A stretch of 64,000 nucleotides of DNA, from NCBI GenBank assembly GCA_947184155.2, contig CAMXCT020001116.1, positions 1 through 64,000 on the forward strand, written 5' to 3'. The translations under genes were made by a program, and so were the position numbers. The notes below the pieces were generated by a model. The model had not been told where the DNA came from. It searched no databases and saw only the letters and a list, made by a program, of their open reading frames with translations. This stretch comes from Cladocopium goreaui (lineage: Eukaryota; Sar; Dinophyceae; Suessiales; Symbiodiniaceae). Numbering within the stretch: position 1 is the stretch's first letter; each line of letters begins with the position of its first letter. This document shows, piece after piece, positions 1-64,000 of the stretch.

Positions 1-405
1 CCCTGTAAGTATGGTTCTTAAGTATGGGATACACTTGAGGACAACAATTCTCTAAGACTCTAAGAATTCATTTGTAACTAGGTCTTATCATGGTCAAGTT
101 ACATGGGCTTACAGCCTCGAAGTCCTTTGCTTCTCCTGTTTCTTCTCCTTCTTTCTTTTCTCGTGGAACGACGCTTTTTTTTTGGAATTTCAAGACCCTA
201 AAATGGAGGCACTGTACTATATAAGGCAATATTTTCTGGGGATATTCCCTGAAATTTAGCCCTTACATATGGTAGGTCTGAAAAAATGGTAGGTATCTCC
301 AATTTTCATCGGTCCTATGGGTCCTGGGCCACGGACTCATGGTCATTTTATCACCTTGATGAAGTTTGGGAACTTCTACAGGAAGAGAAACGTGAGGCAA
401 AGGAG

Positions 406-507
406 TACCCTCTGGTAAACATACAAAAACTATGGAAAATCACCATCTAATCTAACTAATAGGTAAGTCAACGAACTAAATGAAATGTAGCAACTTACCA
501 GAGGGTA
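406..507. mobile_element. MITE-like family 1, copy 1
   Basis: It begins TACCCTCTGGTAAAC and ends TTACCAGAGGGTA, so the ends are terminal inverted repeats; both outer ends are TA. It is 102 bp long, with an imperfectly paired interior that contains the family motif TATGGAAAATCACCAT. No coding capacity. Confidence 0.8.
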
Positions 508-787
508 AACGGTGTCTCTTTCCTTTGACATGGTGCCCAAATGGCACAGAACCACGTGACTTACTTTCGCATTATTCAATGATATCACTATCACTATATT
601 CACCAACTTTGCGATTTCGTCACGGCCCCACATTGGAGTAGGTTGTATCATCTGGCGAGCCAGCTGATTCCCTGTTATCTTTATGGATCTACAAATACTT
701 CCTGAGAAGCTGCGACTGGGTCTACAAATTGAGGCACCACAAAATATGTGTTTCTAATAAGCCAATTTGACTGTAGATTACTGTAGA

Positions 788-902
788 TACCCTCTGGTAA
801 ACTAACATAACTATAGAAAATCACAAGTTTTAAGTTCGGTAAATCATCCATGTCTATGGCTAATTTTCCATATAGTTTTATTTGTATGTTTACCAGGGGG
901 TA
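788..902. mobile_element. MITE-like family 1, copy 2
   Basis: The left end is TACCCTCTGGTAAAC and the right end is GTTTACCAGGGGGTA, one base off the consensus. The interior is diverged (CTATAGAAAATCAC on the left). Length about 115 bp. Confidence 0.75.
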
Positions 903-1042
903 TACCTACCATAAATCTGAGTTATTGTTACCAACTTACCCGTCTCGGGGTGAAGTCGGATAAGCGGCTTGCCCTTCAAAACACATGGCACATGGCTGAA
1001 AAATCCCACCGAAATCTTTCATTCGGGGATTGTCCATTCATT

Positions 1043-1150
1043 TACCCTCTGGTAAACATACAAAAAGCTATTGAAAATCACCATTTATAGTGAATTTTCC
1101 CATGATTCCCATGGTGATTTTCCATAGTTATGTTAGTTTACCAAAGGGTA
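1043..1150. mobile_element. MITE-like family 1, copy 3
   Basis: The left end is TACCCTCTGGTAAAC. The right end, AGTTTACCAAAGGGTA, carries a C>A change in the terminal repeat. The arms pair through CTATGGAAAATCACC-like sequence. Confidence 0.75.
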
Positions 1151-2224
1151 TAGGCAAATTAGTGGGATTCTCCCATGAAGACCATGTAAACCCTTCATTT
1201 ACTTCGGGGCTTTCCGATTGCCACCGATTGCCGACCGTGGCAAAAAATCTCCGGCACGACTTCGGCCGAAGCACTGGCGGCGAGGCGTGGTGATCATCGA
1301 AGCGCCCTAAAAAGTTGCCACACAGAAAGTGCTGCAAGCCGTTCATGGCTCACCCCGCAAGCCGCCGAAGCCGACATGACATGGGCTGAAAAAATGGTTG
1401 GTGAAGATTCGAAACGTTCGGAGAAAAATGTGGCGTCCTTAAAACAGTTGAAGAAAACCGGGATGTTGAAAAAGTGATGAGGGAAGTTCAAGAGAAACAC
1501 TCAGACAGTAGGGTTGCTGAAAAGGTTGAGATATTTCATGTACACACTTGATCATAGAAGTGGGTTAGAGAAAGGAAAGTCAGGGTCCAAAGAATATCAT
1601 ACAGAAACAAATATATGTCTGTTGTTAGAATGTTGACGCAACAATCTATCATTGCCTTGTCGGCTTTGCCTCTTTTTTCTTCATTGCTTTGATCCCGATG
1701 ATTGTTGAATGAAATCTAAACCTTTTAGGACAGAGCAGCGACGTGCACAGTGGAGCGGCAACCACCAATGTGCAGAATGTTGGAGGCAGAATGGCTGGAC
1801 TGCAGTATTTCCACTGTGTAAAATACCACAGTGTAGATGATTTCCTGGTTGGTGGTTGACCTACCCCTCTGAAAAATGATGGAGTTCGTCAGTTGGGATG
1901 ATGAAATTCCCAACTGAATGGAAAGTCATCAAATTCATGTTCCAAACCACCAAGCAGTTTCCATCCAACGAAATGTCCATGTATGTTCCGTTGCAGTGCC
2001 TCATTCGCAGAGGAAATCCCATTCAAACGATGAGTAACAGCTTGATTCAGCTTGATATCCGTGGATCCCAAAGAGTTGCAACTTGGAATTTCCATTCACA
2101 CCAAGAAAAATGAAACATTCCATCTTGATGTGTGTCGGGAAACATACATTATATTCTACATTTAGACACTTTAAACGCTAATCATAAATAGAGATATCAT
2201 ATGTATATATATAACTTATATGTT

Positions 2225-2329
2225 TACCATCTGGTTATTTAACATAGCCATGGAAAATCACCATTTTTAATAGGTAAACCATCTATAAATGGGCCATTTT
2301 CCATGGCTATGTTGAATTACCAGTGTTTA
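2225..2329. mobile_element. MITE-like family 1, decayed copy 4
   Basis: The interior closely matches the copy at 5766-5870, including TAACATAGCCATGG and its complement. Both terminal repeats have decayed: the left reads TACCATCTGG and the right CCAGTGTTTA. This is an old copy of the same subtype. Confidence 0.7.
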
Positions 2330-2517
2330 TATATTATATGTCCAACATTCCAAAGGGCGTTGACTATCTGTTTTACGGCTTAGATACCCGGCAACAAAAC
2401 CTGCCGGTTTTGCGACACCGTCCTTGGTGGTCTTGGAGGTGCTATAAACGAGTCCAATCTCTGCAGCTATGGCCAGAATACCAGTTAGTCAGAAAGTCAG
2501 CCCATAAACATGGAATG

Positions 2518-2636
2518 TACCCTCTGGTAAACATACAAAAAACGATGGAAAGATCCACCATTTGTTCGTGGGAAAACTCATTATAAATATTTATAAATGG
2601 ACATTTTCAATAGCTATGTTAGTTTACCAGAGGGTA
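2518..2636. mobile_element. MITE-like family 1, copy 5
   Basis: Left end TACCCTCTGGTAAAC, right end GTTTACCAGAGGGTA. Both 15-base ends are perfect complements and the outer dinucleotide is TA. Length 119 bp. Confidence 0.85.
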
Positions 2637-3709
2637 CAATCCCACTTATAATTGCACCATTTATAATTGGTAAACGGCCATAACCGTGGTTGAATGATTA
2701 ATCTGAGCGAAATTACGATGACTCACACACCTGAAAGAAACCATTCTAGGAATCAGTTGTGGTGATATCGTGTTGAGGCTGCAAAATTCACCCAGATAAA
2801 TTATGTCACAATGGAACCACGCCAAAAAAATGTTTAAATGAACATCCCCACAGGGGGTAAACCCAATAATTAATAGTCAACATCCCCAATAGAGGTTTAT
2901 GAAATTGGGTATACCTCTATGACTAGGATAATGTAAAAAACAAACGCAAATGGTTGGTGAATGGGATGGTTCATGATTGGGTTTACCAAGTATACCACAT
3001 CTGTTGTTAGGGGGTTATATCAGTTATATCTAATTATATAGTACTCATGGGGATTGTAAACCAACTCCTATAGTTTACCAGAGGATAACTCTGATTTTTC
3101 TTCCTGGATGTTCTCCTGATCGCTCATCCCAGGATACCGGATACGCATACGCTACTACGACGATACGAGCATCTCGCTGAAATAGGTCGCAACTCTCTTG
3201 GGGATCCCACGAAGAAATAGGTGATATATATCCCCACGGAATTTTCTGTTTGGATTTGAAATCATGGATCCTTTAAATGGGATGCACATCCCAAGCCCTA
3301 TGGATCCAAACACTGTCTGAGAAGGTACTTAACCCTCCACATTATAGTAAATTATACCCCAAACACTTCCTAAGAAGATACTTGGATCCATAGGGAAGTA
3401 TGGTCAAATGTTGATTTGCGTTGCTCAAAATCACCAAGGAGCGTTGGTTCAATAACCAGTTTCCGCTGCTGAAAAAAATCCCTGTTTGTTGGTTAGACCC
3501 AGCCGAAAGAAACTGCCGCTTTGTACAAGCCCATTTTTCTGTTGCTTCAAACACCCATTGTGCTTGGTGAGAGCCCCACCTTTTCTGAAGCCTTTCCAAA
3601 ACCAAGGCCCAGATTAAGCCAGGTAAACCCACCTTATGGCTAAAGATATAGCATTGAACATTATAATAGTCCAAAATATCCCTATTACAACATAGTCATT
3701 ACCCTCTGG

Positions 3710-3815
3710 TAAACTAACATAACTATGGAAAATCACCATTTTATAGCTGGGTAAATCAACTATTTCGACTGGGCCATGGCTTCAATAGCAAACTGTGAAT
3801 GTTTACCAGAGGGTA
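3710..3815. mobile_element. MITE-like family 1, hybrid copy 6
   Basis: The 15-base ends are perfect inverted repeats. The left subterminal sequence (AACTAACATAACTATGG) is of one subtype and the right (AATAGCAAACTGTGAATG) of another, so this copy looks like a recombinant of two subfamilies. Confidence 0.8.
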
Positions 3816-3892
3816 GTATATTATATCACCCATTACATTCCATAATATTTCTATTCCAACATAGTCATTATATAAAATATCCGCCATTTATT

Positions 3893-4032
3893 CAATGGGA
3901 ATTTCGGGATCCTAAAATGGAGGTACCTACCATATATAAGGCCTATATAAGGCCTATGTAAGTGAATATCACCACAAAATATGGCCTTATATGGTACAGT
4001 ACCTCCATTTTAGGATCCTGAAATTCCCATTG
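3893..4032. mobile_element. MITE-like family 2 element
   Basis: A 140 bp element whose two ends are long inverted repeats: CAATGGGAATTTCGGGATCC at the left and its near-complement at the right, extending inward through TAAAATGGAGGTAC. The centre has TATATAAGGCC copies that can pair with GGCCTTATAT. A half copy lies at about 183-303. Confidence 0.75.
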
Positions 4033-5075
4033 ATTTATAGATGATTTTTCCAAGCCCAAGGTATCCCAACGTAAACCTCCCGAGCGCCATCGCCTTACGT
4101 CCATCGCCCCCATTGCTGCCGGTGTCATCGTCCACCGGCGCAGCGGCAGCGGGAGCGGGCTCGGGCACGTCCTGGTCGGAGTGCCGGGCTCGAATATAAT
4201 CATGGGATATGATATAATCATATAAAACAATAGTTGTATAACATGATATAGCCATTATAATATATATATATTATAATAGAGTGATATAGCCATATATATA
4301 TATACATATATCACTATGGTGCCAGTGGGATTATAGTAAAATATCATCGCCGTAAAACGAGCAAGATGGAATCATGGGAATATTTGAGCTACAGTGGATG
4401 ATTGCGAAATCCTGCACGAGTTGGCAAAAATCTGCAAATCCCATGATAATCTCATTATTTCCGTGCTTCATAGATGGTTCATAGCTACTAAGGCTTACCA
4501 ACTCAGGATTTTGTCCACTGTCAAAAATGACCTGGTTGATTGGGCATCATACGGGGTTCTACTACCTGGGTTATTGGGGATTATAAACTAACCCATAGAA
4601 GGGAAACCGTTTCGAACCAACTAGTATAATGGGATGGCATAGGAGTATATTTTGAACAATGGCTCAGTCTGGATGTAGAACTCGCTTCATCAAATCAGGT
4701 TGGATTTCACTCAACCCTTTTGGAGTGATTGGCATGATTGGCTTCGATCCCAAAAACCAAGAATTGGTGACTTAACATAGGAAGGCGGAATCAAGCAATA
4801 CAACTAGCTTGAGACGGGGACAGAAAAGTAAGGACCGCTTTTGACCAGAAATAACTTAGATGTTAAATTCACCCTACTTATCTACTTCGTAATATAGGTG
4901 ATTTTAGATATCTTTAAGTGGACCCATTTTTACTTTTGCAATGGGACCAAAAGTTCTGTTGGGATTTGGCCATCCCAGACAATTCGGGAAGGATTAGACA
5001 TGGGAATCATTCGTTGAGCAGGAAAGACTTGGGGGATCTCGGGGATTTGTCAACAAGCACCGGGGTATTTTGAGT

Positions 5076-5183
5076 TACCCTCTGGTAATTTGTTACGTAG
5101 CTATTGAAAATGGCCATAGAAATAGTGGATTTTCCCATTAAAAATGGTGATTTTCCATAGCTACGTTAAATTACCAGAGGGTA
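5076..5183. mobile_element. MITE-like family 1, copy 7
   Basis: Left end TACCCTCTGGTAATTTG, right end AAATTACCAGAGGGTA. The variant base after GGTAA has changed at both ends, so the inverted pairing is kept. The outer ends are TA. Confidence 0.85.
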
Positions 5184-5445
5184 TTTTGATATGTATATTG
5201 TTACATGCCAATCATCTGAAATGTCACTAACGACAATTTGGGTAATAACATGTAATACCCAATGACTAGTCTACCCATATGCTCCATGTATTCTATATCT
5301 ACCTACAAAACTGGGTGATTTTGAGGGCAAATGTTGGTAGATATACCAGCACCATGGAGCATATGGGCAGCATATGGGGGGGTGAAACAAAAGGTTCCAG
5401 ACCATGACATCCAGACAGTGACACCGTGTTGGGACACGACAGTCG

Positions 5446-5567
5446 TACCCTCTGGTAAACATTCACAGTTTGCTATTGAACATGGCCCAGTCGAAATAGT
5501 CGATTTAGCCAGCTAAAAAATTGTGATTTTCCAGTTCGCAAAATGTGAATGTTTACCAGGCCGGGTA
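5446..5567. mobile_element. MITE-like family 1, copy 8 with mixed ends
   Basis: The left end is the common TACCCTCTGGTAAAC. The right end is GTTTACCAGGCCGGGTA, the GGCCGGGTA subtype also found at 6362-6589. The interior ATTCACAGTTTGCTATTG belongs to the subtype of 6125-6240. Confidence 0.75.
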
Positions 5568-5765
5568 CGTGAACAGTGATACGCTATGTGGGCGCTTTTC
5601 TATGGCATTCCATCCATAGTGAAGTCATAGCTGGCAGTCATGGCACCCCGGTAGTTTTTCCCCAAGTCATAGCGGGTATAACTGGATCTTCATCCCACTC
5701 AAATGGAGGTTTCCATAGTCATGGTGGCACCCCTTTATCGCTATCATAGCTGGATGGTTTATAGT

Positions 5766-5870
5766 TACCCTCTGGTTATTTAACATAGCCATGGAAAATC
5801 ACCATTTTTAATAGGTAAACCATCTATAAATGGACCATTTCCCATGGCTATGTTAAATAACCAGAGGGTA
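5766..5870. mobile_element. MITE-like family 1, intact copy 9
   Basis: A 105 bp copy with nearly perfect self-complementarity from end to end. Left TACCCTCTGGTTATTTAAC pairs with right GTTAAATAACCAGAGGGTA. TA at both borders suggests a TA target site. Confidence 0.88.
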
Positions 5871-6124
5871 ATGGAAAATCCACATCTAAAATGGATGATG
5901 AGAACTGGGGGTACCCCCCCATGGATTGGAAACTTTCAAATGGAGAATCATGGGGTGTTGACCCGAAAACCATGTGATTTCAACGGTTTTTTTCCACCGA
6001 AAAAAGGTCATCGGAGACCCGAACCGGAACCGACCAGTCATCGGAGAGTCCCAGGCATGTCCCAGCCACGATTTTCTGTGAAAATCTCACTGTTGGCGCT
6101 GTGAATCCTGGTGAGTCCTGGTGA

Positions 6125-6240
6125 TACCCTCTGGTAAACATTCACATTTTGCGAACTGGAAAATCACGATTTTATAGCTGGCTAAATCCACTATAAATCA
6201 CCATTTTCAATAGCAAACTGTGAATGTTTACCAGAGGGTA
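6125..6240. mobile_element. MITE-like family 1, copy 10
   Basis: Left TACCCTCTGGTAAACATTCAC and right GTGAATGTTTACCAGAGGGTA-type ends are perfect inverted repeats. The interior has TTTTATAGCTGGCTAAATCC, shared with the copies at 5446 and 6362. Confidence 0.85.
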
Positions 6241-6361
6241 CTTTCGCCATCAGCCGCACAGTGAAAAAGGAGCGACGATCCCAGCTCTGGTTCAACATCC
6301 ATCATCCCACGCGACTCGTGCGGCAGCGCGGTGTGCGGCAGCCCGTTGTGCTGGTCAATGC

Positions 6362-6589
6362 TACCCGGCCGGGTAAACATTCACAGTTACCCTCTGGTGA
6401 ACTAACATAGCAATGGAAAATCACCATTCTTAATGGGAAAATCCACTATAAATAGCCATTTTCCATTGCTATGTTAGTTCACCAGAGGGTAGCTATGGAA
6501 AATGGCCCAGTCGAAATAGTGGATTTAGCCGCTTAGCCAGCTATAAAATGGTGATGTTCCAGTTCGTTTTTTGTTTACCAGGCCGGGTA
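6362..6589. mobile_element. MITE-like family 1, outer element split by an insertion
   Basis: The ends are TACCCGGCCGGGTAAAC and GTTTACCAGGCCGGGTA. The element is interrupted after ATTCACAGT by a complete second copy at 6388-6491; beyond it the element resumes with GCTATGGAAAATGGCCCAG. Without the insert it would be about 124 bp and would align with the copy at 5446-5567. Confidence 0.8.
6388..6491. mobile_element. MITE-like family 1, nested intact copy
   Basis: A 104 bp element starting TACCCTCTGGTGAAC and ending GTTCACCAGAGGGTA. It is almost perfectly palindromic, with the interior TAACATAGCAATGG and its complement. It sits inside the older element at 6362-6589, so it inserted later. A TA target duplication fits both borders. 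Confidence 0.88.
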
Positions 6590-7380
6590 CACGTTCCACC
6601 GGGATGTCAGAATCCAGCAAGGGAGATGGCAAATCTTCCATAAGCTACAAAAAGAAACCGCTGGGTATACAGAATTGATACCAATGTCCTTAAGTTAATG
6701 GGGTACCCCAAACATTTCAGGCTGTATCATCACTTTCTCCATCTTTCTCCATTAAGATAGTTATTTATAGTTATTTGAGGGTGTGCGGTATACGCCATTT
6801 TCTGACACATCCATATTTGGATTTGCTTCAGGAAATGGAAATCTTGATCATCAACTCCAGGAATGGGTTATCACATTCATGATACATCCCCATGAGATGA
6901 TTGATTCTTCATTTATAATCCCCAAGTTAACACGAATTATAGAACGTGTTTACCATTAACCATTAGGTGATTGAATGGTGATTGTAGTTATAACCATACC
7001 CATCCCATTGGAAGAGCAAATAATCCCATAATATCATTCCACTATATCCTGGGTATATCTTCCCGACTCACAGTCCAATAAAACATCCCCATCCATAGTG
7101 GAAATGCAAATAATCCGAAGATTCACTATAGTTGTAAGAGTATATAAGTACCATAAAGCATCCTGAAATTGGAGTTACGTGCGATTTCGTAAACGGACCC
7201 CACTTTGAAGTGCCAAACCAGAACTGACTCAGGTGTTGGGCAACTCTCGCTGAACTCTCTCCGGACTCCTCTTCCCGTGCAGACAGCATGAGCCTGTGGT
7301 TTTCAAGGAACAACTCTTGGAGAGACATGGGGAATGGACCAATATTCATCCAGCAGAACCGGGGATGTTCAGCAACAACT

Positions 7381-7404
7381 ATCTATATATCTATATATGT
7401 ATAT

Positions 7405-7441
<37 letters not shown>
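7381..7441. repeat. TA microsatellite
   Basis: CTATATATCTATATATG-type sequence runs into an uninterrupted (TA)n tract. Confidence 0.9.
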
Positions 7442-7442
<1 letters not shown>

Positions 7443-7490
7443 CAAAGGAAGTTTAGGGGGAGAAACTTCCGTGTTGCGGACTTTTAGAAT

Positions 7491-7711
7491 GTCAGGGAAA
7501 GAGTTAGTCAGGGAAAGGTTAGTTAGGGAAAGAGTTCATCAGGGAAAGAGTTAGTCAAAGAAAGAGTTAGTGAGGGAAAGAGTTAGTTAGGGAAAGAGTT
7601 CATCAGGGAAAGAGTTAGTCAAAGAAAGAGTTAGTGAGGGAAAGAGTTAGTTAGGGACAGAGTTGATTGTAACTTGTAGAATGTCAGGGAAAGAGTTAGT
7701 CAAAGAAAGAG
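7491..7711. repeat. GGGAAAGAGTTAGT minisatellite
   Basis: About fifteen copies of a 14-15 bp unit, GGGAAAGAGTTAGTCA with variants TTAGTTA, TTCATCA and TTAGTCAAAGAAA. A higher-order repeat is visible because GTTCATCAGGGAAAGAG returns at a fixed distance. Confidence 0.9.
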
Positions 7712-8029
7712 TTAGAATGGCATTGCAAGTGGTGCTGGTGGAGGAGTTGCCGATGGAGTTTTGAAGGAAGTCTCGCACGAAATGCGTTTTTGAGAGATAG
7801 CAGATGCACGAAACCCTATGTTTTTCCATACAAAGTCCGTCCCCGAACCTCGATGATCTACCTCTGCGGTGCGACGGTTGCGAGACGGTCTCGTGTGTGG
7901 TCGGATCATGCTCGGATCATGCTCGGATCGGTTCCGCATTGTAAATGGGGTTTCAACTGTTTTTCGTGCATGTGCGGTCGACAGAATTCCATTGTGATTT
8001 GCAACTGTAGGATCGTCCCCGCATTGTAC
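7712..8029. repeat. Partial copy of the 409 bp repeat, left flank of the hairpin block
   Basis: Starts ATGGCATTGCAAGTGGTGCT and contains the landmarks CTCGCACGAAATGCG, CCTCGATGATCTACC and TCGGATCATGC, as in the array at 16741-17950. Homology stops at CCCGCATTGTA near 8029, where the T-rich start of the hairpin block begins. Confidence 0.85.
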
Positions 8030-8039
8030 CCTGAGCATC

Positions 8040-8200
8040 GGATATTGATTACAATCAATAAACTTCCTATTTTTCTAATTGATTTTGATTCAATTGATTT
8101 TTTTGATTTAATTGATTTTTTTAGTTTTGAATCAATTGATTTTTGTATTGATTTTTTTTTGATTTGGGATATTGATTTTGGGGGTTGAAACTTTTGATCC
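8040..8200. repeat. ATTGATTTTTT repeat
   Basis: A T-rich stretch of ATTGATTTT and TCAATTGATTTTT units just inside the left border of the hairpin block. It precedes the first reading frame and may be leader sequence. Confidence 0.7.
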
Positions 8201-8342
8201 TTTTTTTTGGTGGCTGCCAGCTGTTTTGGCTCTCAGCTGTTGGAAAAAAGATTTAGAAAAAATAGGTAACTCCTGCCTTGAAAAAGGCTTGTGCCTCGAA
8301 AAAGGAGACTGCCTTGAAAAAGGAGAGTGCCTTGAAGAAGGC

Positions 8343-9416
8343 ATGGCTGGCAAAGGGGGTGCCAGACATTTCAGCAAACCTCTGATAGACCAGGGGTTGC
8401 TGTACCAAGTCTTTGCTGAACACAAGGACTTGGTATTTAATTTGAAAGGGTATGAATTGTTGTCGAGAAATTCTGCCCACAACCCCTTAGCCATGCATCA
8501 AGTTTTGCCCCTCATTGATGCTTTGGTAGACTTGGAAAGTTCAGCTGAAATTCATGCCCAGACAATGAGATCAGCTTTGCTGCATCTCATTACTAGGGAG
8601 CCTGAGATGAATACCAGCGACTACAATGGTAGTGTCTTTGTAAATCTGAGAGCTGACAGGATTTCAGTGGTACTGCACCATGTCAGAAGGCTGGTAAGGG
8701 CAAAGACAATGCCCAGCAGTGTCATTGGTAGCCTGACAGCTACTCAATTTAAAGAGCTCAACAAGACCTTGAAAAAGGTGGTGTTGAGAGATGTGCCCCA
8801 GGAAGATGCCTTGAAAAAGGATGAGGGCCAGAAAGCTGGAAGCAGTAAAGACACCTTGAAAAAGGTGCCCCAGGGAAATGCCTTGAAAAAGGATGATGGC
8901 CAGAAAGCTGGAAGCAAAGAGACCTTGAAAAAAGTAAGCACAGAGAAAAAGAACACATCCTTGAAAAAGGTAAAGAAGGAAATTTTGAAGAAAAAAGAGA
9001 GAACCTTGAAAAAGGGCGACAGCCCCTTGAAAAAGGAAGCTGTAGAAAATGCCATAGTGCCAAAGGGAAGGTCATTAAAGGCCAGAGTGAGTGATGTCTC
9101 CCTGGACTCTGATGGCTTCCCCAAGGTTTTGGCCAGCCCACAGAAAGGGGCAAGCCCACCAAGGTTGTGGAAGAAAAAGAGGGGCAACTTTCAGCCACAA
9201 GCTTCTGCAGAAGTGCATGGTGGTTTGAAAGATGCCATGGGTGTCTTGAAAAAGCCATCTGCCAAACAGGCCTCCTTGAAAAAGGAAAAGTCTAAAAAAC
9301 CAGCCTTGAAAAAGGTTGCTAAGAATGAAGCCTTGAAAAAGGTTGAAGGCACAGAGAGAAAGCCTTGGGAAAAAATTTTAAGACCACTGCCAAGAACCCT
9401 GAAAGGTCTTATTTGA
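8343..9416 (+). CDS. Lys-rich protein with LKK repeats, unknown function
   Basis: 357 codons from the ATG of MAGKGGARHF; the frame is open upstream to about 8172 through several LEKG units, so the true start could be earlier. The first 140 residues look like a folded domain without Lys runs (SKPLIDQGLLYQ, VLPLIDALVDLES, VLHHVRRLVRAK). From about residue 140 the protein is a low-complexity linker with some fourteen LKK blocks, each encoded by one hairpin copy. The frame ends at TLKGLI, but a protein-like sequence continues in another frame from 9365, so this is probably the front part of a longer, frameshifted protein. I do not recognise the family. Confidence 0.6.
   Translation: MAGKGGARHFSKPLIDQGLLYQVFAEHKDLVFNLKGYELLSRNSAHNPLAMHQVLPLIDALVDLESSAEIHAQTMRSALLHLITREPEMNTSDYNGSVFVNLRADRISVVLHHVRRLVRAKTMPSSVIGSLTATQFKELNKTLKKVVLRDVPQEDALKKDEGQKAGSSKDTLKKVPQGNALKKDDGQKAGSKETLKKVSTEKKNTSLKKVKKEILKKKERTLKKGDSPLKKEAVENAIVPKGRSLKARVSDVSLDSDGFPKVLASPQKGASPPRLWKKKRGNFQPQASAEVHGGLKDAMGVLKKPSAKQASLKKEKSKKPALKKVAKNEALKKVEGTERKPWEKILRPLPRTLKGLI
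8852..8867 (+). repeat. Hairpin, 6 bp arms CACCTT/AAGGTG
   Basis: CACCTTGAAAAAGGTG, in frame in the coding region at 8343-9416, where it reads TLKKV. Confidence 0.9.
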
Positions 9417-9589
9417 CTGGCAGGTTTTCCAAAGATCAAGACAAATTCTTGATTGTAGAGGTGACAAAGAAGATGAGCCTCCAATATAGGTGGATCATCG
9501 ACAGGATCAAAGACTCACTGGAGAAGGAGCACATTACCAAGCATGAGGCCATCCAGATGAGAGAAAGTTTATGTTTTCAGCACCCTTGA
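9365..9589 (+). pseudogene. Frame-shifted C-terminal part of the upstream LKK protein
   Basis: It overlaps the previous frame and carries an ordered, protein-like sequence: KFLIVEVTKKMS, YRWIIDRIKDSLEKEHITK, EAIQMRESLCF. Together with the upstream frame it would form one protein; the shift falls near 9355-9370, at a degenerate hairpin (CCTTGGGAAAAAA). It ends QHP-stop, with the stop made by the TGA of a hairpin copy at about 9592. The alternatives are programmed frameshifting or an assembly error in the A-run. Confidence 0.55.
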
Positions 9590-9728
9590 AAAAGGCAGCC
9601 ACAAACACAAAAACCTTGAAAAAGGTATGGATCCTGGCAGCACCCTTGAAAAAGGGTACCTCTGCATGTACATAGCTCCCTTGAAAAAGGGTACCTCTGC
9701 ATGTACATAGCTCCCTAGGTATGTACAT
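9583..9728 (+). repeat. Hairpin cluster with 35 bp tandem duplication
   Basis: Four hairpins follow the end of the reading frame, including ACCCTTGAAAAAGGGT at 9642-9657 (6 bp arms) and CCCTTGAAAAAGGG at 9678-9691. A unit of about 35 bp consisting of one hairpin plus CTCTGCATGTACATAGCTCC occurs twice in tandem, so here hairpin and flank were duplicated together. Confidence 0.85.
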
Positions 9729-9879
9729 AGTTTTGGATATATGAGGTGTGTTTGTTGAAAAAATGGTCCCACCAAAGGGGAATGTGGTTTAACACCTAAA
9801 TGGGTTACCCCTGAAAGTTGGAAGTTTTGTCTTTGTTTCTGTTGGTTAGTAACCTGTATGTGCCCTGCAGCTAACTTGG

Positions 9880-10090
9880 CTCATGCATGACCATGTCACT
9901 GCACAAACACACACATGCACACTTACACAGTTCAACAGCACAGCACATGTATGGTAGGACAATAGATGCACACACACAACTGCACAGACACAACTGCACA
10001 GCACATGCATGTATGGTAGGACATATAGCCACAACATAGTCACAGCATAGTCACAGCACTACATAGTCACAGCACTACAACCCACAGCTT
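9880..10090. repeat. CACA/CATG-rich degenerate repeat
   Basis: Imperfect repeats of ACAACTGCACAGCACATGCA, ATGTATGGTAGGACA and CACAGCATAGT between two reading-frame groups. No coding signal. Confidence 0.7.
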
Positions 10091-10231
10091 AGCCTTTTGT
10101 AGTTGTAGCTGTGCCCACACAGAGTTTGAAAAAATTCTTTTCAGGTTTGAAAAAACCAAACCACACAGAGTTTGGAAAAACTTCAGGTTTGAAAAAACCA
10201 ACCCACCTGGGGTGGTCCACTTGAAAAAGTG

Positions 10232-10636
10232 ATGCCCCCCAAGAAGGATTCACTTGAAAAAGTGAACAACAAGGGAAGGCAGGCCATGAGTGGCACTACT
10301 TCCCAAGCCAGGAGGCAGGCCAGGGAGGTTCTGCAATGGACTTCCCTGGCCATGGCAGACCCCCCTGCTACCTCCTCAGCTTCTCTGCAGGAGAAGGAAG
10401 AAGCCTTGAAAAAGGCATTGGCTTCTGTGGAGAAGCAGAAAGCTGAAGCTCTTGAAAAAGAGCATGAGGAGGAGGACGCCTTGAAAAAGGTTGAGCATGC
10501 CCTGGAGACCCATTCTGCCAGAGGGAAGAATGGGCCCAGGAGCAGGTCTCTGAGCAGGGCCCGCCTCACTCCCAGGGAGGAGGTGGCAAAGAAGGAAGCC
10601 CTCAGGGAGGGCCGCATGTCCACCTGGAGAGGCTGA
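10232..10636 (+). CDS. Ala/Glu/Lys-rich protein, upstream part of the HAD-like protein
   Basis: 134 codons from MPPKKDSLEK, the first ATG after a hairpin. A GTG in the same frame lies just upstream. The sequence is charged and probably helical (SLQEKEEALKKALASVEKQ), and hairpins give SLEKV, ALKKA, ALEKE and ALKKV. It runs out of frame near 10600, where the next frame (HLERLKEASDPSKRAASRG) takes over. I regard it as the N-terminal extension of the HAD-like domain that follows. Confidence 0.5.
   Translation: MPPKKDSLEKVNNKGRQAMSGTTSQARRQAREVLQWTSLAMADPPATSSASLQEKEEALKKALASVEKQKAEALEKEHEEEDALKKVEHALETHSARGKNGPRSRSLSRARLTPREEVAKKEALREGRMSTWRG
10249..10266 (+). repeat. Hairpin, 7 bp arms TTCACTT/AAGTGAA
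   Basis: TTCACTTGAAAAAGTGAA. The usual CC/GG pairs are replaced by CA/TG, and pairing extends to seven bases. A shorter sister copy is at 10218-10231. Confidence 0.92.
10448..10463 (+). repeat. Hairpin, 6 bp arms GCTCTT/AAGAGC
   Basis: GCTCTTGAAAAAGAGC. A T-A pair replaces the usual C-G next to CTT/AAG. It reads ALEKE in the frame at 10232-10636. Confidence 0.92.
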
Positions 10637-11172
10637 AGGAGGCCAGTGACCCCAGCAAAAGGGCAGCCTCCAGAGGTCCCTTGAAAAAGGGAAAGAACCA
10701 GAGCCAGGCATCCAGCTCCTTGAAAAAGGAGGCAGAGAAGCCATGTGTGGTGCTGGACTGGCACAATACCCTTGAAAAAGGGAACAAGATGCCAGAAGCC
10801 AGCCTGCAGGCTCTGGAGCAGCTGCTGACTGTTGTGGATGTCCACATCATCAGCTGGGTGGGATCTGAGGACAGGTTTGAAAAAACCATGGACCAAATCC
10901 CAAAGCTGCTGGGCTCCACCTTGAAAAAGGTGAAGTCCTACAGGTGCACCTATGCCTTCACTGGGCATGACTCCAAAGTGGACTGGGCATGCCACTTTGG
11001 AGCCCTGCGCATCATGGATGACAACCCAGAGGTCATCAATGAGGCCAACTCCTGGGGCCTCAAGGCCTACCAAATTGGTAGGGGGGGCTACTGGCAGCTT
11101 GCAGATGCAGTAGCTCAGTTCATGGTGGACCTGCCTGGTCTGAAGCCATGGACTGAGGAGGAAGAGCCTTGA
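10621..11172 (+). CDS. HAD-like phosphatase-fold protein with altered catalytic motif
   Basis: The frame is open through HLERLKEASDPSKRAASRG and continues to EEEEP-stop. Motif I is CVVLDWHNTLE: the first HAD aspartate is present, but the second (DxD) is His. A motif II-like segment is VDVHIISWVGSE; motifs III/IV are seen as a Lys-rich stretch (LKKVKSYRCTYAFTGHDSK) and then ALRIMDDNPEVINEANSWG. The order and spacing fit a small HAD domain of about 130 residues. Because the acid/base Asp is replaced, hydrolase activity may be reduced or lost. No ATG opens this frame before residue KM at 10789, so it depends on the frame at 10232. The stop lies inside a hairpin. Confidence 0.62.
   Translation, partial: HLERLKEASDPSKRAASRGPLKKGKNQSQASSSLKKEAEKPCVVLDWHNTLEKGNKMPEASLQALEQLLTVVDVHIISWVGSEDRFEKTMDQIPKLLGSTLKKVKSYRCTYAFTGHDSKVDWACHFGALRIMDDNPEVINEANSWGLKAYQIGRGGYWQLADAVAQFMVDLPGLKPWTEEEEP
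10677..10692 (+). repeat. Hairpin, 6 bp arms TCCCTT/AAGGGA
   Basis: TCCCTTGAAAAAGGGA. It reads PLKKG. A second 6 bp copy with arms CTCCTT/AAGGAG follows at 10716-10731. Confidence 0.9.
10874..10887 (+). repeat. Hairpin variant GGTTT/AAACC
   Basis: GGTTTGAAAAAACC keeps the GAAA loop and perfect pairing, although two inner pairs differ from the consensus. The same variant occurs near 10145 and 10187. It shows that the paired arm, not a fixed sequence, is what is kept. Confidence 0.85.
10917..10932 (+). repeat. Hairpin, 6 bp arms CACCTT/AAGGTG
   Basis: CACCTTGAAAAAGGTG within the HAD-like frame, reading TLKKV between the middle and last motifs. Confidence 0.9.
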
Positions 11173-11265
11173 AAAAGGCATCCTCCCCCCCCCTTGAAAA
11201 AGGGGCCAAACAAACATGATGCACAAAAGCCTTGAAAAAGGCTCAAAAACCCTTGAAAAAGGGTT
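11166..11265 (+). terminator. Four tandem hairpins at the end of the HAD-like frame
   Basis: Within 100 bases: GCCTTGAAAAAGGC (11166-11179, containing the stop TGA), CCCCTTGAAAAAGGGG (11190-11205), AGCCTTGAAAAAGGCT (11228-11243) and AACCCTTGAAAAAGGGTT (11248-11265, 7 bp arms). Every arm is perfectly paired with different outer bases. The position right after a coding end suggests a role in 3' processing or termination, but this is inference; eukaryotic genes do not normally use such hairpins. Confidence 0.5.
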
Positions 11266-11719
11266 AATTAATTTGCATGCATGTTTCACCTAGTGTGTTG
11301 GCCACCCCCCCAATGAAAAAACAAAGTAGTATAAATCAACTAACCAAAGTGTTCTAAATTGTTTAAATGGTTCATTGTTGTTTCTGTTGACATGGGGGGG
11401 TGGCCAATTTTTGCACAGCAGAGACCTGCCTGGCCAACATGGCCAGGCAAATATATGGTGAAAAAAACAGTTAAATAAATATGATTATATATATATATAT
11501 TTATTTAATTAATACAGTAAATATAATGTAAGTATTTAAATTTATTTATTTAGATTTTTGAAACTATATTTATTTATATTTTTTGAATATATATTTTTAA
11601 AAAAACTATATAATTATATATAGTTTCAAATATTTTTCTTAAAGTATTTAGTTATATTTTTTGAATATATTACAGAACAAATATATAAAGAAAGTTATTT
11701 AATAATTAAGAACTATAAT

Positions 11720-11746
11720 AAGGGTTTAGGGTTTTAGGGTTCAGGG
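11720..11746 (+). repeat. Short TTTAGGG-like interstitial telomeric motif
   Basis: AGGGTTTAGGGTTTTAGGG followed by TTCAGGG: three to four degenerate TTTAGGG units. TTTAGGG is the telomere repeat reported for dinoflagellates and plants. The run is short enough to be chance in AT-rich DNA. Confidence 0.45.
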
Positions 11747-11825
11747 ATAAGAATACCTTTTAAAGTAAACATACATGTATATATCTATATTTGTTTTAAA
11801 AAAAACTATCTTTCAATAAAAAAAA

Positions 11826-12330
11826 ATGAACTCCACAGTTGAAGTTTTTTTTTTGAAAGGGCCTACCTTCACTGAACTCTCCAGTTCAAATTTCTGTTGG
11901 AAGGACCCAAATTCACTCAACTCCCCAGTTTTTTTTGAAAGGACCCAACTTCACTTCACTGAACTCCCCAGTTGAAGTTTTTTTTTGGAAGGACTTCACT
12001 TCACTGAACTCCCCAGTTCAAAATTTCATTTGGAAGTACTTCACTTCACTGAACTCCCCAGTTGAAGTTTTTTTGGAAGTACTTCACTTCACTGAACTCC
12101 CCAGTTGAAGTTTTTTTGGAATGATTTCACTTCACTGAACTCCCCAGTTGAAGTTTTTTTGGAATGATTTCACTTTACTGAACTCCCCAGTTGAAGTTTT
12201 TTTGGAATGATTTCACTCAACTGAACTCCCCAGTTTAAAGTTTTATTTGGAAGGGCTCCACTCCACTAAACTCCCCAGCTCAATTTTTTTGGAAGGACTT
12301 CACTCCACTGAACTCTCCAGTTCAAGTTTT
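11826..12330. repeat. AACTCCCCAGTTGAAG minisatellite
   Basis: About eleven copies of a unit of roughly 40-50 bp: CACTGAACTCCCCAGTTGAA, then a T-run, then TTGGAAGGACTTCACTT. AACT-CCCC-AGTT in each unit is itself a 4 bp hairpin, with variants such as CCACAG and CTCCAG in the loop. Confidence 0.9.
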
Positions 12331-12483
12331 GTTTAGACAGTTTCAAGACCAATGGCCTTTCAGATTGATAGTTTTTATTTTTTGAGAACACAGTTCAAAA
12401 ATTCAAACTCTGTCTTCTCCCTTTATGAATGAACTTCTCTTGGATGAATTATTTTATTTAAACATTTTTTTATTAAAAAAAAA

Positions 12484-12620
12484 CACAAAAAATGAAAAGT
12501 GATGAAAAGTGATGAAAAGTGATTAAAAGTGATGAAAAGTGATGAAATCATCACTTTTCATCACTTTTCATCACTTTTCATCACTTTTCATCACTTTTCA
12601 TCACTTTTCATTTTTTGTGA
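12484..12620. repeat. Long palindrome built from a 10 bp tandem repeat
   Basis: The left arm is CACAAAAAATGAAAAGTGATG followed by GATGAAAAGT units (five, one mutated to GATTAAAAGT). The right arm is six TCACTTTTCA units followed by TTTTTTGTG. The arms are complementary over about 60 bases each, including the non-repetitive CACAAAAAAT tips, with the centre at GATGAAATCATC near 12545. Confidence 0.92.
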
Positions 12621-13341
12621 TTTTTGGATTCCAAATAGTTTTGGTTGTCAAAAAAAATGAAATTTGAATGATTTCTTTGGTAATAAAAATATTCCCTAAA
12701 ACATTTTTCTTGATAATAAACATAAAAGTTTTTGGAAATAAATTGTTTTGAAATATATATATATAAATATATTTTTTAAAAACCATGAAACAAATTCACA
12801 AAAACACAAATATATATATAAGAATTATAAAACATATTTTGTGAAAATATATGATATTGTTTTTTATTGTTTTGTTTTGTAAATAAATTGAAAAATAAAA
12901 TATACAATTATACAATTATTATTGAAAAATATTATATATTAGAGGTATTAAACAATGTGAAAATTTAGAATATGGTTTACTTATTGTTTTGGTTTGTAAA
13001 TTAATTGAAAAATAAAATATAAAATTATATATTCAATCAAACATGAATATGCCCTCTGAAAATTATTATTTTAATGTATATTTTTTTTGATTTTCAAAAT
13101 ATTTTTTAATTAAAAAATTTGGCATGAATATGTAAAATGTATTTGGGAACAAAATATGAAAACACCGACACAAATCTATGAAATAGATATAACATAAAAA
13201 TGAAACATTAAAACAAAATGAAATCTTAAATGATTATAAAAACATAGATTATATAAATTGTTCCACAAAACCGATATACATGTCTGCCTCTGTAGCTGTT
13301 TTGGATTTGTCAGTTGTAGTTTCAGTAGCAAACCTTATAGG

Positions 13342-14484
13342 ATGAAGAGGCCAGCTATGGCAATGAAAGCCTTGAAAAAGGTCAAGCAGAAAGGATCCTT
13401 GAAAAAGGACCAGGAAGGATCCTTGGAAAAGGACCAGACACTGAATAAGGGCAACTTGAAAAAGTTGGGGGAGCTCAGCCTGAAGGATAAAATCCTGAAG
13501 GCAGCTGAAGAGCACCCAGATAATGAGGAGACCCAAGCCCTGGTGCTTCAGGAATCCATGTCACCTGTTGACAAAAGCAATGCATGGAACCAGCACCAAG
13601 TCCACTTGAAAAAGAAGGGCAATGAATCCTTGAAAAAGGAGTTCGATGAGATGGACAAGAAGGGCAAGGGGCTGAGCACTGCTTTGTTCTTGCTGAAGAA
13701 GAACAAAAGCTTGTTTGCCAGTGTCTCCAAGGGTGTCAGCCAGGAAGTCTCCTTGAAAAAGAGAGAGAAATGGCTGACCCAGAAGGAAGTGGATGCCAAG
13801 TGGACTGATCAGGAACTTGAAGTCCACTTGGCATCAGGTCGGCTGATCTACAGAGAAGCTGGCCACAACGTCTGGGAATACCAGGACACCCAGGACATTG
13901 AGAAGACTGTTGCAGGTAAGAGGTCCCTGCAATACCAGTTTGGGCAGGAGTATGAGCTGGAGGAAGGGGATGAGGCAGAGTGGTGCAAAATGTTGGAAAA
14001 GGATTTGCACAGCATTTTGCTGGGAGGCCTTGAAAAAGGCAAAGGCTCTGCCAAGGGCTCTGGCCTTGAGAAAGGCAAAGGCAAAGGTAAAGCCAGGGCC
14101 AAGCCCAAGCCCCAGCCCCTTGAGGATGCTGATGAGGAGCCTATGGACCTGGCAACTGCCTTGAAAAAGGCAAAGAAGACCAGGGACATGCTCACCAGCA
14201 CCTCCAGCAACTTTGAGGAAGCCTTGAAAAAGGTGGAAAAGAGCCCTTACCTGAGCAAGCAGTCCTTCAAGGACAAGCAAGGTGTTCTGGATGGCCTCCA
14301 TGAAATGGCGAAGAAAACAAAAAAACTCCTTGAAAAAGGAGAAAAGAACAAAGTGGAGGTTCTGAAGGAGCACATCCTGGAGGCATGTGCTTGCATGAAG
14401 GATGCCAAGGAGGAAGCCAAAGAGCTTGTACAGATTAGCTTTAAAGCTGTGAGCAAGGCTGCTTCCTCCAAGGCCAAGAAATGA
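13342..14484 (+). CDS. Lys-rich protein MKRPAMAMK with LKK/LEKG repeats, unknown function
   Basis: 380 residues, an uninterrupted frame from ATG (MKRPAMAMKALKKV) to a TGA that touches the next hairpin. The central part looks ordered (LSLKDKILKAAEEHPDNEE, VDKSNAWNQHQVHLKK, KWLTQKEVDAKWTDQELE, LIYREAGHNVWEYQDTQD). The rest is Lys/Gly-rich, with hairpin-encoded LKK and LEKG blocks. The C-terminal third is probably a long helix (LLEKGEKNKVEVLKEHILEA, CACMKDAKEEAKELV). No transposase or nucleic-acid-binding motif is visible, although the charge would suit DNA or RNA binding. It is the best preserved frame of the block. Confidence 0.7.
   Translation: MKRPAMAMKALKKVKQKGSLKKDQEGSLEKDQTLNKGNLKKLGELSLKDKILKAAEEHPDNEETQALVLQESMSPVDKSNAWNQHQVHLKKKGNESLKKEFDEMDKKGKGLSTALFLLKKNKSLFASVSKGVSQEVSLKKREKWLTQKEVDAKWTDQELEVHLASGRLIYREAGHNVWEYQDTQDIEKTVAGKRSLQYQFGQEYELEEGDEAEWCKMLEKDLHSILLGGLEKGKGSAKGSGLEKGKGKGKARAKPKPQPLEDADEEPMDLATALKKAKKTRDMLTSTSSNFEEALKKVEKSPYLSKQSFKDKQGVLDGLHEMAKKTKKLLEKGEKNKVEVLKEHILEACACMKDAKEEAKELVQISFKAVSKAASSKAKK
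13452..13467 (+). repeat. Hairpin, 6 bp arms CAACTT/AAGTTG
   Basis: CAACTTGAAAAAGTTG: A-T in place of C-G, with further paired bases. It reads NLKKL. Confidence 0.92.
14326..14341 (+). repeat. Hairpin, 6 bp arms CTCCTT/AAGGAG
   Basis: CTCCTTGAAAAAGGAG in the LEKG frame of the coding region at 13342-14484. Confidence 0.9.
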
Positions 14485-14550
14485 TCCTTGAAAAAGGATC
14501 TAAGTCCTGGGACACCTTGAAAAAGGTATCTACATCCTTGAAAAAGGTTA
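14483..14550 (+). terminator. Three hairpins immediately after the stop codon
   Basis: GATCCTTGAAAAAGGATC (14483-14500, 7 bp arms) starts inside the stop codon of the upstream frame. ACCTTGAAAAAGGT (14514-14527) and TCCTTGAAAAAGGT (about 14535-14548) follow. The arrangement resembles 11166-11265. A function in transcript ends is possible but not shown. Confidence 0.5.
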
Positions 14551-14852
14551 ATTCAGCCTGTAGAATAGCTGTGCTTTTGAAGCTTGTGGAAAAGCTGGTT
14601 TTTGAAAGGCAGTGAAAATCTGTCGATCATGAATCTACCATATGAGGCAAAGAAAAAAGTTGGAAGCTGCCCTGCATGAGTGGGGGTTAAGGCCACAGGG
14701 AAGCATTGCATGTCAGTGGTAGCTTTGCTTTGGCTCAAATAGTAGAGAAAAAATAGGAAATATTGTTTTTCACCCCTGCACCTTGAAAAAGGTTTGTCAT
14801 ACACCCCTTGAAAAAGGAGCTTTGACACACCCCTTGAAAAAGGAGGTTTGCA
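14551..14852 (+). other. Spacer with three hairpins upstream of the next frame
   Basis: No reading frame on the plus strand. Three hairpin copies lie at 14780-14846 (ACCTTGAAAAAGGT, then two CCCCTTGAAAAAGGA), the last about ten bases before the ATG at 14853. Confidence 0.7.
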
Positions 14853-15185
14853 ATGGCCAAGAGACTCAGGGGCTTTCACCTTGAAAAAGCCTTGCAAGTC
14901 CCAAAGAAGGTGCCTAAAAAGACAGTTGGTAGTGCATTGGCTACTGCTTTACTGTCTTTGTGGTGCCATGGCAAAGTGTCAGGTACCACCATGAGGTGGC
15001 TGGCTGAGAGTGCACTTCTGGATGGGGCACAGCATGATGAGCTTGTCAAAATTGCAAAATGTGGTTCCCATGGGCTTCACCCTGGCAACATACACAGGGA
15101 TCTCATGGCAACCTTTTGCAAAGGCTTGGACATGCCAACCCCCTTTGAACTTGAAAAAGTTCCATGTAAAAACTCAAGACCTTGA
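14853..15185 (+). pseudogene. N-terminal fragment of a broken large protein
   Basis: 110 codons from MAKRLRGFHLEKALQ. It has ordered sequence (GSALATALLSLWCHGKVS, MRWLAESALLDGAQHDELV, GNIHRDLMATFCKGLDMP). It ends RP-stop, where the stop is the TGA inside a hairpin at 15179-15192; the protein clearly goes on in another frame from the same hairpin. Confidence 0.6.
15147..15162 (+). repeat. Hairpin, 6 bp arms GAACTT/AAGTTC
   Basis: GAACTTGAAAAAGTTC, reading ELEKV. Confidence 0.92.
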
Positions 15186-15949
15186 AAAAGGATGAAGACA
15201 CAGCTGCCATGCTGCTGCCTCACCAGATGTTTGCCAAGCTTTTCACCTATAATGCCTTTGAAGTTATTTTCCCACCTGAAAAAGTGGAATCCTTTTGGAA
15301 CCAAGCCCTTGAAAAAGGTGATGGCAGGTTCAAAAACTACCCAGCCCTGGAGGGCAGGATGTGGAAAAAAACTACACTACCTCTGTTCTTGCATGGAGGT
15401 GGTGTAGAATACCAGACTAGAGATAGTCTGATGATCTACTCTTGGGGGAGCCTGTTGCAACAAATGTCAAGCTTGTCTTCACATTTTTACATTGCATCCT
15501 TCCCCAAGAGCTGCACTGTGCCAGAGACATGGGACACCATGCAAGAATGGATCTGTTGGTCATTTGCAGCAATGCAAAATGGCTACCATCCATCTCATGA
15601 TCCCTGGGCAAAACCTTTGAAAAAAGATTCCCCTTTTTTCCTTGAGAAAGGAAAACCTCTGGCAAAAGGACTGAAGGGTGTCTTTTGGTCCATACAGGGG
15701 GACCATGAGCTTTTCTCAAACTCCCTGAAGTTACCACATTGGGCCAGCAAGGGCCCCTGTTGGGAATGCTCTTGCAGCAAAACCTTTGAAAAAGGGAAAA
15801 GCATGTGGTACAAAACCCTTGAAAAAGGGAAGCAAGGCTGGAAAGTTTCATCCCATGAGGAGTGCTTGAAAAAGCCTAAACGCACACATGCTTTGTTCTC
15901 TGGGGTGATTCCAGGCTTGAGCACCAAAATGGTGAGCGGTGAGGGGTGA
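15182..15949 (+). pseudogene. Middle fragment of the broken large protein
   Basis: The frame opens within the hairpin that ends the previous one and has no ATG of its own at the join. Features: MLLPHQMFAKLFTYNAFEV, PLFLHGGGVEYQTRDSLMIY, SWGSLLQQMSSLSSHF, and a Cys pair in KGPCWECSCSKTFEKG. It ends KMVSGEG-stop. Similar HGxGV...SLMxxSWGSLL proteins are, from memory, common anonymous proteins of symbiodinian genomes; their function is unknown to me. Confidence 0.6.
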
Positions 15950-16706
15950 TTGCCTCCACATTTTGTTTTGCAAAGGTGTGCTGGGCCACCTTCTGGGATC
16001 TATCATTCACTATTTTCTTTATTATTATGATGGTGTTGGTGTTGCCCAGAAAGTGCCCCCTGAAAAGAGGCTAGGTACAATTTTTGAAGCTGTACAGAAA
16101 GAGTATGTCTTGAAAAAGATATCTCAAAGGGTGACAAACCTTCGACTCAGCATGGTTTGCAACCCCAAAGAGCCTCATAAGACCTTTGCTCAATTAGATT
16201 TGAAAGGCTCAGAAACCAAATGGTTTCTCCAAGCTTTTGCCCCAGTTCTGGCAGAGATTGTGTCTCTTGAAAAAGAGCATGAAGCAGCCATGCTGGATGC
16301 TGTGAATGACATGGCAGCTCTCATTCATTTGTTTGATGAAGCTGATGTCTTCTTGACAAATGATGAGTGGCTACAGGCCATGGAGCTGGGAGACAGCTTT
16401 TCCACCCAGTACAGCCATCTCTCAGGCTGGGCCCTTGAAAAAGGGAGAACCTTGTTTAACATTGTGATGAAACATCACACATTCCAACACTTGCTTGAGA
16501 ATGCAAAGTTTTTAAATCCAAAAACCCACTGGACATTTAGTTCAGAGGATTTTGTTGGAAAAATGAGCATTCTCACAGCAAGTGTTAGTCCTGGGGTTAG
16601 CTCCACAAGGTTGAGCCTTAAGGTAGCTCCTAAATACAGGATCTTGTTTCACTTCTTGCTGACCAGAGAAGGGATGCAGGAAGCTGGTATGAACATTGAT
16701 CCTTGA
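15939..16706 (+). pseudogene. C-terminal fragment of the broken large protein
   Basis: It overlaps the previous frame by a few codons in a third frame. Sequence: LLGSIIHYFLYYYDGVGVAQ, TKWFLQAFAPVLAEIVSLEK, MAALIHLFDEADVFLTNDEW, LFNIVMKHHTFQHLLENAKF. It ends MNIDP-stop, with the stop provided by the hairpin at 16700-16713. With the two preceding pieces it makes one protein of about 610 residues, broken twice. No catalytic motif is recognised. Confidence 0.6.
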
Positions 16707-16740
16707 AAAAGGACACAGCTACATGAGTGGATGAGGATGC

Positions 16741-17950
16741 ACGATGGAGCTTTTGAAGGAAGTCTCGCACAGACACGTTTTTGATTGAGATGCAGCAAGT
16801 ATGCTGATGCGAAACTCGCTATGTTTTTTCATACAAAGTCCGTCCCCGAACCTCGATGATCTACCTCTGCGGTGCGACGGTTGCGAGACGGTCTCGTGTG
16901 TGGCCGGATCATGTCGGATATGCTTCGGATCATTCTCGGATCGGTTCCGCATTGTAAATGGGGTTTCAACTGTTTTTCGTGCATGTGTGGTCGACAGAAT
17001 TCCATTGTGATTTGCAACTGTAGGATCGTTCCCGCATTGTAAATGGGGTTGCAAGTGGTGCTGGTGGATGAGTTGCTGATGGAATTCCATTGTGATTTGC
17101 AACTCTAGGATCGTTCCCTCACTGAAATGGCATTGCAAGTGGTGCTGGTGGAGGAGTTGCCGATGGAGTTTTGGAGGAAGTCTCGCACGAAATGCGTTTT
17201 TGAGAGATAGCAGATGCACGAAACCCTATGTTTTTCCATACAAAGTCCGTCCCCGAACCTCGATGATCTACCTCTGCGGTGCGACGGTTGCGAGACGGTC
17301 TCGTGTGTGGTCGGATCATGCTCGGACCATGCTCGGATCATTCTCGGATCGGTTCCGCATTGTAAATGGGGTTTCAACTGTTTTTCGTGCATGTGTGGTC
17401 GACAGAATTCCATTGTGATTTGCAACTGTAGGATCGTTCCCGCAATGTAAATGGGGTTGCAAGTGGTGCTGGTGGATGAGTTGCTGATGGAATTCCATTG
17501 TGATTTGCAACTCTAGGATCGTTCCCTCACTGTAAATGGCATTGCAAGTGGTGCTGGTGGAGGAGTTGCCGATGGAGTTTTGGAGGAAGTCTCGCACGAA
17601 ATGCGTTTTTGAGAGATAGCAGATGCACGAAACCCTATGTTTTTCCATACAAAGTCCGTCCCCGAACCTCGATGATCTACCTCTGCGGTGCGACGGTTGC
17701 GAGACGGTCTCGTGTGTGGTCGGATCATCCTCGGATTGGTCTCGGATCGGTCTCGGATCGGTTCCGCATTGTAAATGGGGTTTCAACTGTTTTTCGTGCA
17801 TGTGTGGTCGACAGAATTCCATTGTGATTTGCAACTGTAGGATCGTTCCCGCATTGTAAATGGGATTGCAAGTGGTGCTGGTGGATGAGTTGCCAATGGA
17901 ATTCCATTGTGATTTGCAACTGTAGTATCCTTCCCGCAATGTAAATGGGA
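16741..17950. repeat. 409 bp tandem repeat, three copies
   Basis: Landmarks recur at 16754, 17172 and 17581 (GGAAGTCTCGCAC), giving periods of 418 and 409 bp. Each unit has CCTCGATGATCTACCTCTGC, a variable run of TCGGATC sub-repeats and two ATTGTGATTTGCAACT boxes. Open frames through it on both strands follow the period and are not genes. Confidence 0.93.
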
Positions 17951-17956
17951 TTGCAA

Positions 17957-18200
17957 GGTTGCTTCCTGCTTTGGCTGCAAACGTAATACTATTGTCTTTT
18001 GCAGCTGGACTTCGTAAATCGTATTGGAGTGGCTGCATGAAGGCTGCGACAGTGATTTGTCAGCAGATTTCCTCCATTTTGGCGCTAGTAATTTTCCTTT
18101 TAAAAATCCTTTTAAAAAGTGCTTCAAAATCGTCTTTTTTTCGCTCTGGCGTCGAGATCCGGTTTTGGAGCTACAATTTTCCGACGCCGTTGCACGTAGG
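17957..18200. repeat. Shared tail following the 409 bp array
   Basis: GTAATACTATTGTCTTTTGCA, GTATTGGAGTGGCTGCAT, GTGATTTGTCAGCAGATTT and TTGGCGCTAGTAATTTTCC all recur in the same order at 63700-63930, after a different tandem array. It is a dispersed repeat of about 240 bp. Confidence 0.9.
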
Positions 18201-18360
18201 TTTAGAGCAGTGAAGTGTGGGGCGTGAAGAGTGCAGTGTGAAGTGTGCAGTGTGAAGGAAGCAGTGGGAAGTGAGAAGTGTGAAGTGTGGAGTGTGAAGT
18301 TTAAGTTTGGAGTGTGAAGGAAGCAGTGAGAAGTGACAAGTGTGAAGTGTGGAGTGTGAA
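18201..18360. repeat. GTGTGAAGT minisatellite, first block
   Basis: 7-10 bp units GTGTGAAGT, GTGTGGAGT and GTGAAGGAAGCAGT. The same repeat resumes at 18640. Confidence 0.9.
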
Positions 18361-18379
18361 GTAATTCCATCGTTCGTGC

Positions 18380-18600
18380 GGTTGTATGTTGATAACCTCC
18401 ATAAAATGACCACCGTGACTTTGATTAGTGTGACCATACCTGATGTGACTGTGACTGTGACTATTCTGATCATGACTACTGTGACCATAGATACTATGAC
18501 AAAGACTACTTTGACAATGACCGTTGTGGCTGTAACTGTAGTGACAATGAGTATTGTAACTGTTTGGACTGGCCCCTTTTTAGGTAATGACAGTGGGAAG
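18380..18600. repeat. Degenerate TGTGACTGTGAC repeat
   Basis: Imperfect 6 bp units (GTGACT, ATGACT, TTGACA) between the two blocks of the GTGTGAAGT minisatellite. Confidence 0.7.
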
Positions 18601-18639
18601 TAGAAGTGACGGCATTAGTGTCCCAAGAATAAATGACTA

Positions 18640-19245
18640 GAAAGTGAAGTGTGGACTGTGAAGTGTGGAGTGTGAAGTTTGGAGTGCAAAGAGTGCAGTG
18701 TGAAGTGTGGAGTGTGGAGTGTGAAGTGTGAAGTTTGGAGTGTGAAGGAAGCAGTGAGCAGTAAGAAGTGTGAAGTGTGGACTGTGAAGTGTGAAGTGTG
18801 AAACGTGGAATGTGAAGTGCGAAGTGAGTGTGAAGTGTGAAGTTTGGAGTGTGAAGGAAGCAGTGAGCAGTGAGAAGTGTGAAGTGTGGACTGTGAAGTG
18901 TGAAGTGTGAAATGTGGAGTGTGAAGTGCGAAGTGAGAAGTGTGAAGTGTGAAGTGTGGAGTGTGAAGTGCAAAGTGAGAAGTGTGAAGTGTGAGGTTTG
19001 GAGTGTGAAGTGTGGAGTGTGAAGTGTGGAGTGTGAAGTGCGAAGTGAGAAGTGTGAAGTGTGAAGTTTGGAGTGTGAAGGAAGCAGTGAGAAGTGAGAA
19101 GTGTGGACTGTGAAGTGCGAAGTGTGAAGTGTGGAGTGTGAAGTTTGGAGTGTGAAGGAAGCAGTGAGAAGTGAGAAGTGTGAAGTGTGGACTGTGGAGT
19201 GTGAAGTTTGGAGTGCGAAGAGTGAAGTGTGAAGTGTGGAGTGTG
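18640..19245. repeat. GTGTGAAGT minisatellite, second block
   Basis: Higher-order units of GTGTGAAGTGTGGAGTGTGA, often followed by GGAAGCAGTGAGAAGTGAGA. The minus-strand open frames (TLHTSHFTLHTPNF type) are the repeat read in frame. Confidence 0.93.
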
Positions 19246-19399
19246 AAGACTTTGCTTCGTCTCTCGCTGAAAAAAAAAACCGCTTGTCGAGGGAAGGACA
19301 CGCTCGGGACAGGCTGGCCTTGAACTATAGGTCATTTATTCTTGGGAAACTTCCGCCGCCGGCTTGCCCGGGTCTATGTTAGCATGATTCAACATGAGT

Positions 19400-19590
19400 T
19401 CCAGCCTAGATGCCCCAAAACTGCTTGTACAGGTTTCAAAACAGCTCTTGAAGGTGTAGAAGCAAAATCATTCAGGGTCAATGGATATCCAGGGATCAGA
19501 GGAGCGGGGCGTAACTCAAATCGAACATTGATGACCCTTTGAGAGGCCCATGCAATGGCTTCTCTGAGGAATTTTACAGACATCTGATGA
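19400..19590 (-). CDS. Candidate exon, unknown protein
   Basis: On the minus strand an open stretch reads MSVKFLREAIAWASQRVINV and then RFELRPAPLIPGYPLTLNDF, ending with GHLGWNS before a stop. A CAG lies directly before the ATG and could be an acceptor. The composition is protein-like and not repetitive, but there is no linked exon and no recognised family. Confidence 0.3.
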
Positions 19591-22550
19591 ATCTGAAACA
19601 TCTAGGATATGGAGTTCCATCTTGGAGAACCGATTCGCTGCGCCACCTCCAACCTTACAATTGGCTCTTCGGCACCTGCCACATCTGATCCTGGAACTGT
19701 TTGGAAGAGACTTTCCAAAATGGGTCGACTTTGGATGATGATGATTTAGCACGTAAACTTGGGAAGGGGTGTCAGCAGTGGAAGAACTTTAGGGAAGAGA
19801 CAGCAGCGTCTTTTGGCTCTATGAGTTCAAACCAATACTGGTGAATTGCGACCCAAATTGTGCAATGACTGCATCCTAGTTTGCGTTGCCAATGCAACCA
19901 GCCGTGGCTATGGTCCCTGTCCGGTACCCAAGACTTTGGTTTGAAGCATCTGCATGTAGCTAAATGAGTCTTTGCAAATCAGCGTTGCATTGTCCAAATT
20001 GTAAACCTTTGCTGGCTGCCTTTTAGCCAAACATTGCTACTGAAGGAACCAGTTGTGGACCCTTGGCTGCTTTAGTCGCCAGTTCACTAGCCCAGCAGCC
20101 CCACAAAACGTCCTTTTCTGGCACTATGGGCACTTGCTTCACTTCCTTTGGAATCATCGTGGCCATGGTTGTGGAGCGAAGGTAGGATGTACCACTTCCA
20201 CGCAGGCAGCACCAACACGGCCAAACCCACCTTGTGGCATCAGCATGGATAAGCACAGATCAGCATGGATCAGCAGGTCCCTGGGTCTGTTGGGGAGCGG
20301 TAAACAGCGGGATCGTGAAAACAGTGCAAAGGGGCTGCTTTTTGAAGGATGACTTGCACATCCCCAACAGTGACACACTGGGGGACACTGTTCTCTGATG
20401 CGTCTTCATGTTGAACCTGGGGAGCAATTGGCATGCAGAACATTTATGGCACGAGAGCCATTTCCGTTCAAAAGTGAATGAACATGGCTATCCCCCATAT
20501 TTCTATGCCAGCCCCACCTGTAATAGTTTTCTTGATCTTGAAGTTCTGGTTTCCCAATAAGAGAACCACATGGGATATCAACAAATACAATTGTACCCCA
20601 TCGGCTTAAAGTTTAAAAGCAGGCCACATGATTCAAATCGTAACATTTGGCGATCGTTGCGACAAGCGACTGCCATGAGCAGATTGCACACTGCCGGTGG
20701 TACGCTTCCAAGGCCAAGGTGGTGCCGGCTCATTGCGGCATTGGCACCTGGAGCAACTGGGCTGCCTGCTTTGATATGTCACGCTAAGTTTCAACATGTT
20801 TCAACATGTTCACCTACGGTACGAGTAGTATACTATGGAATGAAATGGTGACATGATCGACGTGACCGACATGACCTGCCAAGCATAGGTACATGATCCG
20901 CTATCACTGTCAAGCCTTCTGAAGCTTCATGGCCAGTGTCTTACAAATCTGATCTTGATAAGACGCTGAAGAGTGCTGGACCTTTATGATTCAGATCCTG
21001 GCCTTCGTAGCCGTCGCCCTGGCCACGAGTGGATAAGCCGCCCAGAGCGGCATCGAAGCAGCGTTCCCATGAGAAACCAACCAACATTCCCAAGGCCGAG
21101 ATGATCAGGCGAAGTGCCTGTGACGCCACATATTCGTGAAAAAGTTACAGAGCATATACATCGTGTAATATACACACATGAGCATACATGTAAATATTGT
21201 AAATGTACACATATCTATGCATGTATAGAGATACGCATGAACTTGCACGTACACTGACACGTACAAATACAAAGAAACATTGAAATACAATCAAACACAT
21301 GCATATACACATGTCACTTGTACATTTATACATACACACGGGTGTACAATGGTGTACATATGATGTAGGAACTACAATGCCCCTCCTGGTCCAGTTCGGC
21401 ATCCTCAAAATGCATGTCGGCCACCTGTGGGATGATCCAACTGAAATGGAAATCATGGTGGCTCGAGATGTATTTCGGAGTAGTCATCTCAAAAAAACAA
21501 AGATCTCGAGAGGTCGGATTGGATTTCAGATAATGTCAGTGAAAAAGCACGGAGAATTACGGGTCATTAAGGAGACCAGAGGAGACCTATATGACCGGAT
21601 TATCACGGGATTGAATGTGGACCTGACGTTTTGGTCATATTCCACGCACTGCAGCCTCGAGGTCGATACTTTCCGGCCTTATCGATGCCAAAGATAAAAA
21701 TAAAGGCCGCAAAGGTCACCAATAAAGCAGAGACCACTGCCTGCGAGGAGCCGAACTGGACAAATCATGACGGACCATGACGGACCAAACTGGACAACGA
21801 TCAAGCAAAGCAGCGTTTGCCAGGACAGCCTAGGTTTGTTTGCCAAGGTGAATGCATGAGAGTCATCATTGTCATGCTTGGTGGGTGGCAGGGTGGGGGG
21901 ACGTCTGAACCAGCAGCAGCGGTGTTCTGTTCTGCATGGTCATTGGGAAAATGAGCGAAGAACTGTTGTTTTTCAGGGTTCAGCGCGTCACGGTGAAAAA
22001 GCAAAGCGAAATACGGGTACTTTGCGTTAGTCCCAAATTTGTGACCCAATAACCCATGGTCAGCATATCCTGGGAGTGCAGTATGTGATGCAACACAGAT
22101 CGTCTTTGCGATATGACATGATATGACCCCCCTTCCAAACTTGTCAGGCTGGAGAGACAAAGGAAACCGGGGAGCTGAAGCATTGAAGCATCAAGAGGAA
22201 CGTCGAGTACAGAGACCTTCCCGGATTTCATTCCCGTGCCTTCAAGGACCCATCCAAGTCGAAATTTGAGGAAATCCACCACTCTGCAGCAAAGAGGAGG
22301 CTAAAGGCGAAAGTCATAGCCTTGGAAGCAACATGCCAATTTTTGCTTGGGGCCTGGGGATCCCCAAAGACAGCTAAGGCTATGATATGTTATGATGCTA
22401 GGAACTGTGAGGATGCTCTATTTAATCCTGCTTCTGCTAGGTACACGATAAACAAATACAGCACCTTGCTGGGTACTAGAATTTAATGGCAGAAAAAATC
22501 CAAAGGTTTTTCCCAAAAGCATCTTCAATGCTTGGGTTCTTGTTTAGTCT
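19591..22550. other. Unassigned DNA
   Basis: No firm gene. Weak protein-like stretches on the minus strand are at about 20040-20200 (MATMIPKEVKQVPIVPEKDV) and 21850-22280 (ALPGYADHGLLGHKFGTNAK; LGWVLEGTGMKSGKVSVLDV). They lack supporting neighbours. A CA/TG-rich stretch lies at 21160-21345. Confidence 0.4.
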
Positions 22551-22554
22551 GTTC

Positions 22555-22750
22555 ACTGCGTGGGGAGCGGCCAAAATTTGTGCGGACGGTTCTGCGGACA
22601 GTGGTGTGGACGCGAAGGTGTAGGGGGTGGGGAGCAACCAAAACTGTGCGGACGGTTCGATGGACGGTGGTGTGAATGGAAATGGGTGGGGAGACAGGCC
22701 ATGGACAGTTCTGCGGACGGTTGTACGGCTGGAAATGGGCGGGGAGATTG
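22555..22750. repeat. Approximately 70 bp tandem repeat
   Basis: Three diverged copies of TGCGGACGGTTCTGCGGACG plus GTGGGGAG-type sequence, directly before the 15 bp minisatellite. Confidence 0.75.
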
Positions 22751-24035
22751 GTGATCTGTGTGTGAAGGTTTCTGCTTGTATCTATGTGTGTGTGTGTGTA
22801 AAATGGTCTGTGTGTAAAGGTTTCCGTGTGTAAATGCTTCTGTGCGTAAAAATTTCTCTGCCGAAAGGTTTCTCTGTGTAAAAGCTTTTCTGCGTGAAAG
22901 TTTCCATGTGAAATCCTCTCTGTGCAAAAATTTTGCGTGTTCAGGTTTCTCTGTGCAAATGTTTCTGCGTAAAGGTTTTTCTGCGCCAAACCTTCTCTGT
23001 GTAAATGCCCCTCTGTGTAAAATGCGTATGTGTGTAAGCTGCTTTGTGTAAAGGTTCCTCTGTGTAAGCGTTCCTCTGTGAAAAATTTTCTGCGTGTAAA
23101 GGTTTCTCTGTGTAAATGCTTCTGTGTGTAATGGCGTCTGTGTGCAAAAACTTCTGTGCTGTGTGGAAGAGTTTCTCTGTGCAAAAGACTATGCGTAAAA
23201 AAAATTCTGTTTGTGTGTGTAAGCGCGTCTATGTCTAAAAGTTTCTGTTCGCAAAAGCTCTGTGCAAAAGTTTCTGTAAAAGGCCTGTGTGTGTGAGTAG
23301 GTTTCTGTGTGTGAAGGCGAATGTGTGTAAGAGTTCCTGCGTGTAAAAGTTCTACGGTGTCCAGGTTTCTCTGTAAATATTGCTGCGCGTAGAAGTTCCT
23401 TTGTGTAAATGTTTGTCTGTGCAAAATTTTCTCGCTGTAAAAGTTTCTCAGTGTAAAGTCTGCTCTGTGTAAAAATTATTTTGTGTAAAAGTTTCTCTGT
23501 GTAAATGCTTCTGTGTCTAAAAGCTATGTAAAGGTTTCTATGTGTAAATACTGTTCTGTGTACAGGCCTCCACGTGTAGCAGTTTCCGTGCGTAAAGGCG
23601 TCTATGAGACCGTCTATGTGTAAATGCTTCTTTGTGTAAAAGTTTGTTTGTGTCAAAGTTTTTCTGTGTAAAAGTTGCTGTGTGTAAAGGTTTCTCTGTA
23701 CAAATGTTTCTGTGTGAAAAAACTTCTCTGTGCAAAGGTCTCTCTGTGTAAAAGTTGTTCTGCGTACAAGTTTCAGTTTGTAAAGCCTCTGTGTCTAAAA
23801 GCATCTGCGCGTAAAAGCGTACGTGTGTAAAATCTGCTCTGTTAAAGTTTTTTCGTTTTAAAGTTGCTCTGTGTAAAGGTTTCGGCGTGTAAAAGCTCCT
23901 GCGTGTGTAAGAGTTTTCCCGTGCAAAAACTTCTGTGTAAACACTGCTCTGTGTAAAGGCTGCTCTGTGTAAATGCCTTTCTGTGTAAAGGCATGTCCGT
24001 GTATTTTTTTTTTTGTGTGAAACTTCTCTGTGTGA
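22745..24035. repeat. 15 bp minisatellite TTTCTCTGTGTAAAG
   Basis: About eighty diverged copies of a unit near 15 bp. Because 15 is a multiple of three, long open frames run through it on the minus strand (HREAFTQRNLYTE-like); they are repeat translations, not a gene. Confidence 0.92.
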
Positions 24036-24129
24036 AACCTGCAGTGATTCTGACTGTGACTGAGGTGCCAGCTCTGGAGCAAAACTCCTGTAGGGACAAA
24101 ACATCAAACTATGCGTCAGCTTTTTGTCA

Positions 24130-24167
24130 TGACCACCACCACCACCACCAGCGGCGGCAGCAGCAGC

Positions 24168-24199
<32 letters not shown>

Positions 24200-24370
24200 C
24201 ACCATCACCATCACCATCACCATCACCACCACCAGCACCATCACCACCACCACCACCATCAGCAGCAGCAGCAGCATCGTCATCATCATCATCATAATAA
24301 TAATAATAATAATATTCTTCTTCTTCTTCATCTTCATCTTCATCTTCATCTTCATCTTCATCTTTCATAA
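24130..24370. repeat. Compound trinucleotide microsatellite
   Basis: CAC, CAT, CAG, AAT, TTC and CATCTT tracts follow one another, some pure and some mixed. Confidence 0.95.
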
Positions 24371-26857
24371 ACATATTTTCGTGTGTCTGATCTTCTCGTC
24401 TCCTCCTTCTTGCTTTCTTTCGAGCCACACGGTAGTCTACATAGACCCTGTCCGCAGATTAAAAAATGCAGCAAATCTTGCAAGCGCATGCCTTCATGAT
24501 CTCACAGTCTAAAATGTTGGTGGCAAGAGGAGGAAGGGAGGTGCCACCCACCAATCATTAATCAGATTTGCTTGCCCTTGTTTCTATCTCTTCCGGCGCC
24601 AAAGTGTCAAAGTTCTGTGGGTCATTCCAAGCAGGAATTGTTCGAACGGCACCAGACTTTGGCTCGAACAAATGTGGATCCCTTTTTGGCCCGGGATTCA
24701 AATTCAATTTCCCGAACGCGCAAATCAGTTGAAACAGGACCAGTGGCCTCCCCTGTGGACAGCACTAGCGCTGCCTAGAAGCCGAGATCTTTTGGAACCA
24801 TCCGCCCGCGCGCGCAGAAGAAACGGGGGAAGTGCTGACTTTGGAGTCAGAGCTGGCGACCCGGGTGAAATTGACGTTGTGAGACCTGGCGTCGCAAATT
24901 TGAGAAGGCCTGAAGAGGCCTGAAGCATGTATATTTGAAGCATGTATATTGAATTATATTGACTTCCTAAACACGTGTAGCAATGTGTAGCATACTTGAT
25001 TGAACCTTGAAGCTGTAGTTGGGTCTTTGCCTGTGGCCCCAAATCATCCAACGACTGCTGCAGTTGGATTCTTATACACTCTGAAATGGATGGCCGGCTA
25101 CTCAGACCACCATGCTACCTGGTAGCTCATTCATGAACAAGCATGGCTCACCCACTCCAATTGTTGCAGTGGGAGCTGGGATCCCAATCTAACCCTTAGC
25201 AGCTCACAAGTTAAGCCGTCCCCCTACCTCTCGTGGAGAAGCCGTGCAACATCAGCACCCCCTGCGATCACTCCAGCCAGCAGCAGCAGAGCACACTGGA
25301 AATTGGAGTGCCACTCCTGCCGGTATCACCAATTCCCAGTCAAAAGACAGATGTTGCACTTGGAAGAACCCGTCTTCTGCAAGGACATTGTCCATGTACA
25401 TATCAGGAATTTGAGGTTGACATGTTCGTTTGTGGGGGGGTTGAGATGTCTCGGGATGCTGGCTACCAGCTGGTGATTGACATTCACATCTTAAGAAAAA
25501 TGACAACTCGCTTCAAAAACAGCAAGAGATTGTTTCAAAATGCTTCAAAAGCCGAAGTGGTCTCCTGCCAAGGTTTGTCGACTCCGGACGCATCTGGGAG
25601 GTGTCCAGAGATGCAAAAGCGAAGCATCTGCACTGCCAGGAAAGACACCTGAGCACGAAATGCGTTGATGCCGATGATTTGCCAAAACTCGAATTGTTCA
25701 TGGCTTCTTGGCAAACGATTTCATTGCCACTGATATAAATCGTATTGACATATTGGCATCACAGGACCAATGCGTTGTTCATTCTGTTTCTAGGTTCAAT
25801 GCGTTCCAACAGTCGTTGTTTTGGGGCTTGATCCAACAACACAAGCAAAACCTGACCAGGACACAGCCAGAGAAATTACCTCATCCTCCGTTTCGGCCAC
25901 GTGTTCACCCCAAACCACCTGGAAAGATGGTGGGTGGTGCCTATATTGTATAATGTTGTATATACAATGCACCCAGGGGTCACTTTAGACCACATTGACA
26001 TACATGTACATACACAACACCTGCATGGTCATCCAAGCCAGCTCATGGGGATTTATTGTGTCAGGCGGGGAGTTTTAGACACACCCAATCATGTGGTGCC
26101 ACAAACTGACCAAACCTGTTCGAATCTCAAGGTATGGCTTGAAGCCGAAGTAAAAATCACAAAAATCACAAAAATCGCAAAAATCACAAAAATCACAAAA
26201 ATCACAAAAATCACAAAGCAGGCTGCTTGGCAGGTGCATTTTGAGGCTCCAAAACACCGGCACGGCATCAAAAGTGCAGGTCCTTTCTCCGTCTTGAGGA
26301 GATCAAGCAACTTGGAAACAGACTTGTGGCAACTCTTGTGGTCAAATTATGTTAAATTGCCAAGAAAGGGTGGACTCCTCTCATTCTTCTGGGCCTATGT
26401 GCCAAACATCTGTCAAACATCTAATCACGTTCTTTGATTCTTTTGATTCTCTTGGCAAGAACTTATCCAGTTCCAAAGTCGGCCACTAGCCTACCGAGCC
26501 TCGTACTCGTCCTCTTCGCCATCAGCAAACGTCTTCTTGTGGCGCACGTATCTCGTGGCTTTGTAGACCCACGAGATGCCTAGGTGTCACTGGTCGATGG
26601 GTCAGGGGTTCAAGGTCAAACATGGCCAAACTATGCAAACTACCGCAATGTACCAAATTATCTCAACTGCATAATTTAGTTTACTTGTTTTAATTTAAAG
26701 TTTTTAAAGATATCCAGAGCACCAGGGCAAGATGCAGAAGATGTAGGGGGGGAAAATCCAACAAGTTTCTCTGGGAGAATTTGTCCCCCCAAGACCTGGT
26801 GAACGATGGCAGAATGATGGCAGAATGTTTTATATTATAAGTTTTTCGTCACGTGAC
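24371..26857. other. Unassigned DNA with one short 9 bp repeat
   Basis: No exon I can support. At 26152-26217 there are seven to eight copies of the 9 bp unit AAAATCACA. A 139-codon plus-strand frame at 25233-25652 has no recognisable domain and may be chance. Confidence 0.45.
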
Positions 26858-27008
26858 CGAGAAAGGACAGCGGTGGAACGGCCGCACAGCACCAGAAAGT
26901 ACGCGGCACCGCCTGCTGCAGAAAGCCCCAGGCGTTCACTGCGGCAAAGCCAGTGACGTGGCCCATGAGCACGGCTGCCGCGTGGGTGTCCAGCTGGATG
27001 TCGTGCCT
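26858..27008 (-). CDS. Gene C, late exon: membrane protein segment
   Basis: The minus strand reads HDIQLDTHAAAVLMGHVTGF and then AAVNAWGFLQQ after an acceptor TTCATCTAG|GCACG. The segment is a plausible transmembrane helix. A GC donor may follow CTGCAG. It fits the style of the upstream exons at 30.3-32.5 kb, but about 3.3 kb separate it from the nearest one, so membership in the same gene is uncertain. Confidence 0.45.
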
Positions 27009-28074
27009 AGATGAAACAAATGGGGATGATTCCGCATAAGGATGCATAAGGGATATCCTGGGGGATATTTTATCATGGCTGCATCTACAAAACCAATAGC
27101 CTTTTCTTGGGAACGATTAAGCTAAGGCTGGACGTTTCTAATATGCTCTAACCATCTCAGCTTCAGATGGGTATGTTTCTGGCTTTTGGTATAGCGTTGC
27201 TAAATGGGCAATGTCGATGACGCATTGTGTCTTAAATTTTGACTCTCGTGTTTTGTCTTCATGGGAACATTGAGAGTTTTCACTTGTCGGAGAGGTGGCC
27301 CCATACTAGTGGTGGCCCATGGTGGCCACATGTCCGAAAACATCTAGAGTACAAATCAGGTCAGGCAAATGGGTGACCACTGAAAGATCACCCAGTACTA
27401 TAGACAGGCCATCATAGCAAACTTTGTTCGCGATTTCAGTTTACCACCAAATCAGCTGACTTTTGTAGAAAGGCAAATGGTTGGAAGCCCACATGGTTGA
27501 CACATATTTCAAAACCGGTGTCTTTGTACTTACAGAAGTACAACAGCTCCTTTATCCTGGGATACCTCTGTGGGATACCCGGGGCAACTAGAAAAGCAAC
27601 ATGTTTGAGCCACAGTGGCATCAACCGCTCCGCCAACCGAAAGTGCTGCAACCTCTCATTGGGACTGCTTGACATCTGCGCGGATTCGAGAGCGGCACGC
27701 CTCGAATGAATACGATGACGTGGGAAGATCATGGCAAGCAGTGCGTGTAGGCACGAAGTGGCTATCAAATGAAGTTAAAAACAAAAAGGTGAGCTAAGTC
27801 TAGAAGGAGTGGTGGTGATCGAAAAGCGGTCATCGACATTGAGCTATATGTGGTGATGAGTGGATTGGGACCACGGAAATGCTGGAAGAAATCTGTCACT
27901 TGACATCCAAGGTTGGTGGGCACCATTATATGGATTTATATGGTACAGTACCAGTAGTACCGCACAAGGCGGTGGCGGAAGGTTCAAAAATAGGAAACCT
28001 ATAGGAGAGATTGGTTGTTGTGAGTCACGGATGGCAGAGCGAAGCCACTGATGGACCGACAGGTGGTTGAGGTC
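27009..28074. other. Intron-like or unassigned DNA
   Basis: An open minus-strand stretch at 27440-27765 (RLQHFRLAERLMPLWLKHVA, then FLVAPGIPQRYPRIKELLYF) could be an exon but has no partner. The rest is unassigned. Confidence 0.35.
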
Positions 28075-28168
28075 TCCTCTTCTCTCTCTTTCTTTCTCTT
28101 TCTCTGACTATCTACCTACCTACCGACCTATCTATCTATGTAACTATCGATCAATGTAACTATCTATC

Positions 28169-28199
<31 letters not shown>

Positions 28200-28510
28200 C
28201 TAGCTAGCTATCTAGCTATCTATCTATCTATCTAACCATCCATCCATCTATCGATCTATCTATCTATCTACCTATCTATCTATCTAGCTATCTATCTATC
28301 TATCTATCTAATCCTACCTATCTAATCTTATCTATCTTATCTATCTATTCTAATCTAATCTAATCTTTTCCCATCCTATCCTATCCTATCTTATTCATCC
28401 ATCCATCCATCCATCCATCCATCCGATCGATCGATCTATCTATCTACCTATCTATCTATCTATGTATCTCTCGGTCTGTCTGTCTGCCTATCTATCTACC
28501 TGTCTATCTG
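28075..28510. repeat. Tetranucleotide microsatellite (CTAT/CCAT)n
   Basis: TCTA/CTAT units with interspersed GCTA, CCAT, CGAT and TATCC variants over more than 400 bp. Confidence 0.95.
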
Positions 28511-28830
28511 CAAGCTTGAAAACCTTGCTATTCTAGGAGACTTCTTCATTTTTCCAAGTTGACAACATCAAAAACGAAGCAACTCTGCGAGACCTCCTCA
28601 TTTTTTGAAGTTGACCACATCAAAAACGAAGCAATTCTGCGAGACTTCTTCAATTTTTGAACTTGACAACATCCAAAACAAAGCAATTCTGCGAGACTTC
28701 TTCAATTGTTCAACTTGACAATACCCAAAACAAAGCAATTCTGCGAGACTTGTTCAAATTTTCAACTTGACAACATCCAAAACAAAGCAATTCTGCGAGA
28801 CTTCCTTCAAAAATGGAAAGTTGAGTGCAG
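28511..28830. repeat. 62 bp tandem repeat
   Basis: Five copies of CAAAACAAAGCAATTCTGCG plus AGACTTCTTCAATTTT and AACTTGACAACATC. Divergence between copies is low to moderate. Confidence 0.9.
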
Positions 28831-29189
28831 AGCTAACAGCTTCGTACCAATGCGTTTTGCGATTTTTCCAGTCCACCTGTCGAAAGTATTGCGCTTGCCA
28901 CGAAAAAGTGATGCCAGGTCATACGAAGTGTTGCACCTGTCACGCAAAATCATCTCAGCAAACCTGAGGATCTGATGCTCCAAAATGCAATCCCTCTCAG
29001 GAAATCAGCGCCCTCAGCTCCTAACAGCTCTGATGAACATGTCTCTTGTACTGCACCTGGGACGGAAAATGCATCTTTGCAGATCCTCTTCAAATGTCCC
29101 ACGCCTGCCATCGTTTTTGGGAAATGCCACAAAACCCTCACGTTTTGCTCACTTTTGACAAGGTGCACAATCCCTTGCGCCTGCCACGC

Positions 29190-29580
29190 GAAAGCACATC
29201 TGAACGTCCAAAAGTGCTCCGTACCCGTCAGTTTTTTGCACTTTTGACTTCGAAATGTGCTTTGCGCCACAACGGTGTGCACTTTTTCGACATCTCAACT
29301 TCCAAAAGTGGTCCGAGAATGGTGTGCTTTGCGCGTTGTGATTTCGAAATGTGCTTCGCGCCACAACGGCGTGCACTTTTTCGACATCTCAACTTCCAGA
29401 AGTGGTCCGAGAATGGTGTGTTTTGTACATTGTCACTTCGAAATGTGCTTCGCACCGCAACGGCGCGCACTTTTTCGACATCTCAACTTCCAAAAGTGGT
29501 CCGACCCTGTTGTGTTTTGTACATTTTGACTTGGAAATGTGCTTCGCGCCACAACTGCGTGCACTTTTTCATCTCTCATC
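29190..29580. repeat. 94 bp tandem repeat
   Basis: GAAATGTGCTTCGCGCCACA recurs about every 94 bp, followed by GTGCACTTTTTCGACATCTC and AACTTCCAAAAGTGGTCCGA. Four copies. The intervening stretch 28830-29190 has faint similarity (CACGCAAAAT/CACGCGAAAG). Confidence 0.9.
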
Positions 29581-29589
29581 TGGCCAGCT

Positions 29590-30290
29590 GGCTCCGCACC
29601 CGCCGCTTTAGCGAGCTTACTTTTCGACCCTCCGGAGCCATAAATCATTGGAAAAACAAGGTGTTTCGCGAGTTTGCTACCTTTTCGCGCACCTGGATCT
29701 TCTTTCTTCCGAGACTTTCTCTTCTCTGATCTGCTCTCTTCTACTCTTCTCTTCTCTCTGCCCTTCCCATCTCTGCTTTTCATCTGTCCATATTGTCGGA
29801 AGTTTGACTTCTAAACTTCCTTCGATGAGCTCAAACCACAACTGAGAAGAGGGCAGTGCTTTATTTCATCGTAACGCGGAGTTAAGATCGGCAAGGTGAT
29901 CATACGGTATCATTGGGTATGCCAGTGCGTCAAGCGGGTCCCACACTGAGATGTTGCTGGCCTTTGGGACACCTTGCCGTTCTCTCCAACGGCACCGGAT
30001 TGATAGCCCAGGACCAGCCTTGACCGCTGAGGTGCGGCGAATGATCAAAACTGGAGAAAATCTCTCCCTCTATAACAGAACCCAAGCCGAAATGGCCGAA
30101 ACGAAAACCCTTCAGCAGAATGGCAGGTTTCAGGAGTTAAAGTTTGGGCGTGAATCAAAGTCACCCGACCAGTTAAAGGAAGTTACGAGAAAACTTCCAA
30201 GGAAAATCTCCACCTCGAAGGCCCGACTTACCAGACTCCACTAGACTCCTAGACCTCTAGAGTAGTCCTATGCTGATCGCCGGTCCCACA
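29590..30290. other. Unassigned DNA, probable intron of gene C
   Basis: Pyrimidine-rich TTCTCTTCTC at about 29700-29780. No exon that I can support. Confidence 0.4.
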
Positions 30291-30299
30291 TGGTCCCAC

Positions 30300-30406
30300 C
30301 GCGACCCAGCAACTGTAGCATAGCGAACCACAGCAGCAATTGCAGCATTGCCCCCCCAACCTGCTGCCAGATCGACAAATCGCCGAAGAGGTAGTGCTCC
30401 AACACC
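30300..30406 (-). CDS. Gene C exon: membrane segment LLLWFAMLQLL
   Basis: The acceptor CCCTGCAG|G leads to VLEHYLFGDLSIWQQVGGAM and then LQLLLWFAMLQLLGR, with a strong hydrophobic helix. Its first base completes a codon (AG+G = Arg) left open by the exon ending at 30925, so the joint is in frame. The 3' end is approximate; GTCGCGG or GTGGGA could be the donor. Confidence 0.6.
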
Positions 30407-30924
30407 CTGCAGGGATTCCGGGCAACTGACCTTGTCCAATGACTGTTCTATAAACCATTGAGTGACCAATTCCCATCTCGTCCGTTGTGTTGCTGGAAGT
30501 TGTATATTCGGCCAACTGCTATGGTCACCTTGTGTCAGGTACATTTCACCTTGAACTATTCCGTTCCAAGATTTCCAAGTTGGGATGGGTCTTCCCCAGG
30601 GTGACATATTTGCCGAGTGTCCCAAGAATGTTCCCAAGCAGTTCTCGCAGTGGTAAGCTACTCACGAAATCTCCAAACTTAGGGAAAGACTACAGCTCGC
30701 ACATTTTGAAAAGAGGTGGCTCACAACAATCTCACAAAACAGCCCTCGTGTTGCCATACGTTTCCTGGGTTCACTAGTAGTAGGTTCAGGCGGCATCCTT
30801 TAGGAGTGGAAGCAGGCTGTATGACTCACTGTATGACTGTATCACATTGTATCACTGGGATTCATTCGAGGCAAGGATCGCGATCATCTCCAACACATTC
30901 TAACCCCGTAAAGCCACCCGTGGC

Positions 30925-31082
30925 CTGTTGAATCCTTGGAAAAGCAATAGCGACCCGAAAACGCTGATGGTGGAACTGATGACTTCCCATGAGATCCGGC
31001 GGATGTCCTCGTCGGGCCAGTTCACCTCGGGAGGCAAGGGTTCCACCACAATCAGTCGAGCATCAAAAAACACCACAAAAAT
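30925..31082 (-). CDS. Gene C exon: membrane segment SWEVISSTISVFGSLLLF
   Basis: Reads VEPLPPEVNWPDEDIRRI and then SWEVISSTISVFGSLLLFQG, ending FN plus two bases before a GC donor (AACAG|GCCACG). It combines an acidic linker with a hydrophobic helix. From memory, SWEVIS-type helices occur in large multi-pass proteins of symbiodinians of unknown function. The start at 31082 is one possible AG. Confidence 0.6.
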
Positions 31083-31408
31083 CTTCAAGGTCATGGAAGT
31101 TCATGGAAGTTCGATGATGTTCTATGGAGTTCTTTGTATTCTATTCTATGGCAGGTGTGCACAACCTCCGTGTCACTTTTTGGGGAGGGCAGTGAGACTG
31201 AGGCCTCATTCCGACTCCAAATTTAACCGGGTGAAACTGTCAATCTACGACACATCCTGAGAAGCTACCTGTCAACAGGCTTCGGAAACAACAAAGGTTG
31301 ACAAAAGTGATTGTTACGAGTCACGTGGATTTGTGTGGGGCCCACATACGATAGTCACTCTTAGTGTGGCCAATGACAATTTGTTCGCAAAATGTTACCA
31401 AGCATTAC

Positions 31409-31540
31409 CAAGCGACCAAGTAGAAGGTGGCCATCATGAAACCCATGCATCCCAACAACATCACGGAGATGCCTCGCACCGATCTACGTCCGAAGAGAAT
31501 TCTTGCTCGTTTGGACCAGGATTGCCACTCTGGCAGGTCT
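31409..31540 (-). CDS. Gene C exon: membrane segment VMLLGCMGFMMATFYLV
   Basis: The minus-strand reading WQSWSKRARILFGRRSVRGI continues into SVMLLGCMGFMMATFYLVAW, ending at a GT donor (GCTTG|GTAATG). Positive residues precede a clear transmembrane helix. The phase to the next known exon does not match, so an exon may be missing or one boundary is wrong. Confidence 0.45.
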
Positions 31541-31789
31541 CCGTTATGTGATGTGCAAAACAATGGAAACACAAGAAAAAACTAGTCATTCTAGTCACTA
31601 GAGGTGGCGGAAATAAGATTCACAAGATAGTCGGAAACTGTTTGCAACAGATGGAAGGAGCAAAACTGAGAACTTAAAATATGAACATACGCACAAAAGA
31701 TATCCAGAGCAAAATGATCGCAATAATAAAGAAAGTGAAGGAAACAAAGCTCAAGATATGGGGAAGTTTTAGAGAAGTTATGATTTTGG

Positions 31790-31910
31790 GGCCAGGGCAC
31801 AAGTGTTCTCTGCCTCGATGACGTCGGCATGGCTCTCATGTGCCGCGATGACATACTGCTTCTGCGCTGACTTGTCGTCACCTTCAGAGAAATCAACTGC
31901 AACAATCACC
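31790..31910 (-). CDS. Gene C candidate exon, soluble segment
   Basis: After GTTGCAG the minus strand reads VDFSEGDDKSAQKQYVIAAH and then ESHADVIEAEN, an even, protein-like composition. A GC donor may follow GTCATCGAG. It sits between the signal-anchor exon and the first membrane exon. Confidence 0.42.
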
Positions 31911-31964
31911 GTTCAGAGGTCCAAAGGGTAGACACCAGACTTTGTGGATGTCTAATATATACAG

Positions 31965-32090
31965 TCTATAACATAATATAACATAATATAACATAATATA
32001 ACATAACATAATATAACATAGTATAACAGAATATAACATAATATAATATACTATAACAAAATATAACATAATATAATATGTGTATATATA
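31965..32090. repeat. TATAACATAA repeat
   Basis: About a dozen units of the 10 bp repeat ATAACATAAT and variants. TATGATAGTC repeats follow to 32160. Confidence 0.9.
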
Positions 32091-32439
32091 GTCTGTGATC
32101 GTCTATGATATTCTATGATAGTCTATGATAGTCTCTGATGATAGTATATGATAGTATATGCAAATAGACGTTGCATTGTCGTATGCATTGGATACAAGGA
32201 TCATTGTAGTATTTATGTATATAACACTGACAATCATGGGAGTGTTAAGACGCAATGAGCAGTGGCTGGAAATCCAAGGGAACCTCTTGCAATAGCCCGA
32301 CCAGGCTCTGGAAATTCGGTTCACCGCGAACATAGGGGGGCCAAGTGCACGGGAAGTTGGGGTTTACCAAGTTCAGGACCCCACCATCCATATCCAAATT
32401 TTGTTTGACTCAACACCACCACCTACCACCCCCCCTTTG

Positions 32440-32544
32440 TGCTACCAAGACACCGTCCTTTGGGTGCGGCACTAAGGAAAACAAGAAAGCCACAGCCAAG
32501 ACAATTAGCACGTTGCGACGACGTTGGCGATGCACACGATTCAT
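32440..32544 (-). CDS. Gene C probable first exon with signal anchor
   Basis: ATG at 32544: MNRVHRQRRRNVLIVLAVAF, then LFSLVPHPKDGVLV. A short basic N-terminus precedes a hydrophobic helix, as in a type II signal anchor or ER signal. A GT donor (GTCTTG|GTAGCA) is available near 32450. It opens a minus-strand series of membrane-type exons at 31.8, 31.5, 31.0, 30.4 and perhaps 26.9 kb, which I call gene C. Confidence 0.5.
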
Positions 32545-32559
32545 GGCTGGCGAACCTTC

Positions 32560-33050
32560 AATTAATGGAAAATTTCTGGGTGTTGACCGTGTACCATGTG
32601 CAGATATATTAATATATTTGAGATATTTTAAACTCTTGATCGGTTGAGGCACCCCTGGCAGCCCGGTCCATACCTGTTTTTTTAATTTCCAGGCATTGCC
32701 AATGGTTGAGGGACCCTCGAATCAGGGACAGCCCTGGGGATTCCTTCATGGTTCTCCATTAGTCACTTTTCTGGATAACCACGCGAGGACCAGTATTATG
32801 ACGGAACCTCATCTCGAACCCTCAATTTGCTGGCCACACCCAGAGTCAGCAAGCTCAATCACAGCATGCCGGTCACGAAATTCCAGACAAGGATGACCAG
32901 GCATGTCCAGAAATTAATTGAGCCGATGCCACCGGAAATATGCATGCTTGATGGCAGAAGTCAGTGATTGTCCGTTGAACCAGTTGAACCTTGTATTTTT
33001 CTGAAATCTCGCTATATAAGATTCATGATACAAACGTGATAGCGTATCAA
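32560..33050. other. Unassigned DNA
   Basis: No exon or repeat array that I can support. Confidence 0.4.
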
Positions 33051-33054
33051 CGAA

Positions 33055-33180
33055 CTTGGGAATGCTCTTCAGCTTCCTGGACGTGGAACCATGCCCAAAT
33101 ATCCCGAACCTGCTCGCCAAAGGCCTTCTTGGATCCAAACAAAGCCTCCTGCGCCAAGATCAAAGCCTTGCCAAGTTTCA
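33055..33180 (-). CDS. Candidate exon ALILAQEALFGSKKAFGEQV
   Basis: The minus strand reads VVKLGKALILAQEALFGSKK and then AFGEQVRDIWAWFHVQEAEE, open throughout and helical in character. It lies downstream of the TPR exons at 34.4-34.8 kb on the same strand and might belong to that gene. No family is recognised. Confidence 0.45.
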
Positions 33181-33726
33181 CAACGACAATGGTTTCTTCA
33201 ATTCAAAGGGGATCGAGCTTGAATGTCACTGAATTAGAGGAAACAACCAAACATTGATTCTCAGGTTCTTGAGGCGGTTGTGGCTCTGTGGCTCCTTCAT
33301 TCAGGTGTGACACAAACGAAAGTCATGGAAAGTCCATGAAGTGCATGAAGTTCACAGCCACAACCACAACCATCACCACAAAAGAAAGCAACCGTAGAAC
33401 CAGATTTTGTTGGGGGGACTCTTGGACGTGCTTGAAATCTCAACCATCTCTTGATTTCCCTTTGAGGCCCCCAAACCACACCTCATAGGTTTGTCCTTGC
33501 CTCAGCAGTCACTCGCACCCATCAGCTCCCTTTTCAAAGAAATGACTGCAGCCAAGAGACTTTCAGGAATGACATGACTCAAGCTGGAAATGAGATGGCT
33601 CTTCTAATCTCTAGGACCGACGATTGTGCTGATGAGCATGCTCCTACAACTTCTGACAACTTGGAACAAGGAATCCTGAAGAAATCCTCACAATCCCGCA
33701 ATTTCTGGTTGTTCACCGTTGTTCAC

Positions 33727-33835
33727 CTGTAGCGTTGCCGAGCAGCTGCTTGCACATGGAGGCCTCAAAAATTCGTGGCACCGACAAATCTATGAGGTCA
33801 TCAGGAGGTATGCCGGCAATGCGGCAAGACCCAAT
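33727..33835 (-). CDS. Candidate exon ending QLLGNATG
   Basis: The minus strand reads CRIAGIPPDDLIDLSVPRIF and EASMCKQLLGNAT, ending at a strong donor (CTACAG|GTGAAC). The CKQLLGNA segment recalls the conserved GNA/GNS block near the end of C5 cytosine methyltransferases, but it is too short to call. Confidence 0.4.
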
Positions 33836-34369
33836 TGTCAAGGATCAAGTGTTCACGTGGATCAGCAAATGGTTTGCTTTAATTTACAGGAGATGTTCAT
33901 CCATTTCTACTTCAGGATGGTATTCGAAGCCAGGACCATCTGCCTCACTTGGCCATTCAGAGAATTATTGGAAGGTGATATCATGCTGTGAAGCAAAGAA
34001 GTGACCGCAAGATTGTCCATAGTTCAGCTGTTCACATGTTTGCTTATCTACAGGTGTAGCTTGCGTGTTACTTTCGTACGTGTACACGGGTTTGCCAAAG
34101 TGTGTCAGTGTGTTTACTATGTACAGTATACACTGTGAGGTACTTACATAGGTTGCCAAATTCCCGAATAGTGAAGCTGTGAAGGGCAGGTAAACAAATG
34201 CTAGTCTGCTTTCACCATGGCTGGGGAGCCAAGGCTGGACAAACCAAGCAGCTTCCATAATCTTGAAGCTTGAACCTACCCCGTTACGTTCTTATGGAGT
34301 CTTCAGTCTTCATACTTGTTCTGAGGATATTTCCCACCATGTGTCCCACCGAGAGTCCATCTTTCCAAT

Positions 34370-34470
34370 GGACTGCAAGGTCTTGGGATGTTTGTCTCCC
34401 AGCACGTCACGGCGGATATTCATCGCTTCACCGTAGTGGTCCAAGGCGCCCTTCAAGTGCCCTGGCACCG
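34370..34470 (-). CDS. Gene D exon: TPR repeat
   Basis: After GTGCCAG the minus strand reads GALDHYGEAMNIRRDVLGDK and HPKTLQSI. This is the kinesin-light-chain-type tetratricopeptide pattern (A...Y..A...R...LG..HP.T). The protein is probably a scaffold with TPR helices. The 3' end is approximate. Confidence 0.65.
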
Positions 34471-34676
34471 GATGGTTTGGATGATTTCTTCGCAGCCGCA
34501 TAGGCCCATGCTGACTCTTCAGGAACCATTGGTAGGTCCGGGGTTCCATATAGGCGCGTCTAAAATTGTAGGTGCAGTTGCAGTTGCACGACATAACATG
34601 ATACAATATTTTTGCCATTTCGGGCACATCCCCAAATTCCCAGATTCCCAGATGCTCCACAAAGTCCACGGCCCAC

Positions 34677-34761
34677 CTCGCTTCTCGAGGATGCCCCCCA
34701 TGTGGGTCATGCTGGTGAGCGTTTTGGCATTTTCATCGCCATACTTCTCACGGCGAGTGTC
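34677..34761 (-). CDS. Gene D exon: TPR repeat
   Basis: Bounded by an AG|G acceptor (CATCAAG|GACACT) and a GT donor (AGCGAG|GTGGGC). It reads DTRREKYGDENAKTLTSMTH and MGGILEKR, again a light-chain-type TPR. Being upstream on the minus strand, it precedes the exon at 34370-34470. Confidence 0.7.
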
Positions 34762-34774
34762 CTTGATGTGAAAC

Positions 34775-37750
34775 CGAATGCAAAGAGAGTGGTGGGTAGA
34801 CAATAGGTAGACAAGAGATAGACAAAAGATAGACAATAGATAGACAATGACAATAGATAGAATAGTAGATAGTGACAGGTACAGCCTTTTTTGTGTTGGC
34901 ATCAAATCAATTGATTCTGAGCTGTGAGGGATCAAGAAAAGAGTTCCAAGGTTCGATATGGAACCGGCTGGAACCGGAGAAAAAAATGGTAGTCTGACAA
35001 TGTCTCACATTCTGAAAGGCAAGCATGGCTTACAATGTCTTGGGGATCAATGATGGCCCAAGCATTTTTCAAACGGGTGTGTTCAATGATTTCAATGAGG
35101 TTCCTTTTCATGCGTAGAATATTGTAGAATCATGAAAACAAAAATCTGTCTGTTCCATGGTAGACCTGAGGGGTAGAGAATTTGGACGCCTCGCAGTCCA
35201 GACTTCAGCAACCAGCAATTGTGTCCGTTCCTATCGCTTCGCACTTTCCTTTCTGGATTGACAAAAACCATGAACCATCTCAAACTACATGACTCAGAAA
35301 ACACACCCTGCTGTAGCACTAGGATACCACATATGATTGGAACTATCGAATCATTGCGATGACTAACGGTTAGATCCCCTGACTGGCCTCTGACATTGTA
35401 GTTGGACGCAAGGCAAGCTATGTTAAAACAAATGTTAAAACTGAATGCAACGCCCAAGAGGTTAGCTTCAGACATCTTCAGACCATGGCTGGAGCCAGCA
35501 TGTGTGTAACGCGCATGTGAGGGTTGCTTTGGAATAGTTCCTCCCTTTTTGGAAATAGTGTCAAACATTCTGGACTTCTAGAAAAATAGTTCCTAACTTC
35601 CCACAGATAGAGGCCCGCGCACCCAATAGAATATAGCGCACCTCAATGTTCTAGTAGTGTCCAAATGCATTTGCTACGAGCAAGACTTGTTCAAGAAGCT
35701 CTTAGCTTCCCAGAATAGAATGTCGTCTGGTCGCTCCTTGGAATGGTTCACGCCTAATCTCATGATCACCGCATAGCACAACCAAACAAGGGTCCTGAGG
35801 ACAAAACAGCCCAAACACGAGCCCCAAGCCTGTACAACTCAATTGCGGTGTTTGCAGCCTAATCCACAGTTCTCTCAAACCCGTGGTAATTTGGACCATC
35901 AAAAATCTTGAAACCTCTTTAAACACTTGCACAAAAGGAACAACCAGTTGGTTTTGCGGGCCACGGGTGGCCCACATTTGCCAAGCATCCAGAATGCTTT
36001 GGAAGAGATTCGCTGTCCAGGTACCCATCCCCAGCACCTATGCGCCCATCAATGCTGAGCTGGACAGAATGCAATGTCGGCAGTCCTACCCCTTACTAGC
36101 CCTGCAGTGTGGCGTGTTCCATATCATGGCCTGCGATGCAAGTGAATACACTTGGCCAACATCTCTTGCAAATGAATCGTGCACTCCAAGCCAAGCTAGG
36201 ACATGGTTTTCATTGCGTGTTCTGAGTAAATTAATCGAAAATGGCTCAAGATCTGCCACAGACATCATTGCCTCAGTGTTTAAAAATGTACCATCAAACG
36301 CCCTATTAGTGAGGTCTGCCATCATGTCGGGAGCAATGTGGAACACTACCTCTAGATACCTCTAGGACGAAACTATATGAAACTATCATCCATCTTAAGT
36401 TGATCTCTATGCCAATAATCTCCCAGTTCACTCAAATTACCCTGCCTTCTCTTGACAAACATCCTACCAAACTGACGTTGTCAGTGTTGACCGGTTGGTG
36501 CCCTTCCCACTTTGTCCCTTGCACACTGATCACAATGTTTGTAAAACGACTTCTCACAAAACCGCTCACAAACCGCCTCAAGTGTTGCGTCACAAGGAAG
36601 AGGTCCACAGCGCCATGGCAGGCGGCATTTTGTCAACGACCTTCAGCTGGTGTGTTGAAGGAGTGCTATGGCCAACTGCTTGCAGCCCTGTGAGCCTGTG
36701 ATCCTTCCCGGTACAGAGACCATGTTCCGAAGTGGAAATTGAGGAAGTGCGACTGGAGGGTACGAAATGTTGTGCCTTGGGTGTCTCTAGATGCCTGAAG
36801 CGTAAAAATAAATTCCTGAATTATCAGCTTGGAGGGACGCCGGTTCTTGAACCATTCGGCCGACGCAGGACTTGCTTTAACGGTTTTTCCCGCAGCCAAC
36901 ATTCTGCAAAAGACCTGATCACATCCACTTGACGCAACTTAGTCTGTCCAGATCTGGGCCGTTTGCCGTGAAAAGCGCACAGCAATTTTTTTGTGGTATG
37001 TGCGCAGCCATTTCTCGCTGCAAAAGCGAAAGGTCGGAATGATTTTCCAAGTCAATGGGTCAATGTTTGGACCTGGTGTGATTCCCAGTGACCGTGTCCG
37101 GAGCGAGGTGCCCCGGTCACCTTTTGGGGAGCTGATGGAAGCAGATTTGGCGAATCTCATGACCAACCGCCAAGAGGATCTTCACAAATTGATGACACGA
37201 GTTTTCTACACACCGCTATGGAAAGTGGAAAAAGATGGATGGGGTGTTGGAGGAAATGTCTAGTGCTTTTTCCGCTGGGAATTCCTTTGCTGCGCTGAGA
37301 ACCTCCAGGATTTTGATAGCGGTGGGATTGCGGATCCCTGGTTTGTCACAATATGCAAATGTATGCAGCACGCATCAAATTATTGTCTTTCAATCCAGTA
37401 CATTCAAAGGAAAATAGATAGAGTGGTTCATGTGGTATGACTTCCGATAAGGCCCCATGCACACCACAAGTAGCATCCAACAACCACTTTGATCATGTGG
37501 TTTTACAAACCTCAAAGGATCTCATGTTGTTTCCGATCTCTGCCCAACTTCCCCCATGCACAACACCGGCTTCGCGGCATCGGATCGTTCAGCTCGCAGC
37601 ACCCGGGCCCACGTGGTCTCCCAAAAGATCTGGTTCCATTACATTCCCTCCGTGTCATTCCATAGTATCCATATCATTCCATGTCGTCCTGAAAGTGGAA
37701 TTTAAGGGGGCAAAGCAACTCTACGATCTCAGTGTTTAAGGAGGGGGACA
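34775..37750. other. Unassigned DNA with two weak candidate exons
   Basis: Imperfect GATAGACAA repeats at 34795-34875. On the minus strand an AG|G acceptor near 36044 opens VLGMGTWTANLFQSILDAWQ and MWATRGPQNQL, and at 36100-36340 an open stretch reads NTEAMMSVADLEPFSINLLR. On the plus strand 37040-37250 reads GPGVIPSDRVRSEVPRSPFG. None has a linked partner. Confidence 0.4.
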
Positions 37751-37754
37751 CTGC

Positions 37755-37830
37755 CTTTGCTAAGATATCACTATATATCACTATATATCACTATAACTAT
37801 AAATCACTATATATATATATCTATCACTAT
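37755..37830. repeat. TATCACTATA repeat
   Basis: Tandem ATATCACTATA units that end in a TA tract. Confidence 0.9.
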
Positions 37831-37834
37831 ATGG

Positions 37835-38455
37835 CAAGGGGAGCGCGTGCCAGGAGCAGCACTTTTGGCGACGACAGGCTGTGGGGGCTGCCTGCTTGCC
37901 TCGTTCGCAAACGCTTCCACTAGCTTGGCCTCAAACGCTTCCCCACGCCCTCTCCCGGCGCATTTTGCCACCTTTTCATGGGCAGCATCCCGTTCCCCAG
38001 CGCATCTTGCAACCCTTTGCTGGGCAGCATCCTGTTCTTCCAGTGCTTTTTGCAGCCTTTCGGGCAGGCCGCCCTGCGGAGTACTTTGCCCATATACCGA
38101 GCGCTTTTTGACTAATCTTTTTTGGCGTCGGAAAGCAACGTTGGGCACTAGCTTGGCCTTAAACGCTTTCCGGCGCGCTCTGCACCTCTCCCCGCGGATT
38201 TTGCGACCCTTTGGCGGGCAGCATCCCGTTCCTAACCCCGTCCCGGCGCATGCCGGTTTACCGGGCGCCTTTTGACTAGCTTTTCTTGGCGTCAGAAACC
38301 AACGTTAAGCACTAGCTCTCGAACAGTTCCCGGCGCCCTCTGCACCTCTCCCGGCGGATTCTGCCACCTTTTTGGTGGGCAGCATCCCGTGCCTGAACCT
38401 GTCCATCCTGTTATTCCAGTGCTTTTTGCAGCCTTTCGGGGCGGGCCGCCCTGCG
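37835..38455 (-). repeat. Three diverged copies of a GC-rich coding-like segment
   Basis: A module of roughly 200 bp occurs about three times (TTTTGCGACC/TTCTGCCACC, GGGCAGCATCCCGT, TTTCGGGCAGGCCGCCCTGC, GCGTCGGAAAGCAACG). On the minus strand it reads GLPERLQKALEEQDAAQQRV and ARCAGERDAAHEKVAKCAG, a coiled-coil-like Ala/Glu-rich protein, but the copies are out of frame with one another. I take it as a degenerate duplicated gene fragment. Confidence 0.6.
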
Positions 38456-38559
38456 GAGTACTTTGCCCATAAGCTGGGCCCACATAGCCCCAAGAGGGGC
38501 CAACATAACCCCAAGATGGGCCAACATAGCTCGAAGACGGGCCACGGTAGCCCAAGCTA

Positions 38560-39054
38560 CAACAAACAACAGCAAACAACAAACAACAAACAACAACCAA
38601 CAACCAACAACCAACAACCAAAAACCAACAACCAACAACCAACAACCACAACAACAACACCACCAACAACAACAACACCAACACCAACAACACCAACAAC
38701 ACCAACAACACCAACAACACCAACAACACCAACAACACCAACAACACCAACAACACCAACAACACCAACAACAACAACAACAACAACCACAACAACAACA
38801 ACAACCACAACCACAACCACAACCATAACCATAACCATAACCAACAACCAACAACCACAACCACAACCACAACAACAACAAAAAAAACAACAAACAACAA
38901 ACAACAACCAACAACCAACAACCAACAACCAAAAACCAACAACCAACAACCAACAACCAACAACCAAAAACCAACAACCAACAACCAACAACCAACAACC
39001 ACAACAACCACAACAACCACAACAACCACAACAACCACAACAACCACAACAACC

Positions 39055-39115
<61 letters not shown>

Positions 39116-39215
39116 CCATCACAACCACAACCACAACCACAACGACAACGATCACGATCACGACAACGACAACGATCACGATCACGACAACGACAACGAC
39201 AATGACAACGACCAC
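38560..39215. repeat. AAC/CCA microsatellite complex
   Basis: Pure and mixed tracts of ACAACA, CAACCAACAA, ACACCAACA and ACAACCACA, then ACGACAACG. The long open frames in it are repeat translations. Confidence 0.97.
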
Positions 39216-39826
39216 CACCACACGCAACACTGTCACCACCATACCCGTAACCATCTGATGCGATTTCTACCGACAACTTGAAGGCAAGCAAAGATCTACG
39301 CGACATAATACTCAAGAGGCGCCGCCCCCAGCCGCAGCCAAGAAGTGCGGTGCCGGACCCGTCTTCGAACTCAATTGACCCATCTTAGAGCTATATTGAT
39401 CCATCTTGGGCTCTGTCGGCCCGCTTCCGGATGTCGAGCCGCGTGACCCATCTTCCGCCGCACGATCGAGCACTGTATTTGCAGTCGTTTCCCCTCGGTT
39501 CTTCCTTATTCTCTACTGCTCGCCCTTTACCCATACGTGGGCCCCTGGCCGGCTGTCAGGCGCAAGCCCTTAAATTATCAATATATAATATGCATCAGTT
39601 CTGCGTGCATGTGATGAATCTGATATACACTGGTATGTCTGGTACTCAACAGTTCCTGAGAAGGGTCAAAACCCCTGCCTGCACCGGCCTGTACCTAACA
39701 AACGATTCATGCCTTTAAACAAATCTGGTTGTGCTTTAAGCTATTGACAGCTAAATATGGCTCTATTCCTCGAAATTGATGGAAGGCAAACCAAATACTG
39801 TAGTCCCGGAGGCTGAGCATCGGTGC
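39216..39826. other. Downstream flank of gene B
   Basis: Non-repetitive sequence after the last exon of gene B. No exon or polyadenylation signal that I can identify. Confidence 0.4.
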
Positions 39827-39949
39827 TCACATGGCTGCGTCGCAGCAGCCCAGCATGAGACCTTCATGGGTGGGGCAGCAGCCGCCAGTGATGTTCAGCG
39901 CCACGCATTTGGGATACTTCGAGCACTCCGTGCCAATTTTGATGGTGAC
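39827..39949 (-). CDS. Gene B exon 7 (last)
   Basis: The acceptor CAGCAG|G leads to VTIKIGTECSKYPKCVALN, ITGGCCPTHEGLMLGCC, DAAM and a TGA. 123 bp, phase 0. It is homologous to the last exon of gene A (53990-54109), with five of six Cys positions obvious (EC..PKC, GGCCP, GCC). Confidence 0.85.
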   Translation of the reverse strand, partial: VTIKIGTECSKYPKCVALNITGGCCPTHEGLMLGCCDAAM

Positions 39950-41354
39950 CTGCTGGTCACACCCATCAAAAACGCTGCTGGTTTGGGGTGGATGAGCAAG
40001 ACCCTACAGACAACAACCAAGTCTGCTGAGGGGTTCTCGAATTCTGCTCTAGACCCAACTCATGAATTTTGGTGAGAATTTGCACAAACAAAGAAAGCCG
40101 TGCTTGACACGGGACATGTACACCACTGCATTGACCCCAAACTGACCAAAAAGATTCCCTCAAAGCCTCAAAGAAAGTAGCAAAGGAAGATCTGAAAATT
40201 ACAGGAAAATTCCGCACAACGAGTTTCGCAAAAAGTTGACTAGCCCTGGCATTTTAGCGGATTCTGTGTCACATACAACATCTGCAGAGCTAGCGGCTAG
40301 CTCTTGGAACATGTCTTTGTTAGATGCATGTATGTTGAGCCGATCCCACATAGAAAGCAGCCATGTGGCAGCGGGACAAAAATATGGGATCATTAAACTA
40401 AGCCCCTGAAATCATTTGGAAAGCAGCCATGCTTCAGATGGTCTCACCACGAAACACCCCGAAAGCCACCCCACCTGCTCGAGGGTCTTTGGAAAACCAT
40501 TGCAGCAGCCCAGGATGACATCGTCGGCATTGGGGCAGCAGTTTCCCTCCTGGATCGGCAGCGTATTCAACGGGTGCTCATGGAGTTCCAAGAAGTTGAC
40601 TGTGCCCCAAAACCTGACGTGTGATGCCCAATTTGACGGGTAACCCAGGTGCTGGCTGGGTCACAGCTGACACGGGTCCGCAGATGACACCAGTAAGGAC
40701 GTACTGTCGGTCAAATAATTCCCATTCGGTCAGCCATCGCAACGCGCGGATTGACTGCACACGCATGTGTGGTCAGAAATACCAAGTGACCAAGTAGATA
40801 CTTCGAAGAATAAAAATCATTTGCTCTGAAGTCCCATAGACAGCAAAGACATGCAAAGACTTGAGATTGCCCGTGCTGTTCTTCAGCGCGTGACTAGATG
40901 CGTGAAACAGGGATCTGGCCAGGAAAATGTGAAAGCCGAAAGAGAACAGACTCTTCGACGGGGAGCAAGGACGCATTGCTCTTGGATGACCCCATTCATG
41001 ATCAACAAATCGTGATTGGTCGTCCGGCCAATTTTTAAGAATACCGATATAACGAAATATCCGTGCATTCCAGCTCAGCTGCTGGCGCATCACCATGACG
41101 AATAACTCAACTCGCATTTATCACGAATCAATCCATTCTGCTTCAAAGAAAGGAAAAATAAATAAAGAACTGAAAGAAAAGAAAGAATAAGAAAGAACAA
41201 GAAAGACGGAGAGAGAGAGGAGGAGGGAGAGAAAGATAAAAAGGGGAAAGGGAGAAAGAGAAGGGGAGGGGAGAAACACAGAAAACTGAAAGAAAGAAAG
41301 AAAGAAACAAAGAAACAAAGAAACAAAGAAAGAAAAGAAAGAAAGAAAGAAAAA

Positions 41355-41386
<32 letters not shown>

Positions 41387-43832
41387 GGGAAAAAAAAGAA
41401 AGAAAGAGGGAAAAAAAGAAAGGAACAAAAGGAAAGAAAGGAAAGACAAGAAAGAAAAGAAGAAGGGAGAAGGAATACAGGAAAAGCCAGGAATGGACAG
41501 GAAAGAACAGGCATGGACAGGAAGAAAGCGTCATTTGGCACTGACAGACCCAATCCCCCGAGCGTCCTTGATCCCCACATCCACACATGCAGGATAGGCG
41601 CTGCAAGTCGTGCCGTTGACACCAGGAGACACCGCCGCCACGGCGGTTTTCGGTGTATCGTCGTCGGCTGCCCAATTGCTCTCAGCCTGGCGCTGAAAGA
41701 GCTCGAACGGTTGCGAGTTGCGGCTACCGTACTGGCAAAGCAATAGGTGCTTTGCACTTCGTAAAGTCAATAGAGTGAACGATTCATGATGATTCCTGAA
41801 ATTTTAAGAGCTTGATAACGTCCGCCCAGTAGTTTCACAGAAGTACAATGAGACAACTCCAAAATTTCTGACACTGGCCAGCAACACAAACAAGCACACC
41901 ATCCTGATGCATCTGCCTGCTTGATTCCGGAATGCACCAAAGACTGCTGCAAGCCGCTGGTGGCTGCTGCAGCCGCGTGCAGACCGGCGTCCATGGCATC
42001 AGTGGAGTCCTGGAGGCCACTGGCATCCGCCTGTTGCAGACCGCTGCCAGCCTTGGCCGCAGCAATTGCCTCTTGGGCAGCCTGGACGGCACCTCGCACG
42101 GAATGCGAACGAAATGTGCACTAAAGAGCACTGAAGAGTCAAGAACGACGGCAGGAGTTGCGCAAATCAGGCGCGCCATGCAGGGATGCAGTTGGTGGCT
42201 ATTCCGTAGTTCACACATGTGCAGGAACATTCAGAGAGATATTCAAAGAAACATTCATATCATATTCATATCACACTCGCCTTCTCCCTATCTTTTTGGA
42301 GATGCGTCGTATTTTCGAATTTTACATTCCAGAGCTCTCCTGTGGTGGTTAAGCGCTGTGTTTCCGCTTACGGGATTTCCCTGAGGCACATCCTCGGTTA
42401 AAACGGCCTTTTTTTTACCGCTTGGCAAGGTACATTGAATTATTGTTTACCGTTTTTGCGGCGAAAATTGTAAAAAGAATAAAAAAAGGAGCAAAAAAAA
42501 TACCAGCGCACAGTGGTAAAAATCATAAACAAGTACTGGCCTTCCTTGCTCTTTATGGCGCGCTGTTGTACAGTACAGGGAACATGTATAATGCCTCTGT
42601 TTGGAAAAAAACTCATTGAATCGTTTCAAAAATAGTTGTTTGAAACGAAATAATCCGGCGTGCTATCGTCTATCTTGACATTCGCGTGACGCCTTCTGAC
42701 CTGCACACAGGGGCAGCAACTGCCGCTGCAACGGAACTTCAAATACCATACCATCAAGTGTACCGGCACACATGAACTTCAAGCAGCGTAGCATGCAGTG
42801 CGCTAGCACACATGCACTTCAAGTAGCGTAGCATCAAGCCCACCAGTACATGCGATCCAAATAGCGTAGCATCAAGTATGTGTGCCAGCGCAAATGAACT
42901 TCAAACGCCGTAACACCGTAGCTTACTTACCGTAGCATCAAGTGTACCAGTGCATGTGAGCATCTGAACTTCAAGCAGCGCAGCATGGAGTTCGCCAGCG
43001 CACATGAGCTTCGAGCAGCGTAGCATCCAGGATGTGTGTCACTGCACATGAACTGCAAGTATTGTGGCATCAAGCATGCGTACCGGTGCATGGGAACTTC
43101 CAGTAGCATTGCTGTGCCAGCGCGCATGAACTTCAAGTAGTGTATTTTCTATATCAGAAAATTGTTTTTTTCATACCTGTGCTATTTTTCAGATCATACT
43201 GAAAGGATTTGTAGAGTTGATGTATCTCAGGCTTGCTATATTCCTACATCATCGCCTAACAATCTTTTCTTGCATTTTCACTCTATTGTTCGCTCCAAGT
43301 ACCCCCTTTTCTTGTCAAATCATCCTTTTTCGCTTCAATGCCTTACTTTCGCTTCAAGTTTCGCCTGTTGTTTCCTTTTTGGGGTTCATCACCTTCGGTT
43401 CTTTTCTGGTTCCTTGCGTGTCATGTCCGTCCTTTCGTTTCAATTCATTTTTTCTGTTGCGAGTCTTGACTTTCGTTTCAAGTCTATCCTTTCGTTTCGA
43501 GTCACACATCCTCCTTGTGTTTCAATTCTATCCATGTATTTCAAGTTATCCGTAGAGCTATCCCTTTCAGTTTGAAGCCTAAGAAAATGCCAGGCATCGC
43601 GGTAGAAAACGGTAAACATCGAAAAGTTGTTGCGCTCTGTTCCTGAAGGATATGCGGAACAAAATATACAGCATGCATACATACATACAGACAGACAGAC
43701 AAACACACAAACATACACGCAGACATACATACATACAGACAGAGACAGACAGACAGACAGACAGATAGACAGACAGACAGACAGAGACAGACAGATACAG
43801 ACAGACAGATACATACATACACATACATACAT

Positions 43833-43863
<31 letters not shown>

Positions 43864-44662
43864 TACAGTCATACAGACATACAGACATACGGACATACAG
43901 ACATACAGACATACAGACATACAGACATACAGGCATACAGGCATACAGACATACAGACATACAGGCATACAGGCATACAGGCATACAGACATACAGACAT
44001 ACAGGCATACAGACATACAGACATACAGACATACATACATACATACATACATGCATTACATTACATTACATTACATTACATTACATTACATTACACATTA
44101 CATTACACATTCCATTACATTACACATTACATTACACATTCCATTACATTACACATTACATTACATTACATTACATTACACATTACATTACATTACATTA
44201 CATTACATTACATACATTACATACATTACATACATTACATACATTACATACATTACATACATTACATACATTACATACATTACATACATTACATTACATT
44301 ACATTACACATTACATTACACATTCCATTACATTACACATTACATTACACATTACATTACATTACATTACATTACACATTACATTACATTACACATTACA
44401 TTACATTACATTACATTACACATTACATTACATTACATTACATTACATTACATACATTACATACATTACATACATTACATACATTACATACATTACATAC
44501 ATTACATACATTACATACATTACATACATTACATACATTACATACATTACATACATTACATACATTACATACATTACATACATTACATACATTAATACAT
44601 TACATACATTACATACATTACATACATTACATACATTACATACATTACATACATTACATACA

Positions 44663-44693
<31 letters not shown>

Positions 44694-47600
44694 CATACAT
44701 ACATACATACATGTGAAAGTGATATGAACCACTAACACACTGGCAGCTGTTTCCCAAAAGATGAATTCACCTTGTCCCCAAAGATGTTGATACCTATGAA
44801 TCCCTGTCCAATTCCTTTTTAACCACAGTAGTCAATTGGAATCCCTGTCACAACCAGAAGATACTGTTGGGAGACGCCTGTCTCCAAAACTGGTTTTGGA
44901 TCCCCGTCCCACCAATGCCGCAGCCAAGCTATGGCTTTTGTCACACGGAGCGCTCCCTCTCCACTCCTCACTTATGGCGCTCGGGCCTAGATGATATGGC
45001 CGCGGGGTCAAACATCTCAGTACATAGCAGCTCAAGTCAAGGCATGCTGTGACCCACATGGAATTGTTGACAGTTCACAGTCCCCTATCTAAGATGTTGA
45101 CTTGAGCACATTAGGTGAGGTCTTCTGCGATTGGATCCACAAGATGGCTTGTTTACGGTGTGCATTGTATCTAAGAACTTATTCTTCATCATAGATTTGA
45201 AATTGGCCTGATGCCAGACATGTACGAAGTAGCGTTGAGTCCATTGCTTTGGTGAGTGCATCTGCTAGCATTGATGTTGTGGGAACCCAGCGGAAATGAC
45301 AGTGTTCGGAACATCTTTCCTCGAGTAGCAGCACCTCTAGGGTAGCGCGTCTTCACATGCAGGCATAGCTCGTCGAGTCACGAGATCGAGCAACGATTTA
45401 CAATCTGTGCAAATGACAGCTTGTGGAAGCTGCCTGAGACAGGGGTTGGTAACTGTCCCATTTTGGGTATATTGGACATCACCTTATAGTAGCCATTATA
45501 GACCATATACTACATGGTTGGGTGATGTTCAATGGGGACATTTAATGACCCATGTGAGACCAGCGGCAGGATCTCTCCAATTGAACTTGGAAATCATGGC
45601 GCGTCCCCACATGAGTCTAATCCATCCTGGTTTATCTACGCTCTTACTCATGGAATATGCTTCAGCGGATAAAGTGGATCGAACAACACGGGATATCTTC
45701 CTTGAAGTCCAATTCAGTGGTGTTATAGGTGCTGGTTTATTCCTATTGAGGTCTTTATTTGTTGCACAGATCAATGTTCCCTGAAAGGATGCAAGGTTCG
45801 AAGGTCCTGCAAATGAAGCATCACCAAGGATATGTGTGTAGCTTCTTCTTTGGGAATTGCATTGAAATATTTTTTGACATCTCGGTGTTCCTGGGCCTCT
45901 CGAAGCACACGGTTAGCCATCAACATTGTCTCAATGGTTGGATGTGACATTTGACATTGTACTTCTCCAAGTTTTGCTGCAATGTCAGGTCTGGTGTGAG
46001 TCACAGCGTATTGTAGGCTACCGATAATGCCTCGAAGTTTAGATAATTCATTAGCAGTTACTGCTTCCTGGGGCTGGAGCCCTCTATGTTTGGGGATCTC
46101 AAGAGTTAGAATGTTCATGATGTATTCTTCTTGGGAACATCGAATGGAGAAATCTGGTAATTGTTCACAATCAATGCCAGCAAATTTGAATTGACGGGTC
46201 TTGAAAGCTCCAAAAGGCAGTTTCTGCTGTAGTTGGTTGAGTGCATCTCGAAACACCTTGTCTCCACCTCCAATGCCGTCATCAACATGCATCCCTAGGA
46301 TTCCATGAAGAATTTCCCTGCCTTCTTTGTCAGTGGATTTCAGCATGTAGATACATGGGTCTGGTGGATGGCTTTGAAATCCCAGTGAGGTCAACTGCTT
46401 TCCCAGTTCCTTGAAGAAAAGTAGGGGTGCATCTACTCGACCGTAAATTTCCAAGGAGCTCACAGACCTGGTGATTACTCATGCCAAGCTTCTGGCGAAG
46501 TTCACTCGATGATTCCATTGCTAGGGGATTTTCTGAGTCGGCTTTGCCCCTCAGAAAGGCTGTAGTGATATCAAATGATATCAGCTCATACTGGGAACTC
46601 GCCACGCACTGTAGGATTGTTGCTCTTCCTTCCTTACTTAGCGTGGGACTGTCACGAGCCACTTCGGTTAGTTTTGGGTCTAAATAGCCGAGAACAACGA
46701 GACGCGCTTTTGCTTTCTTGCTACCATGGTCATCACTTTTCCATTTTAAAATCCAACGTGACCTCAGGATCTGGTCTGGGTTCATTTTTCAAGAAGGATG
46801 GGTCTTATGGCATTAGTCTGTAACCAACATGATAATTCCTTTTCTTTAGCTAGGCTGAATAAGCGCTTTTCCTCTGGCGTGAGAGTCTTCAGTGCAACTT
46901 CAGCTCTGGCACGTTTTCCTGCGGCGGCTACGCAGGACATGTTGGAAATGTCTGATTCTCGAGACCAGGCTTCCAGGATTTTGGCTGACACTGGAATCTC
47001 CAGGTAAAAGGCTTGTTCTTCACATGGTTCCAACGGCGCCTGAACATACGGCAGATTATCTTCCATCATGAGAATTGGAAATTCTAGGGATTCTTCCTTC
47101 GGTTGAGTTTCAGTTTCGGCCACGAATGTGTCAAAGTGGAACACGTTGTCTTCAATCTCTTGACAATTGGCAAAGTGTGCTGTCTCTGTATGTTCTTCAA
47201 GTGGTTGATGTTCAGCTTCAAGTTCTACGGTGTTATGTGGATCGGTGGTTGTTGGATGTTCTTCATTTCGATCATCAAGATCAATGGGTTCTTGGTTCTC
47301 ATGGTCACTGGGGGTTGAACTATCAAGAGTAATGGGAGTGTTCTCTCTTTCAGGTTGGGATATGGCAATACTGGGTGAATATGCACTGGAGTTGTCAACT
47401 TGTCTTTGGATGAAAACTTGTGGGCCTTCCGGGGCTGCTACGACTTCCTGGTTCGGCAAGGGCTGTTGGCCTTTGGGAACATGCGCATTGTCAGAATCCA
47501 TGAGGGCACCCTGGGAATTCCACTCTCTAAGACTGGTTGGTCTTATGTTTTCTGGGGGAGCTCGGATTATCTTATTTAAGTGGGATACCCATACTGTTGA

Positions 47601-50600
47601 CTGGCCCTCCTGCTGAATGACTTTTCCCGGTCCGTGCCACTTGCCGGCACCTTGTCTAGTCGATCTGGGGTTCCTAGACCAGTACATGACTGATTGTCCT
47701 GGGAGATATGGACCTCTTACGGGGCATGATCTTCTGAGCAGACGGTGCAAATGCAACGATCATGTCTGGTGTCAAGGATGCCTCCCAACAGCTTAAAGGC
47801 TCTCTTGCTGAAAAGGAAGGGCGTGTGACCCGGCACTACTTCGATGGCCAGCCACAGTCTGTTGCTGGTGGGATTGGATTGCAGGGGCAACAGCACACGC
47901 TTTTCACTGGTCAGTGACTGGTTGTTTCCAAAACGGAATTTGACACTACTGTGCATGCTCTTTACGTTGGATCGAAGGCTTTGTGGCATCTGTGTCATGA
48001 GATGTCCTAGGTTCTTAGTTCCTATGCAGCACCTGATCTAGACATCCTGCAATGGCGCTCCAAGCTGTCGCTGTCAGTGGTTCACGGACCGCCCCTTGTG
48101 GGGTTTAGGCTCCGCTGCCAGTGTGAAAGTGATATGAACCACTAACACACTGGCAGCTGTTTCCCAAAAGATGAATTCACCTTGTCCCCAAAGATGTTGA
48201 TACCTATGAATCCCTGTCCAATTCCTTTTTAACCACAGTAGTCAATTGGAATCCCTGTCACAACCAGAAGATACTGTTGGGAGACGCCTGTCTCCAAAAC
48301 TGGTTTTGGATCCCCGTCCCACCAATGCCGCAGCTAAGCTATGGCTTTTGTCACACGGAGCGCTCCCTCTCCACTCCTCACTTATGGCGCTCGGGCCTAG
48401 ATGATATGGCCGCGAGGTCAAACATCTCAGTACATAGCAGCTCAAGTCAAGGCATGCTGTGACCCACATGGAATTGTTGACAGTTCACAGTCCCCTATCT
48501 AAGATGTACATACATACATACATACATACATACCTACCTACCTACCTACCTACAGACAGACAGACAGACAGACACACATCACATCACATTACATTACATT
48601 ACATTACATTACACACACAGAGACATACATTACAGTAGAATAGAGTAGAATAGAATAGAATACAATACATTACATTACATTGCATACCATACATACCATA
48701 CATACATACCATACATACATACCATGCATGCATGCATGCATGCATGCATGCATGCATACATCACATTACATTACATTACATCACATCACATTACATTACA
48801 TTACATACAGGCAGACAGACATACAGACAAACAGACAAACAAGACAGACAGTACATTACATTACATTACATTACATTTCATTACATTACATTGCATACAT
48901 ACATACATACATACACATACATATGTATATATATATATTTATATATCCATCCAATTATTTTTATATTTAGTTATTTATGTATATAATATATCATGAAAAT
49001 ATTCTATTATACTATACTATATTTTATTATATCAAATTGTATTAAACTCTCTTATATTGTATATTATATATTGTATATTATGTTCTTGCTTTATATATTA
49101 TATATTATATATTATTCATTAAATATTATTTTTTATAAATTATAATATATATTATGTTTTATATAATATATTATATATTATATACTATATATTAAATATT
49201 ATATATTAAATATTTTATATCATATATTATATGGTCATTATTTATTGTATATTATATATTATATAATTATTATATATTATATTATTATATAATTATTATA
49301 TGTTATTTATTATATGTATAATCTATTATACATTATATATCAAATATTATATATTATATATTATATGTCAAAAAAATATACTATGTATCAAATATTATAT
49401 CTTGTATCTTGTATATTATGTATCATATATTCTATATATTGTATATTATACATAGTATAATATGTTTTATATTATAGATTATATACTATATATTATATAT
49501 TATATATTATGTATTATACATGATATATTTTATATTATATATCAAATATTATAAATTACATATTGTATATTATATTTTATATATTATACATGATATATTT
49601 TATATTATATATCAAATATTATATATTGTATATTATATATTGTATATTATATATTATATATTATATATTATATATTATATATATAATATTATATACTATA
49701 TATTTTATATATACTTTATTTTACATATTATATATTCCATATTGTACCATATCATATCATATTATATTATACTATGTTGTACTATATATTATCTTATATT
49801 TTATCAAATTAAATTATAATATATTGTATCATATTGTATTTGATTTTATTATATTGTATTATATTTCATTATCTTATATTACATTATATATTACATCATG
49901 TATATACATATTATGAAAAAAAAGCTGCCAACATCCCTGGTAGAGACAGCCAAAAAAATCGCGGAAAAAAAATAAAAATGGAAAAAAACTAGCAGCATCC
50001 GCGGTAATAAAAAAAATGTGAAATCAGAAGAAAAACGCACCCAATAATAGCAACATCCGGGGTTTAAAAAAAAAAACGATAAACATCGAACATGTTTATC
50101 AACAACCGCAGTAGAAGCAGTAAAATCGAAAAAGAATGTTCTTTCTTTTTTCCCTGCACGGGGACAAGCATCTACCCTACGCAAAAACACAGCCTGCTAA
50201 CCTGCTTAGGAGCTCTCAGTTCAGCAATACACTCCAGGTTCCCTCGGTTCCCCAATTCTGAGCCTGGGCAGAACTTGGGCCCTGTCATTGTCTCAGCATA
50301 TTTCATTGGCGCTGCCTTGGTGTAGGATGCCTCGCCGGTCAGCAGGCAGCCGCCATCCTTGGTTTAGAGCTGTCATGGGATGGGACAAAGCAGTGGGATT
50401 GTTGGGCCAAAATGGTTTGGTTGTTCCAAAGAGCAATAGTGTTGCAACCTATTGGCAACCTACTCACGGGATTGTGGCCAGAGTACTTGAAACGGGTATG
50501 TTATGTTGCGAAATCGCGATACCCCTGTCACCCATGAAAATCTAGCTGCTAGCACAGGTGCAAAAATAATGGTCCCAGGATCCGGCCAAAAGGTGAAATG

Positions 50601-51766
50601 CGAGCACTCGGGCACCACCTGGCAGCGCTGCTGGCACAGCTCCGCGCTGAACTCCACGGTACGCTCAGAGGCGTCCAACTTCACTGGGTCGGCATAGTAC
50701 ATGCCTGCCTCAGCGCCCCTCCGGTGTCGTGGATCCAAAATCACCAAATAAAATGCCGTTGGTAGATATTCATAGATATTCCATATAAGTCATATATATA
50801 TATAAGTCATATAAGCATCACATACATGTAGATGTGGATGATTGTCAGATGATATATTTGTCACAGCGCAGTACTAGTAGAAACGAGAAAAGGCAGTGCT
50901 TGCCCGCAGATTCTCGCGATGCTCAATCCCCTAGCTGCACGCTAGCCACCACCAGCCTGAAAGCAATTGCTGGTGGTCACATCGTCATCCACATCGTCAT
51001 CCGCCTGCCCACGGATACACATCTTTTGTTATGTGGCTTGGGTGTATGCAAATGTATGCAAGGGATACAAACAACGCTTGCTAAAAATAGCCCCACACCT
51101 ACCAATGATATTATAAGGCTGATACATCCACTACAGTCAGTCCATTGAAGTTGTCAAACATAGCCATATGGCTTCATGAAAAAGAAATATGATGGATGAG
51201 TTTCCTCCATGTCCAAGATTTGGGAATTGTTGAGCCATTGGAGTGATCAAACCGAAGTGGTTGTTTGATGGTATTCCAAATGGCATCCTCGCCCCAGGCC
51301 TCATCACCATCTTCAAGCGCTTGCAATCCAACGAAGCTTCCTGATGGGCAAGATGCAAGAAACTGTAGGGACGAAAGCGCTTCATCGGCACTGCAAAACT
51401 CCCAAGCGTCCAAACCCCGGCCAAACCAATGAGAGTGAAATTGCGATGCAAGTTTCCTACAGCAACCAATTGTTTTGAACTGATAATGAGAACAGGGGCA
51501 TGACAGCTTGGCTGCCCCATCGCAGCTTTGTGTACCAAAATCAGATAAAGGCAATTGCTAAAGCCGTCTCAAGCCGTTTTGGATCGTTTTCGCTGCGCCG
51601 AGCCACCGGACTTGCTTCGAAGTCCCACGCCTTTGGATCCGCTGAGCGCCAAGCCAGCCACAGCCACCAAGCCGAGAACCAGCAGCACACGGGAAGGGAA
51701 ACTCCAGGCACGTTGGGGCGCCGGGGAATCCTCCAAGAGTTCCTCCAAATCTGAATGGTGATCCAT
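39827..51766 (-). CDS. Gene B (span): signal-anchored PAN/Cys-rich protein
   Basis: A multi-exon minus-strand gene. Exons: 51570-51766 (signal anchor), 50583-50708 (PAN-like), 50202-50357, 41917-42120, 41556-41686, 40475-40613 and 39827-39949. From exon 2 to the stop all six joints keep the frame with these borders: phases 0, 0, 0, 2 and 0, with donors GA, GT, GC, GA and GT; only the join of exon 1 to exon 2 is unresolved. The product would be anchored in or secreted through the ER, with one PAN/apple-like unit and three Cys-rich units (CSAYPAC, CCPNADD..GCC, GGCCPT..GCC). PAN domains bind proteins or sugars; a cell-surface role is inferred. Introns carry an LTR element and microsatellites. 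Gene A is its tandem paralogue. Confidence 0.8.
40475..40613 (-). CDS. Gene B exon 6
   Basis: The AG|G acceptor GTCAG|GTTTTGG gives FWGTVNFLELHEHPLNTLP, then IQEGNCCPNADDVILGCC and NGFPKTLEQ, ending CAG|GTGGGG. One exon here corresponds to two exons of gene A (55031 and 54584-54628), which are split by an intron after the AEK residues. Confidence 0.82.
41143..41510. repeat. GAAA microsatellite
   Basis: Purine-only tract of GAAA, AAAGAAAG and GGGAGAAAG units, in the intron between exons 5 and 6 of gene B. Confidence 0.95.
41556..41686 (-). CDS. Gene B exon 5
   Basis: The AG|G acceptor CGCCAG|GCTGAG starts AESNWAADDDTPKTAVAAVS, then PGVNGTTCSAYPACVDVG and IKDARG, ending GG|GATTGG (GA donor, phase 2). 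The homologous sequence in gene A is PGVNGTSCSAYPACVTAG at 55194-55271, with the same GATTGG downstream. Confidence 0.8.
41917..42120 (-). CDS. Gene B exon 4, Ala-rich
   Basis: The acceptor CTCTTTAG|TGCAC gives CTFRSHSVRGAVQAAQEAIA, then AAKAGSGLQQADASGLQDST and DAMDAGLHAAAAATSGLQQ, ending AAGCAG|GCAGAT with a GC donor. 204 bp, phase 0 both sides. The probable helix AAQEAIAAAKAG parallels CQEAIDAANAAIDAAAAQ of gene A. Confidence 0.75.
42200..42740. other. Intron DNA of gene B
   Basis: Unassigned, AT-moderate sequence between exon 4 and the tandem repeat at 42.74 kb. Confidence 0.5.
42745..43140. repeat. Tandem repeat with GTAGCATCAAG box
   Basis: Seven or so diverged units of about 52-60 bp: CACATGAACTTCAAGCAGCG, then TAGCATCAAG and a variable GTGTACCAG-like part. 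Confidence 0.85.
43141..43670. other. T/C-rich intron DNA of gene B
   Basis: Pyrimidine-rich sequence with degenerate TTTCGTTTCAA units at 43320-43560. No exon seen. Confidence 0.5.
43671..44711. repeat. CATA / ACAGACAT / ATTAC microsatellite complex
   Basis: (CATACAGA)n and (ACAG)n to 44045, then (ATTAC)n, (CATTACATA)n and (CATA)n up to the left border of the LTR element. The same array resumes at 48508, right of the element. Confidence 0.97.
44712..45097 (-). repeat. 3' LTR of the copia-like element
   Basis: 386 bp direct repeat, plus-strand TGTGAAAGTGATATGAACCA to CCCCTATCTAAGATGT. It matches 48122-48507 with two mismatches by eye (near 44923 and 45004). The element reads on the minus strand, so this is its 3' LTR. 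Confidence 0.93.
45330..45774 (-). pseudogene. Copia RNase H
   Basis: Reads ITPLNWTSRKISRVVRSTLS and AEAYSMSKSVDKPGWIRLMW, the typical copia RNase H signature (SRKI..V..ST..AE..). Farther on, 45410 to 45340 gives VICTDCKSLLDLVTRRAMP with the conserved D. A frameshift separates it from the RT frame near 45775, and further breaks follow. Confidence 0.85.
45771..46785 (-). pseudogene. Copia reverse transcriptase (RVT_2)
   Basis: Two overlapping frames. The first (from 46785) has RSRWILKWKSDDHGSKKAKA, RLVVLGYLDP and ELISFDITTAFLRGKA, the latter being the palm D. The second (to 45771) has HVDDGIGGGD as the HVDD form of the YVDD box, and LSKLRGIIGSLQYAVTHTRP, DIA. A frameshift near 46440 joins or breaks them. 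The enzyme would not be made intact. Confidence 0.92.
46782..47756 (-). CDS. Copia integrase C-terminal region and linker
   Basis: 324 codons. It starts after the deleted integrase core: LPGQSVMYWSRNPRSTRQGA, GKWHGPGKVIQQEGQSTVWV, SHLNKIIRAPPENIRP, the C-terminal beta-domain common in these copia polyproteins. A long acidic, low-complexity linker leads to the RT. The frame is open, but the N-terminal zinc and catalytic parts are absent. Confidence 0.82.
   Translation of the reverse strand: MHLHRLLRRSCPVRGPYLPGQSVMYWSRNPRSTRQGAGKWHGPGKVIQQEGQSTVWVSHLNKIIRAPPENIRPTSLREWNSQGALMDSDNAHVPKGQQPLPNQEVVAAPEGPQVFIQRQVDNSSAYSPSIAISQPERENTPITLDSSTPSDHENQEPIDLDDRNEEHPTTTDPHNTVELEAEHQPLEEHTETAHFANCQEIEDNVFHFDTFVAETETQPKEESLEFPILMMEDNLPYVQAPLEPCEEQAFYLEIPVSAKILEAWSRESDISNMSCVAAAGKRARAEVALKTLTPEEKRLFSLAKEKELSCWLQTNAIRPILLEK
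47717..47998 (-). pseudogene. Copia protease remnant
   Basis: Reads VKFRFGNNQSLTSEKRVLLP, LAIEVVPGHTPFLFSKRAF and KLLGGILDTRHDRC, the C-terminal half of a retroviral-type aspartic protease (PGxTPFL.SK..LK.LG..LD). The catalytic DTG half and gag are missing. Confidence 0.75.
48122..48507 (-). repeat. 5' LTR of the copia-like element
   Basis: Second copy of the 386 bp direct repeat. On the minus strand it ends TTTCACA, followed by CTGGCAGCGGAG (primer binding site). Confidence 0.93.
48508..48945. repeat. CATA / CCTA / ACAG / ATTAC microsatellite
   Basis: Continuation of the array at 43671-44711 beyond the LTR element, with CATACATA, CTACCTAC, CAGACAGA, TTACATTACA and GCATGCAT tracts. Confidence 0.97.
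48946..49915. repeat. AT-rich TATATTATA repeat
   Basis: Nearly pure A/T sequence of TATATTATATA and TTGTATATTA units, almost no G or C, in the intron of gene B. Confidence 0.95.
49916..50090. repeat. A-run repeat with GCAACATCC box
   Basis: Four degenerate units of about 45 bp: an A-run, then GCCAACATCCCTGGT, GCAGCATCCGCGGT or GCAACATCCGGGGT. Confidence 0.75.
50202..50357 (-). CDS. Gene B exon 3
   Basis: The AG|G acceptor CCAAG|GATGG begins DGGCLLTGEASYTKAAPMKY, then AETMTGPKFCPGSELGNRGN and LECIAELRAPKQ, ending CAG|GTTAGC. 156 bp, exactly 52 codons. It completes the PAN-like unit (FWP-DGGC) and is homologous to exons at 60345-60390 and 58046-58122 of gene A (DGGCLLTGEAS; KVGPKFC). Confidence 0.85.
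50583..50708 (-). CDS. Gene B exon 2, PAN/apple-like
   Basis: The AG|G acceptor GCTGAG|GCAGG begins AGMYYADPVKLDASERTVEF, then SAELCQQRCQVVPECSHFTF and WP, ending at a GA donor (CCG|GATCCT). 42 codons. The C..RC...P.C..F.F pattern with the following DGGC is the PAN/apple signature. Confidence 0.85.
51200..51420 (-). CDS. Candidate extra exon of gene B
   Basis: The minus strand reads SADEALSSLQFLASCPSGSF and VGLQALEDGDEAWGEDAIWN, protein-like and open, between the signal-anchor and PAN exons. Borders were not fixed, and another frame is also open here. Confidence 0.3.
51570..51766 (-). CDS. Gene B exon 1, signal anchor
   Basis: ATG at 51766: MDHHSDLEELLEDSPAPQRA, then WSFPSRVLLVLGLVAVAGLA and LSGSKG. 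A short acidic cytosolic tail, a basic residue and an 18-residue hydrophobic helix indicate a type II anchor or uncleaved signal. The donor is not certain (GGC|GTGGGA would give phase 0). Confidence 0.7.
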
Positions 51767-51834
51767 CGCCAAACCTGAGCCGGGTCACTTGAACGACCGG
51801 TTCAACATACCAAGGTCACAATATCAGGGGAAGT

Positions 51835-52120
51835 GTATGGGATGATGCTGATGGATGAGGATGAGGACGATGATGATGGCGATGACAACGATGATGACGA
51901 TAACGATGACCATTAGAACCAGGATGATGGTGATGTGACGGTGATGCTGCTGCTAACGCTGATGCGCATGCGCATGTGCATGTGCATGAGGATGAGGAGG
52001 ATGATGATGATGATGAGGAGGAGGAGGAGGATGAGGATGAGGATGAGGAGGAGGAGGAGGTGGTGGTGGTGGTGATGGTGGTGGTGGTGGTGGTGATGGT
52101 GGTGGTGGTGGTGGTCAACT
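51835..52120. repeat. GAT/GAG/GGT trinucleotide microsatellite
   Basis: GATGAT, GAGGAG and GGTGGT tracts with degenerate ends, between genes A and B. Confidence 0.95.
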
Positions 52121-53989
52121 CCAGTTGCAGCATGCGACCTGAAAGTAGCCATCCACAAGTCAAAGTCATGTTCCATGGCCATTCTTGGGGGTTCAACAAT
52201 CTATGTGACATAATCCCCTGCGAAAGTACAAGACTAACAGCCCCAAACAGGTTGGGGTTCCAGATTTGAATTACCTCATGCATCACACGAGCGGCCCAGC
52301 CTAGGTGACGGCGTTCCCAGTATGACTGTGCGACTGCGCACGGCAAAAAACAACTTTGAGCTGGAGAAAGACATTTTTCGCAGCAGTCCGGATTGATTCC
52401 GATTCCCTTTGCGCAGCAACAAAGCCATGCTTTTCAGCTGGATAGAAAGGCCATTGTATACAACTTAAACAACCATCAGCCGCATCTCATGAAGTCTTGT
52501 CACGTCCCTTATATAATGAAACAGCCTTGAGAGAATGGTCTGCCCCCGACTAGACCATGTGCTTTCTTGTATTGCACCTCTAGAAGCCAATAATTGACCT
52601 CATCCACAAAAGCCTGAGCTGCTAATTGGATATGCACCTTGTTGTGGGAGCTATATATCCCCGTCTTGCAACACGTTGTTGCTACAATAGCATACCATGG
52701 ATTGGGAGTCCAGAGTATCACAAGTTGGTCGCTATTCCTGCAACTACCTGGCTTCATTGCAAAGCCCCTGCCACAACCAGTTTCTTTTCTCACTTGGTTC
52801 GTAGCTGCTCTGTCGCTGGGCATGACCAACATGTTTCCTTGTGGCAGATGATTTTGAGAAGGAACGTGACAGTGTGGTAGGCACATGGTCCCAGATGGTC
52901 CAAGAACAGTGTGCGTGGTAAGCACAAACATCATGTTCGAAGTTTGAAGCTACGTAGAGACTACCATATGATTTGAAATCCCTATCAGAATTTACCCTGA
53001 CCTTTCAAACAGCAAGCGTGAAGTTAGAATGTGACAACCCCTTCCATATCATTCTTTTCCTTTCCATCAACATACGGTTCCTTGTCGTCCAGCAACACCT
53101 CGAAATGTGTGGCAAAAGAAGCTTTAGCCTCTGACATTCTGGCCAACGTATCACGAAAAGACATTCTCTTCTGTTACCCCGACCCCGACAGATATGCAAG
53201 GAAGGTTTGGTCCTTTGCGGGGATCAAACAAGATGACCGCCTAGGCCTAGGCGTCTGTGTCCCACACAACCTGTCACAAAAAGACACAAAAGGTCACCGC
53301 TCATCCTGAGTCAATTCAGTCACTTCCCCATTCTTTTTGATTCATTTGGTTTCTGGCAAGTCGGACTAAATGAAATCTCCATGTCAACTGCCAAGGGAAC
53401 CATGAGGAACGCCGAACGTTGCAACGACCACTGACTTTGCAATGCCGGCACAGTCACTCTTCATGGCCATGATCCTTACAGCCAAGCGGTCGTCTGTGAA
53501 GATTTTGCAGTCAAGAGACATATGGGAACACTCAGTGTATGTGTGTATATATGTATATATACATATATGTAATATAATCATATATAATCATATAACCTTC
53601 ACGAAAAAATCGAGTGATTCATGATTGCAACTCATGGAAATTCATGGACGGAGTTCCAATGTGGTTCTACAATGGTTGACAAAGGCCAATTTCGAGACCC
53701 GCGCAAGGGATTTCAGACGGGACATCTTAGCTACAGGAACACACTGTTTGAGAACCACCAGGTGCCCGGATGGCATGGCCTCTCACAAGAGATCTGCAGT
53801 TTGTGTGGACTTTACAAAAGGTTTGTACACAACATCATGCCTCGCAGCCTTTGCATCATCGTTCCTAAAATCGGAGTGGCCCCGCCTTTAGGTTTGGTTT
53901 GTACCTGGAATAGTGTGGAAATTGTGTGAAAAATTGAAACTCTTTTTCAGCCTATCACCCCGGAGATCCAGTAGCATTTCGTCCAAGTT
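52121..53989. other. Spacer between tandem genes A and B
   Basis: Mostly unassigned. One minus-strand candidate exon at about 53040-53170 follows GTAACAG and reads RMSFRDTLARMSEAKASFAT, HFEVLLDDKEPYVDGKEKN. It could belong to another small gene or to the 5' part of gene B. TA-rich sequence lies at 53540-53600. Confidence 0.4.
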
Positions 53990-54109
53990 TCAGATTTCCA
54001 AGCAGCAGCCCAATTTCACCCCATCAGGCGTGGGGCAGCAGCCCCCGGTCATGTTCAACTTCGCACAAGCAGGGAACTTCTCACACTCTGAGCCCAATAA
54101 GATCTGAAC
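53990..54109 (-). CDS. Gene A last exon
   Basis: The acceptor CACAG|G begins VQILLGSECEKFPACAKLNM, then TGGCCPTPDGVKLGCCLEI and TGA. 120 bp, phase 0. It is homologous to 39827-39949 of gene B. Confidence 0.85.
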   Translation of the reverse strand, partial: VQILLGSECEKFPACAKLNMTGGCCPTPDGVKLGCCLEI

Positions 54110-57100
54110 CTGTGAGCGATTCCCCAGGATCGGATCATTTCGTAGCTAGTTGGACATGTAAATAGCTACAGCTACATCATGCTACATCAATCTTTCTGAG
54201 GAGTTCATACTGATTCATATTTCTAGGTGGCCACGCCTACAGTTGGATTCATCCAACACTCGTGGCCAGCCAGTCAGCACCAGCATCAGTACTGTTGGAA
54301 TTGGTCTTACGATTGCACCCAACTGTTACCTATCTGTTGCCTGACTGTTACTAAACTGTTCAACTGGTGCGAGAACCCAAGGCATGTCCAAGCTGAAACA
54401 ACCAGCTGCCTGGAAAGGACCGGTCGTTTCTTGAATTTTTCCGATGACCCAGGAGGTTTTCCAAAACTGAACTACCTACGGTACCTACAGTACCTACCCA
54501 AACTTCAAGGAATGGATAGGATGGAAATCGATCGCCTATGATAGCTTGTTGATAGCCTCATAGCCTCATCCACCACCCCCGACCTGCGGAACGACCTTGG
54601 GGAAGCCGTCGCAACAACCCAAACTCACCTGCAGTTGGAGATGGTGGCATTGCATACAGTGCATGCAGCAGATATACAATAATATGTATGTATATATATA
54701 TGTTACTTACATACTCAAATCGAAAGGATATCTCTTTTTAAGCAACATTCATATGCATAGTACATAGTTGGAAGCTTGGAAGGGTCAGACGAACAATCTT
54801 GTACATGTAAGAATTGGATAACTTCAAGCCCCTATCACACTCCTCATGAGTCACATGCTGAATGTTTGCACTTTTCCATGGTTGAGAAAGAATCACACAA
54901 GTCCCAAGGACAAAAAATCAATTCACATCAATTCGCATCAGGCATGTTCAAACTTTGAGGATCCTGCACTCGACCCGATCCGGATCCACCAGAGCCCATC
55001 CCATCGCCCCAATCCCTGTGACTTCAGCACCTTCTCTGCGTTGGGGCAGCACTCACCCTCCTCACCAATCGGCAAGTCGGCAAGTCGGCAAGGAAAGTCA
55101 CCCCGGCCACCCCAATGGACAGAAGTGTTGAGCCATGAATCTACGCATGTTCGAAAGAGAGAAAGAGTCATTGGTGACAAGACAGACCCAATCCCCCAAG
55201 CGTCCTTGATCCCAGCTGTGACACAAGCAGGATAGGCGCTGCAGCTGGTTCCATTGACGCCAGGCAGCATCCTTGGTCGACAAAGGACATCCCCAAATTT
55301 AATTCTGAAGTACCAGTCCGACCAGTCCGACCAGTCCGACCAGTCCGACCAGTCCGACCAGTCCCCTCAGCTATCCACAACAACTTGCGGTTGACACCAT
55401 ATATCGTGTCCCATCTTTGCGAGTCTGTGATCCAACGAGTGCTGCAATACACTGTTTTACATACAAAAACAATCTGATTGTTGGTTTTTGTTCCCATTGT
55501 TTCTATTTATATAATTAAAACGTCCAATTCTTTGAGGATGTCGAATTTTGAGCCACCTCAGCCACCTCTATTAGTTTTGCATATGTGTCTTTTAAGTTTG
55601 TTGTACACATCCACATCCATGTGGGTTTTGTTTGGCTTACCCCACTATCAGCCAATAACAGAACTGGGTGGCTTGCATGTTAGTAGCCTTCAAACACTGG
55701 GATCTATTTCACTCAACTACTGTGGCACGTCATTGGAAAGGGAGGAGTAAGAAACATATGTTGCTGAAAGATCGGTTGAAGAAAGATCCGTTGAAACAAT
55801 GACAGATCCGTTGAAACCACTCTGACTCTACGCTTGGCGTCTGGGTGATGGCTACGGCCGCCTCATGGATGTCAGCTTCCGTTGCCTCACCATGAAAGAT
55901 CCCTGGAAAATGCTTCGGAAATTTATCGGAAAATAAAATACATACATTCGGAAAATCATGGAAATGTACATGGAAATAATGGAAATAATGGAAATGCATT
56001 CTTGTTCCAAAATTGAAATGCTAATGGTAGATGTCCAGGCAGTTGGGTACCAAGGTGGGCATCTTGTTTTGACAATGTTGAGTTTTTGGTCTCTTGTTGT
56101 CTCATGCAAATCCCATCAAATCCTTTTGATGTCCAACCAGAACAAGGTTGTTTCTGGTGGGCCTCAGCTCCTGTGCGTTTTGCTGTTCGCATTACGCGCT
56201 ATTCTGTTTGTGCAGGTGGGGCAGGGCCGGGTCAGGGTGGATAATAACTTTAATAATAGCTTTAATAACGTTCATTAGTCTCAGCGTTGCAGTACTTTCT
56301 TCTTGTGCTGTTCTTTCGCTTTCAGACGCGTCGGTTGCTAGTTCTTTTTTCGTGCCTGCAGTGATGCTGCTTCGGTTACTCCGCTGCAAGTGCATCAGGG
56401 TGTTACTACATTGTTTCTTGTGGGATATATATATATATATATGTATGTATATATTATTCATTTATCTTTTATTTATGTATTTATTTATTTACTCCGTTTC
56501 AGGACAAACCTGCAGTGCCTGTGGGGGAGGTCGACCAAGATGGTTTTTGTTGTTCAAAACACTCTCTTTGGGATGACCAAGAGCAATCACAAAGAGATAA
56601 CTCCGACTTCCGAACAAATCAACCATCACAGAAATTACTTGAAATGAATTACCAAAGGTGTTGCGGTTACTCAAAGCCTCGATAGACCAAGGGGAAACCA
56701 TGGGAACACCTCGTCCATGGCCTTGCTCGTGGAGAAAACCTTCAAGAAATTACACGACTTCCCATGCCAACAACAATTCTTGGACCATGGCCTATGCTTG
56801 GAGCTAGATGTACACACCTAGTCCATGCGAAAGGAGATGCTCAAGGAACTTTCCAAAGAAAGGTGGTGACCGAGGTGAAAAAGGAAGTGCCAACTCACAT
56901 TTGGACATCACCAATATGATTGGAACCCGAAAAGGAGAAGGTCCTATTTCTCAAAGGATTGTACTTCAAATTTATGCATCCCAAATCATCCCGGTTGGCA
57001 GCACTTCACTTTATCTATGACCTTCAGAGCGGTTTCACCAGCACCTTGGGCCACAGTCTCATACCCCACAGGCCCCACAGGCCCCACAGGTCTTGTCGGA

Positions 57101-60100
57101 GATGTTCGAAGGTCTAGACCAAGCAATGTAATGCTGGAATGATTGAGGTTTTGGTGGCAAAACATCGTGGCTGGTTTTGGGGCGCTTTCCATCCGTTCCA
57201 GATCCCATCCCACCTCCTTAGCCGGTGCTAGAGTTGGCAGCCCAGCCTGTGGCATATCTTTTGGCCGATATTGTACAGTCTGCGAGTGACGAGGAGATTC
57301 TTCTCTGCCACTGTGATTTGGATGATGCAACCCAACAAATATGGTGTGTGGTCTAGCCATCCAGTATGCCTCCCAGAGACTGAAAACTTTGAAGGGTCGA
57401 AGAAATCGTAATGATTGCCAGTGAGGGTCTCGTTGGCTTTTCACCAGGTGAAGCTGCAGATACATGAAAGGGTGATGCTTTGGGAGCTGGAAATTGTAAG
57501 CCACCGAACTGAGTACAATGTTCGAATCTTGACATGCACCAGAGACCCTACACGGACAGTGTCCAAACAGGTTTCATGCTGGAGCTTGGGCAAGTCATGC
57601 AGGACACCATTCAAACCAAGAGTTCGCAACGTGAAAGTTGTTTGAAAAACCTGACGTGGTTTTCTTCAAGTCAACGTAGCCCAAATGGTCGCTGCCGTTG
57701 CCTACCTTCCAGGAAATTAGATGCGGAGTGAAAAGCCCGACTTGAAGGAACATGTTAAGTCCGGTGAAATTCACTATGTCAGCAGCGGGTGAGATGCAGG
57801 GTGTAACCCCTCAAACATGCCCATATCACCAGTGCCCTGTATACCACTACCTCTCCATCGATGTATGGGCGAAAGTTCAAACGACAAGATTTTCACGTTG
57901 CTTTGCTCAGTGAATCATCAATTGAATTATTATTATTATTATATATATATATGTATATAATTGAAATTAATTGAGTTATCCACTGAATCAATCTCTTAGC
58001 TCTGCTTCGCTCTGCTTCGCTCTGCTTCGCCTCTTCACCATCCACCTGTGCAGCCGCCGCATCGATCGCTGCATTGGCCGCATCGATGGCCTCTTGGCAG
58101 AACTTGGGTCCCACCTTGGTGCCTCAGCGCACGTGCCATTTAGCGATGTTTAGCGATGTATAGCGATTGGAAGAGATTTGTTGAAAACACGCCTTTTCTA
58201 GTCTTATCACAGTGTATCTAATGGTAAAGGGTTGGAAAAAAACACCTGGTCAAAACAAGACCAGCATAATTCAATTTACCAAACTCGTTGCACTCTGAGG
58301 CAGAACTAATGGCGTCCATGGAATTGAGTAGTTCACGTTGGGACTAGGTGAGCGGGGGGTGGCAGACCTGGAATCTGGCACGTGTTGATGCTATGTGATA
58401 AAAATCTTTATTTGGAAACGCTTAGAAAGTAGCTGTATATTATATGTATACGTACAAAATGCATATCAAGTATATGCCAGCGGGGGGAAAACCGCGCCAG
58501 TAGTCGTGCGCGTTTTTGAAAACACACATTTTTGACCGGGTTGGGGGGGAGGTGTTAACGTTCATGTTAACTTGCGTCTCATGCACATGCTTCGTCACGT
58601 TACTGGGTTGGGGTGGGTGCTGACGTTCATGCTAACTTGCGTCACATGCACATGCTAGTCACGTCACTGGGTTGGGGGGGTGTTAACGTCATGTCTTGGG
58701 TTTCCCCTTGCTGGCATCATAAATGTAGGATGGGCACAGAAGTAGATACATATATAAAACAGATGTTGATATTTATGTAAAATAGATGTTGATACATATA
58801 TAAAACTGTCGACCCTGAGCTTCATGTTGTCAATTGTTCTTCACTATGTTGTATGTCTCTTCTTCATTTAGCCTCAAGGGTTCCTGCAACATCTTGTGGC
58901 AGTCCCCTGGCCAGAAAACCATGTTGATCACCGATGGGGCACCATGCTATCCATCTTTAAGTCACAAGTTTGGTTGGCGCCATGAAGCTTGCAACCACTC
59001 TAAAGGGGTGTTTTGTATAAAGAAACGAATTAGAAAAAAACATGTTCTGATTCACACAGGTGGGGTCGATGCGATGTGGCGACTGTCAAAGTCGGCCATA
59101 CCATGTAGTCTCTCGACCAGAACCAACCGCCATGTGAACCCAAACTTGATGCGAAGCATCAGGGTGTGGCAATGGCGTTGGATGAACTCCAAAACCAAAA
59201 GCCTTTTGGAGGTCACTGGTCGCTCCTTGAAGAAGCGCATGGCGATGTGAGAGGGAAAAACATCACGCACCTTTTGAAGAACAAATTCCCTGTAAATTAC
59301 AGGACACCATCAAAAAAACATTTCAAATTCCCGGGGAATTTTAAGCCTATTTTGGGGAATGAATCAGTAGTTTCGCTATGGCGAAAACAACATGTTTCTT
59401 CAAAACGTTCAAAACGCTGGCGCGGTTTTTCCCCCGACGGGATGTATATGTATACTGTGTATAGTAATCATGTATTCATTTTAGACTTGTACGTATTCGT
59501 ACCATTTGGGTACGTCTCTGCATCATACTATCCTACGTCCGGGGTGAAGCGTTTGACAAATGACAACTGGATTGCGGTCCTTGACATGTTGTGAACCGCA
59601 ATGAAGAGCGCACTTGAAAGTTTACAGTCGGGACATGTACAAACGGATTGGTGGGACACAGCAACTGTGACTCGCCATCAGGTCGGCAGTGAAATTGCTA
59701 GTCTTGTGAAGTTCTGTGACATTTCATGATGTTTCGTAATTCAGTGTCGTCAAGCGACCAGAGAATTTGAAAGGCGCAGCCTGCAGCGGGTGAAAAGCAT
59801 AGGGGACGGCATGAAGGGAATCTGGATGCATCATCAGTGACTGTTCAATTACGAATCTGATTCCATGAACGTTCGAAAGAACTCTAGTCGTGAGCAACAA
59901 CAACTTACACTCAAGGCCGAAATTCTTAGCTGACTTTGAGAGACCAAGTTAAAGTGCACCAAGTGTTCCCTGCGTGCACTCCTTCATCTTCAAGACCATT
60001 TAAGTCCAACTTCAATGTCAGCTGCCCAGGGGTCAATTGCATGCGATCCAGATAGAGGATGAAACCTTGGGATAATCCTCACTGAATTGATCCAGATCAT

Positions 60101-60390
60101 TCGCAAACAGCATCCACCGGGGCAAAGGCAAAGCAACTTGGAAAACAAAGTTGGTTTGGCAAAAACACTGGAAAAACAAGGGCCAAAATCACTTCCTGTC
60201 TGCTCCTCTGATTGTACCAGTATTGCCGGGTCCTCTCATTTATGTAGAGATGTCCATCTCTACATTCAACTAGCCTAGATCGCATCAGGTTTGATCTTTA
60301 AAAACCAAAAAGAAAAAATGCGAAAGAATGTGAAAATGAGGCTCGCGCCTTGATTGCGGAAGCTTCACCAGTCAGGAGGCAACCACCATC
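53990..60390 (-). CDS. Gene A (span): tandem paralogue of gene B, 5' incomplete
   Basis: Minus-strand exons at 60345-60390, 58046-58122, 55194-55271, about 55031-55140, 54584-54628 and 53990-54109 repeat the module order of gene B. The PAN exon and signal anchor are not seen up to 64 kb, where satellites begin, so the 5' part is beyond the window or lost. Three joints are in frame (60345 to 58122; 55031 to 54628; 54584 to 54109). The joins 58046 to 55271 and 55194 to 55140 are not resolved; an exon may be missed, or an 8 bp tandem triplication in the fourth exon may have broken the frame. It may be a living gene or a decaying copy. Confidence 0.72.
54584..54628 (-). CDS. Gene A 45 bp exon
   Basis: CTGCAG|GTGAGTTTGGG to CAG|GTCGGG, reading VSLGCCDGFPKVVPQ. 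It is 15 codons, phase 0. In gene B the same residues (VILGCCNGFPKTLEQ) are fused to the preceding exon. Confidence 0.83.
55031..55140 (-). CDS. Gene A exon GECCPNAEK
   Basis: Reads RLADLPIGEEGECCPNAEK and ends AAG|GTGCTG. The start is approximate (GCGTAG). It contains GGCAAGTC repeated at 55071-55090 (plus strand), an 8 bp unit that alters the frame relative to gene B. Confidence 0.72.
55194..55271 (-). CDS. Gene A exon CSAYPAC
   Basis: The AG|G acceptor GACCAAG|GATGC leads to MLPGVNGTSCSAYPACVTAG and IKDAWG, with a GA donor GG|GATTGG matching gene B exon 5. Confidence 0.78.
55313..55365. repeat. 9 bp tandem repeat CCAGTCCGA
   Basis: Six units in a row, in an intron of gene A. Confidence 0.95.
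55370..58040. other. Intron DNA of gene A
   Basis: No exon supported. Small repeats: CCCCACAGG x3 at 57064-57090, and GCTCTGCTTC x3 at 57996-58028. An exon that would restore the reading phase between 58046 and 55271 may be hidden here. Confidence 0.45.
58046..58122 (-). CDS. Gene A exon KVGPKFC, Ala-rich helix
   Basis: The AG|G acceptor GCTGAG|GCACC starts TKVGPKFCQEAIDAANAAID and AAAAQ, ending CAG|GTGGAT. It joins in frame to 60345. The GPKFC motif equals that of gene B exon 3, and the Ala-rich helix equals that of exon 4. Confidence 0.78.
58130..58536. other. Intron DNA of gene A
   Basis: Unassigned; nothing recognised. Confidence 0.5.
58537..58690. repeat. 66 bp tandem repeat
   Basis: Two and a half copies of GGGTTGGGG, GTGTTAACGTTCATG, CTAACTTGCGTCACATGCAC and ATGCTAGTCACGT. 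Confidence 0.9.
58700..60344. other. Intron DNA of gene A
   Basis: ATAGATGTTGATA repeats at 58750-58800. A plus-strand open frame at 59166-59594 and a minus one at 59052-59270 are unsupported. Confidence 0.4.
60345..60390 (-). CDS. Gene A exon DGGCLLTGEAS
   Basis: The acceptor CACCCAG|GATGG gives DGGCLLTGEASAIKA plus one base before a GA donor (GCGC|GAGCC). It equals the first residues of gene B exon 3. This is the most 5' exon of gene A in the window. Confidence 0.75.
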
Positions 60391-60499
60391 CTGGGTGAAG
60401 TGGTTTTCAATGAAAGACATAAGCGCACATCAAACAGAAAAAAAGGCGAGTTTATAAACCCAAATCGATATGCCGACTCATGAAATCAAATTATCAAAC

Positions 60500-62385
60500 C
60501 AGAAAACGAAAATATTATATATTATATATGTATATTATATATATTATATATTATGTATAATATAAATATATTATATATTAAATATATTAAATATATTACA
60601 TATATTCTATATTACAATTTAAATATATTATATATTTTATATATAGTATATATTTGATATGTATATATATATTATATAAACAAAAAATAAATCAATTAAA
60701 TATATTATATATATTATATAGTTTATTTTCTGAAAGTATCATATATTATCTACTATTTATATATATAGTATATGATTTACATTTATATTGTGTATCGTAT
60801 GATATAGGATATATATATATATGTATTATATTTTATTTATATGTTTTATGTAATAACTATATTTTATATATCATATATACTGTATATGTTATATATATTT
60901 TATATTATAGATATATTGTAAATATTATATATTATTATGTATTTTTGATAAATGATATATATTATACATATTATATACATTATATATTATACAAATATTA
61001 AATATATATATATATAAATATATTATACATATTTTATATTTAATAAAGACAATATATATTAAATATATTATCTATATATATAATATTTTTAAAATTTTAT
61101 ATATATTATATATATATTTAAAAAAAAGAAATATCATATATTTTGTATAATTAAATATTATACATTTCATAGACATTTTATTTTATATATTACATATATT
61201 ATATATTGTAATTTTAATATTATCAATATTGTATATACTATAAATATAATATTCAGTCTATATATTTTTGATATATTATATATAAATTATATTCTATTTT
61301 ATATAAATTATATATTTTATATAATATATTTAAAATATTATATATATTATATTATATATTATATTACATATATTATATACATATTAGATACAATAAATAT
61401 AATGTATATTATATATATTATATTATAAATTATGTTTATATGTACATTGTATGATTTTTATATATCTGTATATTATATATATTATATATTATTTCTATTA
61501 TATATATTATATATATTAAATAATTTTAATTTATTAAATAAATTGAATATTAAATTTTATATATATTATATATATGATATTTTATATATATATCGTATAT
61601 ATTATATTGTATATATATATAGTAAATATTAGACAAGAATTTGATACATAATATATATATAATAAGAATAAAGTATATTATATTTTTTTATACATTATAT
61701 ATATTATATATTTCTTATATTGCTGAAATTGTAAATGTTATTTTTTGAAAAAATAATATATATAATATCTATTGTATTAATTTTAAATATAATATTTGTG
61801 ATATATATATATATTATCTTGTATATACATTTTACATTTTGTAAATTATAGATTTTGTATATTAAATATTCAATTTATATATATATATATTTATGTATTG
61901 TATATCTTATGGGTAATATATTTTTCATTTATATATATTATAAGAATATTATACTTTAGGTATTTTCAAAATTATATATATTTATATTATGAACATTATA
62001 TTTTTTATATTCTGTATAAAACATGAATATGTAAATTGTTTTTTTATTGTGTATATTTTAAGTTATATATATATATTATTTGAATATTATATACCATACA
62101 TAAAAAAAAATATTACAAATATATTATAGATATTAAATATTTTATATATATATATATTATATTATATATATTATATATTACACAATATTATGTATTATAT
62201 ATATATTATATATTTTTTAAAAAAAAATGTATATATTATATATATTAAATATAATACATATATTATATATATTATATATAATATATATTATATATGTATA
62301 TTTAATATAATATATATATATATACATTATATATACTATACATACTATATTCTCATATATTATATATATATATTCAAATAAGGTT
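60500..62385. repeat. Extreme AT-rich tract
   Basis: Nearly 1.9 kb of almost only A and T: ATATATTATATATTA with TTTTATATATA variants. G and C are rare, and no unit is fixed. Confidence 0.95.
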
Positions 62386-62549
62386 CGGAAGCAATACCTC
62401 CATGTTACGGACAAATAGAATTGTGGGACTTGACATTGATGAAGGGTGGTGAAGTGGAAAGAATGAAAGGCAATGAAGGGCGGTTCTGTGTAACAATACA
62501 TCACAAAGGAATAAAAGGCCACTAAGGGAAGTGGTGACGAAGAGAAGTG

Positions 62550-63690
62550 GTGACTTTGGGAACTGGTGAGGAAGCCAAAGCACGAAACCTTGTGTTTTAC
62601 CGCGTAAAGTGGCTGCAGGCGGCGATGAAAGGTACCTTGTGTGTGCGGCGGGTGCGGCAGGGGTCATTTGGTTCCTTCTATGTGTTTTGCAACGAGTGGT
62701 TGTTCCTGCGTGCGTAATTCTTTGCGTTTCTTGAAGCTGTGGTTGCAGATCGCATTGGAATGGCTGCATGAATGTTGCATGCTCTGCGTTGTGGGGAGGA
62801 AGCCGGAGCACGAAACCTTGCGTTATTCCGTGTAAAGTGGCTGCAGGCGGCGATGAAAGTTACCTCGTGTGTGCGGCGGGTGCAGCTGGGGTCGTTTGGT
62901 TCCTTCTATGTGTTTTGCAACGAGTGGTTGTTCTGTTTGCGTAGTTCTTTGCGTTTCTTGAAGCTGTGGTTGCAGATCTTATTGGAATGGCTGCATGAAT
63001 GTTGCATGCTCTGTGTTGTAGGAGGAAGCCGGAGCATGAAACCTTGTGTTTTTCCGTGTAAAGTGGCTGCAGGCGGCGATGAAAGGTACCTCGTGTGTGC
63101 GGCGGGTGCGGCTGGGGTCGTTTGGTTCCTTCTATGTGTTTTGCAACGAGTGGTTGTTCCTGTTTGCGTAGTTCTTTGCGTTTCTTGATTTTGTGCTTGC
63201 AGATCGCATTGGAATGGCTGCATGAATGTTGCATGCTCTGTGTTGTGGGGAGGAAGCCGGAGGACGAAACCTTGTGTTTTTTTGTGTGAAGTGCCTGCAG
63301 CCGGCGATGAAAGGTACCTCGTGTGTGCGGCGGGTGCGGCTGGGATCGTTTGGTTCCTTCTATGTGTTTTGCAACGAGTGGTTGTTCCTGCGTGCGTAAT
63401 TCTTTGCGTTTCTTGAAGCTGTGCTTGCAGATCGCATTGGAATGGCTGCATGAATGTTGCATGCTCTGTGTTGTGGGGAGGAAGCCGGAGCATGAAACCT
63501 TGTGTTTTTCCGTGTAAAGTGGCTGCAGGCGGCGATGAAAGGTACCTCGTGTGTGCGGCGGGTGCGGCTGGGGTCGTTTGGTTCCTTCTATGTGTTTTGC
63601 AACGAGTGGATGTTCCTGTGTGCGTAGTTCTATGCGTTTCTTGAAGCTGTGGTTGCAGATTGCATTGGAATGGCTGCGTCAAGGTTGCTT
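62550..63690. repeat. 228 bp tandem repeat, five copies
   Basis: GAAACC landmarks at 62585, 62813, 63039, 63267 and 63495 give a period of 226-228 bp. Each unit contains GTAAAGTGGCTGCAGGCGGC, TTTGGTTCCTTCTATGTGTT and GCAGATCGCATTGGAATGGC. Confidence 0.95.
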
Positions 63691-63930
63691 GGTGCCGCGG
63701 CTGCATGCGTAATACTATTGTCTTTTGCAGCTGAAGATCGTAAATCGTATTGGAGTGGCTGCATCCAGGCTGCGATAGTGATTTGTCAGCAGATTTTCGC
63801 TTTTTTGGCGCTAGTAATTTTCCTTTTAAAAGTTCTGTTAAAAAGTGCTTCAAAATCTTCTTTTTTCTGCTTTGGCGTCGAGATCCATCCGGTTTTGGAG
63901 CTGCAATTTCCGACATCGTTGCGCGTAGTT
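63686..63930. repeat. Shared tail following the 228 bp array
   Basis: Same segment as 17957-18200: GCGTAATACTATTGTCTTTT, AAATCGTATTGGAGTGGCTG, GTGATTTGTCAGCAGATTT and GGCGCTAGTAATTTTCC. Identity by eye is near 90 per cent. Confidence 0.9.
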
Positions 63931-64000
63931 CTATCGTGTTTTGCAACTCAGCCTCTGCAGATCGCATTGTAGTGGCTGGGTCAAGGTTGCTTGGCCGCGG

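Follow-up and report, generated by a model that had tools for sequence, protein, structure and literature searches.

A truncated DNA transposon copy in Cladocopium goreaui carries a gene-strand array of GAAA-loop hairpins with covarying stems

Within a stretch of 64,000 nucleotides of the Cladocopium goreaui genome (contig CAMXCT020001116.1, positions 1 to 64,000; hereafter the window), small hairpins with a GAAA loop recur dozens of times on one strand, with stems that vary from site to site. What carries these hairpins, how do the sites arise, and what maintains the pairing of their arms? We describe here arrays that are restricted to the gene strand of a transposon family, whose loops are specific to the lineage of the element, whose stems covary and pair beyond the needs of the encoded protein, and whose sites can be gained in place.

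The word TTGAAAAA occurs 72 times on the two strands of the window, against an expectation of 7.2 under dinucleotide shuffling, where the highest of 100 shuffles gave 17. Between 8275 and 16713 there are 67 occurrences, all on the forward strand and 0 antisense. An earlier sequence-only reading had estimated about sixty GAAA-core copies with complementary arms. The estimate holds for the total, but three of the 67 (12888, 12922 and 13005) are sites in an AT-rich spacer outside the hairpin family, and some true members, with GAGA or GGAA loops, were missed by the string search. The five hairpins it had quoted were all recovered at their positions. Read as CTT-GAAA-AAG, the segment contains 56 sites with the core CTTGAAAAAG, none of them in the AT-rich spacer (about 11280-13340). 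The CCTT-4-AAGG form is found 48 times in the element and is absent from the 47,260 bp that follow it to the right in the window. Relatives sought as two CCTTGAAAAAGG close together (2 viral and 23 prokaryote loci) were rejected, none being as dense as the window; no locus has more than 12 TTGAAAAA or more than 8 CTTGAAAAAG.

The carrier of the array is a truncated copy of a DNA transposon with terminal inverted repeats (Table 1), whose host site is a tandem satellite with a unit of roughly 408 bp; satellite copies flank both sides. The C335 copy matches the window segment at 98.5% over 6.5 kb, in an alignment reaching about 16724. The terminal repeat occurs in the window at 8029 only. In the 1.17-Gb genome its first 31 bases, with at most 2 mismatches, were found 112 + 107 = 219 times (reversed control, 0 + 0), many of them in inverted pairs, and 2-bp target duplications were present in all 12 copies read by eye, two of which have common flanks. 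A hairpin array of about 20 to 130 members is present in 22 of the 23 transposon copies inspected, and its strand is that of the genes in every copy where both could be compared. The hairpins are thus part of a transposon family, and the loop type differs between its lineages. Like the CACTA-like (CMC) elements, which combine terminal inverted repeats with a target duplication of 2-3 bp, the family has such repeats, a short duplication (2 bp), subterminal short repeats and several genes; unlike theirs, its presumed transposase is not recognized by Pfam or fold searches. We know of no hairpin arrays in the CACTA-like group.

Table 1. Positions of the element, its genes and example hairpins in the window.
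Feature	Position	Strand	Remarks
Truncated copy, terminal-inverted-repeat DNA transposon	8029..16735	+	Right limit approximate; right terminal repeat missing
Left terminal inverted repeat	8029..8065	+	Genome pattern scan; C82, C335 and other copies have it at both ends, in inverted orientation
GAAA-loop hairpin array	8273..16713	+ (sense)	56 sites with core CTTGAAAAAG
Gene A1 (GGARHFSKP family)	8343..9592	+	Reading frames, 24 homologs; frame broken in window copy; helical N-terminal domain
Gene A2	10229..11172	+	Reading frames, 11 homologs; frame broken in window copy
Example hairpin, arms of 7, loop GAAA	10249..10266	+	TTCACTT/AAGTGAA
Example hairpin inside A2, arms of 5	10874..10887	+	GGTTT/AAACC; T-A third pair
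Example hairpin between gene clusters, arms of 7, loop GAAA	11248..11265	+	AACCCTT/AAGGGTT
Gene A3, lysine-rich	13342..14484	+	Open frame; relative in C73 copy
Example hairpin, arms of 7, loop GAAA	14483..14500	+	GATCCTT/AAGGATC
Gene A4, conserved, presumed transposase	14853..16706	+	Reading frames; frame broken in window copy

Examination of the loops across copies places GAAA, as the sequence-only reading had proposed, in a wider GNRA-type class. The window lineage has GAAA loops, and the other lineages carry GCAA/GAAA/GAGA, GGAA, GGAA over a fixed T-G pair, or GNRAA pentaloops; most loops, closed by their stems, are GNRA tetraloops or GNRNA pentaloops. In 10 of 21 copies, one or two per lineage, the sense:antisense counts of GNRA plus GNRNA hairpins are 53:2, 44:6, 28:1, 128:1, 115:2, 58:3, 80:6, 54:2, 53:1 and 51:3, against shuffle means of 2 to 4.2. 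Pentaloop GNRNA hairpins number 45 and 46 in two counts, compared to 0 and 2 on the opposite strand. With repeated flanks removed, the GNRA share of type II loops is 70/80, 119/132, 74/84 and 67/76, and each type II copy also has 8 or 9 GNYA loops that GNRA does not cover.

The stems pair more than their composition would give. The mean number of extra pairs past TT/AA is 2.61, compared to 1.39 when the right flanks are re-dealt (largest of 2000, 1.78). Watson-Crick pairing past CTT/AAG was also counted at 111 CTTGAAAAAG sites from three copies (window 56, C295 38, C82 17): distances 0, 1 and 2 gave 102, 79 and 46 pairs (expected 77.5, 29.4 and 28.0), with no clear excess past distance 2. Pairing in the window thus lies far above that of shuffled flanks, and the argument that a repeated primary sequence does not account for the covarying arms is upheld. 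In C892, where the third pair is T-G at 56 of 67 sites, the outer pairs at distances 1-3 are Watson-Crick at 60, 55 and 47 of 67 (expected 32, 20 and 19). Counting against selected pairing, no more than 8 of 16 two-sided stem changes are compensated in either of two comparisons, where chance alone would give about a third; in the C892 to C73 direction, a filter demanding perfect pairs gave zero usable hairpins. The pairing also exceeds what the protein requires: coding sites show 79 of 180 such pairs versus 55.4 in synonymous redraws (largest of 2000, 69), in a test on 51 CTTGAAAAAG sites, 36 of them coding and 15 outside; the other 5 of the 56, at segment edges, were left out.

The turnover of sites was followed in the C295 copy, whose genes are 63-69% identical to those of the window. 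Among hairpins with arms of at least 4, 32 of 54 are common to both. In C295 the remaining 22 window hairpins have no core: the length is unchanged at 11 (the hairpin at 10874..10887 among them), 7 fall at a gap and 4 within large gaps. Of the 11 sites of unchanged length, four have 5 or 6 mismatches to the core over its 10 letters and represent true gain or loss; one has 3 mismatches, and the other six, with 1 or 2, are probably decayed. In the best conserved gene, the alignment of homologs shows hairpins substituting residues without insertions or deletions. One homologous site has different loop forms in different copies at unchanged length, and position 16110 has a homologous empty site, again without length change. 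On these alignments, several hairpins formed from sequence already in place, with no insertion. The sequence-only reading had offered an 8-base core inserted with an inverted copy of its flank; the 11 sites of unchanged length among 22 and the in-place replacement in the conserved gene speak against it. The alignment of homologous sites in the C295 copy went against insertion at those 11 and is compatible with it at the 7 gaps and the 4 large gaps.

A role in RNA fits best, because the hairpins lie on the sense strand, have GNRA or GNRNA loops and pair beyond the encoded protein. The RNA role suggested earlier gains in standing on these grounds, and the pooled wobble pairs, where G.U is tolerated like A.C, count against it. 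We put at about an even chance the reading that the hairpins are selected in RNA as many binding sites for a loop-reading factor matched to the element, much as packaging signals are dispersed through viral RNAs. Messages from the gene strand would carry about 20 to 130 small stem-loops, mostly GNRA or pentaloop GNRAA, whose pairing would matter in the RNA. The array may offer many sites to one RNA-binding factor, encoded by or matched to the element, and could serve in tagging, condensing, localizing or packaging the element's own messages; factor and loop type would then change together between lineages.

The foremost alternative, which we consider fairly unlikely, is a mutational drive without function, in which fold-back template switching (quasi-palindrome correction) perfects near-palindromes around a core word while copying between sites homogenizes the core in each lineage. 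Template switches have been linked to perfect inverted repeats (PMC6649704). The mostly strict Watson-Crick arms, the pooled decay to G.U and A.C alike and the replacement in place without length change, which arm correction would also produce, all agree with such a drive. It should be indifferent to the strand, to the loop sequence and to the transposon family that carries the sites, whereas the strand bias is near-complete, the loops are of the GNRA class and CCTT-4-AAGG is confined to the element in the comparison above. Nor do close copies show its clustered changes: in six comparisons, the in-hairpin differences listed (at most nine per pair) are point changes or small gaps, and the clusters of at least 3 differences among the events listed are gaps or repeat arrays, with the exception of one 3-difference site in C82-C1247. 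Conservation between close copies was itself dropped as support, since the pooled difference vanishes with matched flanks in ten pairs (351 of 8283 stem-plus-loop positions differ versus 474 of 10972, p=0.80). Without the poorly aligned pair C620-C3113 the counts are 83/6846 and 154/9480; in six pairs taken without matched flanks, hairpin columns were lower in five, C335-C391 being the exception.

Alternatively, the hairpins may fold in single-stranded or supercoiled DNA of the element (the non-template strand or a transposition intermediate) and be bound or protected there, which seems to us quite unlikely. Stable DNA tetraloops of the GNNA form exist, and the type II loops with C at the third position would suit them, as would a carrier that is a DNA transposon and the lack of a pooled preference for G.U. 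Against this, the arrays are confined to the transcribed gene region and the gene strand, the fixed T-G pair of C892 forms a wobble in RNA but does not match in DNA, and the pentaloops fit the RNA GNRNA fold. The tolerance of G.U, expected to decide between RNA and DNA, pointed both ways, C73 and C892 favoring RNA and ten pooled copies standing against it: at pairs 1-3 the pooled observed/expected ratios are 0.52 for G.U and 0.54 for A.C, with a strong G.U signal in C73 and C892 only. The pair next outward of a G.U is Watson-Crick at a frequency of 0.90 (n=21), close to the 0.89 outward of a true pair (n=257), compared to 0.46 (n=24) for non-G.U mismatches and 0.80 (n=5) for A.C. One-sided changes in homologous pairs lean slightly to G.U over A.C (8:4, 4:2, 7:4, 7:6 and 8:3).

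A selected leucine-x-lysine motif, with the hairpin as a by-product of its codons, is very improbable. Both frames used by the coding sites do yield L-x-K (26 LKK and 10 LEK among 36 sites), and LKK/LEKG-rich stretches are kept in homologs; the synonymous redraws largely refute this explanation, and the 15 window sites outside the used frames pair more than the coding ones (2.80 versus 2.19 of 5). Just as improbable are miniature insertion elements, each hairpin being a separately inserted palindrome of the kind seen in Rickettsia palindromic elements, introners or MITEs, for which the 11 gapped sites in C295 and the tandem growth of hairpin units in C82 could be cited, against the other 11 without length change, the in-place replacement among homologs and the single orientation of the sites.

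The reading as selected RNA hairpins can be carried further. It is possible, if doubtful, that the transposon tags its own messages by a lineage-specific RNA code with a co-evolving, element-encoded reader, the loop types (GAAA; GCAA/GAGA; GGAA; wobble GGAA; GNRAA) preventing cross-reaction between lineages within one genome; we would propose just as tentatively, as part of the same reading, that this code is a packaging-signal-like system outside RNA viruses. Small basic peptides can bind GNRA/GNRNA hairpins, as N protein does with boxB in phage lambda. Like boxB, the present sites combine a short stem with a GNRA-like tetra- or pentaloop; boxB occurs at one or two promoter-near sites, compared to dozens through the genes here. 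Dispersed RNA packaging signals are described for RNA viruses such as human parechovirus (PMC5431903). Such signals resemble the arrays in comprising dozens of short stem-loops across coding sequence on one strand, with a common loop motif and variable stems; the arrays show all of these insofar as the gene strand stands for the RNA strand. They differ in that the carrier is a terminal-inverted-repeat DNA transposon, and in that the loops form one RNA fold class whose type varies from lineage to lineage within a single genome. Palindromes inside genes, among them the Rickettsia palindromic elements (PMC6649704), are likewise tolerated within coding sequence but are insertions, compared to the frequent in-place gain, single orientation and GNRA-class loops found here. 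The introner elements of Amoebophrya, also a dinoflagellate, are introns with inverted and direct repeats (PMC7789003); they share hairpin-forming inverted repeats tied to mobile DNA, whereas the present hairpins occupy open reading frames and the intervals separating genes.

If the RNA reading is correct, mobile DNA can embed within coding sequence an RNA recognition code that uses many sites and is typed by lineage; in the literature partly surveyed here, this principle has so far been described for RNA virus genomes. The family would then offer RNA-protein specificities that evolve side by side in a single nucleus as a natural series, would help to explain how transposons of dinoflagellates distinguish their own messages, and would let one ask how selection rewrites dozens of sites when the recognition loop changes. 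A mutational origin would instead imply a fold-back process of unusual strength, biased to one strand and specific to the loop.

Pfam searches with 23 protein entries gave none above the cut-off, and the window had no Rfam match at the gathering threshold. The predicted A1 model (mean pLDDT 88.5) had no PDB match in a fold search at E up to 0.001. A4 is presumably the transposase; its last part has 47 homologs and tblastn matches in other transposon copies, and the search for a DDE transposase gave neither a Pfam match above the cut-off nor, for the last-part model (pLDDT 76.9), a PDB match at E up to 0.001. The alignment of A4 homologs took in the window and 23 of the 47. Overlap of hairpin positions between lineages in A4 involved small numbers and was mostly not significant. 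For A2, Pfam gave nothing above the cut-off, a PDB sequence search nothing significant and a scan of viral contigs no related loci. An open reading frame in C73 and C82, negative in Pfam, looks 2H-phosphoesterase-like by eye, and A2 shows HAD-phosphatase-like motifs on visual inspection.

Within the window, TTGAAAAA occurs 72 times against an expectation of 7.2, and 67 of these occurrences, all on the + strand, fall within 8275-16713. The five hairpins cited in the sequence-only reading as examples of covarying arms are each present where it placed them. Its proposal that the flanks are complementary beyond chance is also borne out, the observed value exceeding all 2000 re-dealings of the right flanks; the excess is located in the three pairs adjoining CTT/AAG. 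The form CCTT-4-AAGG appears 48 times in the segment versus 0 in the part of the window to its right (47,260 bp).

Repeats and low-G+C islands in the window (window G+C, 45%)
Feature	Position in window	Details
Inverted repeat, 70 nt, 97% complementary	12478-12625	10-bp tandem unit, both directions; AT-rich spacer of element
Tandem array, ~43 bp	11848-12331	in AT-rich spacer of element
Dense 14-bp tandem array	18182-19335	directly right of satellite
Very low G+C island	49001-50000	G+C 0.116
Very low G+C island	61001-62000	G+C 0.081

The hairpin-bearing segment is a transposon copy. A terminal repeat opens the left end of the element at 8029. Allowing at most 2 mismatches, it has 219 occurrences in the genome (1.17 Gb), compared with 0 for the reversed control, and among the matches listed these often form inverted pairs ~4.7 to 13 kb apart. 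In 12 of the 12 copies printed with both flanks, the 2 bases preceding the element equal, by eye, the 2 bases after it; since two of these copies (C2112a and C2112b) have common flanks, they represent 11 independent cases of target duplication. These two copies are placed in tandem on one contig (L060, L061), and their identical flanks point to a segmental duplication that included the target. In the window copy the right end is missing and the reading frames are disrupted; its four element genes share the direction of the hairpins. Another copy, C335, is 98.5% identical to it across 6.5 kb and has the same left satellite flank.

In total, 23 copies were examined, 21 in one survey together with two further stretches (C4285 and C1185). 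In fifteen of the 21, one strand carries 19 to 108 GNRA tetraloop hairpins (arms of at least 5) and the opposite strand 0 to 2; the remaining six contain only 1 to 3, and in five of these (C1131, C1802, C2047, C293 and C336) the tetraloops are replaced by pentaloop hairpins, the leading loops being GGAAA (17 to 29 per copy), GAAAA and GCAAA. The strand distribution of GNRNA pentaloops, checked in two copies, is 45 vs 0 and 46 vs 2. The hairpin of C892, the last of these six copies, is TTT[GGAA]AAG, with T-G as the third pair in 56 of 67 sites and strong covariation of the outer pairs. By strand, C4285 has 87 vs 0 hairpins (first 9,940 bp) and C1185 has 9 vs 3 (first 9,993 bp); the latter array may have decayed. 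Hairpins and genes share a strand in 11 protein-matched copies as well as in the window, C335, C295 and C73. Near-identical copies share their hairpin type, and the survey therefore represents a handful of lineages rather than 23 independent cases.

Type I loops are GAAA, with GAGA and GGAA rare. Type II loops show a GNRA pattern with a minority outside the GNRA rules: after sites with repeated flanks were dropped, GNRA loops account for 70/80 in C82, 119/132 in C1247, 74/84 in C620 and 67/76 in C3113, the commonest being GCAA, GAAA, GAGA and GGGA, and GNYA loops number 8 or 9 per copy. Their ends are near-invariant (G first, A last).

The common factor of the sites is nucleotide pairing, not the encoded peptide. 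Across 36 coding sites in the window, 79 of 180 arm positions are paired, compared with a mean of 55.4 and a maximum of 69 in 2000 synonymous redraws that held the hairpin core constant. The coding sites use two frames (26 and 10), both of which encode L-x-K; with five edge sites excluded, the 15 sites outside the frames used show 2.80 of 5 positions paired, above the 2.19 of the coding sites.

Comparison of the window with C295 shows the core kept at 32 of 54 hairpins (arms of at least 4). The other 22 comprise 11 sites of unchanged length, 7 located at a gap and 4 that fall within large gaps. Among the 11 equal-length sites, the mismatch to the core is 5 or 6 of 10 letters in four, 3 in one and 1 or 2 in six; some of these sites thus probably reflect decay rather than gain. 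In A4, the conserved gene presumed to encode the transposase, the hairpin at 16110 replaces an x-Q-x-x-P-T-R stretch kept in several homologs, with length unchanged. Likewise, six copies compared near residue 56 of P0037 show different loop forms at one homologous site, at constant length (CTTT-closed GAAA; GAAA or GGAA over a T-G pair; GGAAA pentaloop). Such changes argue against the suggested insertion of a core with an inverted flank as the rule in conserved coding sequence, leaving it possible in linkers. We consider a strand-biased fold-back mutation process unlikely to be what generates the hairpins. In the C82 copy (L036:5870-6380), tandem ~18-bp hairpin units alternate GCAA and GCCA loops, indicating tandem growth as a further route of multiplication. 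Several evenly spaced CCTTGAAAAAGG were also seen in Moorena cyanobacteria (L005, L024); these look like an unrelated tandem repeat.

In homologous hairpins, both sides are unchanged at 129/177 stem pairs from the window to C295, vs 69/158 at 9 nt out, and at 145/185 vs 67/175 from C1131 to C293, differences to which alignment anchoring may contribute. Two-sided stem changes yield Watson-Crick pairs in 8/16 cases in each comparison, vs ~1/3 expected. Pooled over ten pairs, matched flanks differ between close copies no more than the hairpins do (p=0.80; stem 268/5992, loop 83/2291, flank 474/10972); without the poorly aligned, dominating C620-C3113 pair, the differences are 83/6846 for stem and loop vs 154/9480 for flank. 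Under strict selection for RNA pairing, G.U should outlast A.C. The G.U:A.C ratios at the first two variable pairs of C73 are 15:0 and 10:0, and in C892 a T-G pair is built in; pooled over ten copies, pairs 1-3 give no G.U advantage (observed/expected, 0.52 for G.U vs 0.54 for A.C). Hairpins acting at the DNA level would suit this pooled parity, but the gene-strand arrays argue for RNA, and we find such a role improbable.

The best explanation, to which we give an even chance, is that the hairpins are selected as RNA and constitute many binding sites for one putative factor. The gene-strand arrays, the tetra- and pentaloop class, the lineage-wide loop types, the stems that are free in sequence but paired, and the in-place gain all point in this direction. 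Each array would thereby offer one factor many RNA hairpin sites, and might work like the dispersed packaging signals of RNA viruses (PMC5431903), a likeness that implies no membership in that RNA-virus class. A partial literature check found no earlier description of such hairpin arrays.

Homolog searches for three of the genes retrieved 24 (A1), 11 (A2) and 47 (A4) proteins. One homolog is named Skav210820, a label which we take to denote Fugacium kawagutii, a species placed by taxonomy in the Symbiodiniaceae. The element proteins have zero Pfam matches above cut-off, and two protein models (A1 and A4) have no match among solved folds at E up to 0.001. The C73 and C82 copies also contain 2H phosphoesterase-like ORFs that, without a Pfam match, show by eye two H-x-[ST]-like motifs (L044:7643-8146, - strand, and L036:7223-7684, + strand, respectively).
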